In this document: piece after piece, positions 1-64,000 of the stretch
How positions within the stretch are numbered: the stretch's first letter is position 1
Layout of the letters: each line of letters starts with the position of its first letter
Source: Oscillatoria princeps RMCB-10
GTDB taxonomy: Bacteria > Cyanobacteriota > Cyanobacteriia > Cyanobacteriales > Oscillatoriaceae
NCBI GenBank assembly: GCA_019359235.1
Contig: JAHHHT010000015.1
Coordinates: 62,001 to 126,000 of the forward strand
Direction of reading: 5' to 3'
DNA: 64,000 bases
The notes under the pieces: model-generated
The model's database searches: none
The model's input: only the letters and a program-made list of their open reading frames with translations
What the model was told of the DNA's origin: nothing
Translations under genes and position numbers: made by a program

Positions 1-217
1 TACTAGCTGGTTCGCACCTGTACTTATTGTGCCTAAAACTGCCTGTTACCTGCCAGCCCCTGCCAGCCGTGTGGCCAGGCGAAATTGCCCCTGTCGCCAC
101 CAGAGCTTTTTCCGCGCCCGAAAGCACCCAACGAGGTGCTGCTGTTCCGGGATGCTTCGCACTACACCGAACCGCCGAGGGGACTCCCCGATTGCCTTGC
201 AGGTTGTGCGGATGTTT

Positions 218-670
218 CTATAGCGAGTGGCCGATTTTTCCCAGACTGTTCATTTCCATCGTGGTTGTCTCGTCCTCCCGGACTTCCTCAACCGCCGGGG
301 AGCTGGTGGGGGTGACTTGCTGAGCCAACGTTTCTTCGGCTGATATGGCTTTGAGCTCCTCCAGAGCTTTTTTGCCGATACGAATTTGAATCTTAGGACC
401 CGATCGAGCGAGATGAATAACCATCCCGTCCGTAATCGGCGCAGAGGCGACCGGTTTACCGTCCAGGTAGGTGCCATTCGTGCCCAAGTTAATGATTTCC
501 CACTTAGTGCCCCGCCGTCGCAACTCGACGTGGTGGCGGGAAACAACGGCGCTATAAAGCACCACATGGTTGTCAGTGGCTCGTCCAATCCGAATCACAG
601 CGCCGTCCTCAAAAGACCAGCTTTGAATCGGGATAGACTGAAGCGGATGCTGCAAGATTAGTGTAATCAC
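218..670 (-). CDS. FHA-domain protein
   Basis: A 150-residue protein that is essentially one forkhead-associated (FHA) phosphopeptide-binding domain. Residues about 25-95 show the family hallmarks: IGR near residue 28, SRHHVEL near 44-50 and NGTYLDG near 65-71, which include the Arg, Ser, His and Asn-Gly-Thr residues used to bind phosphothreonine. The last 45 residues are acidic and Ser/Thr-rich, so probably a flexible tail. No signal peptide or membrane segment is seen, so it should be cytoplasmic. It lies downstream of a second FHA gene on the same strand, suggesting phosphorylation-dependent signalling with a Ser/Thr kinase encoded elsewhere. The partner is unknown. Confidence 0.88.
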   Translation of the reverse strand: MITLILQHPLQSIPIQSWSFEDGAVIRIGRATDNHVVLYSAVVSRHHVELRRRGTKWEIINLGTNGTYLDGKPVASAPITDGMVIHLARSGPKIQIRIGKKALEELKAISAEETLAQQVTPTSSPAVEEVREDETTTMEMNSLGKIGHSL

Positions 671-706
671 GGGAGCATATCCGTTATATAGATACCCCTG
701 AGGAGA

Positions 707-727
707 TGACAGGCTTTTCGCCTGTCA
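707..727. repeat. Inverted repeat between the two FHA genes
   Basis: TGACAGGC and GCCTGTCA form an 8-bp perfect stem around a 5-base loop. There is no T-run after it on the minus strand, so it is an mRNA hairpin or dispersed repeat rather than a clear terminator. Confidence 0.5.
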
Positions 728-837
728 CACCCATGCAGGATTTCTCAGAATGCCGGCCCCACAAAATATGATTTTTACGGAGTTAAAAGGCATTCTGATC
801 TTACCTTAGCACCTCTTTTTTTTAGGAGCGCCCCTTG

Positions 838-1587
838 TTAAGAAATTTGGAACAGAAATGTCACCATATCTCCTTTACCCAGGGCAATGCGATCTCCCGG
901 TCGCAAGCGGTGCCGGTTGCCGGTCGGGAGAGGAAAGTTGTTAACGTAAGTGCCATTGGAACTTCCCACATCTTCAATGTAGTAACCATCTCCCTCCACT
1001 CGGATATCTGCGTGAATCCGAGAAACCACCTCAGAATGGGGAAATCCCGAAACGTCAATATCTGGTGGAATCCGGTCGTTTGGCTTGCCAATATGAATCA
1101 CCGATAAATGCAGCGGCAATTCCAGCTCCTTATTGGTTTGCATGTGCAGCAACTTGGCGGTCTGCACCTGCAGTTCAGTCCTGGAACTGCCAGCGGATCT
1201 GGGCGGCGCAGCGGCAGGCGCAGGCGGTGCCGGTGCCGCCGTTGGCGGAGGGAGCGCCGCAACAGTGGATTCCTCAGCGATCGGGCTGGGAACTCTTGCA
1301 GACGGAGCCCCAGCCACTAAGGGTTCGGGTTCCACCAGCGGCTCGGGGGCTGGCAGAGGTGAGGCCGCCACGGTGGGAGCAAGCGGTGCGGCAGCTACAA
1401 CTGTGGGAGGAAGAGACGATTCATTTGAGCGCAGGTCATAGCCGCACTGTCCGCAGAATGTCGCATCTGACTGAACGGCTGCGCCACAATTAGGGCAACT
1501 ACTCATAGCAGGTAAAGGTGTGTAACAAGCCTCGCACTGGGTCGCTCCATCGGGGTTTTGGTGGTTGCAATTTGGGCAGACAATCAT
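838..1587 (-). CDS. Double zinc-ribbon FHA-domain protein
   Basis: A 249-residue protein with three parts. Residues 1-50 hold two zinc-ribbon knuckle pairs (C4/C7 with C18/C21, and C31/C34 with C45/C48). Residues about 55-145 are a low-complexity Pro/Ala-rich linker. Residues about 160-249 form an FHA domain with SRIHADI and SSNGTYVNN, the phosphothreonine-binding loops. This architecture is common in cyanobacteria, often near the oxidative pentose phosphate gene pgl, as here. It probably acts as a cytoplasmic adaptor that reads Ser/Thr phosphorylation; the ligand is not known. It is transcribed in the same direction as pgl upstream and the second FHA gene downstream, so a shared transcript is possible. 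Confidence 0.9.
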   Translation of the reverse strand: MIVCPNCNHQNPDGATQCEACYTPLPAMSSCPNCGAAVQSDATFCGQCGYDLRSNESSLPPTVVAAAPLAPTVAASPLPAPEPLVEPEPLVAGAPSARVPSPIAEESTVAALPPPTAAPAPPAPAAAPPRSAGSSRTELQVQTAKLLHMQTNKELELPLHLSVIHIGKPNDRIPPDIDVSGFPHSEVVSRIHADIRVEGDGYYIEDVGSSNGTYVNNFPLPTGNRHRLRPGDRIALGKGDMVTFLFQIS

Positions 1588-1662
1588 AACAGTTTGTTTT
1601 TCCTCCCATCGAGATGATCGTAGAGGAGTTTTGAGCCAACTGCTCTCGGGCGCGGCCAGAAT

Positions 1663-2391
1663 TTAAGATTTTCTTTGTAAATCCTGCCCTGCCGCCTGAT
1701 CTAGGAGCCACCAAAGCTCCCCTTGCGGCTGAATCAGTCGGGCTGGATAGGTGAACTCGTCAGCTGCCGGCGCAAATATCTCAGCCAAAGCAGAGCGCTT
1801 GCCGGCACCCGATACGATAAAGATAACGCAGCGGGCGCTATTAATCAGCGGCACTGTGAACGTCAGGCGGGGCTGGCCGTCTTTGCTGCCAGCTGCAACC
1901 AGCCGGTCTCCCACTTTCAGGGCCTCTGTGTGGGGAAACAGGGACGCCGTGTGACCGTCGTCCCCCATCCCCAGCAAAATCACGTCAAAAGCCGGAAACT
2001 CACCCCCTCCCACCTGGAAAAACTCCCGCAACTCGGCATCATGCTTCTCGGCGTCCGCGGCAGGGTCAGATGCGCCCACCGGCATGGGGTGAATGTTCGC
2101 CGCTGGCACAGGCACCCTGTCCAGCCAAGCTTCCCTAGCCATCCGCTGGTTGCTGTCCGGGCGATCCGGCGGCACGTAGCGCTCGTCGCCCCAAAACACA
2201 TGGATTTTTTCCCAGGGCAGCTGTTGGGCTGCGATAGCTTCATACAGCGGCTTCGGCGTGCTGCCACCGGCAAGGGCCACAGTGCACCGGTGGCGCTCCT
2301 CGACAGCGGCGGTGATTTTGTTCAGGACAACTTCGAGCGCTCGCTGAATCAGTGCTCCCCGATCTGGCAATACTTCTACGATTTTGTTCAT
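1663..2391 (-). CDS. pgl: 6-phosphogluconolactonase
   Basis: Hydrolyses 6-phosphogluconolactone to 6-phosphogluconate, second step of the oxidative pentose phosphate pathway, the main dark NADPH source in cyanobacteria. The 242-residue product matches the usual family length and shows the N-terminal sugar-phosphate motif LAGGSTPKPLYEA, the HVFWGDERYVPP block and the GMGDDGHTASLFP motif. I chose the start at MNKIVEVLP; the frame stays open upstream to 2433 with 14 further residues of no family character. It is divergent from the glycosyltransferase gene at 3240. Confidence 0.93.
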   Translation of the reverse strand: MNKIVEVLPDRGALIQRALEVVLNKITAAVEERHRCTVALAGGSTPKPLYEAIAAQQLPWEKIHVFWGDERYVPPDRPDSNQRMAREAWLDRVPVPAANIHPMPVGASDPAADAEKHDAELREFFQVGGGEFPAFDVILLGMGDDGHTASLFPHTEALKVGDRLVAAGSKDGQPRLTFTVPLINSARCVIFIVSGAGKRSALAEIFAPAADEFTYPARLIQPQGELWWLLDQAAGQDLQRKS

Positions 2392-3239
2392 TGGCGCAGC
2401 GACTGAGATGGCTAGCATCATTACACACGCCACTCGACCCCTGTCGCCTCACCCCTGTGTGACACTTCAAACAGTGTCTTTTTTCCTTCTTTGCGGGCCA
2501 GCGGCTGCTGGCCACGTTTCTCCAGACCGCCGGCAGCCGGCAGCCGGCGGCTCCACCCTGTCAGCAAGCGCCCCGACCGCAGACCGACTGCTGCTGCCCC
2601 TGCCCAAAACCCTGCCGGTGTTCAGCTGCCGGCTGCGTTCCCACATCAAACCTGCTACCTCCCGCGCTACAATTGGGGATTGAGCCGCTGCCGGAGCAAA
2701 CCGGAGCGCCCTCCTTTGGCCAAACTGCTGTGCGCTGCGCGGTGCTTGAGGAGCTGAGGGGACTTAAACGCTCAAGGGAGCGGAGATTTTCCCCTGGATT
2801 TCGCTCTATAGCGGTTCGGTCTTGAGTTGTGAAGATTATTATTTTTAATAACCCGCGCCTGAGCCAAGAGCGCCAAGGAAAGAAAAGAGAGATAATTTCA
2901 CAAACTATTTAGAACTGCTAGAGTTGCCAAATCGGTACGCACTGGGCTCAAACCCGTTACCTTGTTGAGTTACTTGTTAAAATTAACCCGACCTTGTTAA
3001 AATGGCCATCTCCCATGTATTTAAATGAATTTAAGGTCGCAAAACCCCGTTTAAACGGCCTGAAAAAGGCTAAAAAAAAGGCGCAGTTTAAAATTTAGTT
3101 CAAAATTCACGAAGTGAGAAGGTAAAAGTTTTAATGTAAAATGAGCGAATCGCGAGGGATGGCCGGCGAGGCGAGCTAGGGGACAGTCGGACTTAAGATT
3201 TTAAACTGGAAAGAGTTCAGAGTCAAGAAGGGGCAGAGA
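2392..3239. other. Divergent intergenic region, no gene seen
   Basis: About 850 bases between divergent pgl and the glycosyltransferase gene. The left half is GC-rich with iterated CCGGCAG units near 2527-2550. The right half (about 2830-3180) is AT-rich and must hold promoters for the plus-strand gene. No credible reading frame, tRNA or terminator was found. A small RNA cannot be excluded by eye. Confidence 0.5.
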
Positions 3240-4667
3240 GTGGTTGGCGCACGCACCGGCAGGGAATGCCTGATTGTTTTTACTCGCTATCCAGAACCGG
3301 GTTTGACCAAGACACGGCTGATCCAGGCGTTGGGAGCGCAGGGAGCTGCCGAACTTCACCGGCAGCTTGCCGAGCACACCCTGGCTCGGGCCAGAGAACT
3401 GCAAGCGAGCCGGTCAGTTTCAGTAGAAGTCTGGTTTGCCGGTGGCGGCGAAGCGCTGATGCGAGACTGGCTCGGGGATGAAACCGTCTGCCGGCATCAG
3501 GGCGAGGGTGACTTGGGATGCCGGATGTCGGGAGCCTTTCAGGAAGCGTTCAGCAACGGCGCAGAGCGAGCCGCTATCATTGGGACGGATTGCCCAGACT
3601 TGGACGCCCGGGTGCTGGGGACGGCCTTCGAGCAGCTATTGACTTTCGACTTAGTTTTGGGGCCGGCAGCAGACGGAGGCTACTATTTAATCGGACTGCG
3701 CCGGTTTGTGCCAGAATTGTTCACCGGCATCACCTGGGGCACCGGCCTGGTCTTGCTGCAGACCGCAGCAAAGGCAGAGCAGCTCAACCTTACGACAAGC
3801 AAATTGCACAAGCTGGCAGATATTGACCGTCCGGAGGATTTGGCTATTTTAGATTCCCACTCCCACATTATATTTCCCCCAGACAAAAAATCCCACCCCT
3901 CACCCAGCCCTACTTCAGAAGGGGGAGCCTTATCGGGAGCCGAGCTCGGGGGTTGGGGGGGGAGTGCAAAAGCCTTAATTTCTATTATCGTGCCGGCGCT
4001 CAATGAAGGGGGCGCGATTAAGAAAACACTCTTGCTGGCTCAGCTGGCTGATAATGTGGAAGTGATTGTGGCAGACGGCGGCAGTCAGGACGGAACAGTC
4101 CAGGTTTCGCTGTCAGCCGGCGTCAGGGTTATCTGCGCGCCAAAAGGTCGGGCCCGCCAGATGAATGCCGGTGCTGCGGCTGCCACCGGCGAGATCCTGC
4201 TGTTCCTGCACGCCGACACCCACCTGCCCGAGGGATTCGACGAGATGGTGCGTCAGGCACTCTCCACTCCGGGTGCCGTTGCCGGTGCCTTTGAACTGCG
4301 GATTGACTCCCCACAGCCCTTGCTGCGACTGATTGAAACCGGGGTGAACTGGCGTTCGCGCTTGTTTCAGATGCCCTACGGCGACCAGGCCATTTTTCTG
4401 CCCGCCTCAGTGTTCCGCACCTGCCAAGGCTTTCCCGACACAGCCATTATGGAAGATTTTCTGTTGATGCTGCGGTTGCGACGCTTGGGAAAGATTAACA
4501 TTGTAGCGGTGCCGGTGCTGACATCCGGGCGCAGGTGGCAGAAACTGGGGGTGCTGAAAACGACACTGATTAACCAGCTTGTGATTGTGGCCTATTTCCT
4601 CGGGGTGCCACCGGAGCGCCTAGCCCGCTGGTATCGCCGGGAGGGGGGGAGCCGCGCCGCCCGCTGA
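3240..4667 (+). CDS. Fused TIGR04282-type and TIGR04283-type glycosyltransferase
   Basis: A 475-residue fusion. Residues 1-205 resemble the DUF2064/TIGR04282 nucleotidyltransferase-like family (FTRYPEPGLTKTRL at the N-terminus, IGTDCPDL, GPAADGGYYLIGL). Residues about 240-460 are a GT-A family 2 enzyme of the TIGR04283 type (ISIIVPALNEG, VIVADGGSQDGT, LFLHADTHLP, MPYGDQAIFL, EDFLLMLRLR). Start is GTG, preceded by an AAGGGG-like ribosome site. The linker at residues about 212-240 is encoded by GC-rich DNA resembling intergenic hairpin repeats found elsewhere in the window. These families occur as neighbouring genes in many bacteria, so a shared pathway for a cell-surface glycan or glycolipid is likely; the product is unknown. 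Confidence 0.85.
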   Translation: MVGARTGRECLIVFTRYPEPGLTKTRLIQALGAQGAAELHRQLAEHTLARARELQASRSVSVEVWFAGGGEALMRDWLGDETVCRHQGEGDLGCRMSGAFQEAFSNGAERAAIIGTDCPDLDARVLGTAFEQLLTFDLVLGPAADGGYYLIGLRRFVPELFTGITWGTGLVLLQTAAKAEQLNLTTSKLHKLADIDRPEDLAILDSHSHIIFPPDKKSHPSPSPTSEGGALSGAELGGWGGSAKALISIIVPALNEGGAIKKTLLLAQLADNVEVIVADGGSQDGTVQVSLSAGVRVICAPKGRARQMNAGAAAATGEILLFLHADTHLPEGFDEMVRQALSTPGAVAGAFELRIDSPQPLLRLIETGVNWRSRLFQMPYGDQAIFLPASVFRTCQGFPDTAIMEDFLLMLRLRRLGKINIVAVPVLTSGRRWQKLGVLKTTLINQLVIVAYFLGVPPERLARWYRREGGSRAAR

Positions 4668-4770
4668 CCTCTTTGCTTACCAGAAGCTTGATTTTTTGTC
4701 AAGGGGGGACATCGCAAAGAGCAATCCGGTAACTTTGAAGTAGACAACAAGCAACTCATAGAGAATTGAA

Positions 4771-5604
4771 ATGAAAGCGATTGATAGCCGCAATCCTGCC
4801 AGCATAGCCGCTCGGGCTCTGCAGATTGTTGGGATTATATTGATAGTGTCTTCTCTGGTTGACTATTTAATTTTGCTGTTTCCGCCTAACTTCCTGGACA
4901 GGCAGTGGCAGATGGGCTTTACCTCGCAGCTCGTTGATCGGGGAATTATACCGATGGTGGGTATGGCCTTCATTTTTACTGGGTTTGGAATTGAGAGCAA
5001 CGCCGGTGGGGCCCAAGTTAACCGAACTGCTTTTGCCGACATAAAATTTTGGGTTCTTTGGCTGGCCAGCCTGTTTGGGTTAGTTTTCTTGCTGCTGTTT
5101 CCCCTGCACTTGAACAACGTTCGGCTGGACAGGGCTGAGAAGCTCGGCCAGATTAGTGAGCGGGTATCTCAGGCTGAAAACCAGATTGCAACCCAACTGG
5201 CAAACGCGAACGTCCAAGCGGAAATACAAAAGCAGCAAAATCAATTCAAAACCCAGTTCAGCAGCGTATTAGGAGATGAAAAGAAGCGGGATGAAGTGCT
5301 GAAAAACCCGCAGCTGCCGTCGCCTATCAAAAAATTAATCGAGGCGTCTAAGAGTGACCCTAAAGCGATAGATGAGTTTATCCAGACTAACCTTTCATCT
5401 GACGCCCTGAAAGATCGGGAGCTGACCCGGATTCGGACGGGTAAGAAACAGCTGGAAGAACAGACCCAAATTACTTCCTTGAAGTCTGGCTTGCAGACCG
5501 GCATTAGCAGTTTGCTCTTGTCAGCTGGCTATATGGCCATTGGCTGGACGGGATTGAAAGGTCTGGGCTATATGAGACTGGGCCGGCGCAAAACGGCACG
5601 CTAG
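4771..5604 (+). CDS. HpsJ-like membrane protein
   Basis: A 277-residue protein with hydrophobic segments at residues about 18-37, 58-72 and 88-110, then a charged, Gln/Lys-rich, probably coiled-coil region (about 115-235) and a final hydrophobic stretch near 245-262. The pattern, and the N-terminal block with LQIVGIILI and DRQWQMGFTSQLVDRGIIP, match what I remember of the HpsJ family tied to hormogonium polysaccharide production and gliding in filamentous cyanobacteria. Its position between two glycosyltransferase genes fits such a role in the inner membrane. The family call rests on pattern memory. Confidence 0.65.
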   Translation: MKAIDSRNPASIAARALQIVGIILIVSSLVDYLILLFPPNFLDRQWQMGFTSQLVDRGIIPMVGMAFIFTGFGIESNAGGAQVNRTAFADIKFWVLWLASLFGLVFLLLFPLHLNNVRLDRAEKLGQISERVSQAENQIATQLANANVQAEIQKQQNQFKTQFSSVLGDEKKRDEVLKNPQLPSPIKKLIEASKSDPKAIDEFIQTNLSSDALKDRELTRIRTGKKQLEEQTQITSLKSGLQTGISSLLLSAGYMAIGWTGLKGLGYMRLGRRKTAR

Positions 5605-5838
5605 TCTGCGCCCGTGCCGGTGACAGCTGTTAGGGTGGGGCAGCACAAAGTTCTGCCCGGTTAAAGCGAGACAGGGGGTGTGAGCGGTTAGAAAAGCGAT
5701 TAAACGTGTACTAACAGATAGCAAAGCGCCAATCGCCTTTTGACTGACTTTCGCCCTGTCCCAGCTTAAGTGGAGAGCCCGACTTCAGGAGTGCGTCCGA
5801 ACCTGTTTCCTCATTTACCCTCACGCAAGTCGCTGGAA

Positions 5839-6729
5839 ATGTTCTCAATTTATATCCTGACCCACAACGAAGAGATTGACATCGCCGGTTGCATAGAGTC
5901 AGCGCTGCTGTCGGATGACATCATTGTGGTGGACTCCTGCAGCAGCGATCGGACGGTTGAGATTGCCAGCCGCTATCCGGTGCGGATTGTCCAGCACGCT
6001 TTTGAAAGTCACGGAAAGCAGAGAACTTGGATGCTGCAATCGGTGCCAAGCAAGCATGAATGGGTGTACATTCTGGAAGCCGACGAGCGGATGACACCGG
6101 CACTGTTTGCGGAGTGCCTGCAAGCGATCCAATCTCAGGAGTGGGTCGGTTACTACGTCGCCGAGCGAGTCATATTCATGAATCGGTGGATTCGCCGCAG
6201 CACCCAGTATCCCCGCTACCAGATGCGGCTGTTCCGCAAGGACAAGGTCTGGTTCACCGACTATGGCCATACCGAGCGGGAAGTCTGCGACGGGCCCACC
6301 GGCTTTTTGAAAGAAACCTATCCCCACTACACCAGCTCCAAGGGATTGAGCCGGTGGATCGAAAAGCACAACCGCTACTCCACCGACGAAGCTGCTGAAA
6401 CCCTGCGCCAGATGGAAAACGGAAGCGTCAACTGGCGGCATCTGCTGTTTGGCAGCTCAGAAGTGGAAAGGCGGCGGGCCCTGAAAGACTTGTCCCAGCG
6501 CTTGCCCTTCAGACCCCTGCTGCGCTTTTTCTACATGTATTTCCTGCTGGGGGGCTTTCTGGACGGACAAGCCGGCTTTGCTTGGTGTGCCTTGCAGGCG
6601 TTCTACGAATATCTCATCTTGCTGAAAGTCTGGGAGATGAAGTACAATCCAGTCCCGACTTTTAACCAACAGGCAACCGCTACAGTCGAATCAGCCGTTG
6701 ATTCGGCTACGGTTATTTCTGGCCCTTAA
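5839..6729 (+). CDS. Family 2 glycosyltransferase
   Basis: A GT-A fold glycosyltransferase of about 296 residues. It begins with FSIYILTHNEE (nucleotide-binding strand), then IIVVDSCSSDRTVEIA with the first acidic motif, and ILEADERMTP with the DXD-like metal-binding residues. The layout resembles the WaaE/KdtX-like branch that adds sugars to surface polysaccharides. A hydrophobic patch near the C-terminus (FFYMYFLLGGFL) suggests membrane association. The frame is open to an earlier ATG at 5770, but the extra 23 residues have no family character, so I start at 5839. It probably works with the two preceding genes on an extracellular polysaccharide. Confidence 0.88.
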   Translation: MFSIYILTHNEEIDIAGCIESALLSDDIIVVDSCSSDRTVEIASRYPVRIVQHAFESHGKQRTWMLQSVPSKHEWVYILEADERMTPALFAECLQAIQSQEWVGYYVAERVIFMNRWIRRSTQYPRYQMRLFRKDKVWFTDYGHTEREVCDGPTGFLKETYPHYTSSKGLSRWIEKHNRYSTDEAAETLRQMENGSVNWRHLLFGSSEVERRRALKDLSQRLPFRPLLRFFYMYFLLGGFLDGQAGFAWCALQAFYEYLILLKVWEMKYNPVPTFNQQATATVESAVDSATVISGP

Positions 6730-7312
6730 AGGAAGGAAAGGACACCGGGCTGCCGGTTCATGTAAAAATTTGATCCTAATTATTTTGAGCTATTGAATAT
6801 CTAGCTTGTTCGTTAAGCTGGAAAACCGAACCTTCTATGTGGGCGTTCCCGCCCCAGTCTCCAGACGGAGACTTGGGCTGGTGCGATCGTTCAGGCACCA
6901 GCCCGAGGCTTTGAACTCCCCCCGGCAATGGGGCGCGAGTGGGATTGCTTTTAGCCCGCACAACCGCGCCTCCAGCCGGCAGAAAGCAGGCCACCGCTGG
7001 CTCGGGCAGCGCCAGGGCGCTGCGGAGGCCCGAGCCACCCAGACGAGCGCCTCACGGCAGTGCTGTTTCCCAGGCTCACAGTTTTGCAAGAATTCTTTAC
7101 AAATCTGTCAAAATAAAGAAGACGGCTCTGGGCGAGTGCCGCTCAGCTGAGTGAGGTGCAATGTCTGGGAAGGTAAGGCAAAATAGATGGCAGTTGGCCC
7201 CAAGGCCCAGGCCACTGAGTTTCAGGTCTGACCGCTCTGCAGCCAGCCGCTCCCCGGCTCGCGTCGGAGTGCTTTTCATTTCCACAGCCAGTTAAAGGAG
7301 TGTGAGCTATCC
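6730..7312. other. Intergenic region with one hairpin, no gene seen
   Basis: About 580 bases. An imperfect inverted repeat (CAGTCTCC and GGAGACTTGG, about 6853-6878) lies near the left end and could end the preceding transcript, although no T-run follows. The remainder is GC-rich and has no convincing reading frame. The promoter of the DUF502/nusB/ftsY cluster is probably in the last 200 bases. Confidence 0.45.
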
Positions 7313-8035
7313 GTGACCAATCGCTTCAAGCAGGACTTAAAAAATGATCTGATTGCCGGTCTGTTGGTGGTGATTCCCCTGGCGACGACAATCTGGCTGA
7401 CGTTTACCATCGCCAGCTGGGTGATCGAGTTTCTCACCAAAATTCCCAAGCAGATCAATCCCTTTGATGGCCTCCATCCCATCTTAGTGAATCTGCTGAA
7501 TTTCTTGGTGGGACTGGCTGTGCCGCTGCTGAGCATTCTAGTGATTGGCTTGATGGCCCGCAACATAGTCGGGCGGTGGCTGCTGGATGTCGGCGAGCGC
7601 CTGCTGCAAGCAATTCCTTTAGCAGGTTCGGTCTACAAAACCCTCAAACAGCTGCTAGAAACGATCCTCAAGGATTCTAACGACAAGTTTCGCCGGGTGA
7701 TTTTGGTGGAATATCCCCGGCGGGGGGTGTGGGCCCTCGGTTTCGTCACCGGCACGATTAGCAGAGACATCCAGTCCCACATGGCCACTCCCATGCTCAG
7801 CATTTTCGTCCCCACCACGCCGAACCCCACCACTGGCTGGTATGCGATTGTCCCAGAAGATGAGGTGCTCAACCTCTCGATGTCGGTTGAGGACGCCTTT
7901 AAAGTGATCGTATCCGGCGGCATCGTCAGCCCGAGTTCCGCGATTGTCCCCCACCAGGGCAGCACCCCCGAAAGAAAACTAGAAGCGTTACGTTTTGAGA
8001 ATCTCAGACAAGTCATACCCGCAGAAGAAGATTGA
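7313..8035 (+). CDS. DUF502 membrane protein
   Basis: A 240-residue inner-membrane protein of the DUF502 family. It has a hydrophobic segment at residues about 14-37 (IAGLLVVIPLATTIWLTFTI), a second at about 60-85, and the conserved family block around IPLAGSVYKTLKQ and PTTPNPTTGWY. Start is GTG after an AAAGGAGTG-like ribosome site. The family has no settled function. The close spacing to nusB (33 bases) suggests a shared transcript, a neighbourhood common in cyanobacteria. Confidence 0.9.
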   Translation: MTNRFKQDLKNDLIAGLLVVIPLATTIWLTFTIASWVIEFLTKIPKQINPFDGLHPILVNLLNFLVGLAVPLLSILVIGLMARNIVGRWLLDVGERLLQAIPLAGSVYKTLKQLLETILKDSNDKFRRVILVEYPRRGVWALGFVTGTISRDIQSHMATPMLSIFVPTTPNPTTGWYAIVPEDEVLNLSMSVEDAFKVIVSGGIVSPSSAIVPHQGSTPERKLEALRFENLRQVIPAEED

Positions 8036-8068
8036 AATACCGAAAATCGGAGGTCAAAAACAGCCGCC

Positions 8069-8698
8069 ATGCAAGCCCGACGAATTGCCCGCGAACTGGC
8101 TCTGCTCAGCCTCAGCCAGCTGAGTGCCAACCCGGATAAACTAGCAGCCTTTCAGCTGCAAGATGTGGTGCTGGCGGCTGTGCGCACCCTGACTCAGGAA
8201 GTCCACGACACTCTGGAAACCGCTGCAGCCGAACTGAAACGAAGTAGCGAGCGCCTGCTCAGCAGCCAGACGCGGGCGGAGGTTGCGGACAGCGCCAGAG
8301 CCATGCTTCAAGACGCTCTCGACCTGACGCAAACGGCGATTAACCGGCTGGGTGGGGCTGTGGAGCTGCCGGAATTCATTTACCTGGCCAACCAAAAAGA
8401 AGTCCGCGACTATGCTCTGGAGATTCTAAGCCTTGTGAGTGCCGAAAAACCACAGATCGATGAAACGCTCTCAAAAGCCCTAGTAGACTGGCAGTTAAAT
8501 CGTTTGCCCCGCATTGACGCGGATATTTTGCGGATTGCTGTGGCAGAAATGATGTTTCTGAGCGTCCCTGACAAGGTGGCGATTAATGAAGCTGTGGAAC
8601 TGGCCAAACGCTACAGCGGCGAGGACGGGCACCGGTTCATTAACGGGGTGTTGCGCCGCGTTACTGACCAACTTAAGGGTGTGGGGAGCGCGGAGTAG
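8069..8698 (+). CDS. nusB: Transcription antitermination protein NusB
   Basis: NusB binds boxA RNA with S10 (NusE) and supports rRNA antitermination. The C-terminal half (residues about 115-205) carries the family helices with [47 protein letters not shown]. At 209 residues it is longer than the enterobacterial protein (about 140) because of a helical insertion in the middle, which is usual for cyanobacteria. It lies between DUF502 and ftsY on the same strand. Confidence 0.95.
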
Positions 8699-8813
8699 GG
8701 AAAAGCGAACCGCATTGACGCGCCCGGACGCCAAGAAGGGAGTGGTAAGAAGGGACTCGTGAGGGTCTAAAATCTAAAGTCTAAAATCTAAGGTATAAAG
8801 TTTAAGAATTGTA

Positions 8814-10433
8814 ATGGCTTTTAATTGGTTCCGCCGCGAGTTTAGCGATAAACCAGAGCTGCCGCAAGAGGAGCAGGCCAAACCGGCAGCCGCTCAGCCT
8901 GAAACCGCCGCCCCACCAGCGCCGCCTATGGCGCAATCGCCGGCTGTGGCTGAAGATTACCTGCTCTGGGCGAAGGCGGCTTACAAAAATATTCAGAAAC
9001 AGCAACAAGCGCCGGAAAAAACTGCTGCGGCTGAGCAGCCACCGGCACCTGAGTCGGAAGCTGAGGCACAATCGCAGGCGGCGGCTGAGCCGGAAACGGC
9101 AGATGCTGCAGTCGCACCGGCAGCAGTGACCGAAACGGAAGAACCCGTGACCGCGCAGACGCAGGTTCCAGAGCCAGATCCCTCAGCAGCGGCAGTTGAG
9201 CAAGCCTTGCCGGAAACAGAAGCGCCAGACAGTGCTGAGCCAGCCCCAGCAGCTGAAGCTGAGAGCGCGCCGGCTCTTGAGCCAAAGCCCTTCTGGGCCA
9301 GAGCGGAGGGGGACCGGCAAGCGCGACTGGAACGGCTAATGGCCACAGCCATCGAAACGCCGGAACCGGAAACGGAAAAGCCGGCAGCGGCGGTGTCGGA
9401 GGCAGCCGATCCAGAGCCCGGACTGGTGTTTGACGAGGGGTTCTTGTGGTCAGCGGAAGTTCTGGCGGCGCAAGGGCGGCGTCCGGATGACATTTCTATT
9501 GAAGAAATTACCTGGCTCAAAAAGCTGCGGCAAGGCTTGGACAAAACTCGCCGCAGCCTGATTAACCAGCTGAAGGCAATAGTGGGCCAAGGGCCGCTGA
9601 ACCAGGCAGCGGTGATCGAGATTGAGTCGCTGCTGCTGCAAGCCGATGTGGGGGTGGAGGCGACCGAGTATATTATTGAGTCGCTGCAGAAAAAGCTGCG
9701 AGAGGAAGCCCTACCCCCAGAGTCGGCAATCGCCTACCTGAAAAAAATCCTGCGGGACATGCTCGACCGGCCCACCGGCAAGCCGTACAATCCCACCTTC
9801 GCCCCAGAAAAAGACCAGCTGAACATCTGGCTGATCACGGGAGTCAACGGTGCCGGCAAAACCACCACCATCGGCAAAATTGCCCACATCGCCCAGAAAT
9901 CCGGCTACCGCTGCTTGATTGCCGCAGCGGACACGTTCCGGGCGGCGGCGGTGGAGCAAGTAAAAATATGGGGTCAGCGCAGCGGCGTGGAGGTGATTGC
10001 CAATCCGGGGCAGAACACCGACCCGGCGGCGGTGGTGTTTGATGCCATCGCCGCAGCCCGATCTCGAGAGGTGCAGCTGCTGCTGGTTGACACCGCCGGA
10101 CGGCTGCAGAACAAGAAAAACCTCATGGAGGAACTCAGCAAAGTCCGGCGGATTATCGATAAAAAAGCCCCTGACGCCAAGATTGAATCCCTGCTGGTTC
10201 TGGACGCCACTCTGGGCCAAAACGGCCTGCGCCAAGCTCAAGTTTTCTCCGAGGTCGCGGGGCTGAGCGGGGTGGTCTTGACAAAACTCGACGGAACTGC
10301 TAAAGGAGGTGTGGCTTTAGCGGTGGTGAAGCAGCTGGGATTGCCGATCCGCTTTATCGGTGCCGGTGAGGGCATAGAAGACCTGCGCCCGTTTTCCAGC
10401 TATGAGTTTGTGGAAGCCCTGCTGAGTGGCTAG
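8814..10433 (+). CDS. ftsY: Signal recognition particle receptor FtsY
   Basis: SRP receptor GTPase that delivers ribosomes to the membrane insertion machinery. Residues 1-215 are an acidic Ala/Glu/Pro-rich region, beginning with a short basic-amphipathic start. Residues about 230-310 are the helical N domain, and about 320-539 the GTPase G domain, with P-loop GVNGAGKTTTIGK (Lys349), DTFRAAAVEQ, the DTAGR switch, TKLDGTAKGG and GAGEGIEDLRPF near the end. The 539-residue length and long acidic region are normal for cyanobacterial FtsY. No signal peptide; it is a peripheral membrane protein. Confidence 0.96.
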   Translation: MAFNWFRREFSDKPELPQEEQAKPAAAQPETAAPPAPPMAQSPAVAEDYLLWAKAAYKNIQKQQQAPEKTAAAEQPPAPESEAEAQSQAAAEPETADAAVAPAAVTETEEPVTAQTQVPEPDPSAAAVEQALPETEAPDSAEPAPAAEAESAPALEPKPFWARAEGDRQARLERLMATAIETPEPETEKPAAAVSEAADPEPGLVFDEGFLWSAEVLAAQGRRPDDISIEEITWLKKLRQGLDKTRRSLINQLKAIVGQGPLNQAAVIEIESLLLQADVGVEATEYIIESLQKKLREEALPPESAIAYLKKILRDMLDRPTGKPYNPTFAPEKDQLNIWLITGVNGAGKTTTIGKIAHIAQKSGYRCLIAAADTFRAAAVEQVKIWGQRSGVEVIANPGQNTDPAAVVFDAIAAARSREVQLLLVDTAGRLQNKKNLMEELSKVRRIIDKKAPDAKIESLLVLDATLGQNGLRQAQVFSEVAGLSGVVLTKLDGTAKGGVALAVVKQLGLPIRFIGAGEGIEDLRPFSSYEFVEALLSG

Positions 10434-10939
10434 TGGGGGGCAGCAGCAGGGCCAGCCCCTTAGGCCCCAAATTTTAAACTCTCCAATCGGGCAGGCCACC
10501 CCCCCAGCGGAATATTTCGGCAAATACTCCTTTCCTAGGTAAATTGACTAAAGTACAATAATCCGGTAATAGCGGGATCTCGATCTCGTCGGGTGTGGAA
10601 TAGCAGGACTCGCAGTCAAAACTGTCAGGCAAGTCTTGACAGAATTGCCGGTGGCATGCTATAAAAGTTCACCCGTTTATCTCTCAGGCTTGAGAGAGTT
10701 GCAAATGCTGCTCAGTTGCGGGCTCCCACGTCAACGCCTCCGGGCCAGCCTCAACCCTGCAAACGGCATTCGCGCCGCACAGAAGAAGACGCGATGGGCG
10801 CGTTCTACAAGAATCTGACTGTCGCGAGCCGGTCAGGTGAATTGCGCCTCAAGCCTTTGGAACTTCTGCTGGCTTCCCTTGTTCCTTCTACCCAATCCGA
10901 TTTCCAGAGCGTCCCGTCACCTGAATTACCCCTACTCCG
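10434..10939. other. Leader region of the phosphatase gene
   Basis: About 500 bases without a gene, between ftsY and the SpoIIE-type phosphatase. It contains the promoter-like site described at 10622-10665 and then a roughly 270-base potential 5-prime leader that includes ATCTCTCAGGCTTGAGAGAG, a hairpin-forming segment near 10679-10698. No known riboswitch class was recognised. Confidence 0.4.
10622..10665 (+). promoter_or_regulatory. Strong sigma-70 promoter overlapped by an inverted repeat
   Basis: TTGACA at 10636-10641 and TATAAA at 10660-10665 are separated by 18 bases, and the -10 box has the TGC extension at 10657-10659. The -35 box forms the right arm of an inverted repeat, CTGTCA at 10622-10627 facing TTGACAG, which would suit a repressor operator. 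It probably drives the phosphatase gene about 275 bases downstream, or an unannotated RNA. Confidence 0.55.
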
Positions 10940-12355
10940 ATGACTGCTGTACCTCTGCCTCGCCGGCCATCACCCTCTGTACCCTCAGCGAACAGTTGTG
11001 CCCCTACAGACATGACACCGGTTTTTGCCCTCAAAGAACTGGTGGCGCGTTTGCAGCGGGAACAGCACAAAATCCAGGACTTGCTAAGTTCCCTGGGGTT
11101 CGCCCTGCGCAGCTTTAACAATCTCAATCAGTTTTTGGAGCTGATTCCTCTGGTGGCCAGTCGGGTAACCGATGCGGACGGAGGAGCGCTGGTGCTGTTT
11201 AAGCCGAACGGTCAAGTGAGGCTGCAGCGACTGCACTGCCAGGAAGGTCGCCAGTGTCAGGATATCCGCCAAGCGCTGGAAGCGGCCACCCGTCAAGCTG
11301 CGGCGTCTTTCTCGAAAACGACCGCCGTGACGCCCAACCCCGCGACTCTCGACTATCACGTTAGCCACTGTTTGGGGCCTGATGTTCAACTGTTCGGCAC
11401 GGCTATCTTGGCTAAGAATGCCGAGCGGGGTCGCCTGTACGTTTTCAGCCGCAACCCAGACTACAAGTGGACGGAAACGCGCCAGAAGTTAGTCCGCTTG
11501 GTGGCTGACCAAACTGCAGTGGCGATTGAAAATGACGAGCTGACTGTTGAGCTGCGCCAGAAGGAGCGCCTCGACCGCGAGCTGGAAATTGGGGCGGAAA
11601 TCCAGCTGCGCCTGCTTCCCCGCCAGTGCCCGCAAATTCAGGGGGTTGAGCTGGCGGCTCGCTGCCAAACGGCCAACCGGGTGGGGGGGGATTATTACGA
11701 TTTTATTCCCACCAGTCCCGACCGGGCGCGGCAAAAAAATCACGGCGGCAATCCAGCCGGTCGCTGGAGTGTGGTGATTGGGGATGTGATGGGCAAGGGC
11801 GTTCCCGCCGGTTTGATTATGACGATGACGCGCGGGATGCTGCGGGCGGAGGTGCTCAACGGCCATTCGCCGGCGCGGATTCTGCAACATCTCAACCGGG
11901 TGATGTATGCGGATTTGGAAAATTCCCACCGGTTTGTGACGCTGTTTTATTCAGAATATGACCCGCAAAGTCGCATTCTGTCTTACAGCAACGCCGCCCA
12001 CCACCCTCCTTTGCTGTGGCAAGCTTCCACCGGCTCGATTAAGCGCTTGGACACTCTGGGCATGCTGATTGGGCTGGATGCGGAAAGCCGGTATGAGGAA
12101 GCTTGCGTGCTGCTGCAGCCGGGAGATACGATTATTTATTTTACGGATGGCTTTACGGATGCCGCTAACCAAAGCGGCGAGCGCTTCGATGAGGAGAATC
12201 TCAGCGCGGCTTTCCAGTGGGCTTGCCAGCACTGCTCCAGCTCTCAAGAGATTCTGGACTATCTGTTCGATCAAGTCCAGCAGTTCATCGGTGCGAATAA
12301 CCGCAACGGTGATGATATGACTCTGGTGGTTATGAAGGTACAACCTACTGAATAG
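10940..12355 (+). CDS. GAF-SpoIIE/RsbU-type PP2C phosphatase
   Basis: A 471-residue serine/threonine phosphatase of the PPM/SpoIIE class, typically acting on anti-sigma-factor antagonists in partner-switching signalling. Residues about 60-205 form a GAF-like sensor domain. A short linker helix (RQKERLDRELEIGAEIQ) leads to the phosphatase domain at about 235-468, with VGGDYYDFI, VIGDVMGKGVPAG, YSNAAHHPPLL, YFTDGFTDAAN and GDDMTLVV, which supply the metal-binding aspartates. An alternative start at 11012 would remove 24 unstructured residues. It is followed 13 bases later by a small membrane protein gene and then argH. Confidence 0.92.
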   Translation: MTAVPLPRRPSPSVPSANSCAPTDMTPVFALKELVARLQREQHKIQDLLSSLGFALRSFNNLNQFLELIPLVASRVTDADGGALVLFKPNGQVRLQRLHCQEGRQCQDIRQALEAATRQAAASFSKTTAVTPNPATLDYHVSHCLGPDVQLFGTAILAKNAERGRLYVFSRNPDYKWTETRQKLVRLVADQTAVAIENDELTVELRQKERLDRELEIGAEIQLRLLPRQCPQIQGVELAARCQTANRVGGDYYDFIPTSPDRARQKNHGGNPAGRWSVVIGDVMGKGVPAGLIMTMTRGMLRAEVLNGHSPARILQHLNRVMYADLENSHRFVTLFYSEYDPQSRILSYSNAAHHPPLLWQASTGSIKRLDTLGMLIGLDAESRYEEACVLLQPGDTIIYFTDGFTDAANQSGERFDEENLSAAFQWACQHCSSSQEILDYLFDQVQQFIGANNRNGDDMTLVVMKVQPTE

Positions 12356-12368
12356 GGAAGGGGGGGAA

Positions 12369-12641
12369 ATGGTGGGACTGAGCGAATTGCCGGCAATCGC
12401 AGCAGGTGCTGCCGGCCTTTTGGGGGGCGGGGCTGCCGGTTTTGGGGGCGGCGGTTCAGTGCCGGTGCTGCAGGGACTGCTGCCGGTGAGTTGGACTGTG
12501 CTCGCGCAGCAAGTCAGCAACCAAGATATGTGGGGTCAGGTGGTGAGATCCTGGAATCACTTTGTCTCGACCGGCCAAATCTGGGCGCTGCTGATTGGGA
12601 TTGCTGTCGGATATGCGTTTCGGGGGCTGACTCGCTATTGA
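12369..12641 (+). CDS. Small Gly-rich membrane protein
   Basis: A 90-residue protein of unknown function. The N-terminal third is Gly/Ala-rich; a C-terminal hydrophobic segment at about 69-86 (IWALLIGIAVGYAFRGL) looks like a single membrane helix. It begins 13 bases after the phosphatase stop and is followed by a good terminator, which supports it being a real gene co-transcribed with the phosphatase. A GGGAAGGGGGGG stretch precedes the ATG as ribosome site. No family recognised. Confidence 0.6.
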   Translation: MVGLSELPAIAAGAAGLLGGGAAGFGGGGSVPVLQGLLPVSWTVLAQQVSNQDMWGQVVRSWNHFVSTGQIWALLIGIAVGYAFRGLTRY

Positions 12642-12670
12642 GGGTGTCCCGGCTGAAACATTAAAGTTTA

Positions 12671-12705
12671 AAAAACCCTTTTATCCCTCAAGAAAAAGGG
12701 TTTTT
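12671..12705 (+). terminator. Rho-independent terminator before argH
   Basis: AAAAACCCTTTT pairs with AAAAAGGGTTTTT across a short loop, with the right arm ending in five T residues. It separates the phosphatase/small-protein unit from argH. Confidence 0.8.
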
Positions 12706-12742
12706 GGTTCTATCCTAAAACCGTTAATGACGGGGATTTAGG

Positions 12743-14134
12743 ATGACAGGACAAAAGACTTCTGCCTGGAGCCAGCGGTTTGAAAAGGCGCTGCATCCCG
12801 CAATAGAGCGCTTCAATGCCAGTATTGGCTTTGACATTGAACTGATTGAATATGACATCACCGGCTCTGTGGCTCACGCCAAGATGCTGGCAAAAACCGG
12901 CATTATTTCAGCGGAGGAGGGGGAGCGGCTGGCTGCCGGTTTGGAGCAGATCCGCCAGGAATACCGGGAGGGAAATTTCACTCCTGGGACAGATGCGGAA
13001 GATGTCCATTTTGCGGTAGAGCGCCGGCTGACGGAGATTGTCGGGGATGCCGGGAAGAAGCTGCACACGGCGCGTTCGCGCAATGATCAAGTGGGTACGG
13101 ATACCCGGCTTTACCTGCGCGACCAAATTAACCAGATTCGGGAATATCTGCGGGAATTTCAGCAAGTTTTGCTGAATTTGGCGGAAAACCACGTCGAAAC
13201 GCTGATTCCCGGCTACACGCACTTGCAGCGGGCTCAGCCGGTGAGTTTGGCTCACCACTTGCTGGCGTACTTTGAAATGGCGCAGCGCGACTGGGAGCGG
13301 TTGGGTGATGTGTTCAAACGGGTGGATATCTCGCCGCTGGGTTGCGGTGCGCTTGCCGGCACGACTTTCCCGATAGACCGTCATTATACAGCCGAGTTGC
13401 TGGGGTTTGCCGGTGTTTATGCGAACAGTTTGGATGGGGTGAGCGATCGGGATTTTGCGATCGAATTCCTGGGTGCGGCTAGTTTAATTATGGCACATCT
13501 GAGCCGGCTGTCTGAGGAAGTGATTCTCTGGGCGTCTCAGGAATTTGGCTTTGTGACGCTCACCGACAGTTGCGCGACGGGTTCTAGTATTATGCCGCAA
13601 AAGAAGAACCCCGATGTGCCGGAATTGGTGCGGGGGAAAGCCGGTCGGGTTTTCGGGCATTTGCAAGCGCTGCTGGTGCTGGTGAAGGGGCTGCCTCTGG
13701 CGTATAATAAGGATTTGCAAGAGGATAAGGAAGCTCTGTTTGATACAGTTAAAACGGTGAAAGCTTGCTTGGAGGCGATGACGATTTTGCTGCGCGAGGG
13801 GATAGAGTTTCGCACGGAGCGTTTGGCGGAAGCGGTGGCGGAAGACTTCTCGAATGCGACGGATGTGGCTGACTATTTGGCGGCGAAGGGCGTGCCTTTC
13901 CGGGAGGCTTACAATCTGGTGGGGAAGGTGGTGAAAACTTGTCTGGCTGCGGGAAAGTTGCTGAAGGATTTGAGCTTGGAGGAGTGGAAGGCGCTGCACC
14001 CGGCGTTTGAGGGGGATATTTATGAGGCGATTGCGCCGGTGCGAGTGGTTGCGGCTCGCAACAGTTACGGCGGTACGGGGTTTGAGCGGGTGAAAGTAGC
14101 GATTGAGAGCGCCCGTTCTAGAATCAGTTTGTGA
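12743..14134 (+). CDS. argH: Argininosuccinate lyase
   Basis: Cleaves argininosuccinate to arginine and fumarate, the last step of arginine synthesis; acts as a cytoplasmic homotetramer of the fumarase/aspartase superfamily. The 463-residue length is typical. Visible motifs are [40 protein letters not shown] and the superfamily signature [12 protein letters not shown] starting at residue 280, whose serine loop carries the catalytic residue. It stands after a terminator, so it probably has its own promoter in the short gap. Confidence 0.97.
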
Positions 14135-14590
14135 TTTCAAGATGCTGTTGGCGAATCCATGAGGGGGTTAGACCTTATTGCTAGTTTCCTGGCGATTGGA
14201 AATCGCGGCTATACAAACGAAGCCCGCCTGCGCGGGCTAAGAGTAGAGCGAGACTCTCACAATCTGCGCGGTTTTCCTCTTGCGCCGCCAACAGTCTCTT
14301 GAAATTTCTCGTTCCCAGGCGGAGCCTGGGAACGCTCCCCTGGAGGCTCCGCCTCCTTATTGCTGACTATCGCTGGGGGAAGGAAATGCGAAAAAAGAAA
14401 CTCTTCAAATTAAGTCTGTTCAAGACAGGGGTTAAGAAACCGGGTTTCTTTTAGAAACCCGGTTTCTAGCAGCCGTGAGTTAACCGAAAAAATTAATAAG
14501 CGGTGGGTGACGCTGGCGCGTCACCCACCCTACAATTATAGCGTTTTACAAGCGAAAATCCAAAAGCCTAAATCCAAAATAGGTAGAACG
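14135..14590. other. Repeat-rich gap between argH and the CDF gene
   Basis: About 450 bases with three separate inverted repeats and no gene: GTTCCCAGGC/GCCTGGGAAC at 14311-14333 with a companion GGAGGC element to 14356; a facing AGAAACCGGGTTTCT pair at 14435-14467; and GGTGGGTGACG/CGTCACCCACC at 14502-14529. An alternative CDF start at 14507 would begin inside the last hairpin and is not favoured. Confidence 0.7.
14435..14467. repeat. Facing AGAAACC palindrome pair
   Basis: AGAAACCGGGTTTCT and its exact reverse complement are separated by 3 bases, giving a 15-bp stem. Member of the dispersed family also seen at 24157-24700, 37364-37396, 44407-44440 and 46568-46658. Could act as a terminator-like hairpin for argH. 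Confidence 0.8.
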
Positions 14591-15499
14591 ATGTCGAATC
14601 ACAATGATCACAGCCACGAACCGGCTAATTACAGTCTCGCTTTTAGGATTGGTCTTGCCCTCAACAGCGGGCTGGTAATAGCTGAGGTAATTTTTGGTTT
14701 GCTGGCGCATTCCCTGGCGCTGCTTGCGGATGCCGGTCACAATCTCAGCGATGTTTTGGCGCTGCTGCTCGCTTGGGGAGCGAGTGAGCTTTCCCGCCGC
14801 CCTCCGACGCTGCGCTACACTTACGGATTGCGCCGGTCTTCGATTTTGGTGGCGCTGTTAAATGCGACGGTTCTGCTGCTGGCTACAGGGGGAATTGCTT
14901 GGGAAGCGATTCAGCGGTTGCGCGAACCCGGACCGGTTGCTGGGGGTGCGGTGATCGGTGTTGCGGCTGTGGCGATTGCAATTAATACGGCGACGGCTTT
15001 GATGTTCATGTCTGGGAGTAAGGGGGATTTGAATATTCGAGCGGCGTTTTTGCACATGGCTGGGGATGCTTTGGTGTCTGTCGGTGTGGTGATTGCCGGT
15101 GTGGTGATTTTGGTGACCGGCTGGTTTTGGTGCGATCCGGCGATCAGTTTGATTATTGTGGCGGCGATTGTGGCGGGGACTTGGGGGCTGCTGCGAGAAT
15201 CTGTTAATCTGGCGCTGGATGGGGTGCCGGTTTCTGTGGAGCCTCTGGCGGTGCGGACTTATTTGGCTGAGTTACCGGGTGTGGCGGCGGTGCACGATTT
15301 GCACATCTGGGGGATGAGTACGACGGAAACTGCGCTGACGGCTCATTTGGTGATGCCGGCGGGCTCTCCGGGAGATGCGTTTTTAGCGCGGGTTTGTCAG
15401 GAGCTTCACGATTATTTTGACATCGATCACGCGACGCTGCAAGTGGAAACCGGCGATCCGAATTATCCGTGCCGGTTGGCTTCGGAACATGTGGTTTAG
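14591..15499 (+). CDS. Cation diffusion facilitator transporter (ZitB/CzcD-like)
   Basis: A 302-residue proton/metal antiporter, probably exporting zinc or a related divalent cation. It starts with a His-rich cytoplasmic N-terminus (MSNHNDHSHEP), then six membrane helices to about residue 205, and a C-terminal cytoplasmic dimerisation domain with VHDLHIWGMSTTETALTAHLVMP. The HSLALLADAGHNLSDV (helix II) and HMAGDALVSVGVV (helix V) segments carry the HxxxD pairs that bind the transported metal. The frame is open upstream to 14507, but I start at the ATG before the His-rich tail. No metal-responsive regulator lies beside it. Confidence 0.93.
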   Translation: MSNHNDHSHEPANYSLAFRIGLALNSGLVIAEVIFGLLAHSLALLADAGHNLSDVLALLLAWGASELSRRPPTLRYTYGLRRSSILVALLNATVLLLATGGIAWEAIQRLREPGPVAGGAVIGVAAVAIAINTATALMFMSGSKGDLNIRAAFLHMAGDALVSVGVVIAGVVILVTGWFWCDPAISLIIVAAIVAGTWGLLRESVNLALDGVPVSVEPLAVRTYLAELPGVAAVHDLHIWGMSTTETALTAHLVMPAGSPGDAFLARVCQELHDYFDIDHATLQVETGDPNYPCRLASEHVV

Positions 15500-15510
15500 G
15501 GGGGAAGAAC

Positions 15511-15550
15511 CTCACCCCCTAACCCCCTCTCCGCTTGCGGAGAGGGGGGA
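15511..15550. repeat. C-rich hairpin repeat
   Basis: CCCCCTCTCCGC and GCGGAGAGGGGG form a stem directly after the CDF gene. This CTCACCCCC/CCCTCTCC repeat type recurs at 33092-33196 and, degenerate, inside the fused glycosyltransferase gene. Confidence 0.7.
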
Positions 15551-15579
15551 CAAGAGAATGCCTTGTTTCCTCGTTTGTG

Positions 15580-15663
15580 GGGACAGGCGAGACGCCTGTC
15601 CTACGTCGGGAGGCTTTTTTTCAGGGGACAGGCGAGACGCCTGTCCTACGTCGGGAGGCTTTG
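15580..15663. repeat. Two tandem GACAGGCGAGACGCCTGTC repeats
   Basis: The element GGACAGGCGAGACGCCTGTCC followed by TACGTCGGGAGGCTTT occurs twice, 44 bases apart (15580-15618 and 15624-15663). The core is an inverted repeat (GACAGGCG/CGCCTGTC). Related copies lie near 44317 and 59150. Confidence 0.8.
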
Positions 15664-15709
15664 AAATGATATGATGGGCGGTATTTAGTTTTGCTAAAAT
15701 AAAACAGAG

Positions 15710-16639
15710 ATGGATGCTGAAAGGAATCCTTCAAAGGAAGAGAGATTTAAGAAAGTGCTTGAATCTTTGGAAGACGCCCAACTTTATGAGCGGGACAGGA
15801 TGATTTGGGGCGTGAATCGTGTCCACCGGCATGTGGGAGGTGTGGATGGGGATTGGCTGGAAAAGTGGGGGGAAGATGAGGGAGATGAGGAGCCGGTGAG
15901 GTATAGTGAAGGCAGTTCAGAAGAAAGGGAGCAACTTGTGAGAGCGGAAGAAATCAAGAACGAGTTAAAGCGTTTGAGCCGGCTCGCCGCCTCAGTGGAG
16001 CCAGGGTTGGCGAATAGGCTGGAGGAGATGAGCCGGTGGGTGAAAGACAAGAAGCCCGGTTTGCTGGTGCGGAAAAAAACCGTACTGTTATTTTTGTTGG
16101 AGCTTATTGAAGATGCTAGATTTTGGCTAGATATTAAAGCCCTCACACCCGAAACCAGGCAAGCCGTTTTTGACCGGATGACACCCAGCCAGAGGTACTG
16201 GCATGGATACCTTTTCCCGAAATGGTTTAATGAGCCAGATCCGAAGCTTTCGATTTGGAAGCAAAAAATGATGGCGGGAGATTTTAGGGAGGAGGACTAT
16301 CCTTTAATTAAGCTTCTTTTATATCACGCCCAAAAAAGTGGGGGGAGTGCTGTTCGGCGTTACATCATTGATTTATCGATGGCCACGGATTTGGTTGTCA
16401 GCGGTCATTTAGGGGTGCCCCTGTGCGTTCAACTGACGACGATTGCTAGCGACCTGGCAATAGACAAGAAGCAAGCTTGGGAGGTGACTCTCCGGTACTG
16501 GGGAATAGAGCGAGGGCTGTTCGTCAGTTTTAATCCGGGGAATCAACCTGATATTGTTGGGTTCCTAGCGGATGAGATTCTGCGGCAGAGTGACGAACTC
16601 CCCTCGGTGTGTTATAATGAATGGAGCGTGGGTCAATAA
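15710..16639 (+). CDS. Uncharacterised protein with duplicated N-terminus
   Basis: A 309-residue, highly charged, mostly helical protein that I do not recognise. Residues 1-60 contain RDRMIWGVNRVHRHVGG followed by VDGDWLEKWGEDEGDEEP. The centre (about 75-125) is Lys/Glu-rich. No membrane segment or signal peptide is visible. The same N-terminal module is present in the next gene, including 55 bases of identical DNA. It may be a species-restricted family; function unknown. Confidence 0.6.
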   Translation: MDAERNPSKEERFKKVLESLEDAQLYERDRMIWGVNRVHRHVGGVDGDWLEKWGEDEGDEEPVRYSEGSSEEREQLVRAEEIKNELKRLSRLAASVEPGLANRLEEMSRWVKDKKPGLLVRKKTVLLFLLELIEDARFWLDIKALTPETRQAVFDRMTPSQRYWHGYLFPKWFNEPDPKLSIWKQKMMAGDFREEDYPLIKLLLYHAQKSGGSAVRRYIIDLSMATDLVVSGHLGVPLCVQLTTIASDLAIDKKQAWEVTLRYWGIERGLFVSFNPGNQPDIVGFLADEILRQSDELPSVCYNEWSVGQ

Positions 16640-16646
16640 AAAGAAT

Positions 16647-16856
16647 ATGGAATCTCAAATCAAAACCTCAAGCGAAGCTCTATTAGAAAAGGCTCTGGAA
16701 TCTCTGCGACGGACTGAAATTTTGCAGCGTGACTGGATGATTTGGGGGGTGGATTGTGTCTACCGGCATGTGGAAGGGGTGGATGGGGATTGGCTGGAAA
16801 AGTGGGGGGAAGATGAGGGAGATGAGGAGCCGGCACCGGTGGCGGGAGGAAGCTGA
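16647..16856 (+). CDS. Short paralog of the preceding gene's N-terminus
   Basis: A 69-residue open frame matching the first 60 residues of the product of 15710-16639 (WMIWGV, VYRHVEG, then identical VDGDWLEKWGEDEGDEEP), ending after a few unrelated residues. DNA at 16779-16833 is identical to 15842-15896. It starts at ATG 16647, 7 bases after the upstream stop. It may be a truncated duplicate (pseudogene) or a small stand-alone module; the sequence cannot decide. Confidence 0.45.
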   Translation: MESQIKTSSEALLEKALESLRRTEILQRDWMIWGVDCVYRHVEGVDGDWLEKWGEDEGDEEPAPVAGGS

Positions 16857-17016
16857 GGGTGTGATGGGGTGAGTGCCGGTGAAGTGGGGTTGGGGCAATT
16901 TCCCGATTGCCGGTGGGAGCTTAAAGGCAAATGGGTGTCTTTCTTAAGGAATAGTCGCCGGTTCAAGGGAGACTCCTTGTTCTTCTAGCCGGTAGCGCTC
17001 CTCCTCGGCTTCCATG

Positions 17017-17481
17017 CTATCTGCAAGTTTTCAGCCCCGAAGATGGCATGGCATTTACTACACTCCCATCTCCCACTCGGGCACTTGTAACATTAGCAGC
17101 TTTGAGAGCTGCCACCATTTCAGAAGCTCTCGCTTGGCTATAGAATGAAGCAACTTGAATCTGGCCGACTGACGGCTCGTAAAAAGCATCACAGCAGAAA
17201 TTGTTGCGGATTTTTCTAAGGTTGGATTCACTGTAAGCGATATACACCGGATACCAGATGTTAGTTCCGCCAGCACTTCTGTCCCCGCAAGAACTCGGTG
17301 TGAAATTTAAATCAGAACTGTGATTACTATTTACAGAAGCCAACAATTGCTGATATAATGCCGGCAAACGCTGAGCGTAAGGCCAACTTAAATAGATTAG
17401 GCAGAAGCACCCTAATCCGGCAATAAACCAAATAAATTCTGGGTAAGACATACCAGATATTGAGGTCTTCTGCCTTTTCAT
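17017..17481 (-). CDS. Small membrane-anchored protein with SPOR-like end
   Basis: A 154-residue protein of unknown function. Residues about 14-33 form one hydrophobic, probably membrane-spanning segment near the N-terminus. The region about 98-140 (IQVASFYSQARASEMVAAL) has the rhythm of a SPOR peptidoglycan-binding repeat, which is inference. There are four Cys residues in the putative outside part. It is the last gene of a run of five AT-rich minus-strand genes; the 117-base gap to the preceding gene leaves co-transcription open. Confidence 0.5.
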   Translation of the reverse strand: MKRQKTSISGMSYPEFIWFIAGLGCFCLIYLSWPYAQRLPALYQQLLASVNSNHSSDLNFTPSSCGDRSAGGTNIWYPVYIAYSESNLRKIRNNFCCDAFYEPSVGQIQVASFYSQARASEMVAALKAANVTSARVGDGSVVNAMPSSGLKTCR

Positions 17482-17598
17482 CTATACACTCGCTCAACTC
17501 GATCTGCTGCTTTGGACAGACCAGAAACTTTTATGCCCTAGTTTAGCATCATTGCTAGAAAAGGAAGCAAAAAATATTGCAAAGTGTTGAATCTAAGC

Positions 17599-17811
17599 TT
17601 AACGTCTTTGACGGTCATATTTAGACCAAGCCTTATGTTCGGCGCTGATAATACTGCTATTGGCCCTTTCAGTGATGATCAAAGTTTTAAGAGACTCGTA
17701 TAATTCAACTATGCCGCCTAGGAGTTGAATGGCAGTATTGCTGCTGTGCTTTTGGATTCCTTCTTGATTTGTTTTCGCTAAAGCGCTGGTTAGATTGTTC
17801 TCAGTTGTCAT
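17599..17811 (-). CDS. Small unknown protein
   Basis: 70 residues, no recognised family. The centre (IQLLGGIVELYESLKTLIITE) is helical and amphipathic; the C-terminus is basic. Its place in a run of co-directional small genes supports it, but it may be a chance frame. Confidence 0.4.
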   Translation of the reverse strand: MTTENNLTSALAKTNQEGIQKHSSNTAIQLLGGIVELYESLKTLIITERANSSIISAEHKAWSKYDRQRR

Positions 17812-17879
17812 GGCAGATTTTCCCTATTAGCTCCTAACTATTTTGTTGAGATATAGACAAGATGCCAAGCATTTATATT

Positions 17880-18236
17880 CTAAGCATCTTTGCTCAGTTG
17901 CTTCATTTTTAAGAGCAACTCTTCTTTTGCAGAAGACTTCACTTCTTCAGGATAATTACTGTTGACTAGCTTGTCAATTTCAGCGCCGAAAGTTTGATAG
18001 ACATATCTCATTCTTTTTAGGTATCCGTCAGAGTGAATATGATGCATTTGAGTTTTGACTTCTTCGATGACTGTTCGGATGTCCCGAACCCCAGATCCGA
18101 CAACAATTGTCACGGCTGTAACCGGACTGAAGAGTGCGCTGCCGATGTAGCTAAGCGCTATGTCTTTTTCGAGATTTCTGGGTACGATTTCTCTTCCACT
18201 CTCATCTTCGTAACGTATAATAACCATAGCCAGCAT
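17880..18236 (-). CDS. Unknown small protein
   Basis: 118 residues, unrecognised. A hydrophobic segment at about 28-50 (SYIGSALFSPVTAVTIVVGSG) could be a membrane helix or buried core, followed by a charged helical region ending in Lys-rich SSAKEELLLKMKQLSKDA. An AAAGGAGATG ribosome site overlaps the first codons region, and the gene begins 11 bases after the preceding stop, so translational coupling is likely. Function unknown. Confidence 0.55.
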   Translation of the reverse strand: MLAMVIIRYEDESGREIVPRNLEKDIALSYIGSALFSPVTAVTIVVGSGVRDIRTVIEEVKTQMHHIHSDGYLKRMRYVYQTFGAEIDKLVNSNYPEEVKSSAKEELLLKMKQLSKDA

Positions 18237-18247
18237 CTCCTTTGCTT

Positions 18248-18568
18248 TTAATTTGAGTCAACAAAACTTACTAAAAAACAAATAGCCAGCACCCAGAAAA
18301 TCACGAAACCTAATAAATGATGCAAGATGAGTGCTGTTATCGTACCTGAAATTACTACGGTAACTCTAACTGCGTGTCTGAGTTCTTCTGGACTAGCATA
18401 GCCTAATTTACCCTTGTTCAAACTTGTAGATGGTTTAACGAAAAGCCACGGTAAAAACGGTAAATCTCCCATTTTATCGCTTATAAAATCTGCGAGAAAA
18501 CGCATCACACTTATTACAGGCACTACTAAAAGTATAAGACACAATAAAGCTGTGCAAAGTTCTGCCAT
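18248..18568 (-). CDS. Small membrane protein
   Basis: 106 residues with a hydrophobic N-terminus (about 3-26) and two further hydrophobic stretches (about 68-84 and 86-103), hence probably two to three membrane helices. Its start codon directly follows the stop codon of the upstream coiled-coil gene with no gap, which strongly suggests one operon. No family recognised. Confidence 0.6.
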   Translation of the reverse strand: MAELCTALLCLILLVVPVISVMRFLADFISDKMGDLPFLPWLFVKPSTSLNKGKLGYASPEELRHAVRVTVVISGTITALILHHLLGFVIFWVLAICFLVSFVDSN

Positions 18569-18961
18569 TTAATTCCAATGTTTATCCGCTGTTTGTTGGC
18601 TATTTTTAGATTTTGTAAGCGAGCGCTTTAACCATCTAATTAAATCTGGAAACAGCCCAGTCTTTTCCAAACCTAATTTTTTTTCAAGCGCCGCTATCCT
18701 CTGTTCAACGGATTCCTTATAATTATCGAACAAGCTATAAACGTAAATTTCAGTTACATCCTCTACCTGACTTGCCGGTGACTGTAAAGCATTAAAAACT
18801 GCTTGACCTGTCACCTTGGCTTCTCTGGTAATTTCCTCTAGCTGTGTGCGGGAAATAAGACTGCGCTCGAAAAGTTGCTCCAGTCTTTCTGAAAGCTGAG
18901 CTTGGTACTCATTTAAATCTTGCCTTATCTGCTCTTTTAGTTCTCCCAGATTTGTTGCCAT
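18569..18961 (-). CDS. Coiled-coil protein
   Basis: 130 residues, mostly helical and charged; heptad-like patterns at about 5-40 and 78-105 (VEQRIAALEKKLGLE). No signal or membrane segment. First gene of the five-gene minus-strand run and immediately adjacent to a membrane-protein gene, so it may bind that partner. Function unknown. Confidence 0.6.
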   Translation of the reverse strand: MATNLGELKEQIRQDLNEYQAQLSERLEQLFERSLISRTQLEEITREAKVTGQAVFNALQSPASQVEDVTEIYVYSLFDNYKESVEQRIAALEKKLGLEKTGLFPDLIRWLKRSLTKSKNSQQTADKHWN

Positions 18962-19075
18962 TGGTTTTTTCCTTACACTACTTTATAGCTATGTGTGATG
19001 TTGGCTGGCCATCAACGATTAGGCATGACGCTTATCGGTCGCCTCGCCGGTCAAAGGCAGAATCACTACTATTTA

Positions 19076-19175
19076 TCTCCCCCTCGCTGCCTCCTTGGCC
19101 CTCACCGGCCCATTGACTTGCCCACTCTTGGTTAGCTGACTCCTAGTATAAGTTAATGAAGAGGTCGCTGTCAAG
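19076..19175. repeat. Direct repeat, copy 1
   Basis: About 100 bases containing GCCTCCTTGGCCCTCACCGG and ending AGAGGTCGCTGTCAAG, repeated imperfectly at 19216-19323. It lies in the gap between divergent genes (18961 minus and 19409 plus). Confidence 0.8.
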
Positions 19176-19215
19176 TGAGCGTCGCCCCACCGGCACAACC
19201 TATCAACCGCTGCTC

Positions 19216-19323
19216 TTTCCCCCCGCTTCGCCGCCTCCTTGGCCCTCACCGGCCCATTAACTTGCCGACTCTTCCTTACTTAACCTGCTCCTAGCATAAA
19301 TTAAAGAAGAGGTCGCCGTCAAG
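19216..19323. repeat. Direct repeat, copy 2
   Basis: Second, slightly longer copy of the 19076-19175 repeat, ending AGAGGTCGCCGTCAAG. Located about 85 bases before the HTH gene, so it may carry a regulatory element of that gene. Confidence 0.8.
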
Positions 19324-19408
19324 CCAAACCTCAAAAATAAACTCTAGTTAACGTTAGGCAGTTACGCTAGGATTAGACTAGGTAACTTTCTCAGGGACAA
19401 TCGGCCCT

Positions 19409-19897
19409 ATGGCCTCTATTGACGAGCAGTTCGCCCAGGCTGCTAACTACTGGGACTTGGAAACGCTGTACACAGACCTGGCCTCGGCCAAGGGCAAGCG
19501 CCTGACGCCGGTGGAGAAGCTGCACCTGCGCGGGTTGCTTTGCGGTCACAGTCCCGCTGAAATCGCTGAAAAGCTCGGTAAGAGCGTCAAGGGCGTTGAG
19601 GTGGAGCTGTGTAACACTTTGTATCAGTATGTTAAGAACCTTGTAGGCAAGCGCGATGAAAAGGTGGACAACTGGAGAAATATCTGTGAGTGGCTTCAGG
19701 AGGCGGGATATAAAGCTCAGCCACCCGCTCAATCGCAAGCAAGGAATTTCTTCCCGGAAAGCAGTGTAGTTAATATAACTAATATAAGTATTGATAACAA
19801 GCAGCTAGTAATTATCATCAACCTGCGGATACCGATATCACCTGCTTCAGAACCTCCAAAAGAAGACCTAAACTCAAACGGGTTAACTGATATCTAG
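19409..19897 (+). CDS. HTH-domain protein resembling NTPase effector N-termini
   Basis: 162 residues. Residues about 30-75 form a sigma-4/LuxR-like helix-turn-helix (LTPVEKLHLRGLLCGHSPAEIAEKLGKSVKGVEV), a module that cyanobacteria often place at the N-terminus of large WD40, NACHT or NB-ARC proteins. Here it ends in a short hydrophobic beta-rich tail (LVIIINLRIPI) without any effector domain. It could be a stand-alone adaptor or the leftover front of a larger protein. Confidence 0.6.
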   Translation: MASIDEQFAQAANYWDLETLYTDLASAKGKRLTPVEKLHLRGLLCGHSPAEIAEKLGKSVKGVEVELCNTLYQYVKNLVGKRDEKVDNWRNICEWLQEAGYKAQPPAQSQARNFFPESSVVNITNISIDNKQLVIIINLRIPISPASEPPKEDLNSNGLTDI

Positions 19898-20116
19898 GTT
19901 CTGGTAAAACGCTCAACCGCACTCCTGCCAATTTTACCATGCCGGTCGCCCTCGCGGTTTTGGCAAGAGGTGAGCCGGCTTAATTCTGAGAAAACGGATG
20001 TTCGCTTGTAAGCCGGTTGCCAGCACCGGCATGGCGGGCGACCGCCCAAACCCTTGGGAACGCCCCCGACTTGTCAAAGTTGGCAATTCCATGAGATAAT
20101 TTAGAGAGAGAAAACC

Positions 20117-20123
20117 AAGGAGG
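20117..20123 (+). promoter_or_regulatory. Ribosome binding site that decides the DUF433 start
   Basis: AAGGAGG lies 1 base before an ATG at 20125 (too close) but 7 bases before GTG at 20131, so translation most likely begins at the GTG. Confidence 0.7.
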
Positions 20124-20130
20124 TATGATT

Positions 20131-20451
20131 GTGACCGGCCCAACCCCCACTGACTACAAATACATCCTGCTCGACGAGCGCAATGTCCCTTTCATTGTCG
20201 GCACTACGATGAAAGTCGTAGAGTTAGTCATGGCTAAGATGGCTTACGGGTGGAGTGCCGAAGAGTTGCACTTGCAACATCCTTATTTAAGCCTGAGCCA
20301 GATTCATTCCGCTTTTGCTTACTACTGGGAGCACAAACAGGAGCTAGATGCCGATATAGAACGGCGAGAGCAGTATGCGATACAGGCGGAACGGGAAGCT
20401 GGGGAATCTCCTTTCGCAGCCAGACTTCGCGCACAGGGGCTATTGAAATGA
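20131..20451 (+). CDS. DUF433 antitoxin-like protein
   Basis: A 106-residue protein of the DUF433 family, normally the first gene of a type II toxin-antitoxin pair with a DUF5615 PIN-like nuclease. The N-terminus (YKYILLDERNVPFI) and the helical DNA-binding region with YGWSAEELHLQHPYLSLSQIH are typical. The expected toxin start overlaps the stop codon by the usual ATGA, but the toxin breaks off after a few codons (see next entry). The antitoxin is therefore an orphan. Confidence 0.8.
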   Translation: MTGPTPTDYKYILLDERNVPFIVGTTMKVVELVMAKMAYGWSAEELHLQHPYLSLSQIHSAFAYYWEHKQELDADIERREQYAIQAEREAGESPFAARLRAQGLLK

Positions 20452-20501
20452 GTCTGGCCCTCTACAAGGCAATGGCAACACACCCCACTTATGTTCTATA
20501 A
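20448..20501 (+). pseudogene. Remnant of a DUF5615 PIN-like toxin
   Basis: The 17-codon frame starts by ATGA overlap with the DUF433 stop and reads MSLALY, matching the usual start of DUF5615 toxins, then runs into unrelated codons and a stop. The catalytic acidic residues of the PIN fold are all missing, so the toxin was deleted. Family match is from memory of the first six residues, hence moderate confidence. Confidence 0.5.
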
Positions 20502-20536
20502 TAAATACAGGACTCAAAAAAGTCAAAAGAACCGAG

Positions 20537-20800
20537 ATGCAAACCTATACTGTTACAGATGCCCGCAACCGGCACGGGGAAGTCTTTGACAGAGCTGCGC
20601 AGGAGCCTGTTTTGCTGACGGATCAGTCGCGCCCCAGTCATGTGATAATGCCGGCTGAAACTTATGAGCGATTGATGGTGCGGCTGGCAGAATTAGAGGA
20701 TAGGGTTCTGGGTCAAGCGGCGCAGGCGGCGCTGAGTCAGTCTCACATGGCAGGAGTGGAAAAGTTCACCTCAACTCTAGAGCGTCTGGCGGAGTTTTGA
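20537..20800 (+). CDS. Phd/YefM-type antitoxin, no toxin beside it
   Basis: An 87-residue antitoxin. The first half shows the YefM/Phd fold signature: VTDARNRHGEVFDRAAQEPVLLT and HVIMPAETYERLM. Such proteins bind DNA as dimers and neutralise RelE- or Doc-type toxins through their C-terminus. No toxin frame follows in the 177 bases before the next gene, so this is an orphan, possibly a new partner or a relic. Confidence 0.85.
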   Translation: MQTYTVTDARNRHGEVFDRAAQEPVLLTDQSRPSHVIMPAETYERLMVRLAELEDRVLGQAAQAALSQSHMAGVEKFTSTLERLAEF

Positions 20801-20977
20801 AAGCCGGTGTGTCGGGTTTGGTAGGGATTATAGCTAAGAGAAATAGCTCCTGACGATTGGAAATCGCCGGGGAGGTAATGCCAATTTGTCCCAATCACCG
20901 GCTTTGTGCTGTAAAATCAAAGCTTGGGGAGCTTGGGGCATCCCTAACCATTTTGGAACAATTTCTGGGGTTCACCT

Positions 20978-23900
20978 ATGGCGCAGCAAGATGGGCAAAA
21001 ACAGAAAGGGCGCAAGCTGGACTTCGACACCGGCAAGGTCAATGCCGAACTCCTGGTGAGAGCTTTGCTCTCCCTCAAAAGCGGCGAACTGAATAGCAGA
21101 AAGGACTCCGCCCGCCTGATAAAAGCGGTTAAGTTGGACTGGAATTCCGATGCCAAGCAGCTGCAGGTGACAGCAGAACTCCGGCATCTTGTGGAGTTGG
21201 CTGAGAAATGTGGCCATCCTATACAGGATTCCGAGGCTCTCCGCAATGCCCTCCGGTGCCTGTTCGAGTTGGGCATTGCCGAGGACAAGCGCCTGGAAAC
21301 CAGCTCCACCACAAAAACCTCCAGCTCCAAGTGGGTTTTTACACTCAAGCTTCCCAGCACGGATGGCCAAGAAGCGCTCGACCGGCTGTTCAAACCAGGC
21401 GGCGAGTGGGACCGCCGGCGCTCCCCCCAGCAGCCAAAAAGCCAGACGCCCCAACCCGCCGCCCCAGAACCACCGGCACCCCCTTCCAATAAGCCTCACG
21501 AGCGTGAGAAATCAGTTGTGGGAGAAATGCCGGAAATCGCCGCAATAAACCCGGAAAAGCCTTCCGAGAATATTCCTGAAAGTGAGTTTATCTCATTTAT
21601 CGGAGAAGCGCCGGCACCCGCCCCACCGGCACCCCCTTGCGAGAATATTCCCGAAAGTGGCGCGGCGGCATTTGTCGGGCGAGAGGAGGAACTCTCGGAG
21701 CTGCACCGGCTCCTGCAGGAAAACGAGCGCGTCGCCATCGCGGGGATGCCAGGTGCCGGCGCAACTGAACTGGCTGTCCAATATGCGCGAAAATATTTGG
21801 CGGAGTATGCCGGTGGGGTGTGCTGGGTGCCGGTGGGCGACAGGGATACCGGCATTGCTATCGTCGAGTTTTCCAGACGGAAATTTGGTTTCAACCCCCC
21901 CGACGATCTCAATGGGGACTTGCTGCGTCAGGTGGCGTTTTGCTGGGATCACTGGCATGCCGGTCAGGTGCTGCTGGTGTGGGATAATGTCAGCGATTGC
22001 GCTTTGGTTAAGCCTTACCTCCCGCCGGTGCCATCCCGGTTTAAGGTGCTGCTGGTAACGCGGGAAAGCTTGAGCGTGCCGGTGGTGCGGCTGGATTTGG
22101 ACGCACTCAAACCGCTCGCCGGCATGCAATTATTAGAGTCGCTAATGGGCAGGGAATGGCTGAAACGGGAGCCTCGCATTGCCAGAAATCTCTGCAAGTG
22201 GCTGGGCTATTTGCCTTTGGGATTGCAGTTGGTGGGGCGATATCTGGCGCAAGATGAAACTCTATCCCTAGAGACAATACTGTCTCGACTGCAGCAACAG
22301 GAACTTGCCGGTGCAGCCCAACTGCCGGTGGCGCATGTCTTTGAGTTAATCTGGCAAACATTGGATGAAAACGCCCAGAAGCTCGCCTGTCTGCTAAGTC
22401 TGTTTCCTTCGCTGCCATCTTGGTCAATCGTTGAACATATCTGCCGGCACATGGCTGCGCACGAGGAGAATTTCAACCCAGAAACCCTGGAACAGTCCAG
22501 ATTGACCTTAGAACACCGGCACCAGCTCCAGCGCCAGCATGAGGGCATCTATCAATTGCACCCAATCATCAGGCAATTGTTTGAAGAGAAACTTATAACT
22601 CCGATCTCCCCTGTAACTACCGCACTCTTAAATGCCTTTGTGTCTGGTATGATAGAAGTGGTGGCTGCAGCGGGAGAAGCGGGAGCCGCAGCGGCAGTTT
22701 CTTGGATATCAGCAGACGTTTTAGCGCTCATAAATGGCTTGATCAATCTAGCCAGTCTCCACTACAATCGAACGCACTACGCCAGCGCGGAACCCCTGTA
22801 CCTGCAAGCGCTAGAACTGACGCGACGCCTGCTGGGGGAAGAGCATCTCAATGTGGCTTTCACTTTGAACAGTGTGGCAGAACTCTACCACACTCAAGGG
22901 CGCTACGCGGAAGCGGAACCCCTGTACCGGCAAGCGCTGGAAGTGTGGCGACGTCGGCATGGGGAAGAGCATCCGGATGTGGCAACTGCGCTGAACAATC
23001 TGGGAAATCTCTGCGACGCTCAAGGGCGCTACGGGGAAGCGGAATCCCTGTACCTGCAGGCGCTGGAAGTGTGGCGACGCCTGCAGGGAGAGGAGCACCC
23101 TTATATGGCAGAAAGTTTGAGCAATCTGGCAACGCTTTACGACGCTCAAGGGCGCGGCGCGGAAGCGGAACCGCTGTACCGGCAAGCGCTAGAATTGAGG
23201 CAACGCCTGCTGGGTGAGGAGCATCCCGATGTGGGGACCAGTTTGAACAATCTGGGAAATTTCTACTCCTCTCAAGGGCGCTACGCGGAAGCGGAACCCC
23301 TGTTGCTGGGAGCGCTAGAACTGTGGCGGCGACGGCATGGGGAAGATCACCCAAATGTGGCAACCTGTTTGAACAATCTGGCATCTCTGTATTCCGCTCA
23401 AGGGCGCGGCGCGAAAGCGGAACCGCTGTACCGGCAAGCGCTGGAACTGTTGCGAAGCCGGCATGGGGGAGAGCATCCGGATGTGGCAATTACTTTGAAC
23501 AATCTGGCAGCGTTCTACTGCGCTCAAGGGCGCTACGGGGAAGCGGAAACCTTGTTGCTGCAAGCGGTGGAACTGTGGGGGCACCGGCATGGGGAGGATC
23601 GCCCCCACCGGGCAATTACTTTGAACAATCTGGCTGAGTTTTACTGCGCTCAAGGGCGCTACGCGGAAGCGGAACCGCTGTTGCTGGAAGCGGTGGACTT
23701 GTGGCGAAGCTTGCATGGGGAGGAGGGTGCCGGTGTGGCGGAAAGTTTGAACACTCTGGCAAATATCTTCTGCGCTCAAGGGCGGTATGCGGAGGCGGAA
23801 CCGCTGTACCGGCAAGTGCTGGAATTGTGGCGACGCCGGTTGGGGGATGAGCATCTTGTTGTGGCGGAAAGTTTGAACAATCTGGCAAATGTCTGCTACT

Positions 23901-24160
23901 GTGAGGAGCGCTACGAGGAAGCGGAACCGCTGTACCGGCAAGCGCTGGAATTGCGGCGTCGCTGGTTGGGGGAGGAGCATCCAGATGTGGCGGAAAGTTT
24001 GAACAGTCTGGGAAATCTTTACTACTCTCAGGAGTGCTATGCGGAAGCGGAACCGCTATACCGGCAAGCGCTGGAGATTTGCGCTCGCGGGTTGGGGGCG
24101 GAGCATCCTTTGACTGTTACTGTTGGGGAAAATTTGGAGCGTTTGGAGTTGAGCCGGTGA
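20978..24160 (+). CDS. NB-ARC/TPR protein with an altered P-loop
   Basis: A 1060-residue STAND-type signalling protein. Residues 1-155 are an unrecognised helical domain, then a Pro-rich linker with a duplicated ENIPES motif. Residues about 228-520 are an NB-ARC ATPase (FVGREEELSELHRLL, P-loop, VLLVWDNVSD as Walker B, LLVTRE, LPLGLQLVGRYLA). Residues about 590-1055 hold 11 kinesin-light-chain-type TPR units of 42 residues (AEAEPLYRQALEL, EEHPDVA, LNNLG). In the P-loop GMPGAGATE, Ala262 stands where Lys is expected. The family senses ligands through the TPRs and is often involved in immunity or apoptosis-like signalling. A long palindrome array starts at its stop codon. Confidence 0.88.
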   Translation: MAQQDGQKQKGRKLDFDTGKVNAELLVRALLSLKSGELNSRKDSARLIKAVKLDWNSDAKQLQVTAELRHLVELAEKCGHPIQDSEALRNALRCLFELGIAEDKRLETSSTTKTSSSKWVFTLKLPSTDGQEALDRLFKPGGEWDRRRSPQQPKSQTPQPAAPEPPAPPSNKPHEREKSVVGEMPEIAAINPEKPSENIPESEFISFIGEAPAPAPPAPPCENIPESGAAAFVGREEELSELHRLLQENERVAIAGMPGAGATELAVQYARKYLAEYAGGVCWVPVGDRDTGIAIVEFSRRKFGFNPPDDLNGDLLRQVAFCWDHWHAGQVLLVWDNVSDCALVKPYLPPVPSRFKVLLVTRESLSVPVVRLDLDALKPLAGMQLLESLMGREWLKREPRIARNLCKWLGYLPLGLQLVGRYLAQDETLSLETILSRLQQQELAGAAQLPVAHVFELIWQTLDENAQKLACLLSLFPSLPSWSIVEHICRHMAAHEENFNPETLEQSRLTLEHRHQLQRQHEGIYQLHPIIRQLFEEKLITPISPVTTALLNAFVSGMIEVVAAAGEAGAAAAVSWISADVLALINGLINLASLHYNRTHYASAEPLYLQALELTRRLLGEEHLNVAFTLNSVAELYHTQGRYAEAEPLYRQALEVWRRRHGEEHPDVATALNNLGNLCDAQGRYGEAESLYLQALEVWRRLQGEEHPYMAESLSNLATLYDAQGRGAEAEPLYRQALELRQRLLGEEHPDVGTSLNNLGNFYSSQGRYAEAEPLLLGALELWRRRHGEDHPNVATCLNNLASLYSAQGRGAKAEPLYRQALELLRSRHGGEHPDVAITLNNLAAFYCAQGRYGEAETLLLQAVELWGHRHGEDRPHRAITLNNLAEFYCAQGRYAEAEPLLLEAVDLWRSLHGEEGAGVAESLNTLANIFCAQGRYAEAEPLYRQVLELWRRRLGDEHLVVAESLNNLANVCYCEERYEEAEPLYRQALELRRRWLGEEHPDVAESLNSLGNLYYSQECYAEAEPLYRQALEICARGLGAEHPLTVTVGENLERLELSR

Positions 24161-24700
24161 ATTTGTCGCAGAAACCCGGTTTCTGGGGGCGGGGGGCTGA
24201 GAAACCGGGTTTCTGAATAAGAAACCCGGTTTCTGGGGGGCGGGGCGGCTGAGAAACCGGGTTTCTGAATAAAGAATTCGGTTCAGATGGAAAATTTGTC
24301 GCAGAAACCCGGTTTCTGGGGGCGGGGGGCTGAGAAACCGGGTTTCTGAATAAAGAATTCGGGCGAGATGGAAAATTTGTCGCAGAAACCCGGTTTCTGG
24401 GGGGCGGGGCGGCTGAGAAACCGGGTTTCTGAATAAAGAATTCGGTTCAGATGGAAAATTTGTCGCAGAAACCCGGTTTCTGGGGGGCGGGGCGGCTGAG
24501 AAACCGGGTTTCTGAATAAAGAATTCGGTTCAGATGGAAAATTTGTCGCAGAAACCCGGTTTCTGGGGGGCGGGGCGGCTGAGAAACCGGGTTTCTGAAT
24601 AAGAAACCCGGTTTCTGGGGGGCGGGGGGCTGAGAAACCGGGTTTCTGAATAAAGAATTCGGGCGAGATGGAAAATTTGTCGCAGAAACCCGGTTTCTGG
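24157..24700. repeat. Palindrome array after the NB-ARC/TPR gene
   Basis: Six units of about 82 bases (starting at about 24161, 24294, 24375, 24458, 24541 and 24675) each contain TTTGTCGCAG, AGAAACCCGGTTTCT, a G/C-rich spacer and AGAAACCGGGTTTCT. The last two are exact reverse complements, so every unit folds into a strong hairpin. Two units carry an extra 51-base insert. Units share GAATAAAGAATTCGG junctions. There are no unique spacers, so it is not CRISPR. Confidence 0.9.
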
Positions 24701-24952
24701 GTGCGCAAGGTTGGCAGCACCGGCATTGCGTCGGTCGCCCAAACCCTTTACAATAGAGATGCCGGTCAGTCAGCGCAATTGTGACAGTGCTGTGCGAAGT
24801 TGCTTAGAAGAGTGCGTCTGGTTGTATCCCTTCTATATATAAAGTTGATGGGAATTTTGGGGGTGCGTTAGCGCAGCGTAACGCTACTAGATTGTCTAAT
24901 ACCGCGCCCGCTCAAGTTACCATAGAATAGCCCAATACAGGAGTTCGCCGTT

Positions 24953-25381
24953 ATGGAAGAATTACTCGCGCTCAAAGACTTGCTGCAAAAAGGCGATATA
25001 CCGGCAGCACTCGCCATCGTTGAGGAACTCGAAGAAATGGGCAAAAACGAGATCGTCAAAACGATTCGCAGCTATGCCGTTATCCTGCTGCTGCATCTCA
25101 TCAAACAGCAAGCTGAGAATCGCACAACTCGCTCTTGGGAAGTCTCCATCCGCAATTCATTTCGGGAAATTCAGAGAATCAATAAGCGCCGCAAAGCCGG
25201 CGGCTATTATCTCACCCCCGAAGAGTTGGCGGAAACCCTAGAAGAAGCCTACCTCAATGCCCTTGATGAGGCTTCCCTAGAGGTAGAAGAAGGGCGCTAT
25301 CAGCCAGAAGAACTAGAGCACCTGATTAATAAACAAGACATCTTGAATCGCGCCTTGGCTTTAATATCGCCGGCGGAGTGA
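24953..25381 (+). CDS. DUF29 family protein
   Basis: A 142-residue DUF29 protein, a family expanded in cyanobacteria with no settled function. Recognisable blocks are IRSYAVILLLHLIKQQAE, RSWEVSIRNSFREIQRINKRRKAGG and EELAETLEEAYLNALDEAS. It is helical, charged and cytoplasmic. An AGGAG ribosome site precedes the ATG. The gene stands alone between the palindrome array and the DUF4347 genes. Confidence 0.85.
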   Translation: MEELLALKDLLQKGDIPAALAIVEELEEMGKNEIVKTIRSYAVILLLHLIKQQAENRTTRSWEVSIRNSFREIQRINKRRKAGGYYLTPEELAETLEEAYLNALDEASLEVEEGRYQPEELEHLINKQDILNRALALISPAE

Positions 25382-25429
25382 AGCAGTCTTTACCCTCCGC
25401 TCAGCCAGCACCGCAAGCCGCCTTAACAC

Positions 25430-25748
25430 AACTCAACACAAACCGCAAGTGGGCTGTGAGCCTGTGGTGGTGCGCCCCCAGCGGTGGGTGAGCCCTTATC
25501 CCGACTGTGCGAGCGAATGTTATGTTTGTTCACAATGACTGCTTCCGGCACTTGCAAGGGATAAATCATCCATCAGCCCCCACACCGGCAGCCAAGGCAC
25601 TGTTTAGATGTGGGTGTTCAGTGGCAAGAAAGAACTCAGGGGTTTATAGAGGTGAGCTGTTCGCTCAGCTCACGATCCTGTGTGCCTGAGTTCAGATATC
25701 TGTGCGAGTGCAATTCCTACCGGCAACCCTTTGTCAGGCTCCTATAAC
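25430..25748 (+). repeat. Shared 5-prime region of the DUF4347 paralogs, copy 1
   Basis: This gene-free upstream DNA resembles the stretches at 28190-28499 and 28500-28709 (for example GCGAGCGAATGTTA versus GCGAGCAAATGTTA, and GGCAAGAAAGAACTCAGG versus GGAAGAATAAACTCAGG). It leads into ATGAATGCGACTCTCG. It probably carries the promoter and leader duplicated with the gene. Confidence 0.65.
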
Positions 25749-35520: not shown

Positions 35521-36276
35521 TATGTTACCTCATCGATAAAAAAACTAAAGAATCTCTAATTTTACACGAAAAGCGACTCGCTTCAGAAGGGCGCTCTCGC
35601 GTCCCGCTTCGCGCTTCGCTGCGGAGGCGGCTCAAACAAAAGTGACTGCTGAGTGAGCTATCAATGCTGTCGTGTTGCGGCGCTGCCTGAAATTTAAACT
35701 TCACTTGTCATTCTTCACGCAACGCCACCAGCCGCGCGCCCCTGCGGGCGAAAGCTGGGATCTCACTGCTGATAACGGCGTCCTCACTGACAGCCGGCCT
35801 TTTCCGTTTGGCTGGGCTGACCGGCATTTGATGCCCTCTCCATTCCCCGGCACAGTTGAGAGATGGCTAGCCGCTACCTGCGCTTCGGCGCGTGCCGGTC
35901 AGCCGAATTGCCTGAACGCAAGGCTCACCTGAAAGCCGGTCACAAATGCCCGAAATACACTAGCTGGGGTGCACAAGCAGGCTTCTTAACCTTGAATCGC
36001 GGCCAAACCTAGCGTTTAGCGACGGACGTTCCCGCACTTGCGTCGCTCACAGTTTATCATATTTCAATGCCGAGAGAAGAATTCACACCAACCCAACTGA
36101 GCGCCACCGGCATGCCGATCCCGCATTCCCAGACTCCGGCTGTATTGCACCGGCAAGCGAGCACCCCTGTAACAGTCTGCCGGCACACCATTGAGCCGGC
36201 AGCCCCTGTGTGAGCGCATTTTTTCTTTCGCTGCCGGTTAAAATCTCTAACTTTTCTCTCTTGACAAAAATCACAA
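35521..36276. other. Intergenic region, no gene seen
   Basis: About 755 bases between the divergent small basic protein gene and the peroxiredoxin gene. It includes a GC-rich stretch (GCGTCCCGCTTCGCGCTTCG, about 35599-35618). No frame, RNA gene or terminator could be supported. Confidence 0.4.
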
Positions 36277-36762
36277 ATGACGCTAGAAATCGGTGATATC
36301 GCTCCAGACTTCAGCCTGCCCGACGCCCTTGGCAACACAGTCAGTCTGGCTTCTTTGCGGGGAAAGCGCGTTGTCCTATATTTTTACCCCCGCGACAGCA
36401 CTCCCGGCTGCACTCAAGAAGCTTGCGGCTTTCGCGACGGCTACCAGGACTGCCAGACTCTGGATGTGGCAGTGCTCGGCGTCAGCACTGACGATGCCAA
36501 ATCCCACACCAAATTTGCCAACAAACACCAGCTGCCCTTTCCTTTACTGTGCGATCTCGATGGCCAAGTGGCCGCAGCCTACTACAGCTACGGGCTGAAG
36601 AAGTTTATGGGCAAGGAATTTATGGGCGTCCACCGCAGCACCTTCGTCATTGGCCCTGATGGTAGGATAGAAAAAGTCTACCGCAAAGTCAAACCGGCAA
36701 CCCACGCCGCACAGGTGCTCGCCGACTTGCAAGGTGCGCCGGCTGACCAACCCAGGGGTTAG
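36277..36762 (+). CDS. Peroxiredoxin of the BCP/PrxQ type
   Basis: A 161-residue thiol peroxidase. Cys45 in PRDSTPGCTQEAC is the peroxidatic residue and Cys50, five residues later, the probable resolving Cys, the PrxQ arrangement. It reduces hydrogen peroxide and organic peroxides with electrons from thioredoxin in the cytosol. A GVHRSTFVIGPDG block is typical. The stop codon is formed at the start of an AGGCGTT heptamer repeat. The next gene is a Nudix hydrolase on the same strand. Confidence 0.93.
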   Translation: MTLEIGDIAPDFSLPDALGNTVSLASLRGKRVVLYFYPRDSTPGCTQEACGFRDGYQDCQTLDVAVLGVSTDDAKSHTKFANKHQLPFPLLCDLDGQVAAAYYSYGLKKFMGKEFMGVHRSTFVIGPDGRIEKVYRKVKPATHAAQVLADLQGAPADQPRG

Positions 36763-36787
36763 GCGTTAGGCGTTAGGCGTTAGGGGG
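36759..36787. repeat. Heptamer tandem repeat TTAGGCG
   Basis: Three to four head-to-tail copies of a 7-base unit; the first contains the TAG stop of the peroxiredoxin gene. Short tandem repeats of this length are a known feature of filamentous cyanobacteria. Confidence 0.85.
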
Positions 36788-36805
36788 CAGGTCGCACTCC
36801 AACCA

Positions 36806-36839
36806 ATGCCCCATGCCCCATGCCCCATGCCCCATGCCC
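36806..36839. repeat. Heptamer tandem repeat ATGCCCC
   Basis: Four to five copies of a 7-base unit just upstream of the Nudix gene. Confidence 0.85.
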
Positions 36840-36867
36840 GATAACCCATGCCCAATCTTCCTAATTT

Positions 36868-37323
36868 ATGCGTCGCTCTTGGCAATTTGTCCAAACCGTG
36901 CTGGGGATTATCTTCCGCCATCCCGTCACCGGCACGACAGTCGTCCCGATTTTGCCGGATGGCCGAATTGTCCTGGTTCGCCGCCGCGACACCGGCGAGT
37001 GGGGGTTGCCAGGGGGTGTCGTCAACTGGGGGGAGGATATTCCCACCGCAGCGCGGCGCGAACTGGCTGAGGAAACAGGACTGGAGTTGCTCGGAATTCG
37101 CCGGCTGGTTGGCGTGTATTCGGCACCCGATCGCGATCCGAGACTTCACTCTATTTGCGTGCTGCTCGCTGCAGACGTGCGAGGCAATCTCCAGGCTGAG
37201 GATACCCTAGAAGTTAGTGATGTCCGAGCTTTTCTGCCGGCTGATCTTCCGCTTGGCAAGCTCTGTCACGATCACGACCGGCAATTGCAGGATTACCTGA
37301 ATGGTTTGACAGTGCTGGCTTAA
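36868..37323 (+). CDS. Nudix hydrolase
   Basis: A 151-residue pyrophosphohydrolase. The complete Nudix box runs from Gly50 to Leu72 (GGVVNWGEDIPTAARRELAEE plus TGL), including the catalytic Arg64-Glu65 and Glu68/Glu69 that bind magnesium. The substrate is unclear; members cleave nucleoside diphosphates linked to another moiety (NDP-sugars, ADP-ribose, NADH, oxidised nucleotides). Cytoplasmic. It may share a transcript with the peroxiredoxin gene. Confidence 0.92.
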   Translation: MRRSWQFVQTVLGIIFRHPVTGTTVVPILPDGRIVLVRRRDTGEWGLPGGVVNWGEDIPTAARRELAEETGLELLGIRRLVGVYSAPDRDPRLHSICVLLAADVRGNLQAEDTLEVSDVRAFLPADLPLGKLCHDHDRQLQDYLNGLTVLA

Positions 37324-37363
37324 GGCTGATTTATAAAGTAATTGTTAAGCCTGAATCGGGGCC

Positions 37364-37396
37364 AGAAACCGGGTTTCTTCAAGAAACCCGGTTTCT
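37364..37396. repeat. Facing AGAAACC palindrome pair
   Basis: AGAAACCGGGTTTCT then, 3 bases later, its reverse complement, in the gap between the convergent Nudix and coaX genes. It could end transcription from either side. Confidence 0.85.
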
Positions 37397-37403
37397 AGCT
37401 GAT

Positions 37404-37430
37404 CCCTAACCCCTAACCCCTAACCCCTAA
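37404..37430. repeat. Heptamer tandem repeat CCCCTAA
   Basis: About four copies of the unit. On the minus strand it reads into the last codons of coaX and supplies its TAG stop. Confidence 0.85.
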
Positions 37431-38220
37431 TTACAATCGAGCGCATGCCCCAAAAGATCAGATGCGGATCGGCAGTGACTTTGGCGGCTATTTCGGGACA
37501 GAGGGTTTGCAGATAGGTGTGCAGCGCCGTGCTGTCGCCGCCGGTGAGGGCAACCGCACTTTCTGGAAATTCCTGCCACCAATTTTCGATAAAGTCCCGG
37601 ACTCCGGCTAGGGCAGTATAGATGACGCCACTGGCGATGGCATTCGGCGTATCGGCTGCCCAGCGCGGCGGCAGTTCACCGGCAAGTTCAACTGCCGGCA
37701 GCGCTGCTGTTTTTTGCGCCAGAGACATCAGCTGCAAGCGCAATCCGGGCAGAATTGCGCCCCCGACTAGCTGCAGGTTGCCATTTGCGCCGGTGAAGGT
37801 GAGGGCGGTGCCGGCATCGATGACTAGCACCGGCCACCCCAACTGGGTGCCGGCACCCCAAACCGCCAAGGCGCGGTCAATTCCCAGGGTGGGATAGACG
37901 CCCCGCAGCGGCACCCGATCGAGAGTGATGGCGCGTGCGCCCGCCCAGGAAAGCCAAAGCTGCAGCTGTTCTGGGACAACCGAGGCAATCCACATTGCGG
38001 TTGGCGGTGAGTGCGCGGCATTAGCGGGCAGCGCCGGCACCTCTCCCACCTCAGACCAGACTTTGGCATCGAACTGGGTGCCAATCAGCTTTTGCGCTGC
38101 CGCTGCCGGCAGGTGGGGTGTGTCCCAGGACGCCTCTAGGGTGCTGCCGGTGAACCGCGCCCAGTGCAGTCGAGTGTTCCCGACGGTCAGGGCTAGCCAG
38201 CTTAAGTCTGTTGGTGGCAT
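37420..38220 (-). CDS. coaX: Type III pantothenate kinase
   Basis: Phosphorylates pantothenate, the first step of coenzyme A synthesis. The 266-residue protein belongs to the ASKHA fold: LTVGNTRLHW (residues 11-20, the phosphate-1 loop), PLRGVYPTLGIDRALAVWG, VLVIDAGTALTFT and GGAILPGLRLQL. The usual Asp before Gly-Asn-Thr is replaced by Thr-Val, a variant I associate with cyanobacterial CoaX. The last codons and stop come from a heptamer repeat, so the C-terminus may vary between strains. Confidence 0.9.
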   Translation of the reverse strand: MPPTDLSWLALTVGNTRLHWARFTGSTLEASWDTPHLPAAAAQKLIGTQFDAKVWSEVGEVPALPANAAHSPPTAMWIASVVPEQLQLWLSWAGARAITLDRVPLRGVYPTLGIDRALAVWGAGTQLGWPVLVIDAGTALTFTGANGNLQLVGGAILPGLRLQLMSLAQKTAALPAVELAGELPPRWAADTPNAIASGVIYTALAGVRDFIENWWQEFPESAVALTGGDSTALHTYLQTLCPEIAAKVTADPHLIFWGMRSIVIRG

Positions 38221-38726
38221 GTCGATTTTAGAGTTTAGATTTTAGATTTTAGATTGGGGACAGCCGGCGATCTTCTTTACGGTTGAATCGTTTGTGTTTA
38301 GTGAGTGCCGCGCCCCCCGCCGTTTCGGGCTGAAAGTTTCTGGTTGCGGTTAATCAACCCGACATGATATGAGGAGTCTGGCAAATTTATCAAATATTAT
38401 TGATTTTTTGGCGAAAATCGGCTAATATTAATTGTTTACCCCTATTTTTTGAAGCGAAAGTATCGTGCTGTGCTGGAAATGAAGAAAGTGAGCCGGACGG
38501 GTAAAACTGAGCGCCCGCACTCAAAATACTGAGAAAGGGCGAGAAAGCGCGCTTCTGGTTGTGTAAAATCGAGGTAACTCCTTTTTATAGCCAGAGAAAC
38601 CCGGTTTTTCACTCCTGTGGGATTTTGACTGCGGGCTGTTTCGCGAGCTTAATATTAAAGTTTTTGTTAAGATACGACAAACAGTAGCAAGCTGCTGCTA
38701 GTAGGGTTCAATTCGCCGCGCTCCTC
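38221..38726. other. AT-rich upstream region of the histidine kinase
   Basis: About 500 bases between divergent coaX and the kinase gene. It holds a degenerate GAGAAACCCGGTTTTT element near 38593 and AT-rich DNA around 38380-38450 and 38640-38680 suited to promoters. No gene seen. Confidence 0.4.
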
Positions 38727-40757
38727 ATGCAAAGTCTTATGTCTCCTGAAGTATACGCACCTTTCTGTCCCTGGCCGAGTTCAAATTCATCAATGCCCGG
38801 GTTCGGGCCCGATCCTGAAAGGGACGAAGGACAAGCTGCGCTGGCGCAACTGCAACAGCAAGTTGAGCTGTCACGCTTGCTCAACCAGATCAACAATCAG
38901 ATCCGCAGCACGCTGGATCTCGAAGAGGTGCTCAACTCAGCTTGCCGGCTGCTGGGGATTGCCCTCAACTGCAGTCGCGTTAGCATTCTGGTAAAGGAGT
39001 CCTCGGAGGCAGAAACCCTCACCACCAAGGGGGAGTACAACCGGGGCGAGTATCCGGTGCAACTCGACGTAGAGGTGCCGGTGGCGGACAACGCTCACCT
39101 GCAAGTGCTGATGGCTCAGCCGGAGCCGCTGGCGGTGACTCGGTTTCTGGAATTTCCGGGACTCGGCGAGGGGACGAAAGAACTGGTAAAAGCTTTGGGC
39201 ATTCGCTCGATGCTGGCTGTCGCCACTCGCTACCAGGGGCGAGTCAATGGGGTGATTGGGCTGCACCAGTGCGACAGGGAGCGGGAGTGGACAGACTGGG
39301 AGCGGCAACTTCTAGAAGGAGTTGCCTGTCCGCTGGCAATCGCGATTAACCAAGCGCTGCTTTACAGAGAAAGCCGCAGACAAGCGGAGCGAGAGTCGCT
39401 GTTGCGCTTGGTTATCCAGCAAATTCGCAGCACCCTGGATTTAAAGACGATTCTCCAAACAGCGGTGCGGGGGGTGCGAGAGCTGCTGGATACAGATCGG
39501 GTGGCGATCTACCAGTTTAAGGAAGACTGGCAGGGAACGGTCGTGGTTGAGGATGTCATTAGCCCTTGGCTGTCCGTCTTGGGGGATATGGGTGCGGACG
39601 ACTGCTTTTCTGGGAAGTACGCCCACCTGTACGAGGAAGGGCGTGTCAGAGCGATTCATGACATTCACAGCGCCGGTTTAGATCCTTGCCATGTCAAGTT
39701 TTTGCAGCGGTTGCAGGTGAGGGCTAATTTGATCGTGCCGGTGGTGATTGGCGAGAAGTTGTGGGGGCTGCTGATTGCCCATGAGTGCCGCAGCACCCGC
39801 CGGTGGCAGTCTTGCGAAATAGATTTGCTGCGCGATCTGGCAGATCAGATCGCGATTGCCATCGGGCAAGCTGAACTCTACTCGCAAGTCCAAGACACCG
39901 CTGCCAAATACCAAGCTCAAGCGGAGCGGTTGCAAGCGACTTTAGAAGAATTGCGCTCGACTCAGCTGCAGCTGATTCAGAGCGAGAAGATGTCCAGTTT
40001 GGGGCAAATGGTGGCCGGCATCGCTCACGAAATCAACAACGCTAACAATTTTATCCACGCCAATCTGCCCCACGCTCGGGAGTATGCCGAAACCTTGAGT
40101 GAGGGGATTGACTGTATGGCTGAGGCTTGCCCGGAAGCTGCTGCAGCGCTGGCTCGGTTTAATGATGAAGTAGAGCTGGATTACATTCGGGAAGATTTTC
40201 CCAAAATGCTCGAATCGATGGAGGAAGGGAGCGGTCGGATTCTAGAAATTGTGCGGTTGCTGCGGAATTTTTGCCGGCTGGATGAAGCGGAATTCAAAGC
40301 GGTTGACCTGCACGAGGGGATAGAGAGCAGCCTCGCCATGCTGCAGCACCGGCTGAAATCGGGGGTTAATATTCGCAAAGAATACGGCAAGCTGCCGCCG
40401 GTGTTCTGTTGCGCCGGCCACATCAATCAGGTGTTTTTTAACTTGCTGAATAACGCTTTGGATGCGGTTGAGGCAACCGGCAGCTCTGGGGAGGTTACCG
40501 TTCGCACGCAGGCCACTGAAAGCGACTCGGTGACTGTTTCGATTCGCGATCGCGGTGTTGGGGTAGCCCCAGAGATTCAGGAGCGGATTTTTGACCCGTT
40601 TTTCACGACCAAGCCGGTGGGACAGGGCACCGGGTTAGGACTGTCGATTTGCTATCAGGTGATTGTTAAAGGTCACGGGGGGCGGATTCGCTGCGTCAGC
40701 CAACCGGGTGAAGGTGCTGAGTTTATTGTTGAATTGCCGGTGGGCTCGAACGGCTAG
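38727..40757 (+). CDS. GAF-GAF histidine kinase, possible cyanobacteriochrome
   Basis: A 676-residue soluble sensor kinase. GAF 1 spans residues about 55-215. GAF 2 (about 230-390) carries DDCF (Cys293) and PCH (Cys321-His322) followed by VRANLIVPVVIGEKLWGLLIAHEC, the two cysteine sites of DXCF-type cyanobacteriochromes, so it may bind a bilin and sense light. A coiled-coil leads to the HisKA region with the phosphoacceptor His434 (AGIAHEINNANNF) and an HATPase_c domain with NLLNNALDAVE, DRGVGV, FDPFFTTKPVGQGTGLGL. No membrane segment. No response regulator is adjacent. Confidence 0.9.
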   Translation: MQSLMSPEVYAPFCPWPSSNSSMPGFGPDPERDEGQAALAQLQQQVELSRLLNQINNQIRSTLDLEEVLNSACRLLGIALNCSRVSILVKESSEAETLTTKGEYNRGEYPVQLDVEVPVADNAHLQVLMAQPEPLAVTRFLEFPGLGEGTKELVKALGIRSMLAVATRYQGRVNGVIGLHQCDREREWTDWERQLLEGVACPLAIAINQALLYRESRRQAERESLLRLVIQQIRSTLDLKTILQTAVRGVRELLDTDRVAIYQFKEDWQGTVVVEDVISPWLSVLGDMGADDCFSGKYAHLYEEGRVRAIHDIHSAGLDPCHVKFLQRLQVRANLIVPVVIGEKLWGLLIAHECRSTRRWQSCEIDLLRDLADQIAIAIGQAELYSQVQDTAAKYQAQAERLQATLEELRSTQLQLIQSEKMSSLGQMVAGIAHEINNANNFIHANLPHAREYAETLSEGIDCMAEACPEAAAALARFNDEVELDYIREDFPKMLESMEEGSGRILEIVRLLRNFCRLDEAEFKAVDLHEGIESSLAMLQHRLKSGVNIRKEYGKLPPVFCCAGHINQVFFNLLNNALDAVEATGSSGEVTVRTQATESDSVTVSIRDRGVGVAPEIQERIFDPFFTTKPVGQGTGLGLSICYQVIVKGHGGRIRCVSQPGEGAEFIVELPVGSNG

Positions 40758-40836
40758 GGGCGCATCCCATTTTTGCACAAATCAGGACTGCCAGAAAGTC
40801 AACCGCTTTGGCTAAAGCTTAATATTTTTTTAGAAT

Positions 40837-40998
40837 TTATCGGGGAACCGCTCTCGCTCCCAATCGGCCAGAATGCCGGCACCCAAAATTGCCCGCCGCA
40901 CCGGCTTTGCCAAAAAGCGCTCGCCCCTTAAATTTCGCGGTACGCAGGTCTGAATTGGGAAACAGAACCAGCACCACGTCACCGCGATTATAAGGCAT
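40837..40998 (-). pseudogene. Broken PemK/MazF-type toxin
   Basis: The frame starts MPYNRGDVVLVLFPNSDLRTAK, the N-terminal strand and loop of PemK/MazF ribonucleases, then departs from the family after about 21 residues and ends at 53, about half the normal length. A second frame ending at 40830 reads NLRGERFLAKPVRR, which looks like the tail of some other protein, suggesting a deletion fused two genes. The start overlaps the antitoxin stop by 11 bases, as in intact pairs. Confidence 0.7.
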
Positions 40999-41170
40999 CG
41001 TAAGCCGACCTATCAGGGCGCTCCCAATCCTCTGCAAACGTCCGCAGGCGAGAGCGCAAGTCAGCAGCTTGTTCCTGATTTATTCCACGATATTCCAAGT
41101 CTACCGAGCCTTGTGCCGGCAGAAAAGTGACAATTACTCGCGCTGACTTGATTGAGGCCGGCGTTTCCAA
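40988..41170 (-). CDS. Antitoxin of a PemK/MazF pair
   Basis: A 60-residue protein with VIVTFLPAQGSVDLEYRGINQEQAA followed by FAEDWERPDRSAYDAL, a pattern I associate with antitoxins placed directly upstream of PemK-type toxins in cyanobacteria. Its end overlaps the start of the toxin remnant. With the toxin truncated it has no evident partner. Confidence 0.65.
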   Translation of the reverse strand: METPASIKSARVIVTFLPAQGSVDLEYRGINQEQAADLRSRLRTFAEDWERPDRSAYDAL

Positions 41171-41266
41171 TAGTATATCCGCAGGGCACTAAGCGTCGAG
41201 CCGGCCCCCAATGGCCCCAATCAATTTGGCCAGTGCTATAACAGCCGGCGGATAAAGCCAGGAAGT

Positions 41267-42112
41267 TCACAGCTCAATATCTGGATCTATTCCAGCAGAG
41301 CGCAGTAACTCTGCAAGCCTTTGGGCGCGGAGTCCAGCTTCGGCTGAGCGTTGCTCGGCTTGCAACCGGCGCTGTTGCTCGCTTTGGGCCAGTTGCTCGG
41401 CTTCCAATCGGCGCTGTTGCTCGCTTTGGGCCAGTTGCTCGGCTTGCAGCCGGCGCTGTTGCTCGCTTTGGGCCAGTTGCTTGGCTTCCAACCGGCGCTG
41501 TTGCGCGGCGACGGCGATTTCGTCGGGAGTCAGCAATATTGTCCCGCGCTCGTCATACCAGTAGACCCACTCCCGCGTCATTCCCTGATAGGTTCCTCGC
41601 TCGCAGCCAATGGCCAGCCCGACTTCCGGAAGCCAAACTGGATTTCCCGGCACCAAATCGTAGACGCCATTCATCAAGCGATACACGTCTAAGCGATCTT
41701 TGCCACTGCCTTGGAGATTGTAAATTACATAATAGGGGAATTCCAATTCCTGATAGATTTGCTTCTTGGCGCTATATTCCTCTCTCACTCTTTCGGAGAC
41801 AACTTCTATGACCAGAATCGGAATGCGCTTTTCTTCCCACACTACATAACTGAGACGCAAGTCTTCATCAATCACGCGCGGCACTCCCAAGCTGAGAAAC
41901 CCATTGGGTGCAATGGCCGGTTTGTTGGGGTGATAGTAAACTCCCATGTCAACCCCAAAGAACCAATCCCAGCGCTCCGCCCACACCATAGCTAGTATTG
42001 ATCTCAGCCGGTGCGGGATTAAATCTTGCAGTTCATTATCTACAGGAGTGTCGTCAGAGTCGGGTAAGTCCTTGGCGGTGGGCAAGTATTTGAACTGGTC
42101 GTACTTTAACAT
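41267..42112 (-). CDS. Uma2 family protein with repeated coiled-coil tail
   Basis: A 281-residue member of the Uma2/DUF820 family, expanded in cyanobacteria and built on a PD-(D/E)XK-like nuclease fold; role unknown. The core (residues about 1-195) includes WFFGVDMGVYY, LSYVVWEEKRIPILVIEVVSE and YYVIYNL. The tail (about 200-265) has at least four copies of a 14-residue unit (EQQRRLEAEQLAQS), encoded by near-identical 42-base repeats at 41350-41515, and should form a coiled coil. I start at MLKYDQFKYLP; the frame is open to 42310. Confidence 0.85.
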   Translation of the reverse strand: MLKYDQFKYLPTAKDLPDSDDTPVDNELQDLIPHRLRSILAMVWAERWDWFFGVDMGVYYHPNKPAIAPNGFLSLGVPRVIDEDLRLSYVVWEEKRIPILVIEVVSERVREEYSAKKQIYQELEFPYYVIYNLQGSGKDRLDVYRLMNGVYDLVPGNPVWLPEVGLAIGCERGTYQGMTREWVYWYDERGTILLTPDEIAVAAQQRRLEAKQLAQSEQQRRLQAEQLAQSEQQRRLEAEQLAQSEQQRRLQAEQRSAEAGLRAQRLAELLRSAGIDPDIEL

Positions 42113-42566
42113 GGCGGATAACCCTATAGCCTGATAGCTCCATGATACCGGCAGGAAATGCCGGCTCTCTTGTGCGGAGGATTGCGCACCATTCCCCAGC
42201 ACCCTTGTGCGGCGCACACTGCACTCCCCCGCCCGATCCTTCCAGAGCGCGAGCAGGTTTGCCGCTGTGGCGAGTGCGATCGGACGGGGGAAAGGTTGCC
42301 TTCCCCGCACCCTGACGGGTCAGGGGAGTGCTGGAAAGCTGTCACCGCAGACTTGCAGTCACCCGGATGCAAGATGTCAGTCTCCTCCTGACACCGGCAG
42401 CCGGTCAGGTATTGACATTTTTCCCATTTTGTACTTAGGATGCAAGCGCCGCCCCCGCCCGCTGCCGATAAATTGAGAATCCTTAACCAAACCATAAGTT
42501 TTTTAATAAACCATTTTAATGAAAGTCATGTAACAATGTGTGAAGTAACGTAAAAATGGGTTGCTC
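42113..42566. other. Upstream region of the flavodiiron genes
   Basis: About 450 bases between the divergent Uma2 and flv3 genes. Open frames here have no family character. The last 100 bases are AT-rich (AAGTTTTTTAATAAACCATT) and probably contain the flv promoter. Confidence 0.4.
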
Positions 42567-42575
42567 AAAAGGAGG
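42567..42575 (+). promoter_or_regulatory. Ribosome binding site of flv3
   Basis: AAAAGGAGG lies 6 bases before ATG 42582, which selects that start rather than the upstream TTG at 42561. Confidence 0.85.
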
Positions 42576-42581
42576 CCACTG

Positions 42582-44309
42582 ATGGTAGTGCTCGCAGACC
42601 GAACCCAACGCCGGCTGACGATAGAGACGGGCGAAATCGCAGCTGACACGACGGCGATTCGCTCCCTGGACTGGGATAGAGATCGCTTCGACATTGAATT
42701 TGGGCTGAAAAACGGCACCACTTACAATTCATTTGTGATTCGGGGTGAGAAGGTTGCCCTGGTGGACACATCCCACGGAAAGTTCCGCCAGCTGTATCTA
42801 GACACCCTCACCGGCCTCATCGACCCAGCCGAGATAGACTATCTGATAATCAGCCACACCGAGCCAGATCACAGCGGCTTGGTCAAAGATGTCCTCCAGC
42901 TGGCTCCCCAAGTTACCGTGGTGGGCGCAAAAGTGGCGATTCAGTTTTTAGAAAATTTGGTGCACCAGCCATTTAAGAAGCAGTTGGTGAAAAATGGCGA
43001 CAAGCTGGATTTGGGCAATGGCCACGTCCTGGAATTCGTGTCCGCCCCCAACCTGCACTGGCCAGATACAATCTTTACCTACGACGCCAAAACGCAGACT
43101 CTGTTCACCTGCGACGCCTTTGGCATGCACTTCTGCTCGGATAAAACCTACGACGAAGATTTAGCCGAGATTGAGGAGGACTACCAGTTCTATTACGAGT
43201 GCCTGATGGCTCCCAACGCCCGCTCGGTGATCAGCGCCATGAAGCGGATGGCGGAACTGGGAGAAATCAGCACCATCGCCACTGGCCACGGGCCCCTGCT
43301 GCGCCACAATGTGGTCGAGCTCACCGGGCGCTACAAAAAATGGAGCCAAGAGCAAGCCAAGGCAGGAACGACGGTTGCAGTGTTTTACTACTCCGATTAC
43401 GGCTGCAGCGATCGCCTCTCCCAAGCGCTCGCCCACGGCATCACAAAAACTGGTGTCGCCGTGGAAATGATGGATATCAAGACAGCTGAGCCGCAGGAAG
43501 TGCGGGAGCTGGTTGAGGGGGCTGCCGGCATTGTCATTGGTGCGCCGCCGGTGTCGGGTGCCGGTGCAGCGACAGCGGAAGCCGCCATCAGCACCATCTT
43601 GGTTGCAGCCAACAGCAAGCAAGCCGTCGGTTTGTTTGAATCTGGCGGCGGAGATGACTTATCGGTTTATCCCCTGCGCAACAAGTTCAAAGAGTTGGGG
43701 CTGAAAGAGGCATTTCCTGCTATTTTGATCAAGGAAACGCCTACGGAAGCAACTTACCAGCTTTGCGAAGAAGCCGGCACCGACTTGGGGCAATGGCTGA
43801 CGCGGGATAAAACCGTGAAGCAGATGAAATCACTCGATAACGAGCTGGATAAAGCTTTGGGCCGGCTCAGCGGGGGGCTTTATATCATCACCGCCAAGAA
43901 AGGCGAGATGAGCAGCGCCATGTTGGCGTCTTGGGTGGTTCAGGCGAGTTTCCAACCTTTGGGTGTGACGATCGCCGTTGCCAAAGATCGGGCGATTGAA
44001 GCGCTCATGCACGCTGGCGACAAGTTCGTGTTAAACGTACTCGCCGAAGATAACTATCAAGCTCTGATGAAGCACTTCTTGAAGCGCTTTGCGCCCGGTG
44101 CGGATCGTTTTGCCGGTGTGAAAACGCAACCGGCAAGCAATGGCTGCCCGATTCTGACGGATGCAGTGGCTTATCTGGAGTGCGAAGTAGCCAGCCGGAT
44201 GGAGCTTTCTGACCACCATATTGTTTACGCAGTTGTCGATTCTGGGCGCGTTAGCAATCCAGACGCACTGCCGGCAGTCCACCACCGCAAAGTTGGAAAC
44301 CACTACTAA
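42582..44309 (+). CDS. flv3: Flavodiiron protein Flv3
   Basis: A 575-residue class-C flavodiiron protein that, with Flv1, reduces oxygen to water at the acceptor side of photosystem I. Three domains: a metallo-beta-lactamase-like domain (about 30-255) with complete diiron ligands in SHTEPDHSGL (His92, Glu94, Asp96, His97), LHWPDT, CDAFGMHF and GHGPLLR; a flavodoxin domain (about 265-405); and a C-terminal flavin reductase-like domain (about 425-575). The full ligand set distinguishes it from Flv1/Flv2. Flv3 versus Flv4 is judged from sequence memory and from the flv1 neighbour. Confidence 0.87.
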   Translation: MVVLADRTQRRLTIETGEIAADTTAIRSLDWDRDRFDIEFGLKNGTTYNSFVIRGEKVALVDTSHGKFRQLYLDTLTGLIDPAEIDYLIISHTEPDHSGLVKDVLQLAPQVTVVGAKVAIQFLENLVHQPFKKQLVKNGDKLDLGNGHVLEFVSAPNLHWPDTIFTYDAKTQTLFTCDAFGMHFCSDKTYDEDLAEIEEDYQFYYECLMAPNARSVISAMKRMAELGEISTIATGHGPLLRHNVVELTGRYKKWSQEQAKAGTTVAVFYYSDYGCSDRLSQALAHGITKTGVAVEMMDIKTAEPQEVRELVEGAAGIVIGAPPVSGAGAATAEAAISTILVAANSKQAVGLFESGGGDDLSVYPLRNKFKELGLKEAFPAILIKETPTEATYQLCEEAGTDLGQWLTRDKTVKQMKSLDNELDKALGRLSGGLYIITAKKGEMSSAMLASWVVQASFQPLGVTIAVAKDRAIEALMHAGDKFVLNVLAEDNYQALMKHFLKRFAPGADRFAGVKTQPASNGCPILTDAVAYLECEVASRMELSDHHIVYAVVDSGRVSNPDALPAVHHRKVGNHY

Positions 44310-44686
44310 CCCCCGTAGGACAGGCATCTTGCCTGTCCTTGAGGGCAGGCGGGACGCCTGCCCTACGGGTGATGGCCCTGTGCGGCGTTGCAGATATTCG
44401 CGCATTGAGAAACCGGGTTTCTTTCCGTTTCCCGGTTTCTGGGGCTATCTTCACCCTACTGAAAACCGCTATATTTTTCTGGCACAGCCCTGACGGCTGC
44501 GCAGCAGAAAATGAATATAGCGCGTCAAGAACCTTCGTGTAAATTTCAGAACCCCGGTTTCGTAGGGGCGGGCCCCTGTGCCCGCCCTCTTCCGGGTTTC
44601 TGGGCCCCCCAGCCGCAAAAACATCGCCTCGCGACCGGCATTATTTTTGTATAATAAAAACACCAAGTTTTCCCCCCTCACTCCTC
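44310..44686. repeat. Repeat cluster between flv3 and flv1
   Basis: Contains GGACAGGCATCTTGCCTGTCC and GGGCAGGCGGGACGCCTGCCC (44317-44366), an AGAAACCGGGTTTCT element with a half-matching partner (44407-44440), and a GTAGGGGCGGGCCCC element bounded by AGAACCCC and CGGGTTTCTG (about 44540-44602). No gene. The two flv genes may still share a transcript. Confidence 0.75.
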
Positions 44687-46408
44687 ATGTCAGAAACCAA
44701 AAAACGAGACGTACAGGTTGTCACCCTTGCAGAAGATACCAAAGTGTTCCGCTCGCGCACTTGGGACCGGCTCAAATTTGAAGTAGAGTACAGCTTGCAG
44801 CGCGGGACTACGGCCAATTCCTTCCTCATCGAAGCAGGCAAAATCGCTCTGCTCGATCCGCCAGGTGAATCGTTCACACAGAATTATCTGGAATCCTTGC
44901 AGCAGCGCCTCGACTTGAGCAAGCTAGATTACGTCATTCTCGGACACTTCAACCCGAACCGGGGTGCCACCCTCAAAGCGCTCCTAGAATTGGCACCTCA
45001 GCTGACTTTTGTTTGCTCGAATCCCGCAGCAATAGCCCTGCGGCAGGTTTTTGAAACCGAGGAATTGAATATTGCTGTCGTGCGCGGGGAAGACACTCTC
45101 GATATCGGGAAAGGACATGCGCTGCAATTCATCACCACGCCGACTCCCCGATGGCCAGACGGTCTTTTAACTTACGATCCGAAAACTCAAATTCTGTTTA
45201 CCGATAAGTTTTACGGTGCCCATACCTGCGGCGACCAAGTATTCGATGAGGGGTGGTCAATCTACAGTGAAGACCGGCGCTTTTACTACGACTGCTTGCA
45301 CGCCGCACAAGCCAAGCAAGTCCTCTCTGCCCTTGACAAAATTGCTGACTTGCCGGTAAAATTTTACGCGCCAGGTCACGGCCCAATGGTACGCTACGGG
45401 CTGACAGAACTCACCCACCTGTACCGCAAGTGGAGTGAGGAGCAAAATTCCAAAGACTTGACAGTTGCCCTAATTTATGCTTCAGCCTATGGCAACACAG
45501 CGACACTCGCGCAGGCGCTCGCCAAGGGAATCACAAAAGCCGGTGCGGCGGTAGAATTGATTAACTGCGAAGCCGCCGAACCGGCAGAAATTCAAGCCGC
45601 CGTGGAAAAATGCGACGGGTTTATCATCGGTTCGCCCACCCTGGGAGGTCACGCGCCCACCCAAATTCAAACCGCCTTGGGGATTGTCCTCTCCACAGCT
45701 TCCAAAAACAAACTCGCCGGCGTCTTTGGTTCCTACGGCTGGAGTGGGGAAGCCGTTGATTTGATAGAAAGCAAATTACTCGACGCCGGCTATAAATTGG
45801 GCTTTGAATCCATCCGCGTCAAATTCAAACCCACCGATGTCGTTTTGCAACAGTGCAAAGAAATTGGGATTGATTTTGGCCAAGCTTTGAAAAAAGCCCA
45901 GAGACTTCGCGCCCCCCGGCAATCCGCAAGCGCGTCGCAAGCTGACCGCACCGCACAAGCTGTGGGGAGGATTGTTGGCTCTCTTTGCGTGATGTCAGCC
46001 CGCCGGGGAGATATCACCAGTGCGATGCTTGCTTCTTGGGTTTCTCAGGCGACATTTAATCCGCCGGGGGTGACAGTTGCGGTTGCCAAAGACCGCGCTC
46101 TTGAATCTATCACGCACACGGGAGACAAATTTGTTTTAAACATTTTAGCAGAGGGCAAACAGCTGCGCAAGCACTTTATGAAGAATTTTGCTCCGGGGGA
46201 AGACCGGTTTGCCGGTTTGGAAACCAAAGAAGCGCAGAACGGTTGCCCCATCCTCAGCGACGCTCTTGCCTATCTGGAATGCGCTGTGGAAAACCGCATG
46301 GACTGTGGCGATCACTGGGTGGTGTACGCCGTCGTTGAAAATGGCCATTTGCTGCAGGATGCCGGTGTCACAGCCGTGCACTATCGCAAAACCGGCAGCC
46401 ACTACTAA
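44687..46408 (+). CDS. flv1: Flavodiiron protein Flv1
   Basis: A 573-residue partner of Flv3 in photosynthetic oxygen photoreduction. The domain order is the same as in Flv3, but the diiron-site motif reads GHFNPNRGA (His87, Asn89, Asn91, Arg92 in place of His-Glu-Asp-His), and the later CDAFGMHF becomes TDKFYGAHT. Loss of metal ligands is the known mark of Flv1 and Flv2. The flavodoxin (about 265-400) and flavin reductase domains are intact, with CVMSARRGDITSAMLASW. Flv1 rather than Flv2 is favoured because no Sll0218-like gene lies between the pair. Confidence 0.87.
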   Translation: MSETKKRDVQVVTLAEDTKVFRSRTWDRLKFEVEYSLQRGTTANSFLIEAGKIALLDPPGESFTQNYLESLQQRLDLSKLDYVILGHFNPNRGATLKALLELAPQLTFVCSNPAAIALRQVFETEELNIAVVRGEDTLDIGKGHALQFITTPTPRWPDGLLTYDPKTQILFTDKFYGAHTCGDQVFDEGWSIYSEDRRFYYDCLHAAQAKQVLSALDKIADLPVKFYAPGHGPMVRYGLTELTHLYRKWSEEQNSKDLTVALIYASAYGNTATLAQALAKGITKAGAAVELINCEAAEPAEIQAAVEKCDGFIIGSPTLGGHAPTQIQTALGIVLSTASKNKLAGVFGSYGWSGEAVDLIESKLLDAGYKLGFESIRVKFKPTDVVLQQCKEIGIDFGQALKKAQRLRAPRQSASASQADRTAQAVGRIVGSLCVMSARRGDITSAMLASWVSQATFNPPGVTVAVAKDRALESITHTGDKFVLNILAEGKQLRKHFMKNFAPGEDRFAGLETKEAQNGCPILSDALAYLECAVENRMDCGDHWVVYAVVENGHLLQDAGVTAVHYRKTGSHY

Positions 46409-46567
46409 AATCGATGTCCGCTGGCATCGATTGTTATCTTTGTAGGGGCGGGTTCACCCGAAATATTTGCGACACAACGAAGGGGTGAAATAAACCCGCC
46501 CCCTCCTATACAATAACCATGCCACCGGACTTGATATAAGGTGATAATTTGATTGCTCCCATCCAAA

Positions 46568-46658
46568 GAAACCCGGTTTCTGGTATAGCGGTAAGAAACC
46601 GGGTTTCTTTGCCATCCAAAGAAACCCGGTTTCTACCTAACGAGAAACCCGGTTTCTT
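46568..46658. repeat. Cluster of four AGAAACC palindromes
   Basis: AGAAACCCGGTTTCT at 46568, 46621 and 46644 and the reverse complement at 46595, in the gap between convergent flv1 and the pentapeptide gene, ending 10 bases before that gene's stop codon. Confidence 0.9.
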
Positions 46659-46668
46659 TGGGTGTCGC

Positions 46669-47217
46669 TCAGCGACTGCCGCTCCAACTCACCCATTTGT
46701 GGGATATTAAATCAAACATCACGGCTTCACTTTCGTCTGGCGCACTCCACTTTGCCCCTTCGACAGCAGCCCCCATCATTTCGGCACCCGTCATTTCGGC
46801 TCCCATCAGGTTCGCCTCAGTCAAATTAGCCCCACTGAGATCGGCACCGCCCATGTCTGCCCCCATCAAGTTCGCCCCTGCCAGATTAGCCCGAACCAGG
46901 TTAGCGCTGCGCATGTCGGCACCTTTCAGGCAGGCTCCCCCCAGGTTAGCGCTAATAAGATCCGCTGCAATCAAGTTGACGTGACTCAGGTTGGCCCCAC
47001 TCAGGTTGGCCCCACTCAGGTCAGCATCAGTCATGTTGGCCCGATTCATGTCTGCCCCGCTCAGGTTGGCCCCACTCAGGTCAGCCCCACTCAGGTCAGC
47101 CCGACTCAGGTTAGCCTCGCTGAGGTCAGCCCCACTCAAGTCAGCCTGACGCAGGCACACTGCTTGAAAATCCCGCTCTCCCGCTGAATATTGTTCCAGG
47201 AATTTATTGGTGTCCAT
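46669..47217 (-). CDS. Pentapeptide-repeat protein
   Basis: A 182-residue protein made almost wholly of A(D/N)LSG-type pentapeptides from residue 24 to about 155, which fold into a right-handed square beta-helix. No signal peptide or membrane segment. The C-terminus (MFDLISHKWVSW) is not repetitive. Cyanobacterial genomes hold many of these; most have no assigned role. Confidence 0.92.
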   Translation of the reverse strand: MDTNKFLEQYSAGERDFQAVCLRQADLSGADLSEANLSRADLSGADLSGANLSGADMNRANMTDADLSGANLSGANLSHVNLIAADLISANLGGACLKGADMRSANLVRANLAGANLMGADMGGADLSGANLTEANLMGAEMTGAEMMGAAVEGAKWSAPDESEAVMFDLISHKWVSWSGSR

Positions 47218-47691
47218 ATTTTTTGCCTTTCAATGTCCGCACGGTAAGCTCGTCGGGTCAGGAGTTGCGCCACCCTGGCATGATTGCTAGCGGTTAAACC
47301 GGCACCCCTGAGCCAGACAACATTCAGCTGAACACTCCTCAAAACACCTAATAGCAAATTGTTTAGTTTCCAATAGCCGTCTGATTAAAGCTCTGTTTTG
47401 GGACATCTGAGACAGATGTCCTGCGCTTTCCGGGAGCCTGCGTCTCGAAGGCGCAGCCGACTTTTGGGTCGGAGGGAACGCCTGTCCTACGTCCGGGAGC
47501 GGGCGGTTCACCCCCCTCATGTGGAACGCCGAAATTTCAGCTTGAACCAGACGGGATATTGATTGAAACCTAGCATTAAAATATGAAGAACTCGTGAAGG
47601 AATCCGAGAAAAGTTTGCCGCACCGGCAAACAGCTGTTCGCCCCGACCGGCTGCTCGCGTTGACTCCAGTCCTCATCCGGCACCGGCATTT
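47218..47691. other. Repeat-containing gap
   Basis: About 470 bases between the pentapeptide gene and a CPBP remnant. It has GACATCTGAGACAGATGTC (about 47402-47420) and fragments of the CGCCTGTCCTACGTC repeat (about 47470-47490). No gene supported. Confidence 0.5.
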
Positions 47692-47930
47692 CTATCAACC
47701 CGAACCGCTGCCCAAAACAAACAGACTGAGCAGCGTGCCGGTGTTCTGAGGTACGGAGAAACCCGGTAGGGGCGGGCACGGGGGCACCGCCCCTACGAAA
47801 CCGGGTTTCTGGCGCGCAATCCAACTGAAAACCGCTATACAAGCGAAGAGATGGCGCGTTCGCGTGCGGACAAACCGCAACACCGCCCCCAAAGCCGGCA
47901 GCAGAAATACCCAGAGAGCGCGTCACCTGA
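47692..47930 (-). pseudogene. Remnant of a CPBP protease gene 3-prime end
   Basis: Read on the minus strand it encodes GAVLRFVRTRTRHLFACIA, an interruption, and then NTGTLLSLFVLGSGSG and a stop. The intact CPBP protein at 59225-60817 ends GAVLGFVYTRTRNLFASML...NAGTLLSLFVLGGGSG. DNA is also clearly similar. The interruption is a 54-base AGAAACCC-bounded repeat at 47757-47810. Only the final 50-60 codons remain. Confidence 0.8.
47757..47810. mobile_element. Small inverted-repeat element inside the CPBP remnant
   Basis: AGAAACCCGGTAGGGGCGG at the left and CCGCCCCTACGAAACCGGGT at the right are near-perfect inverted ends of a 54-base hairpin element. It splits the homology to the CPBP gene, the direct sign of insertion. 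Too short to encode anything; it must have been moved by other factors. Confidence 0.65.
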
Positions 47931-47959
47931 CGCGCCCCCAGCACCGTCACTTCAGCTCA

Positions 47960-49480
47960 CTACTCAACTTTGATACTGTCCAACTCCCTTTTACTTTGTT
48001 TAGCCGCTTCTGGCGACATAGTTCCCTGCACTTTAATTGTGGCACTCACTTTCTGTCCAGTTGGCAGAAAAATACCAGTCACTTGCAAAATCCCATTCAC
48101 ATCATAGAACAGAGTAATTTCCACTCCCGATTCTGCTGGATAAGGCGGCAGGTTTTCCAAACGAGCTGTTCCCAAAAGTTCGCAATCTTCTGGATCTTTC
48201 GCATCGCCCTGAAGAATCTCGATATTCACGGCAGACTGATTATCTTTGACTGTTACATATGTATTTGAGGCTTTGCAGGGAATTTTACTATTTGCAGGGA
48301 TAATTACTGAGTTCTCAGGAACCCCGAAATCATTGAGGCTTACAACTCCTAAGCTGTGAGCGCAAACATCGGAGACTGTAGGCAGCACCGTACCGGCAGG
48401 CGCAGTTGCTTGACCGGCCTGAATTGCCAGAGTATTCGCTAGAATAGCCGCTCCCTGGGCGACAACTTCATCAGGGTTGACTGAGCGCAGGGGTTCCTTC
48501 CCAAATAAGCGAGACAGCATCTTACTAACTGCTGGAATTCTCGTCGAACCTCCCACCAGCAAAATATCATCGATGTCTTCGCGGTTCAAATTCTCCTTTT
48601 CCAGCGCCTTGCCCAGCTCAATTTCAATGTTCATTTCCGTGCGCACTATCAGGTCATCAATCAGTGCTTCAAACTTACTCCGCGTTACCTTAAACTGTGC
48701 TTGACGACCTTCTACATCAAGTGCGACTCGCGTGCTGTCAGAAGTAGACAGCTTTTTCTTAGTCGCCTCAGCCTCAGTGCGCAGTTTTTGCTGGCCGGCC
48801 AGAGAGCTTAGAGGGTCTAGCCCCGTAGCCTTTTTAAATTCCTCTTGAAAGTAAGCCATCAGGCAATCATCGATATCCTTGCCACCGAGTTCGTGGTCGC
48901 CGCCAGAGACAATCACATCTACATCCTTGCCGTTCACGCGCATGATTGTGATATCGAAAGTGCCGCCGCCGAGGTCATAAATCAGCATCGTTTTGTTGCG
49001 GACTTCCCGACTGGCAGAAAACTCCAAAGCCGCAGCGGTTGGTTCATTAATAATCCGCAATACGTTAAACCCGGCAATTTCCCCAGCCGTCTTAGTAGCC
49101 ATTCGCCTTTTATCATCAAAGTAGGCGGGGACGGTAATGACAGCATCCCGAACCGTCGTGTTGAGAAAGGATTCCGCATCCTGTTTGAGTTTTTTCAAAA
49201 TCTGCGCCGAGATTTCTTCCGGCGTCCAGTCCCGACCATTTTGGCGAATCCGGTAGTCACTACCCATTTTGCGTTTGATGAACTGCACCACGCGATCGCC
49301 TTCCGAGATCGCTACATTTTTAGCAAAAGTCCCGACGACGGTATCGCTGTCATCAAAAAACACAACTGATGGGGTAATCCGCTCGCCGTCGCAGTTGGGA
49401 ATAATTTCAGCTTTGCCATCCTTCATATAAGCCATAGCTGAATAGGTTGTTCCCAAATCAATGCCAATTACCAATCCCAT
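47960..49480 (-). CDS. Short Hsp70 (DnaK-like) without a lid
   Basis: A 506-residue Hsp70. The nucleotide-binding domain (residues 1-375) has GIDLGTTYSA, INEPTAAALEF, YDLGGGTFDIT and LVGGSTRIPAV. A beta-sandwich substrate domain (about 385-490) follows with LGVVSLNDFG and EILQGDAKDPEDCELLG. The roughly 100-residue helical lid of DnaK (about 630 residues) is absent, so substrate handling should differ from the housekeeping chaperone. It is the last of six minus-strand genes, 209 bases after the 643-residue helical protein, with a repeat copy between. Confidence 0.9.
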   Translation of the reverse strand: MGLVIGIDLGTTYSAMAYMKDGKAEIIPNCDGERITPSVVFFDDSDTVVGTFAKNVAISEGDRVVQFIKRKMGSDYRIRQNGRDWTPEEISAQILKKLKQDAESFLNTTVRDAVITVPAYFDDKRRMATKTAGEIAGFNVLRIINEPTAAALEFSASREVRNKTMLIYDLGGGTFDITIMRVNGKDVDVIVSGGDHELGGKDIDDCLMAYFQEEFKKATGLDPLSSLAGQQKLRTEAEATKKKLSTSDSTRVALDVEGRQAQFKVTRSKFEALIDDLIVRTEMNIEIELGKALEKENLNREDIDDILLVGGSTRIPAVSKMLSRLFGKEPLRSVNPDEVVAQGAAILANTLAIQAGQATAPAGTVLPTVSDVCAHSLGVVSLNDFGVPENSVIIPANSKIPCKASNTYVTVKDNQSAVNIEILQGDAKDPEDCELLGTARLENLPPYPAESGVEITLFYDVNGILQVTGIFLPTGQKVSATIKVQGTMSPEAAKQSKRELDSIKVE

Positions 49481-49526
49481 AAATTCTCCAAGTGTACAAT
49501 AAATTACTAGCCTTTACCTCGTTTCC

Positions 49527-49632
49527 AGGCTCTGACTTGAAAATAGTCTTGTAGGGGCGATGCCCCCGTGCTCGCCCCGCCCTGGGGACAATTTTCATTG
49601 GTGGCGGTGTGCGCAGTTCATCGTAACTGCCT
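49527..49632. repeat. 106-bp direct repeat, left copy
   Basis: Begins AGGCTCTGACTTGAAAATAG, contains GTAGGGGCGATGCCCCCGTG and ends CGTAACTGCCT. It matches 56621-56726 with 2 visible differences. Its internal GGGGCGA/TCGCCCC segments can pair. Confidence 0.92.
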
Positions 49633-49689
49633 GGAACTCTCTGGAGGCTTAGCCTCCTGCAACCCTCTCTCAAGTAAATCTGAAACAGC

Positions 49690-51621
49690 TTACCATATTT
49701 CTGGTTCGTCGGAAGTATCTTCAAACCCTAAAACAGCATCCAGGGCTTTAACAATCAAGTCATCTAGAGTTTTCAGGAAAAAGTTTTGTTCCAAGGAATC
49801 ACTCTTAAAAATCTCTAAAGCCCACTCTTTGAGCTTATCTAAGTAGGCAGTTCGCAGGCGCTGTTTAGCCTGAGTCATAGCGCGAGCGATATGACTTTGA
49901 AAATCATAATCCAGCTTATTGGCTAGGAATGGGTCGGATATAAGCTGCCTAACCTCACGGCTTTTTGTCCGAAAGGTTGCCTTGTAACCTTCCAGCAAAG
50001 GATTGAGAAGGTGTGAGGGGAGAGGGCATATACAAACCAGTTTCCTAATATATACTAGCTTGCCCTCTTGGACGACTTCTAAGAGGCCAGTAAGTTCGGG
50101 CCGGTCTGTCTGAGGGGTGGGAGAAAAGAACAAGAGAGCCGGTTTGTCAAATTGTTCCGCTTCGTCTAGCAGCACTTGAATAAAGCCTACCTTATTGCCA
50201 ATCCCCAACTCAGCAATTTTATCGGATAGTTTCCTAGAAAGGGTTTCTAAATCTAGAGTGGTGTTCACCTGGATGGGGTTTTGTATGGATTGGCCAAAGT
50301 CACTGATGCCAAGTAACATCCCATCCATAGCCAGTTGCTCTAGCCGGGCGTAATTAGTAGGGTCATCTACATATTTTTCCAGTTTACCAGCGAGCAGTCT
50401 GTACGAACTTCCCGCTCCGAAAAGCTCGGCGCTATTTAAATTCAACTGGTTGAGCAAGGGCTTAATCGGAGAATCCAGACTGCCTAGGGTTTCTTGCCTC
50501 AGCTGCAGATACTGGCGTTCCACCTCTGCTAGTTCCTGAATTTTCTGGAAATAGGACTGCTGGACAGACTCAATTTGTTGAAGAATCAGGGGGAAATCTC
50601 CAGATTGTCGGATAGAGTCTCCGATCTCTCTGAGAGCAACCTGCTGTTTTTCTTCGGCTACATCCTGAAAAAACTCAAACTGAATTTCCGCGCCCTGGTT
50701 CTTGATGGACTGACGGGCTTGCGTGTCAGCCCGCTCGACGGCTAGCATTTGCTCTAGCTCATTGAGAACAAACGCAAATTGATTGTCGAGATCGGGGCGG
50801 AGTAATTCGAGTTGTTGGGGGTGTGCGTCTTCGCTACTGATAAGCTGTTCTATAAATTGGGAGCGCAGGTTTTGGGATCTAAAGCTAAAGGTGCGCAACT
50901 CGTCGCAAATTGGATCGATTTGCTGGGCAATCAGGAGCCGGTATCCCAGAAAGAATTGTTCGTAATCGGATTGAGCGGAACGCTCTCTACTGATGAGTTG
51001 CTCGACTTGCGCTGAGAAATTTTGTTTTGTCCGAGTTAGGGTTTGCACTGTCTGCTGAGAGTAGTTGCCCACCTCATCTCTCAGCTTGGCAATTTCAGCG
51101 TAATACCTGGGAAACAGTTGCTGCGACTCGGCGGAGAGGTAGCGCAAGTTTTGGACTAACTTTTCTCGTGTCTTGCCAACGTTGAAAGCTTCATCGTAGC
51201 TTTTTTGAATCTCGGCAATCAGTAGCAAATCTCTGGCGAGAACCTCTACAGCATTGACGGTTCCCTCACACCGGCGCTTAAAACTGCTCTCGATCGCCTT
51301 GTAGAAATCTTGGCTGTCAATCAAGGTTGAAACGGCCTTAAAAAAGCTAGACCACTGGGGTTCGATTTCAGCTTTAATGTCCTCTTTGAGGGAGGCTTCG
51401 GGAAATGCCAAGGGTTTAAATGTCACCCGAAAACGGTTCTGAAAAGATTGCAGAGCTTTTTGGGCGTGTTCTGCCGGTGTGGGGAAGCCATAGTTGTTTA
51501 TGGTTTCTAGAGCCGGTTGGATATCTCGCATATAGACTTTGCCGGCAGACTTTTTGTAGCCGGGAAGCAGGGATGAGGATATCTGGTCGTAATACTTGTT
51601 GAACAGGGGTGAGAAGAACAT
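49690..51621 (-). CDS. Large helical protein of unknown function
   Basis: 643 residues, almost entirely helical and charged, with coiled-coil-prone stretches (about 165-235, 300-400, 590-625) and no signal peptide or clear membrane helix. It does not show GTPase motifs, although the general look recalls structural or dynamin-like helical proteins. The start has a good AAGGAGCG ribosome site. It sits between the putative nuclease and the Hsp70 in the same direction, so it may be a scaffold or a chaperone client. Family not recognised. Confidence 0.7.
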   Translation of the reverse strand: MFFSPLFNKYYDQISSSLLPGYKKSAGKVYMRDIQPALETINNYGFPTPAEHAQKALQSFQNRFRVTFKPLAFPEASLKEDIKAEIEPQWSSFFKAVSTLIDSQDFYKAIESSFKRRCEGTVNAVEVLARDLLLIAEIQKSYDEAFNVGKTREKLVQNLRYLSAESQQLFPRYYAEIAKLRDEVGNYSQQTVQTLTRTKQNFSAQVEQLISRERSAQSDYEQFFLGYRLLIAQQIDPICDELRTFSFRSQNLRSQFIEQLISSEDAHPQQLELLRPDLDNQFAFVLNELEQMLAVERADTQARQSIKNQGAEIQFEFFQDVAEEKQQVALREIGDSIRQSGDFPLILQQIESVQQSYFQKIQELAEVERQYLQLRQETLGSLDSPIKPLLNQLNLNSAELFGAGSSYRLLAGKLEKYVDDPTNYARLEQLAMDGMLLGISDFGQSIQNPIQVNTTLDLETLSRKLSDKIAELGIGNKVGFIQVLLDEAEQFDKPALLFFSPTPQTDRPELTGLLEVVQEGKLVYIRKLVCICPLPSHLLNPLLEGYKATFRTKSREVRQLISDPFLANKLDYDFQSHIARAMTQAKQRLRTAYLDKLKEWALEIFKSDSLEQNFFLKTLDDLIVKALDAVLGFEDTSDEPEIW

Positions 51622-51748
51622 GACGCTCCTTGCAGGAGTAGGTGTGAATGATTAAAACCCGATTGGGACGACCTTCTCTGGCTGGGTTGAACTAAAAAGA
51701 ACACGCTCCGACAGCATTAATAGTTTCCTGCTATAAGAAAATAGTATC

Positions 51749-52750
51749 CTAAAATTTCAGCCATTTGGAATAGCTCATTTTTTTTTGGGGCTTCTTAATT
51801 TTCTGAATCTTTTGCACTTGCCCTGTGCCTGTTATTAGCTTGTAAAAAATGTAATGAACTCTATCGTCCTGGACAGCCCTCAGTAAATCCAACCCCAACT
51901 GCTTTCGCGCCTCATATCTAAGCGTGTTCTTATACATTCTTGCGGCTTGGTTTTGGGGATAATCAGGACTTTTTTGCTTTTTTGTGAGCTCCGAGGAATC
52001 AGTTTTTGCTTCAAATACAAAGTAAACGGATTGACAGGGGTTTCCTTTTTTCCCATTCTCCGCATCTTCCCTACTAATTAACATGATTACTACATCGACT
52101 GCACATTTATCACCTCCCTCAAACGGTCTGTCGGCAAGAACATATTCTTGATTGGGGTTCTTTTCAAAATAATCTACCGCAGCTTTATAGGCTAGCTCTT
52201 CACTATTTATCTCCCTGTGGCGTTTCTCTCCATTCACTATCTCGTAAGAGTCGCTGAGCAAATCACAATCTGGATAGGTGAAAATATCACTCATAACGTA
52301 ACCAGCAATTGCTTCGCCCACAGTTCCTTTTGCACGATTGTTGCCACCAAGATTCTTGTAAACGTCCTGTTTGGGATCGAGGACAGTTTTAATGAGTATG
52401 TTATGAAAAAACCTCTCCAGCAAAGTTATCTGAGATAGCCAAAATTTTAGCTCGGCTTTTTTAGCATCAATCATTTTTTGCATCGCAATTATTTCGGATT
52501 TTTGGGCTAGGGATATCCGGCTCTTAATTTTGGTAATATCCCTTTGGCAGGAGTCGGCAGCTTCGTTAAACTCTGAAAGTTTTTGTTGCATCTCCTTCTT
52601 TACTTCACTCAGCATGTCTTTTAGCTGGGCGACTGAACCGTCCCGTTCGGTTTCAGGAGCCTTTGAAGAGAGGCTAATCTTTTCAAGCAACCACTCACCT
52701 TCTTCTACCAGCCTTTTGGTTTCATTTTCGATTTCAGATTTACTCTTCAT
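51749..52750 (-). CDS. Putative PD-(D/E)XK-type nuclease
   Basis: 333 residues. The N-terminal 120 are coiled-coil. From about 140, the order of motifs resembles the PD-(D/E)XK nuclease fold: GTVGEAIAGYVM (Glu146, first helix), CAVDVVIML (Asp219), YFVFEAKT (Glu247-x-Lys249) and NQAARMY (Gln268, helix after the core). Asp to ExK spacing is 28, long but compatible with a loop. Family assignment is inference, since I do not recognise the protein as a whole. If right, it would cut DNA with the neighbouring HerA-like motor. Confidence 0.5.
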   Translation of the reverse strand: MKSKSEIENETKRLVEEGEWLLEKISLSSKAPETERDGSVAQLKDMLSEVKKEMQQKLSEFNEAADSCQRDITKIKSRISLAQKSEIIAMQKMIDAKKAELKFWLSQITLLERFFHNILIKTVLDPKQDVYKNLGGNNRAKGTVGEAIAGYVMSDIFTYPDCDLLSDSYEIVNGEKRHREINSEELAYKAAVDYFEKNPNQEYVLADRPFEGGDKCAVDVVIMLISREDAENGKKGNPCQSVYFVFEAKTDSSELTKKQKSPDYPQNQAARMYKNTLRYEARKQLGLDLLRAVQDDRVHYIFYKLITGTGQVQKIQKIKKPQKKMSYSKWLKF

Positions 52751-52843
52751 AAAAATCTACCTGGAATTAATTAGTTGGCTTGTCGTCAATAAACGAGGCG
52801 CAGAAATCCGCTTCCTGCTCAGCGGCAATCTCCCCAGATGGAC

Positions 52844-52860
52844 AAGAAACCCAGTTTCTT
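52844..52860. repeat. Single AGAAACC palindrome variant
   Basis: AAGAAACCCAGTTTCTT, a one-base variant of the dispersed palindrome, in the 125-base gap between two operon genes. Confidence 0.7.
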
Positions 52861-52875
52861 GTCCACCCCTGTCCG

Positions 52876-53394
52876 CTAACTCCCGTATGAAGCGCGATTA
52901 GACTCTCTTTTACGCTGCTCTTCAGCTATCCGTTTTTGCATCTTTTCCACTGCGCTTTCTATGCCTTTTGCCTCAGTCTCAGAAAAAGCAATCTCCTCTT
53001 GCTTGGCTTTCTCGGCGTTAGCAATACCGGCATCACTCACCTTAGCTCGATCCGCTTTCTTTTTTGAGTCACTGAGTTGACCCATATCGGACCTATTAGC
53101 CTCAATTGAATTGTCCAGGCTTTCTTTCTCTTCGTCAAACTGCTCGTCGATTTCCTCAGCCTCTTCTACAACTTCCTCTTGAGTTTCGTCAATACTGTCC
53201 TGGAGAAATTCATTAGCCTGTTTCATTGCTTGTGTTGTTTCTATAAATGCCTCTCCCTCCAGGCTAGCCAGCATCTCCTTAGTTTTCGCAGCGAAATCAG
53301 CAACTTCGGCAGTTTTATCAATTGCCTCTCGGCTGTTTTCCTTAATCCCTTGTATTTCCTTGGAAGTCCCTTCCTTGGTTCTTTTATTAGCCAT
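52876..53394 (-). CDS. Small charged coiled-coil protein
   Basis: 172 residues, strongly Glu/Lys-rich, predicted to be a continuous coiled coil (for example QEEVVEEAEEIDEQFDEEKE and AEKAKQEEIAFSETEAKGIE). No hydrophobic core domain, signal or membrane segment. Its start lies 3 bases after the stop of the HerA-like gene, so the two are almost certainly co-translated and may bind each other. No known family. Confidence 0.75.
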   Translation of the reverse strand: MANKRTKEGTSKEIQGIKENSREAIDKTAEVADFAAKTKEMLASLEGEAFIETTQAMKQANEFLQDSIDETQEEVVEEAEEIDEQFDEEKESLDNSIEANRSDMGQLSDSKKKADRAKVSDAGIANAEKAKQEEIAFSETEAKGIESAVEKMQKRIAEEQRKRESNRASYGS

Positions 53395-53397
53395 AGT

Positions 53398-56300
53398 TTA
53401 CCTCTTGCTGTTTAGTTGAGTGCTGTTTAGTTGAGCTATGAGATTTTTGGCTGTCAGCTGCACTTGTTCGCGCATGGCAACCACTTGCTTCTGGATAGTG
53501 GCTGCTAGACTGTCATCTGGATCGGTTTCTACAGCTTCTAACTCCTCACTTAGATTATAGAAACTGTCTGTCGTCTCTGCAATCTCATTAAAGTAAGCTT
53601 CTATAACTGACCCTTTGGCAGTTCCTTGCTGGAAGACTTGCGCGAGTCTCTCAGCTTGCTGCGAGTGAGATTTAAAACAAGCTTCCACTTTCGCGAAGGC
53701 TTGTGTTAGGACTTGGGCCTTTTCTAGTTCTAGCTCGTTAATTTTTCTCAAACAGGCAGCTTTAATTTGCTGCAATTCCTCCTGAGCTTTTTTGAGCTGG
53801 TTTTGGCCATTCTGGATAGCCGGCTCAGATTGAATCGCATCGCAAACTCCTTCTTGCCGCGTCTCCCTCCAGATGCACTCAAGCTCAGTCCAGGTCGATT
53901 CAATTCTCTTCTCTAAGAGGGGAACGAATTCCCTCAACTGCTTCGTGAATAACTCTAGGTGTTTTAAGTCGGGTTTAAGGGAGCGCGACATCTCCAACAG
54001 TTGATGGCCATTGGTTAACTTCGGCAAGCACTGTTTATACAGAGATTCTAACTGATTCTGTACCTCCCCCACAGACTTGCTCACCTTCTGCCGGTGCAGG
54101 GATTCTTTAGCGGCGAGCGCCACCCGATAAAACCCCTTCTCCATTATACACTCTACCAACTCCCGATCGGAAGGAGGTTCCTCAATCCCATAAATCAGCT
54201 TAGTATTCGGCTCCTGAATCCGCACCGGCTTATATGTCCCCTCCATAAACAAATAAGCGTCCCCCGGATTGGCTCGCGCCAGTTCCTCTGATTGAACTCC
54301 CGTCAGCAGCATCGACTGTTGCAGCATTTCCCGGTCATCCCCCGATACAGTTCGGTGCGCCAGTTTCACATTAGTATTTTTAATCACCTCTGGCGCAACA
54401 GCACTCGGCAACTGGTCAGCAATAATCATACCCTCTCCTAAGGCTCGCATCTCAGCCAGCATTCGCACGATATACTTAGCAGCTTCCGCCTTCGGATTCG
54501 ACGATCCCTCCTCACCACCCCCCTTGGCATCTGTCCCCACAATATTGTGCGCCTCTTCAATCACCACGATATGCTTCAGTGGACTGCCAGACTTTCGCGT
54601 AACCCGCGTATATTGCCGCAGCGTTGCCAGGACGAACATTGTCATCAGATTGGCTTGCTCCTCATTCAAGGAGTCCATTTCCAGAATAACTGGACGTTCC
54701 ATCAGCGTCTCAATATCTGGAACAGACGTTCTCGTATTGAGCATACTGCCGGCGCTGCGCCGGAGCAACCCCCCTATCCTGACTTCTAAAGCAGTTTTGA
54801 GGTCGCTCTTGATATCCGCCGAATACTGTTTAGCCTCCAAAATCGCAGTTATCGCCTCATAGAGGTCTTGCATATTAGGAAACTCCCGCTTCTGGCGGAT
54901 ACCGCACTCCGCCGTATCCTGGGGCTGCCACCCAAATATAGCATAAACCCGCTCAATCGCTTCTGCTAATAGTGCCGGCATGGGCCCGTACAGCGGGAGC
55001 GCTCCCTTAAAACACGCCTCTAAAGTTGAGATGTGTTCATCCAGCGTGGTGCTGCCATAAAAGGCAAAAGGATTGAACCGAAACGGACAAACTCTCTCAT
55101 TTCCCAGACTGTAGATTTGCAAATCCGCCTGCAGCTTGGCAATCGCCCCCGCCACATCGCGAGCCTCTATGTAAGCCTGAGTCGTCGGGTTCTTGTCGAG
55201 CCTTAACGCCCCCTCATCATACTTACACTTTAGCATAGATCGGTACTCAGTCTTTGCCGGCTCTATCACCAAAAAAGGAATCCCGTGCTCAGTCCACAGT
55301 TGAAACAAAAGATTCAGCACGGCGGTTGTCTTCCCCGAACCGGGAACCCCGCAAATAAAAACGTGCTTTTTCAGACTCTCCCGCGAAACCAGCGCCTGAT
55401 TCTTGGGCTTACCGGCTTGCCATCCCAGCAAAACCGACTCCCTGGAATTCTCCGATTTCAGATCCGTTTCCTTGCGAATGCCGCTAAACACCACCACCGG
55501 GTCGGGTATCACCGCCTTAAAACAGGATCTGACTTCCTCAACCGTGAAGAGCCGGTGCAGCCGTTTCAATTTTAGCATCTTACTGCTGTCTGGAAGCGCC
55601 CCCCAATATTCAGCCCAGATAGCTTCAGGAAATAGGACTCCCTGCTGGACTGCTTGCAGAGCGCCGGCAAATCGGGGGTCATTTTGACCGATGCCAATTT
55701 CCCGGTAGAGCGGCTGCTCGCTAGATTCCACCCAAAACTCATTCAGCAGCAAACTGGCATTAAAGCGGTTCTCTGCTAAAACCCTCAATGAAACTTCATA
55801 CAAGGGCCGATTTTGAGTGGCCTCTCGCAAGTCCTCAAATAGGTCAAGCGTTCTTTCAGCCACGGGGTCTGTGCGGTACTCCTTAATTTTACTCGAAAAT
55901 GGCGATCTCTCCACCTCCCCATAAGAATAAGACGTAACAGAATCCAAAACTCGGAGCAGATTTTCCAGCGCCTTTTGCTCCGTATCGGTCAGAGCCGTTG
56001 GCTGGATCGCTATCTCGATTAAAGCCCGGTTGCCATAAGCCTCTAGCTTAGAGCAAAAACCGACTAGCGCGTTCTCCTCATTCGGCTCCACCGGCTGGAT
56101 TAAATAGTAATGAGAGGGACTGACAGACTTACCCTCTTTGTTTATCCGAGGCGGTGTCGTCGGTTCAACCCTCTCCTCTTGCTTGAGGCCAAAGCTAATA
56201 AATCTGACCCAGCTTAAGTCTATCACACTCCCGCCAGTGACTTCCTCAATCTCGTAAAAATCTTTCCAAAAAGAGCTTTGGAAAATTTTGCGCATCTCCT

Positions 56301-56562
56301 CTGGGCCACATTCCCGCGTCGCCTCAAAATTGAGGCGGACAAAGATTTGCAGCTTGCGATCCTGATTTGGCTCGCCCGGGTTGTAGGCGTACACCAAACT
56401 GCACGTCAGGGGAGCGCACTGATGGGCGAGCGCCTGCAGCGCGTGCAGGAAATTTGTCTGCATCTCAGACAGGCGAGATGCGGGGTCATCCCCGTACCGA
56501 GCCCGGTATTCAGTTTTTTCCAAATCGGGCAGGTGCGTAACCCGATAAACTAAACTTGACAT
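53398..56562 (-). CDS. HerA/DUF87-type ATPase with N- and C-terminal extensions
   Basis: A 1054-residue protein with a FtsK/HerA-superfamily ATPase core. Walker A is GVPGSGKTT (Lys411) and Walker B HIVVIEEAHNI (Glu669-Glu670). Further core landmarks are FLVIEPAKTEYR after Walker A and MIIADQLPSAV then KLAHRTVSGDDREML, the sensor/arginine-finger region. Residues 1-380 are a large unrecognised domain; residues about 830-1054 are coiled-coil. Such hexameric motors pump DNA and pair with nucleases (NurA-like or others) in repair and phage defence. The gene begins 201 bases after the J-like gene, across a repeat copy. Confidence 0.88.
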   Translation of the reverse strand: MSSLVYRVTHLPDLEKTEYRARYGDDPASRLSEMQTNFLHALQALAHQCAPLTCSLVYAYNPGEPNQDRKLQIFVRLNFEATRECGPEEMRKIFQSSFWKDFYEIEEVTGGSVIDLSWVRFISFGLKQEERVEPTTPPRINKEGKSVSPSHYYLIQPVEPNEENALVGFCSKLEAYGNRALIEIAIQPTALTDTEQKALENLLRVLDSVTSYSYGEVERSPFSSKIKEYRTDPVAERTLDLFEDLREATQNRPLYEVSLRVLAENRFNASLLLNEFWVESSEQPLYREIGIGQNDPRFAGALQAVQQGVLFPEAIWAEYWGALPDSSKMLKLKRLHRLFTVEEVRSCFKAVIPDPVVVFSGIRKETDLKSENSRESVLLGWQAGKPKNQALVSRESLKKHVFICGVPGSGKTTAVLNLLFQLWTEHGIPFLVIEPAKTEYRSMLKCKYDEGALRLDKNPTTQAYIEARDVAGAIAKLQADLQIYSLGNERVCPFRFNPFAFYGSTTLDEHISTLEACFKGALPLYGPMPALLAEAIERVYAIFGWQPQDTAECGIRQKREFPNMQDLYEAITAILEAKQYSADIKSDLKTALEVRIGGLLRRSAGSMLNTRTSVPDIETLMERPVILEMDSLNEEQANLMTMFVLATLRQYTRVTRKSGSPLKHIVVIEEAHNIVGTDAKGGGEEGSSNPKAEAAKYIVRMLAEMRALGEGMIIADQLPSAVAPEVIKNTNVKLAHRTVSGDDREMLQQSMLLTGVQSEELARANPGDAYLFMEGTYKPVRIQEPNTKLIYGIEEPPSDRELVECIMEKGFYRVALAAKESLHRQKVSKSVGEVQNQLESLYKQCLPKLTNGHQLLEMSRSLKPDLKHLELFTKQLREFVPLLEKRIESTWTELECIWRETRQEGVCDAIQSEPAIQNGQNQLKKAQEELQQIKAACLRKINELELEKAQVLTQAFAKVEACFKSHSQQAERLAQVFQQGTAKGSVIEAYFNEIAETTDSFYNLSEELEAVETDPDDSLAATIQKQVVAMREQVQLTAKNLIAQLNSTQLNSKR

Positions 56563-56587
56563 GGTTTTATCTCAGATATATTTCCTC

Positions 56588-56620
56588 GTTCCCAGGCTCA
56601 GCCTGGGAACGACCCTCTGG
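56588..56620. repeat. Hairpin repeat next to the 106-bp repeat
   Basis: GTTCCCAGGCTCAGCCTGGGAAC is a 10-bp stem with a 3-base loop, followed by ACCCTCTGG. It is the same family as 14311-14333. Confidence 0.8.
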
Positions 56621-56726
56621 AGGCTCTGACTTGAAAATAGTCTTGTAGGGGCGATGCCCCCGTGCTCGCCCCGCCCTGGCGACAATTTTCATTGGTGGCG
56701 GTGTGCGCAGTTCATCGTGACTGCCT
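56621..56726. repeat. 106-bp direct repeat, right copy
   Basis: Second copy of 49527-49632, between the HerA-type and J-like/TPR/RDD genes. Same orientation, 2 visible mismatches. Related degenerate sequence is also seen at about 58448-58652. Confidence 0.92.
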
Positions 56727-56763
56727 CCTTTCAAGGCAAAAGCAGCATTGTTAGCCTAACAGC

Positions 56764-58143
56764 TTAGTACCAGTTATACTTGCCCAATTTCATAAAGTCC
56801 CCCTTGGCACAGCAGGCCACAGTAGTCCCTGTGAACCTGTCATGCAAACAGGGGTATAAAAAGAACCCAAGCATTCTTATAAACCAATTGGGTACATCTC
56901 TTGATGATAGTAAAATAAAGAACCATGCGCTTCCAGCTATCCCCAAAGCCAGAGGCTTGAGTATAGCTCTGAAAATCAATTGAGTTAGGCTTGGCGGAGA
57001 ATTTTCTTCTTGGTTAACAATTTGCATCCCTACCAATCGCTTGGACAAGTCCTGTCCTTTATTTTTATAAGGAAGCCATATCCAGGCATAGCATAAAATA
57101 CCCAAGGTAACTATCCCCCCCAAAACAAATCCGCCACTACTACCAGTAGCTACAACAATTGCTCCCCCTGGGAACAGCAATAACTCATCCATCATAAGAC
57201 CTAGAAACCTTTGGAAAAAGTTAACCCCTAGCGCTCGCCGAACCCCAATAGAGTTAGAGTCTAGCAAACTCAGCAGTTCTGGATCGTCCCCGGCCAGCTT
57301 CTGAGCCTCTTCAAAACGCTTCTTCAGTTGCTTGAGGAACTTGCGGCCTTCTTTCACCTGTCCGCTATCAAACAACTGGCCAATTTTCGGCAAAGCTTCC
57401 ACAGCTGAGTTATTATAAACTGCGGCTAGCCCATAGCGGGCGGATTGATTCGATGGTTCTTTGCTCAAAACCCCCTGGAGAACCTTCTCCGCATCATCCC
57501 ACTTTTCGTGTCTTATATAGATGCCGGCTAGTGCGATTTGGTAGTCGGAGTTATTCGGTTCGAGCTGAATGGCCCTGTTGATTTGCCGGTGAGCGTCATT
57601 CCACTGCTCCGCTGCGGCATAGTACCCGCTGGCTTCTACATAATACTGGGCATTTCGGGGGTCGCAGCTAATGGCCTTCTCGGCTGCGTAAATAGCACTC
57701 TGCAAGTCGCGCCACAGATGGCTGGCAACCCCATAAACTTGCCAAGCGCCAGCGTCGTTTGGACTGGCATCCGTTAACGTCTTGCCGGCTTCGATCGCCT
57801 CCACATAGCGACCTTCCTCAATCAGCCGCCAAATTTCCTTGATAGTAGGTATCGCCGGCGGTGGCGGCGTCGGAGCTGTCCGCTTCCACTCAGCCAAATC
57901 ACGGTCGTACTTGGCCCGCGCCTCAGGGTCAGTCAGTTTCTTTCGAGCGTCAGGAATCCACTCCTTGAGTACCTTATTAACCAACGCAAGCTTCTCTCCT
58001 CTAGCCGCATTGACTTTGGATTGTGTTTCTCTATACTGACTGAGAAGCTCTTTGCGGATCTTGTCGCAATCCCAATCTGGTTGAAGATTGAGACGCTGAT
58101 AGTAGTCAGGGAAATCAGGGGCGATCACACTGCTGTTGGCCAT
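56764..58143 (-). CDS. J-like, TPR and RDD membrane protein
   Basis: 459 residues. Residues 12-85 resemble a J domain (DYYQRLNLQPDWDCDKIRKE, then LTDPEARAKYDRDL), but the His-Pro-Asp tripeptide between helices II and III is absent. Residues about 100-250 are three to four TPR-type helix pairs. Residues about 305-450 are an RDD membrane domain (FFQRFLGLMMDELL and GQDLSKRLVGMQIVN) with several hydrophobic helices. It anchors the system at the membrane and may recruit the lid-less Hsp70; lacking HPD, it is unlikely to stimulate ATPase activity in the standard way. First gene of the six-gene run. Confidence 0.8.
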   Translation of the reverse strand: MANSSVIAPDFPDYYQRLNLQPDWDCDKIRKELLSQYRETQSKVNAARGEKLALVNKVLKEWIPDARKKLTDPEARAKYDRDLAEWKRTAPTPPPPAIPTIKEIWRLIEEGRYVEAIEAGKTLTDASPNDAGAWQVYGVASHLWRDLQSAIYAAEKAISCDPRNAQYYVEASGYYAAAEQWNDAHRQINRAIQLEPNNSDYQIALAGIYIRHEKWDDAEKVLQGVLSKEPSNQSARYGLAAVYNNSAVEALPKIGQLFDSGQVKEGRKFLKQLKKRFEEAQKLAGDDPELLSLLDSNSIGVRRALGVNFFQRFLGLMMDELLLFPGGAIVVATGSSGGFVLGGIVTLGILCYAWIWLPYKNKGQDLSKRLVGMQIVNQEENSPPSLTQLIFRAILKPLALGIAGSAWFFILLSSRDVPNWFIRMLGFFLYPCLHDRFTGTTVACCAKGDFMKLGKYNWY

Positions 58144-59224
58144 CTTGACTTTCCTTGCATCCCGAAGCGATTAATAAGTTCATTTACTAAAGTATCAAAT
58201 TTTATATAAAAAAAAAATTATTTAATAAATATTTAAACATTTGCGGCGCTCCGTCAAGTGGGCCATCGGCTTAAGGCGAGACAGACCTCTCCCCCCTTTC
58301 TCCGGCTCCCATTTCCGACATCTTTCTTAACAGTTTCAACCCCTTGCGGGAACCCAGTTTCAATCCTTTGCTTAACATTTCTTCAGATAAAAGTTGAAAA
58401 TGGCTCCCAGTTATTGAGAATGAAGAATTGCAATTGCCAGGTAGCTGTAGGGGCGGCCCCCCGTGGCCGCCCGCCCCCCGTGGCCGCCCCCCGTGGCCGC
58501 CCGCCCCCCGTGGCCGCCCCCCGTGGCCGCCCCCCGTGGCCGCCCGCCCCCCGTGGCCGCCCCTCCCCCCAAGCCGCCCCGCCCCAAGGCCAAGTTTTCA
58601 TTGCTGGCCGTGCCCGCAACTCGGAAGCGACTGACTGGAAAATAGTGCTGTAGTGCTTGCGGCACCGTGCCCCGCAGGGGCGGCCCACCGTGGCACTGGT
58701 GTCAACTTAAAGCTACTAGGCGGTTAAAACATGTAGGGGCGGGTTCACCCACAACCTGTGCTACCTAGCTAAAACGCAAATAAACCCGCCCAAAACCTCT
58801 GATATCTGTTTTCACAGTTGAGGATTGGGGCGAAGGTACGTTCATATCCTTCCCTAGGTGGGGGCGGGTTGATAAAAATTCTCGGCTTGACCGATAGGTT
58901 AGCGGGTGAACCCGCCCCTACTGTCCTTGATATACAAAGTGCTTTGTAGGGGCGGCCCCCCGTGGCCGCCCCTCCCCCCAAGCCGCCCCGCCCAGGAGAC
59001 AAGCTTTTAATCTGCATTCCCCTTCACAGGAGGCAGATCCTCCATAACGCCCTTAACAGTATCTTCCAGGGGACGAGGGAATAGAGATAAATATGGCAAA
59101 TTAAATGCGCAACAGCTTATAGCAGTAGCCACTTAGATTAGGACACAAAGGACAGGCGAGACGCCTGTCCTACGCCTTTTATCCCAGGCCCACTGATGTC
59201 CTAAGCAATATGACTGCTGCTATA
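58144..59224. other. 1-kb repeat-rich region without genes
   Basis: AT-rich DNA at 58195-58245 probably serves the J-like gene as promoter. It is followed by the GGCCGCCCC array (58449-58566), GTAGGGGCGGGTTCACCC elements (58734-58790 and again near 58863-58920 in the other orientation), a short GGCCGCC copy near 58946-58990, and GGACAGGCGAGACGCCTGTC at 59150-59175. Frames over the arrays are low-complexity shadows. Confidence 0.6.
58449..58566. repeat. GC-rich tandem array CCCCCGTGGCCGCC
   Basis: Seven or so copies of a 14-18-base unit CCCCCGTGGCCGCC(CGCC). The flanks (AAGTTTTCATTGCTGG, GACTGGAAAATAGT) echo the 106-bp repeats at 49527 and 56621, so this looks like a further copy with an expanded core. 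Confidence 0.8.
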
Positions 59225-60817
59225 TCAACCCGAACCGCCGCCCAAAACAAACAAACTCAGCAGCGTGCCGGCGTTCCACAAACTGTGCAGCAACATCGAA
59301 GCGAAGAGGTTGCGCGTTCGCGTGTAGACAAACCCCAACACCGCCCCCAAAGTCGCCAGAGGCAGCACTTCCGACAGATTCAAGTGAGCCACCGCAAACA
59401 GCAAACTGCTCGCAGCAATCGCCCCCCAAACCGGCAAATAACGAGTCAGAGACGGCAGCAAAAACCCCCGAAACATAATTTCCTCAAACACCGGCGCAGC
59501 CACCGACGCCGTTAAGAAAAACACCGCCAGCGCCACACTGTCCCGATTTTCCAGCGCTATCGGCAGAATCGGATTGCTCCCCCCTTGCCCTTGCCACAGC
59601 CTCTGATTGAGCAGCGACACCACAATCACCAGCGGGATTGCCACAAAATAGCCACCGGCACCCCACAAAAACCAGTAGCCCCGCCAGTCAGCCCGAAACC
59701 AATCTTCTGGAAGCGGCAAAAACGGCTTCACAGACAGGTAGAGCACCAGCAGCCCCCCCGCAGCCAGCAGCACATAACTCGCCAGAATATAAAAAGCTTT
59801 GAGCCGCACATCCAGCGCCCCTGGGTTGATTTTTAACAGCGAGTTTGATATCTGAAACGTTAGCGGCACCAGAATCTGTCCGACAAAGAAAAAGCCAACA
59901 ATCAGCACCTGCCAAATCGTTTCCCCATCCCAAGGCGTTTCCCAGCCAACATCCCCATTCTTGGCGAGGAGCGATTCCCCCCTTTTCAGCAGCCACTGCA
60001 CACCCAGAAAAATCAGCAACCCCGTTCCCACCAAGAACCCCAGCGTCGGGATACCGCCAACAATCGCCAATTTCAGCACAGCTCGCTCAGCTACAGCTTG
60101 TTCCTCCACTTGCAGATCCGCCAGCGCACTGTCGCGCTGCTGCAATTCGTAGAGGCGAGACAGGGCGCGGTAGCGGAACCACCCATCCAGATGCCGTTTC
60201 AGCACCGGCTCCGCACTGGGTAAAATCCGAGGCGGATTGCTCCAGAGTTCCACCAGCAAGTCAGCTGCTCTCACCAAATCCGTGCGTGAGGGCTTTCGCA
60301 AGAGCAAATCCGTCCAAGTTTTGAGCGCCGCATCCGCCTGCTTTTGGTGAGCCTGCAAGATACCCAGCCGCAAATCCAGCTCCTCAATCAAGTCGCTGAG
60401 CTTGTTAATCGACACCTGCAGCTGCTGGCGCTCCGATCTCGGGGCGGTTTGGACAGTGCTTTTGTCCGGTGCCGGCGCAGGGGGTGCCGGTGGGAGATCC
60501 ACCCCTTGCTCTTGCAGCGCTTCCAGCTGCGCTCGGGCTTTTTCCAGGGACTTCTCAGCAGACTCGCGAGCCTCCTGATACTGCTTGAGCGCCGTTTCAA
60601 AGGCATCCTCACCAATCAGCGTGCTGCGGGCTTTTTCCAAACCGGCACCCTCAACCGCTGCGCCGCGCCACTCGGCGGCGTGCAGCAGCAGATTGGTTTG
60701 GTACAGTTCCAGGCGACTTTGAATCTGGGGCTGATTCCAGCTGTGCAGCAGATCCAGGCTGACGAGAACCAGCGCCACAACCGTCAGCACACTTAGTATT
60801 ACCCGCTTGAGTGTCAT
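59225..60817 (-). CDS. CPBP family intramembrane protease
   Basis: 530 residues. Residues about 7-22 form an N-terminal membrane anchor. Residues about 30-190 are a coiled-coil-rich, probably extramembrane region (ARAQLEALQEQG). From about 240 on there are about eight hydrophobic segments. The CPBP (CAAX protease/Abi) motifs are FEEIMFRGF (Glu445, Glu446, Arg450), an AVAHLNLSE block and LLHSLWNAG, whose Glu and His residues form the metal-dependent active site. Such proteins process prenylated or other membrane substrates; the target is unknown. A remnant copy of its 3-prime end is at 47692. Confidence 0.9.
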   Translation of the reverse strand: MTLKRVILSVLTVVALVLVSLDLLHSWNQPQIQSRLELYQTNLLLHAAEWRGAAVEGAGLEKARSTLIGEDAFETALKQYQEARESAEKSLEKARAQLEALQEQGVDLPPAPPAPAPDKSTVQTAPRSERQQLQVSINKLSDLIEELDLRLGILQAHQKQADAALKTWTDLLLRKPSRTDLVRAADLLVELWSNPPRILPSAEPVLKRHLDGWFRYRALSRLYELQQRDSALADLQVEEQAVAERAVLKLAIVGGIPTLGFLVGTGLLIFLGVQWLLKRGESLLAKNGDVGWETPWDGETIWQVLIVGFFFVGQILVPLTFQISNSLLKINPGALDVRLKAFYILASYVLLAAGGLLVLYLSVKPFLPLPEDWFRADWRGYWFLWGAGGYFVAIPLVIVVSLLNQRLWQGQGGSNPILPIALENRDSVALAVFFLTASVAAPVFEEIMFRGFLLPSLTRYLPVWGAIAASSLLFAVAHLNLSEVLPLATLGAVLGFVYTRTRNLFASMLLHSLWNAGTLLSLFVLGGGSG

Positions 60818-60990
60818 CCCCGCCTCCCTTACCCTTGCTTGCCTCAGTCACCCGTATCCGATCATAAAGGGCGGCGCTCCACAATTGCGGCAGACTTTTA
60901 CGCCCCTGTGCGGTGTAGCGTGCGGACAGCAGCAGCCGCAGTGACAGTGACGCATGGGGGACAGATTCTGCGATAAAATGAATACCGGCA

Positions 60991-61029
60991 ACGGGATTGA
61001 ACAACGGGATTGAACAACGGGATTCAAAG
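60991..61029. repeat. 13-bp tandem repeat at the phosphatase start
   Basis: ACGGGATTGAACA at 60991-61003 and 61004-61016, then a partial third copy ACGGGATT at 61017. The unit is not a multiple of three, so copy number changes the frame relative to ATG 60978. Confidence 0.9.
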
Positions 61030-62391
61030 GAGGATAAACCCCTGGCCACTCGCGTAATCTTACTCCGTCACGGCAAAAGCACCTTTAATCAAGAGCGGCG
61101 CATCCAAGGCCGGCTCGACGCATCCACACTCACAGAAGCAGGTCGCGCCACCGCACGTCAAGTTGCTGTTGCCCTGCGTGGCATCACCTTTGACGCCATA
61201 TACTCCAGCCCCCTGCAACGCGCAAAAGAAACCGCAACGGTCATCCTCTCATCTTTGCAGGCGGACGGGCATCACCCCCCCCTGCTTTCCTCAGAGAAGC
61301 TCCTAGAAATCGACCTGCCCCTCTGGGAAGGGATGCTGCGCCAGGATGTCAAAGACAAATTTCCCGACGACTACCAGTGCTGGCAAGAACGCCCCCACCA
61401 GCTGCAGATGCCGGTGCCAACTGAAGCCGGCTTAGAAGAGCACTTTCCCGTACTCGCCATCTACAAACAAGCAGAGCAGTTCTGGCAAGAAATCTTGCCC
61501 CGCCACGCCGGCGGCACAATTTTAGTCGTCGCCCACAACGGCATCAACCGCGCCTTAATCAGCACAGCAGCTGGCATCCCACCGGCACATTACCACTCCA
61601 TCCAGCAGTCCAACTGCGGCATCAGCGTCCTCAACTTCCCCTCCACCGGACCCGGCGCAGCGGTGCAGCTGGAATCGATGAACCTCACCTCCCATGTCGG
61701 AGAAAATTTCCCCAAACCCAGAGAAAATCACCGAGGGCCACGCCTGCTATTCGTGCGCCACGGAGAAACCGAGTGGAACCGGCAGAGCCGCTTTCAAGGG
61801 CAAATCGACGTACCCCTCAACGACAGCGGCAGAGCCCAATCGCAAAAAGCAGCAGAATTTCTCAAAAACGTCCACATTGACTTTGCCGTCAGCAGCCCCA
61901 TGCTGCGCCCCAAAGAAACCGCCGAAATCATCCTCCAGCACCACTCGTCCGTTGAGCTGCAATTCCACGACGGACTCAGAGAAATCAGTCACGGACTCTG
62001 GGAAGGCAAATACGAAACCGAAATAGAGCGAGAATTCCCCGGCTTGTTGCAGCAGTGGAAAGAGTCCCCAGAAACCGTGCAAATGCCAGAAGGAGAAAAC
62101 TTGCAGCAAGTGTGGGAGCGAGCGATCGCAGCTTGGCGAGCCATCGTTGCCGCAGCAGCCCCCAACAGCACCGGCCTAGTCATCGCCCACGACGCCATCA
62201 ACAAAGCCATCCTCTGCCACCTGTTCGATTTAGAACCGGAACACTTCTGGAACTTCAAACAGGGCAACTGCGCCGTCACAGTGATCGACTACCCCAAAGG
62301 CTCCGATGGCCCGCCGGTGCTGCAAGCCATGAATATCACCACTCACCTCGCCGGTGGCGTCCTCGACAAGACAGCAGCCGGTGCGCTGTAA
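60997..62391 (+). CDS. Double histidine-phosphatase (phosphoglycerate mutase-like) protein
   Basis: Two tandem histidine-phosphatase domains in one chain. Domain 1 (residues about 19-215) has the RHG motif in ILLRHGKSTFN; domain 2 (about 245-455) has LLFVRHGETEWNRQ and VIAHDAINKA, whose catalytic His phosphorylate/dephosphorylate. Cyanobacterial proteins of this type are annotated as phosphoglycerate mutase-like or as phosphatases. Start is uncertain: the first legal codon in frame is TTG 60997, but a perfect AAAGGAGG at 61026-61033 lies 8 bases before CTG 61042, which begins the usual family start (L)ATRVILLRHG. An upstream ATG at 60978 is out of frame because of the 13-bp repeat. Confidence 0.88.
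   Translation: MNNGIEQRDSKEDKPLATRVILLRHGKSTFNQERRIQGRLDASTLTEAGRATARQVAVALRGITFDAIYSSPLQRAKETATVILSSLQADGHHPPLLSSEKLLEIDLPLWEGMLRQDVKDKFPDDYQCWQERPHQLQMPVPTEAGLEEHFPVLAIYKQAEQFWQEILPRHAGGTILVVAHNGINRALISTAAGIPPAHYHSIQQSNCGISVLNFPSTGPGAAVQLESMNLTSHVGENFPKPRENHRGPRLLFVRHGETEWNRQSRFQGQIDVPLNDSGRAQSQKAAEFLKNVHIDFAVSSPMLRPKETAEIILQHHSSVELQFHDGLREISHGLWEGKYETEIEREFPGLLQQWKESPETVQMPEGENLQQVWERAIAAWRAIVAAAAPNSTGLVIAHDAINKAILCHLFDLEPEHFWNFKQGNCAVTVIDYPKGSDGPPVLQAMNITTHLAGGVLDKTAAGAL
61026..61033 (+). promoter_or_regulatory. Ribosome binding site pointing to a CTG start
   Basis: AAAGGAGG with 8-base spacing to CTG 61042. No ATG, GTG or TTG is found at that distance, so initiation at CTG, or a start lost by mutation, is suggested. 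Confidence 0.65.
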
Positions 62392-62498
62392 AGGGCTGAA
62401 GAATGAAAAAAACCGCTCTTGACCACCTTTCCGCCAGAAACAGCAATTTCTTCTTGGCGCACAGGCGCGTCTTGGCGGTTCAAAATCCCACTTTGTTC

Positions 62499-63770
62499 AT
62501 GAACAGCGAACTGCTCCAACAAGTACGGGTACTCGACCCACTCACCGGCACCGACCAAATTGCAGACGTCCTGATTGCCGGTGGCATGATTAAAGAAATC
62601 GCCCCTGAAATTCCCCACCCCCCCCCTGACACCGGGGTGCGAGATTGCCGGGGACTGGTTCTCGGTCCCGGACTGGCAGACCTCTACAGCCACAGCGGCG
62701 AGCCCGGGTTTGAAGAGCGGGAAACCCTGGAATCGCTGATCGAAGCGGCTGCAGCCGGCGGATTTACCAGGGTGGCGATTTTGCCCGACACGACGCCGCC
62801 AGTGGATAACCCCGCCGTTTTGGCTCTGTTGCGCCGGCGCAGCGGTGAAGTATTCGCCCCCGCTCCCCTGCTCTATTTTTGGGGTGCGCTGACTGTGGGG
62901 GTAAAAGGGGAGCAAATGGCGGAATTGGCGGAATTGGCAAAAGCTGGCGTCGCCGGCTTTGCAGACGGGCTGCCGGTGCAAAATCTGGCCCTGCTGCGCC
63001 GGCTGCTGGAATACCTCAAACCTCTGGGCTTGCCGGTGGCTCTCTGGCCATCGCACCGCGACCTGGCCCGCACCGGCGTGATGCGAGAGGGGCCCGATTC
63101 GATTCGCTTCGGGCTCGCAGGGAATCCCGCCATCTCGGAAACCGCTGCCCTCGCCGCTTTGCTGGAAGTGGTAGAAGCTACCGGCACTTGTGTGCACGTG
63201 ATGCGAGTCTCCACCGCTCGCGGCGTTGCGCTGATTCAAGATGCCAAACAGCGCGGCTTGCCGGTGACAGCCAGCACAACTTGGCTGCACTTGCTACTTG
63301 ACACGCAAGCACTTATAAGCTATAATACATCGCTGCGTTTGTCACCGCCTTTGGGAAACCCAGCAGACCGGGAGGCGCTCAGGCGCGGGGTGCGGCTTGG
63401 GGTGATCGATGCGGTCGCCACCGATCACACTCCTTATACCTACGAAGAGAAAACCGTTGCCTTTGGGGAAGCGCCAGCCGGTGCGATTGGGTTGGAGCTG
63501 GCTTTGCCCCTGCTGTGGCACAGCTTGGTAGAAACCGGCGAGTGGACAGCCTTAGAGCTGTGGCGGGTTTTGAGCACCGGACCGGCAAACTGTCTCAAGC
63601 AAAAACCGGCGAGTTTAGCCGCCGGTCAGTCCGCCGAAATCACCCTTTTCGACCCCCAGCTTTCCTGGAGAGTCGAAGCTCAAACTCTTCACACCCGCTC
63701 TGCCAACACCTATTGGCTGGGCCACCAGCTGAGCGGTCGCGTCGTGCAAACATGGCTCAGCCAGCCGTAG
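62499..63770 (+). CDS. PyrC-like dihydroorotase homolog, probably non-catalytic
   Basis: 423 residues of the amidohydrolase (TIM-barrel) family in the dihydroorotase branch: DLYSHSGEPGFEERETL, RVAILPDTTPPVDN, GPDSIRFGLAGNPAISETAA, ATDHTPY and a C-terminal metal-independent sandwich (LAAGQSAEITLFDP). The usual D-x-H-x-H zinc motif reads D61-L-Y-S-H65, so the first His is Tyr63, and the His after VTAS is also not clear. It matches the cyanobacterial group often labelled pyrC; by analogy to known PyrC-like pseudoenzymes it may be a non-catalytic partner of aspartate transcarbamoylase. I start at ATG 62499; the frame is open to 62403. Confidence 0.8.
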   Translation: MNSELLQQVRVLDPLTGTDQIADVLIAGGMIKEIAPEIPHPPPDTGVRDCRGLVLGPGLADLYSHSGEPGFEERETLESLIEAAAAGGFTRVAILPDTTPPVDNPAVLALLRRRSGEVFAPAPLLYFWGALTVGVKGEQMAELAELAKAGVAGFADGLPVQNLALLRRLLEYLKPLGLPVALWPSHRDLARTGVMREGPDSIRFGLAGNPAISETAALAALLEVVEATGTCVHVMRVSTARGVALIQDAKQRGLPVTASTTWLHLLLDTQALISYNTSLRLSPPLGNPADREALRRGVRLGVIDAVATDHTPYTYEEKTVAFGEAPAGAIGLELALPLLWHSLVETGEWTALELWRVLSTGPANCLKQKPASLAAGQSAEITLFDPQLSWRVEAQTLHTRSANTYWLGHQLSGRVVQTWLSQP

Positions 63771-63783
63771 CGATCAGCGCAGC

Positions 63784-64000
63784 TTACTTACCCGACGTCG
63801 CTGCAGGCGGATAGAGGGGCTGGGGATCGAGTTCTCCCAGGCGACCGGGGGGCCAGAAGCGAACAGCAGCCCGGCCAATAATCCGGTCGCGGGGGACAAA
63901 ACCCCAGTAGTGACTGTCGTAGCTTTCATTGCGGTTATCCCCCAGCACCAAGTAGTGGCCATCAGGAACGTTGACAGGGCCATACTGGTACTGCGGCTCA
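63784..64000 (-). CDS. lepB: Signal peptidase I, C-terminal part
   Basis: The C-terminal 72 residues of a type I signal peptidase, which cuts signal peptides from exported proteins on the outer face of the cytoplasmic membrane. The box E block VLGDNRNESYDSHYWGFV is decisive, followed by RIIGRAAVRFWPPGR. The catalytic Ser/Lys part and the membrane anchor lie beyond the window edge. Its stop lies 13 bases from the convergent PyrC-like gene. Confidence 0.92.
   Translation of the reverse strand, partial: EPQYQYGPVNVPDGHYLVLGDNRNESYDSHYWGFVPRDRIIGRAAVRFWPPGRLGELDPQPLYPPAATSGK

Follow-up and report, generated by a model that had tools for sequence, protein, structure and literature searches.

In this study we describe P0001, a protein of Oscillatoria princeps RMCB-10 that very probably acts as a nuclease on DNA or RNA, judging from the active-site signature in its sequence, and that is probably the nuclease effector of a pump-associated polymorphic-toxin cassette resembling type VII secretion systems, a reading built on analogy with the cassette around its sole complete homolog. 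The gene lies at 52750→51749 on the minus strand of the window, by which we mean the whole stretch of 64,000 nucleotides that was analysed. It forms an open reading frame of 333 codons (333 aa), and stops interrupt reading of the plus strand over 51749-52750. The protein combines a helical N-terminus (residues 1-123) with a PD-(D/E)XK-like C-terminal domain (residues ~135-305). An earlier note had placed a PD-(D/E)XK signature in this domain, behind a coiled-coil N-terminus, and its residue numbering is exact. The motif is real and consists of Glu146 (codon 52313..52315, in AKGTVGE-AIAG), Asp219 (52094..52096, in AVDVVIMLISR), Glu247-Ala-Lys249 (52004..52012, in YFVFEAKTD) and Gln268 (51947..51949), the last of which begins the helix following the ExK strand; all codons are on the minus strand. 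The residues E, D and (D/E)xK thus stand in the order that characterises the superfamily, and both their order and their spacing agree with the PD-(D/E)XK core. Among 1,073 neighbouring ORFs, a pattern derived from the motif matched only P0001 and its L145 homolog, and it matched 1 of 20,000 shuffles; this rarity is no more than indicative, because the pattern was written with P0001 already in view.

Relatives of P0001 are rare. Our search of 391 genomes of the order returned one complete homolog (genome G489, locus L145, E=5e-35) and a decayed fragment (G501, locus L146), which makes the distribution patchy and accessory, with 2 of ~390 genomes of the order positive besides its own. The complete homolog (8449-9378 of L145, minus strand) aligns with P0001 over its full length, through the N-terminus, at 34% identity overall (E=2e-41); within the C-terminal domain the two share 42% identity across 164 aa (E=3e-42). 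All five motif residues, E146, D219, E247, K249 and Q268, are identical in it, within the stretches AKGALGE, SLDAVNMLISR and YFVFESKTD. The conservation that the earlier note had asked homologs to show is therefore present in the one complete homolog, and calling the residues invariant has a thin basis of two sequences. The decayed copy of the domain (L146:1217-1489) lies beside a transposase-like ORF and keeps YFVFE-x-K as YFVFETKTD. No homologs were found in 59 near relatives, including genomes of the same genus and the same family, nor in plasmids, phages and viral contigs, and 386 cyanobacterial genomes from across the phylum gave chance coiled-coil matches and nothing else. A phmmer search for relatives in 80 HerA-neighbour loci from genome contigs found none. 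No match came from a scan of genome contigs with an alignment of P0001 and scrambled copies of it, in which therefore only the motif stretches act as patterns.

The most informative comparison is with the gene neighbourhood of the homolog. In L145 five genes follow each other on one strand. The first encodes a HEAT-like protein of 508 aa whose C-terminal segment is strongly hydrophobic, and the second is an ORF of 61 aa that also contains a hydrophobic segment. An ATPase of 676 aa (FtsK_SpoIIIE 5e-13) comes third, ahead of a hairpin protein of 72 aa that has W-G at its end, and the nuclease-like protein is last. The profile of P0001 and its homolog matches further proteins in other genomes via the N-terminus alone, and the ATPase profile yields four more cassette loci; in total the cassette was found in 13 genomes of 8 families, several of the genomes being closely related. 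In every fetched locus, as far as the contigs reach, the layout begins with a membrane-anchored HEAT-like protein and an ATPase, followed by the 72-aa hairpin and then by another hairpin protein whose C-terminal part is longer and varies from locus to locus; in most of them a small membrane ORF lies between the HEAT-like protein and the ATPase. We found no description of the cassette in the literature, in a search that covered few subscription journals.

The variable part of the last protein is exchanged between loci. The clearest case is the pair L145 and L167, whose 72-aa hairpins are 83% identical and whose pumps are 72% identical over the part present; the first 101 residues of their effectors are 54% identical and the C-terminal parts are unrelated, an argument that rests on mechanically called ORFs. 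In L165 and L167 the end is a MafB19-type deaminase (4e-9), with an Imm1 immunity gene (1e-13) immediately after it, and in L163/L164 a MafI-family immunity gene (4e-11) comes after an end without family assignment. The ends in L161, L162, L166 and L180 hold a GIY-YIG-like domain (9e-4, slightly under the cut-off), those in L168, L181, L182 and L183 are REase-like, by eye only, with D...(D/E)xK-type motifs, and the end in L145 is the P0001-type domain. Comparison of the REase-like ends by hhalign was null, each profile consisting of one or two sequences. Recognised immunity proteins thus accompany two end types among the sister loci; among the genes neighbouring P0001 and its L145 homolog we recognised none. 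Behind the effectors of L181 (8413-10342) and L182 (8918-9927) we also observed arrays of small ORFs that resemble further toxin/immunity pairs, two of which are common to both loci. Exchangeable toxin domains together with Imm1 and MafI are the signature of a polymorphic-toxin cassette and not of a repair pair. A conserved N-terminal module with exchangeable C-terminal ends is present in the L145-type cassette, and the window shares this property only through the L145 homolog, because the N-terminus of P0001 has no significant match. Its membership in the hairpin module is unproven, since its match to the module profile (E ~0.05) hardly rises above coiled-coil noise.

In the window P0001 also stands behind a pump. 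P0002 (53398..56562, minus strand, 1054 aa) is a HerA-like ATPase in which an N-terminal domain common to FtsK-type pumps is followed by a DUF87/HerA motor (GVPGSGKT, IEEAH; DUF87 E=1e-6, 29.5 bits vs the curated cut-off of 23.2). The N-terminus of P0002 matches the profile of the FtsK-type pump N-terminal domain at E=4.5e-15, and the same domain occurs (7e-51) in cyanobacterial HerA-type ATPases of an intermediate clade, whose loci contain a HEAT-like protein as well (1e-24). Because of these two matches we regard FtsK-type and HerA-type pumps as variants that have an N-terminal domain in common; the P0001-type nuclease domain stands behind both. Relatives of P0002 occur in many phyla (Phycisphaerae, Clostridia, Balneolaceae and others). 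Most of the full-length ones are adjoined by an ORF of ~125-190 aa that is mostly coiled-coil or helical, as P0002 is by P0003 (52876..53394, minus strand), an acidic, helical protein of 172 aa that begins 3 bp after the ATPase gene and is a candidate adaptor. Upstream of the HerA-like ATPase, L070, L074 and L090 encode a ~1,180-aa protein that contains an FtsK/EssC-like domain (up to E=2e-22), hence both pump types can share one locus. In L062, L064, L065 and L068, from Clostridia and relatives, the ATPase is followed by a ~160-aa coiled-coil protein and then by an ORF that has a metallopeptidase motif of the HE(Y/F/L)GH type and occupies the place that P0001 has in the window. Elsewhere (L059, L060, L063, L088) the HerA-like ATPase and the coiled-coil gene lie beside Ser/Thr kinase, zinc-ribbon, response-regulator or WD40-type proteins, and control by phosphorylation is possible in these loci.

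Type VII systems of Bacillota and Actinomycetota export toxins and are built from an EssC/EccC ATPase, WXG100 hairpins and LXG toxins. The cassettes resemble them in several ways: the FtsK-superfamily ATPase of L145 scores as EssC (6.5e-12) and EccC (1e-9), both far below the equivalog cut-offs, small helical hairpin and immunity genes are present, and the toxins join a hairpin-like N-terminus to an exchangeable C-terminal enzyme. However, the cassettes are cyanobacterial, have one motor domain, and encode separate HEAT-like and small membrane proteins. Their hairpins end in W-G and lack W-x-G at the hinge, and the match of the 72-aa hairpin to TIGR03930 is no better than E=0.057 and stands beside matches to many coiled-coil models, so that the hairpin does not qualify as a WXG100 protein. 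In addition, the motor in the window is HerA-type. Tentatively, and with less assurance than we attach to the effector role of P0001, the loci might together represent an undescribed cyanobacterial family of pump-toxin cassettes akin to type VII. Such a cassette would have a single motor domain, a HEAT-like membrane subunit as a separate protein and helical hairpins in pairs, and both its motor (FtsK or HerA) and its toxin end would be exchangeable; the window would then hold the HerA version, with a nuclease toxin and an Hsp70 of its own.

By analogy with the L145 cassette, an FtsK/HerA-superfamily ATPase would engage a helical-hairpin partner and the helical N-terminus of the effector, which in P0001 would be the helical adaptor region ahead of the PD-(D/E)XK-like domain, and would then move or unfold the effector. 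In the target the C-terminal domain would cut nucleic acid, using K249 and a metal that E146, D219 and E247 bind. On the same analogy P0001 may be transported out of the cell, and the HerA-type locus of the window may work like the FtsK-type loci. Against the effector reading stand the motor of the window, which is HerA-type rather than FtsK-type, and the cyanobacterial outer membrane, for which the model does not account. The near-noise match of the P0001 N-terminus to the hairpin module, the failure to recognise an immunity gene next to P0001 or L145, the single complete homolog and the negative structure and profile searches for the fold count against it as well.

The genomic setting of P0001 bears on both the effector reading and its main rival. 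From 47960 to 58143 the window contains a block of six minus-strand genes, which starts at its upstream end with a membrane protein that combines TPR and RDD and whose N-terminus is weakly J-like (56764..58143), continues with the HerA-like ATPase, P0003, P0001 and the largely helical P0004 (49690..51621, 643 aa), and closes with a short, divergent Hsp70 (47960..49480, 506 aa; Pfam HSP70 4e-134). The GC content of the block is 0.43-0.52, lowest over P0001, vs 0.53-0.61 in the flanks, and we found no counterpart of the block in the nearest genomes; both were counted for the effector-cassette reading. The TPR-RDD protein has no match in G002 and G003 at E<=1e-20, and the Hsp70 is only 38-45% identical to the Hsp70s of these two genomes. 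P0004 was assigned to no family in profile searches and has no match in G002 or G489; a role as immunity protein or as HEAT counterpart has no support. An Hsp70-like ORF lies 3-41 bp upstream of a HerA-like ATPase in five other loci (L055, L120, L122, L124, L127). The link between Hsp70 and HerA is thus recurrent, and because of it the Hsp70 of the window may be part of the system. Outside the block we noted GC-rich short tandem repeats at 58380-58690, where either strand can be read as low-complexity ORFs, and two adjacent long ORFs at 42561-46408 that by eye resemble flavodiiron proteins.

The main rival to the effector reading, though in our judgement an unlikely one, is intracellular defence: the HerA-like motor would track invading DNA, P0001 would cut it, Hsp70 and the TPR protein would regulate the process, and nothing would be exported. 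Defence pairs of HerA and a nuclease are known, the motor of the window is HerA-type, and P0002 matches mad8/HerA, the Mad8 of the MADS defence system, at 4e-17 (PADLOC). A self-sparing restriction nuclease would also require no immunity gene, in keeping with the neighbourhoods of P0001 and its homolog, where none was recognised, and a low-GC accessory block, the signalling neighbours of related loci and the recurrent Hsp70 would suit a regulated defence system as well. However, bona fide toxin/immunity pairs occupy the same position in cassettes of the homolog's type, and the pump of the homolog's cassette scores as EssC/EccC. PADLOC detected no other Mad component in five neighbours and has no model matching P0001, P0003 or P0004, and P0002 differs from the motors of MADS and of HerA-NurA by the extra N-terminal domain that it has in common with the toxin-cassette pumps. 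These observations favour the effector reading.

In the effector and the defence reading alike, the C-terminal domain of P0001 would be a nuclease, with a putative PD-(D/E)XK fold. The fold itself is unproven. Two poor single-sequence AlphaFold models of low confidence (mean pLDDT 43 and 39; homologs not used) predict long helices for residues 4-123, a helix at 144-155 that holds E146, strands at 203-211, 217-226 (with D219) and 242-249 (with ExK), and a helix at 268-294 that begins with Q268 and is followed by a strand, so that the secondary-structure order fits. Foldseek with the first model, in contrast, returned no match, no family was found for the domain in Pfam, NCBIfam, PHROGs, PADLOC or the PDB, and P0001 showed no significant similarity to a known PD-(D/E)XK member, by hhalign or otherwise. 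The nearest family is DUF6602 (PF20247), whose match at E=0.14 to residues 218-253 is not evidence alone; it spans D219 to ExK. With the L145 homolog or by profile comparison no DUF6602 match appeared, and as a home for the domain this family is unsupported, the match falling far short of the cut-off. The Tox-REase-7 motif consists of GxxxE, IxD, ExK and Q (PMC3482391), and P0001 has the same order and spacing (G142xxxE146, xxD219, E247xK249, Q268). It differs by lacking I two residues before D, and no known Tox-REase-7 immunity protein adjoins it. Assignment to Tox-REase-7 is unsupported, there being no Pfam Tox-REase match; a genome search for Tox-REase-7 found nothing, a silence that says little without a positive control. 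Lack of a profile or fold match and the low AlphaFold confidence would suit a domain that is not a nuclease, or a degenerate PD-(D/E)XK fold, in which the motif is coincidental. We consider this improbable, as it is opposed by the five residues kept at 42% domain identity, by the correct secondary-structure order, by the rarity of the motif pattern in controls and by the fact that even the weak DUF6602 alignment lands on the D...ExK stretch.

The earlier note was right to place the nuclease-like gene next to the HerA-like motor, and the L145 homolog likewise has an FtsK/HerA-type pump ATPase immediately before it. Signature, conservation and pump adjacency from its interpretation hold; its comparison with HerA-NurA is not supported, as neither NurA nor any other nuclease family is matched and the sister loci hold toxin domains with Imm1 and MafI. 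A HerA-NurA-like pair that processes DNA ends in repair would account for a HerA-superfamily motor adjoining a nuclease signature, but ranks last among the functional readings and is highly improbable, given the missing NurA match, the patchy accessory distribution and the deaminase, GIY-YIG-like and immunity-linked ends that fill the gene position in sister loci.

If the effector reading is true, the range of type VII-like, pump-driven polymorphic toxins extends to cyanobacteria, and a HerA-type motor stands where an FtsK-type motor would be expected. To our knowledge no type VII export route has been described for the two-membrane cyanobacterial envelope. The loci would offer a set that can be tested: the genes are small, the toxin ends can be recognised, two types come with immunity partners, and the predicted active site of the nuclease end is an obvious target for mutation. 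What looked like a HerA-nuclease pair for repair or defence would thus be re-read as a probable effector cassette, which calls for caution when HerA neighbourhoods are annotated.
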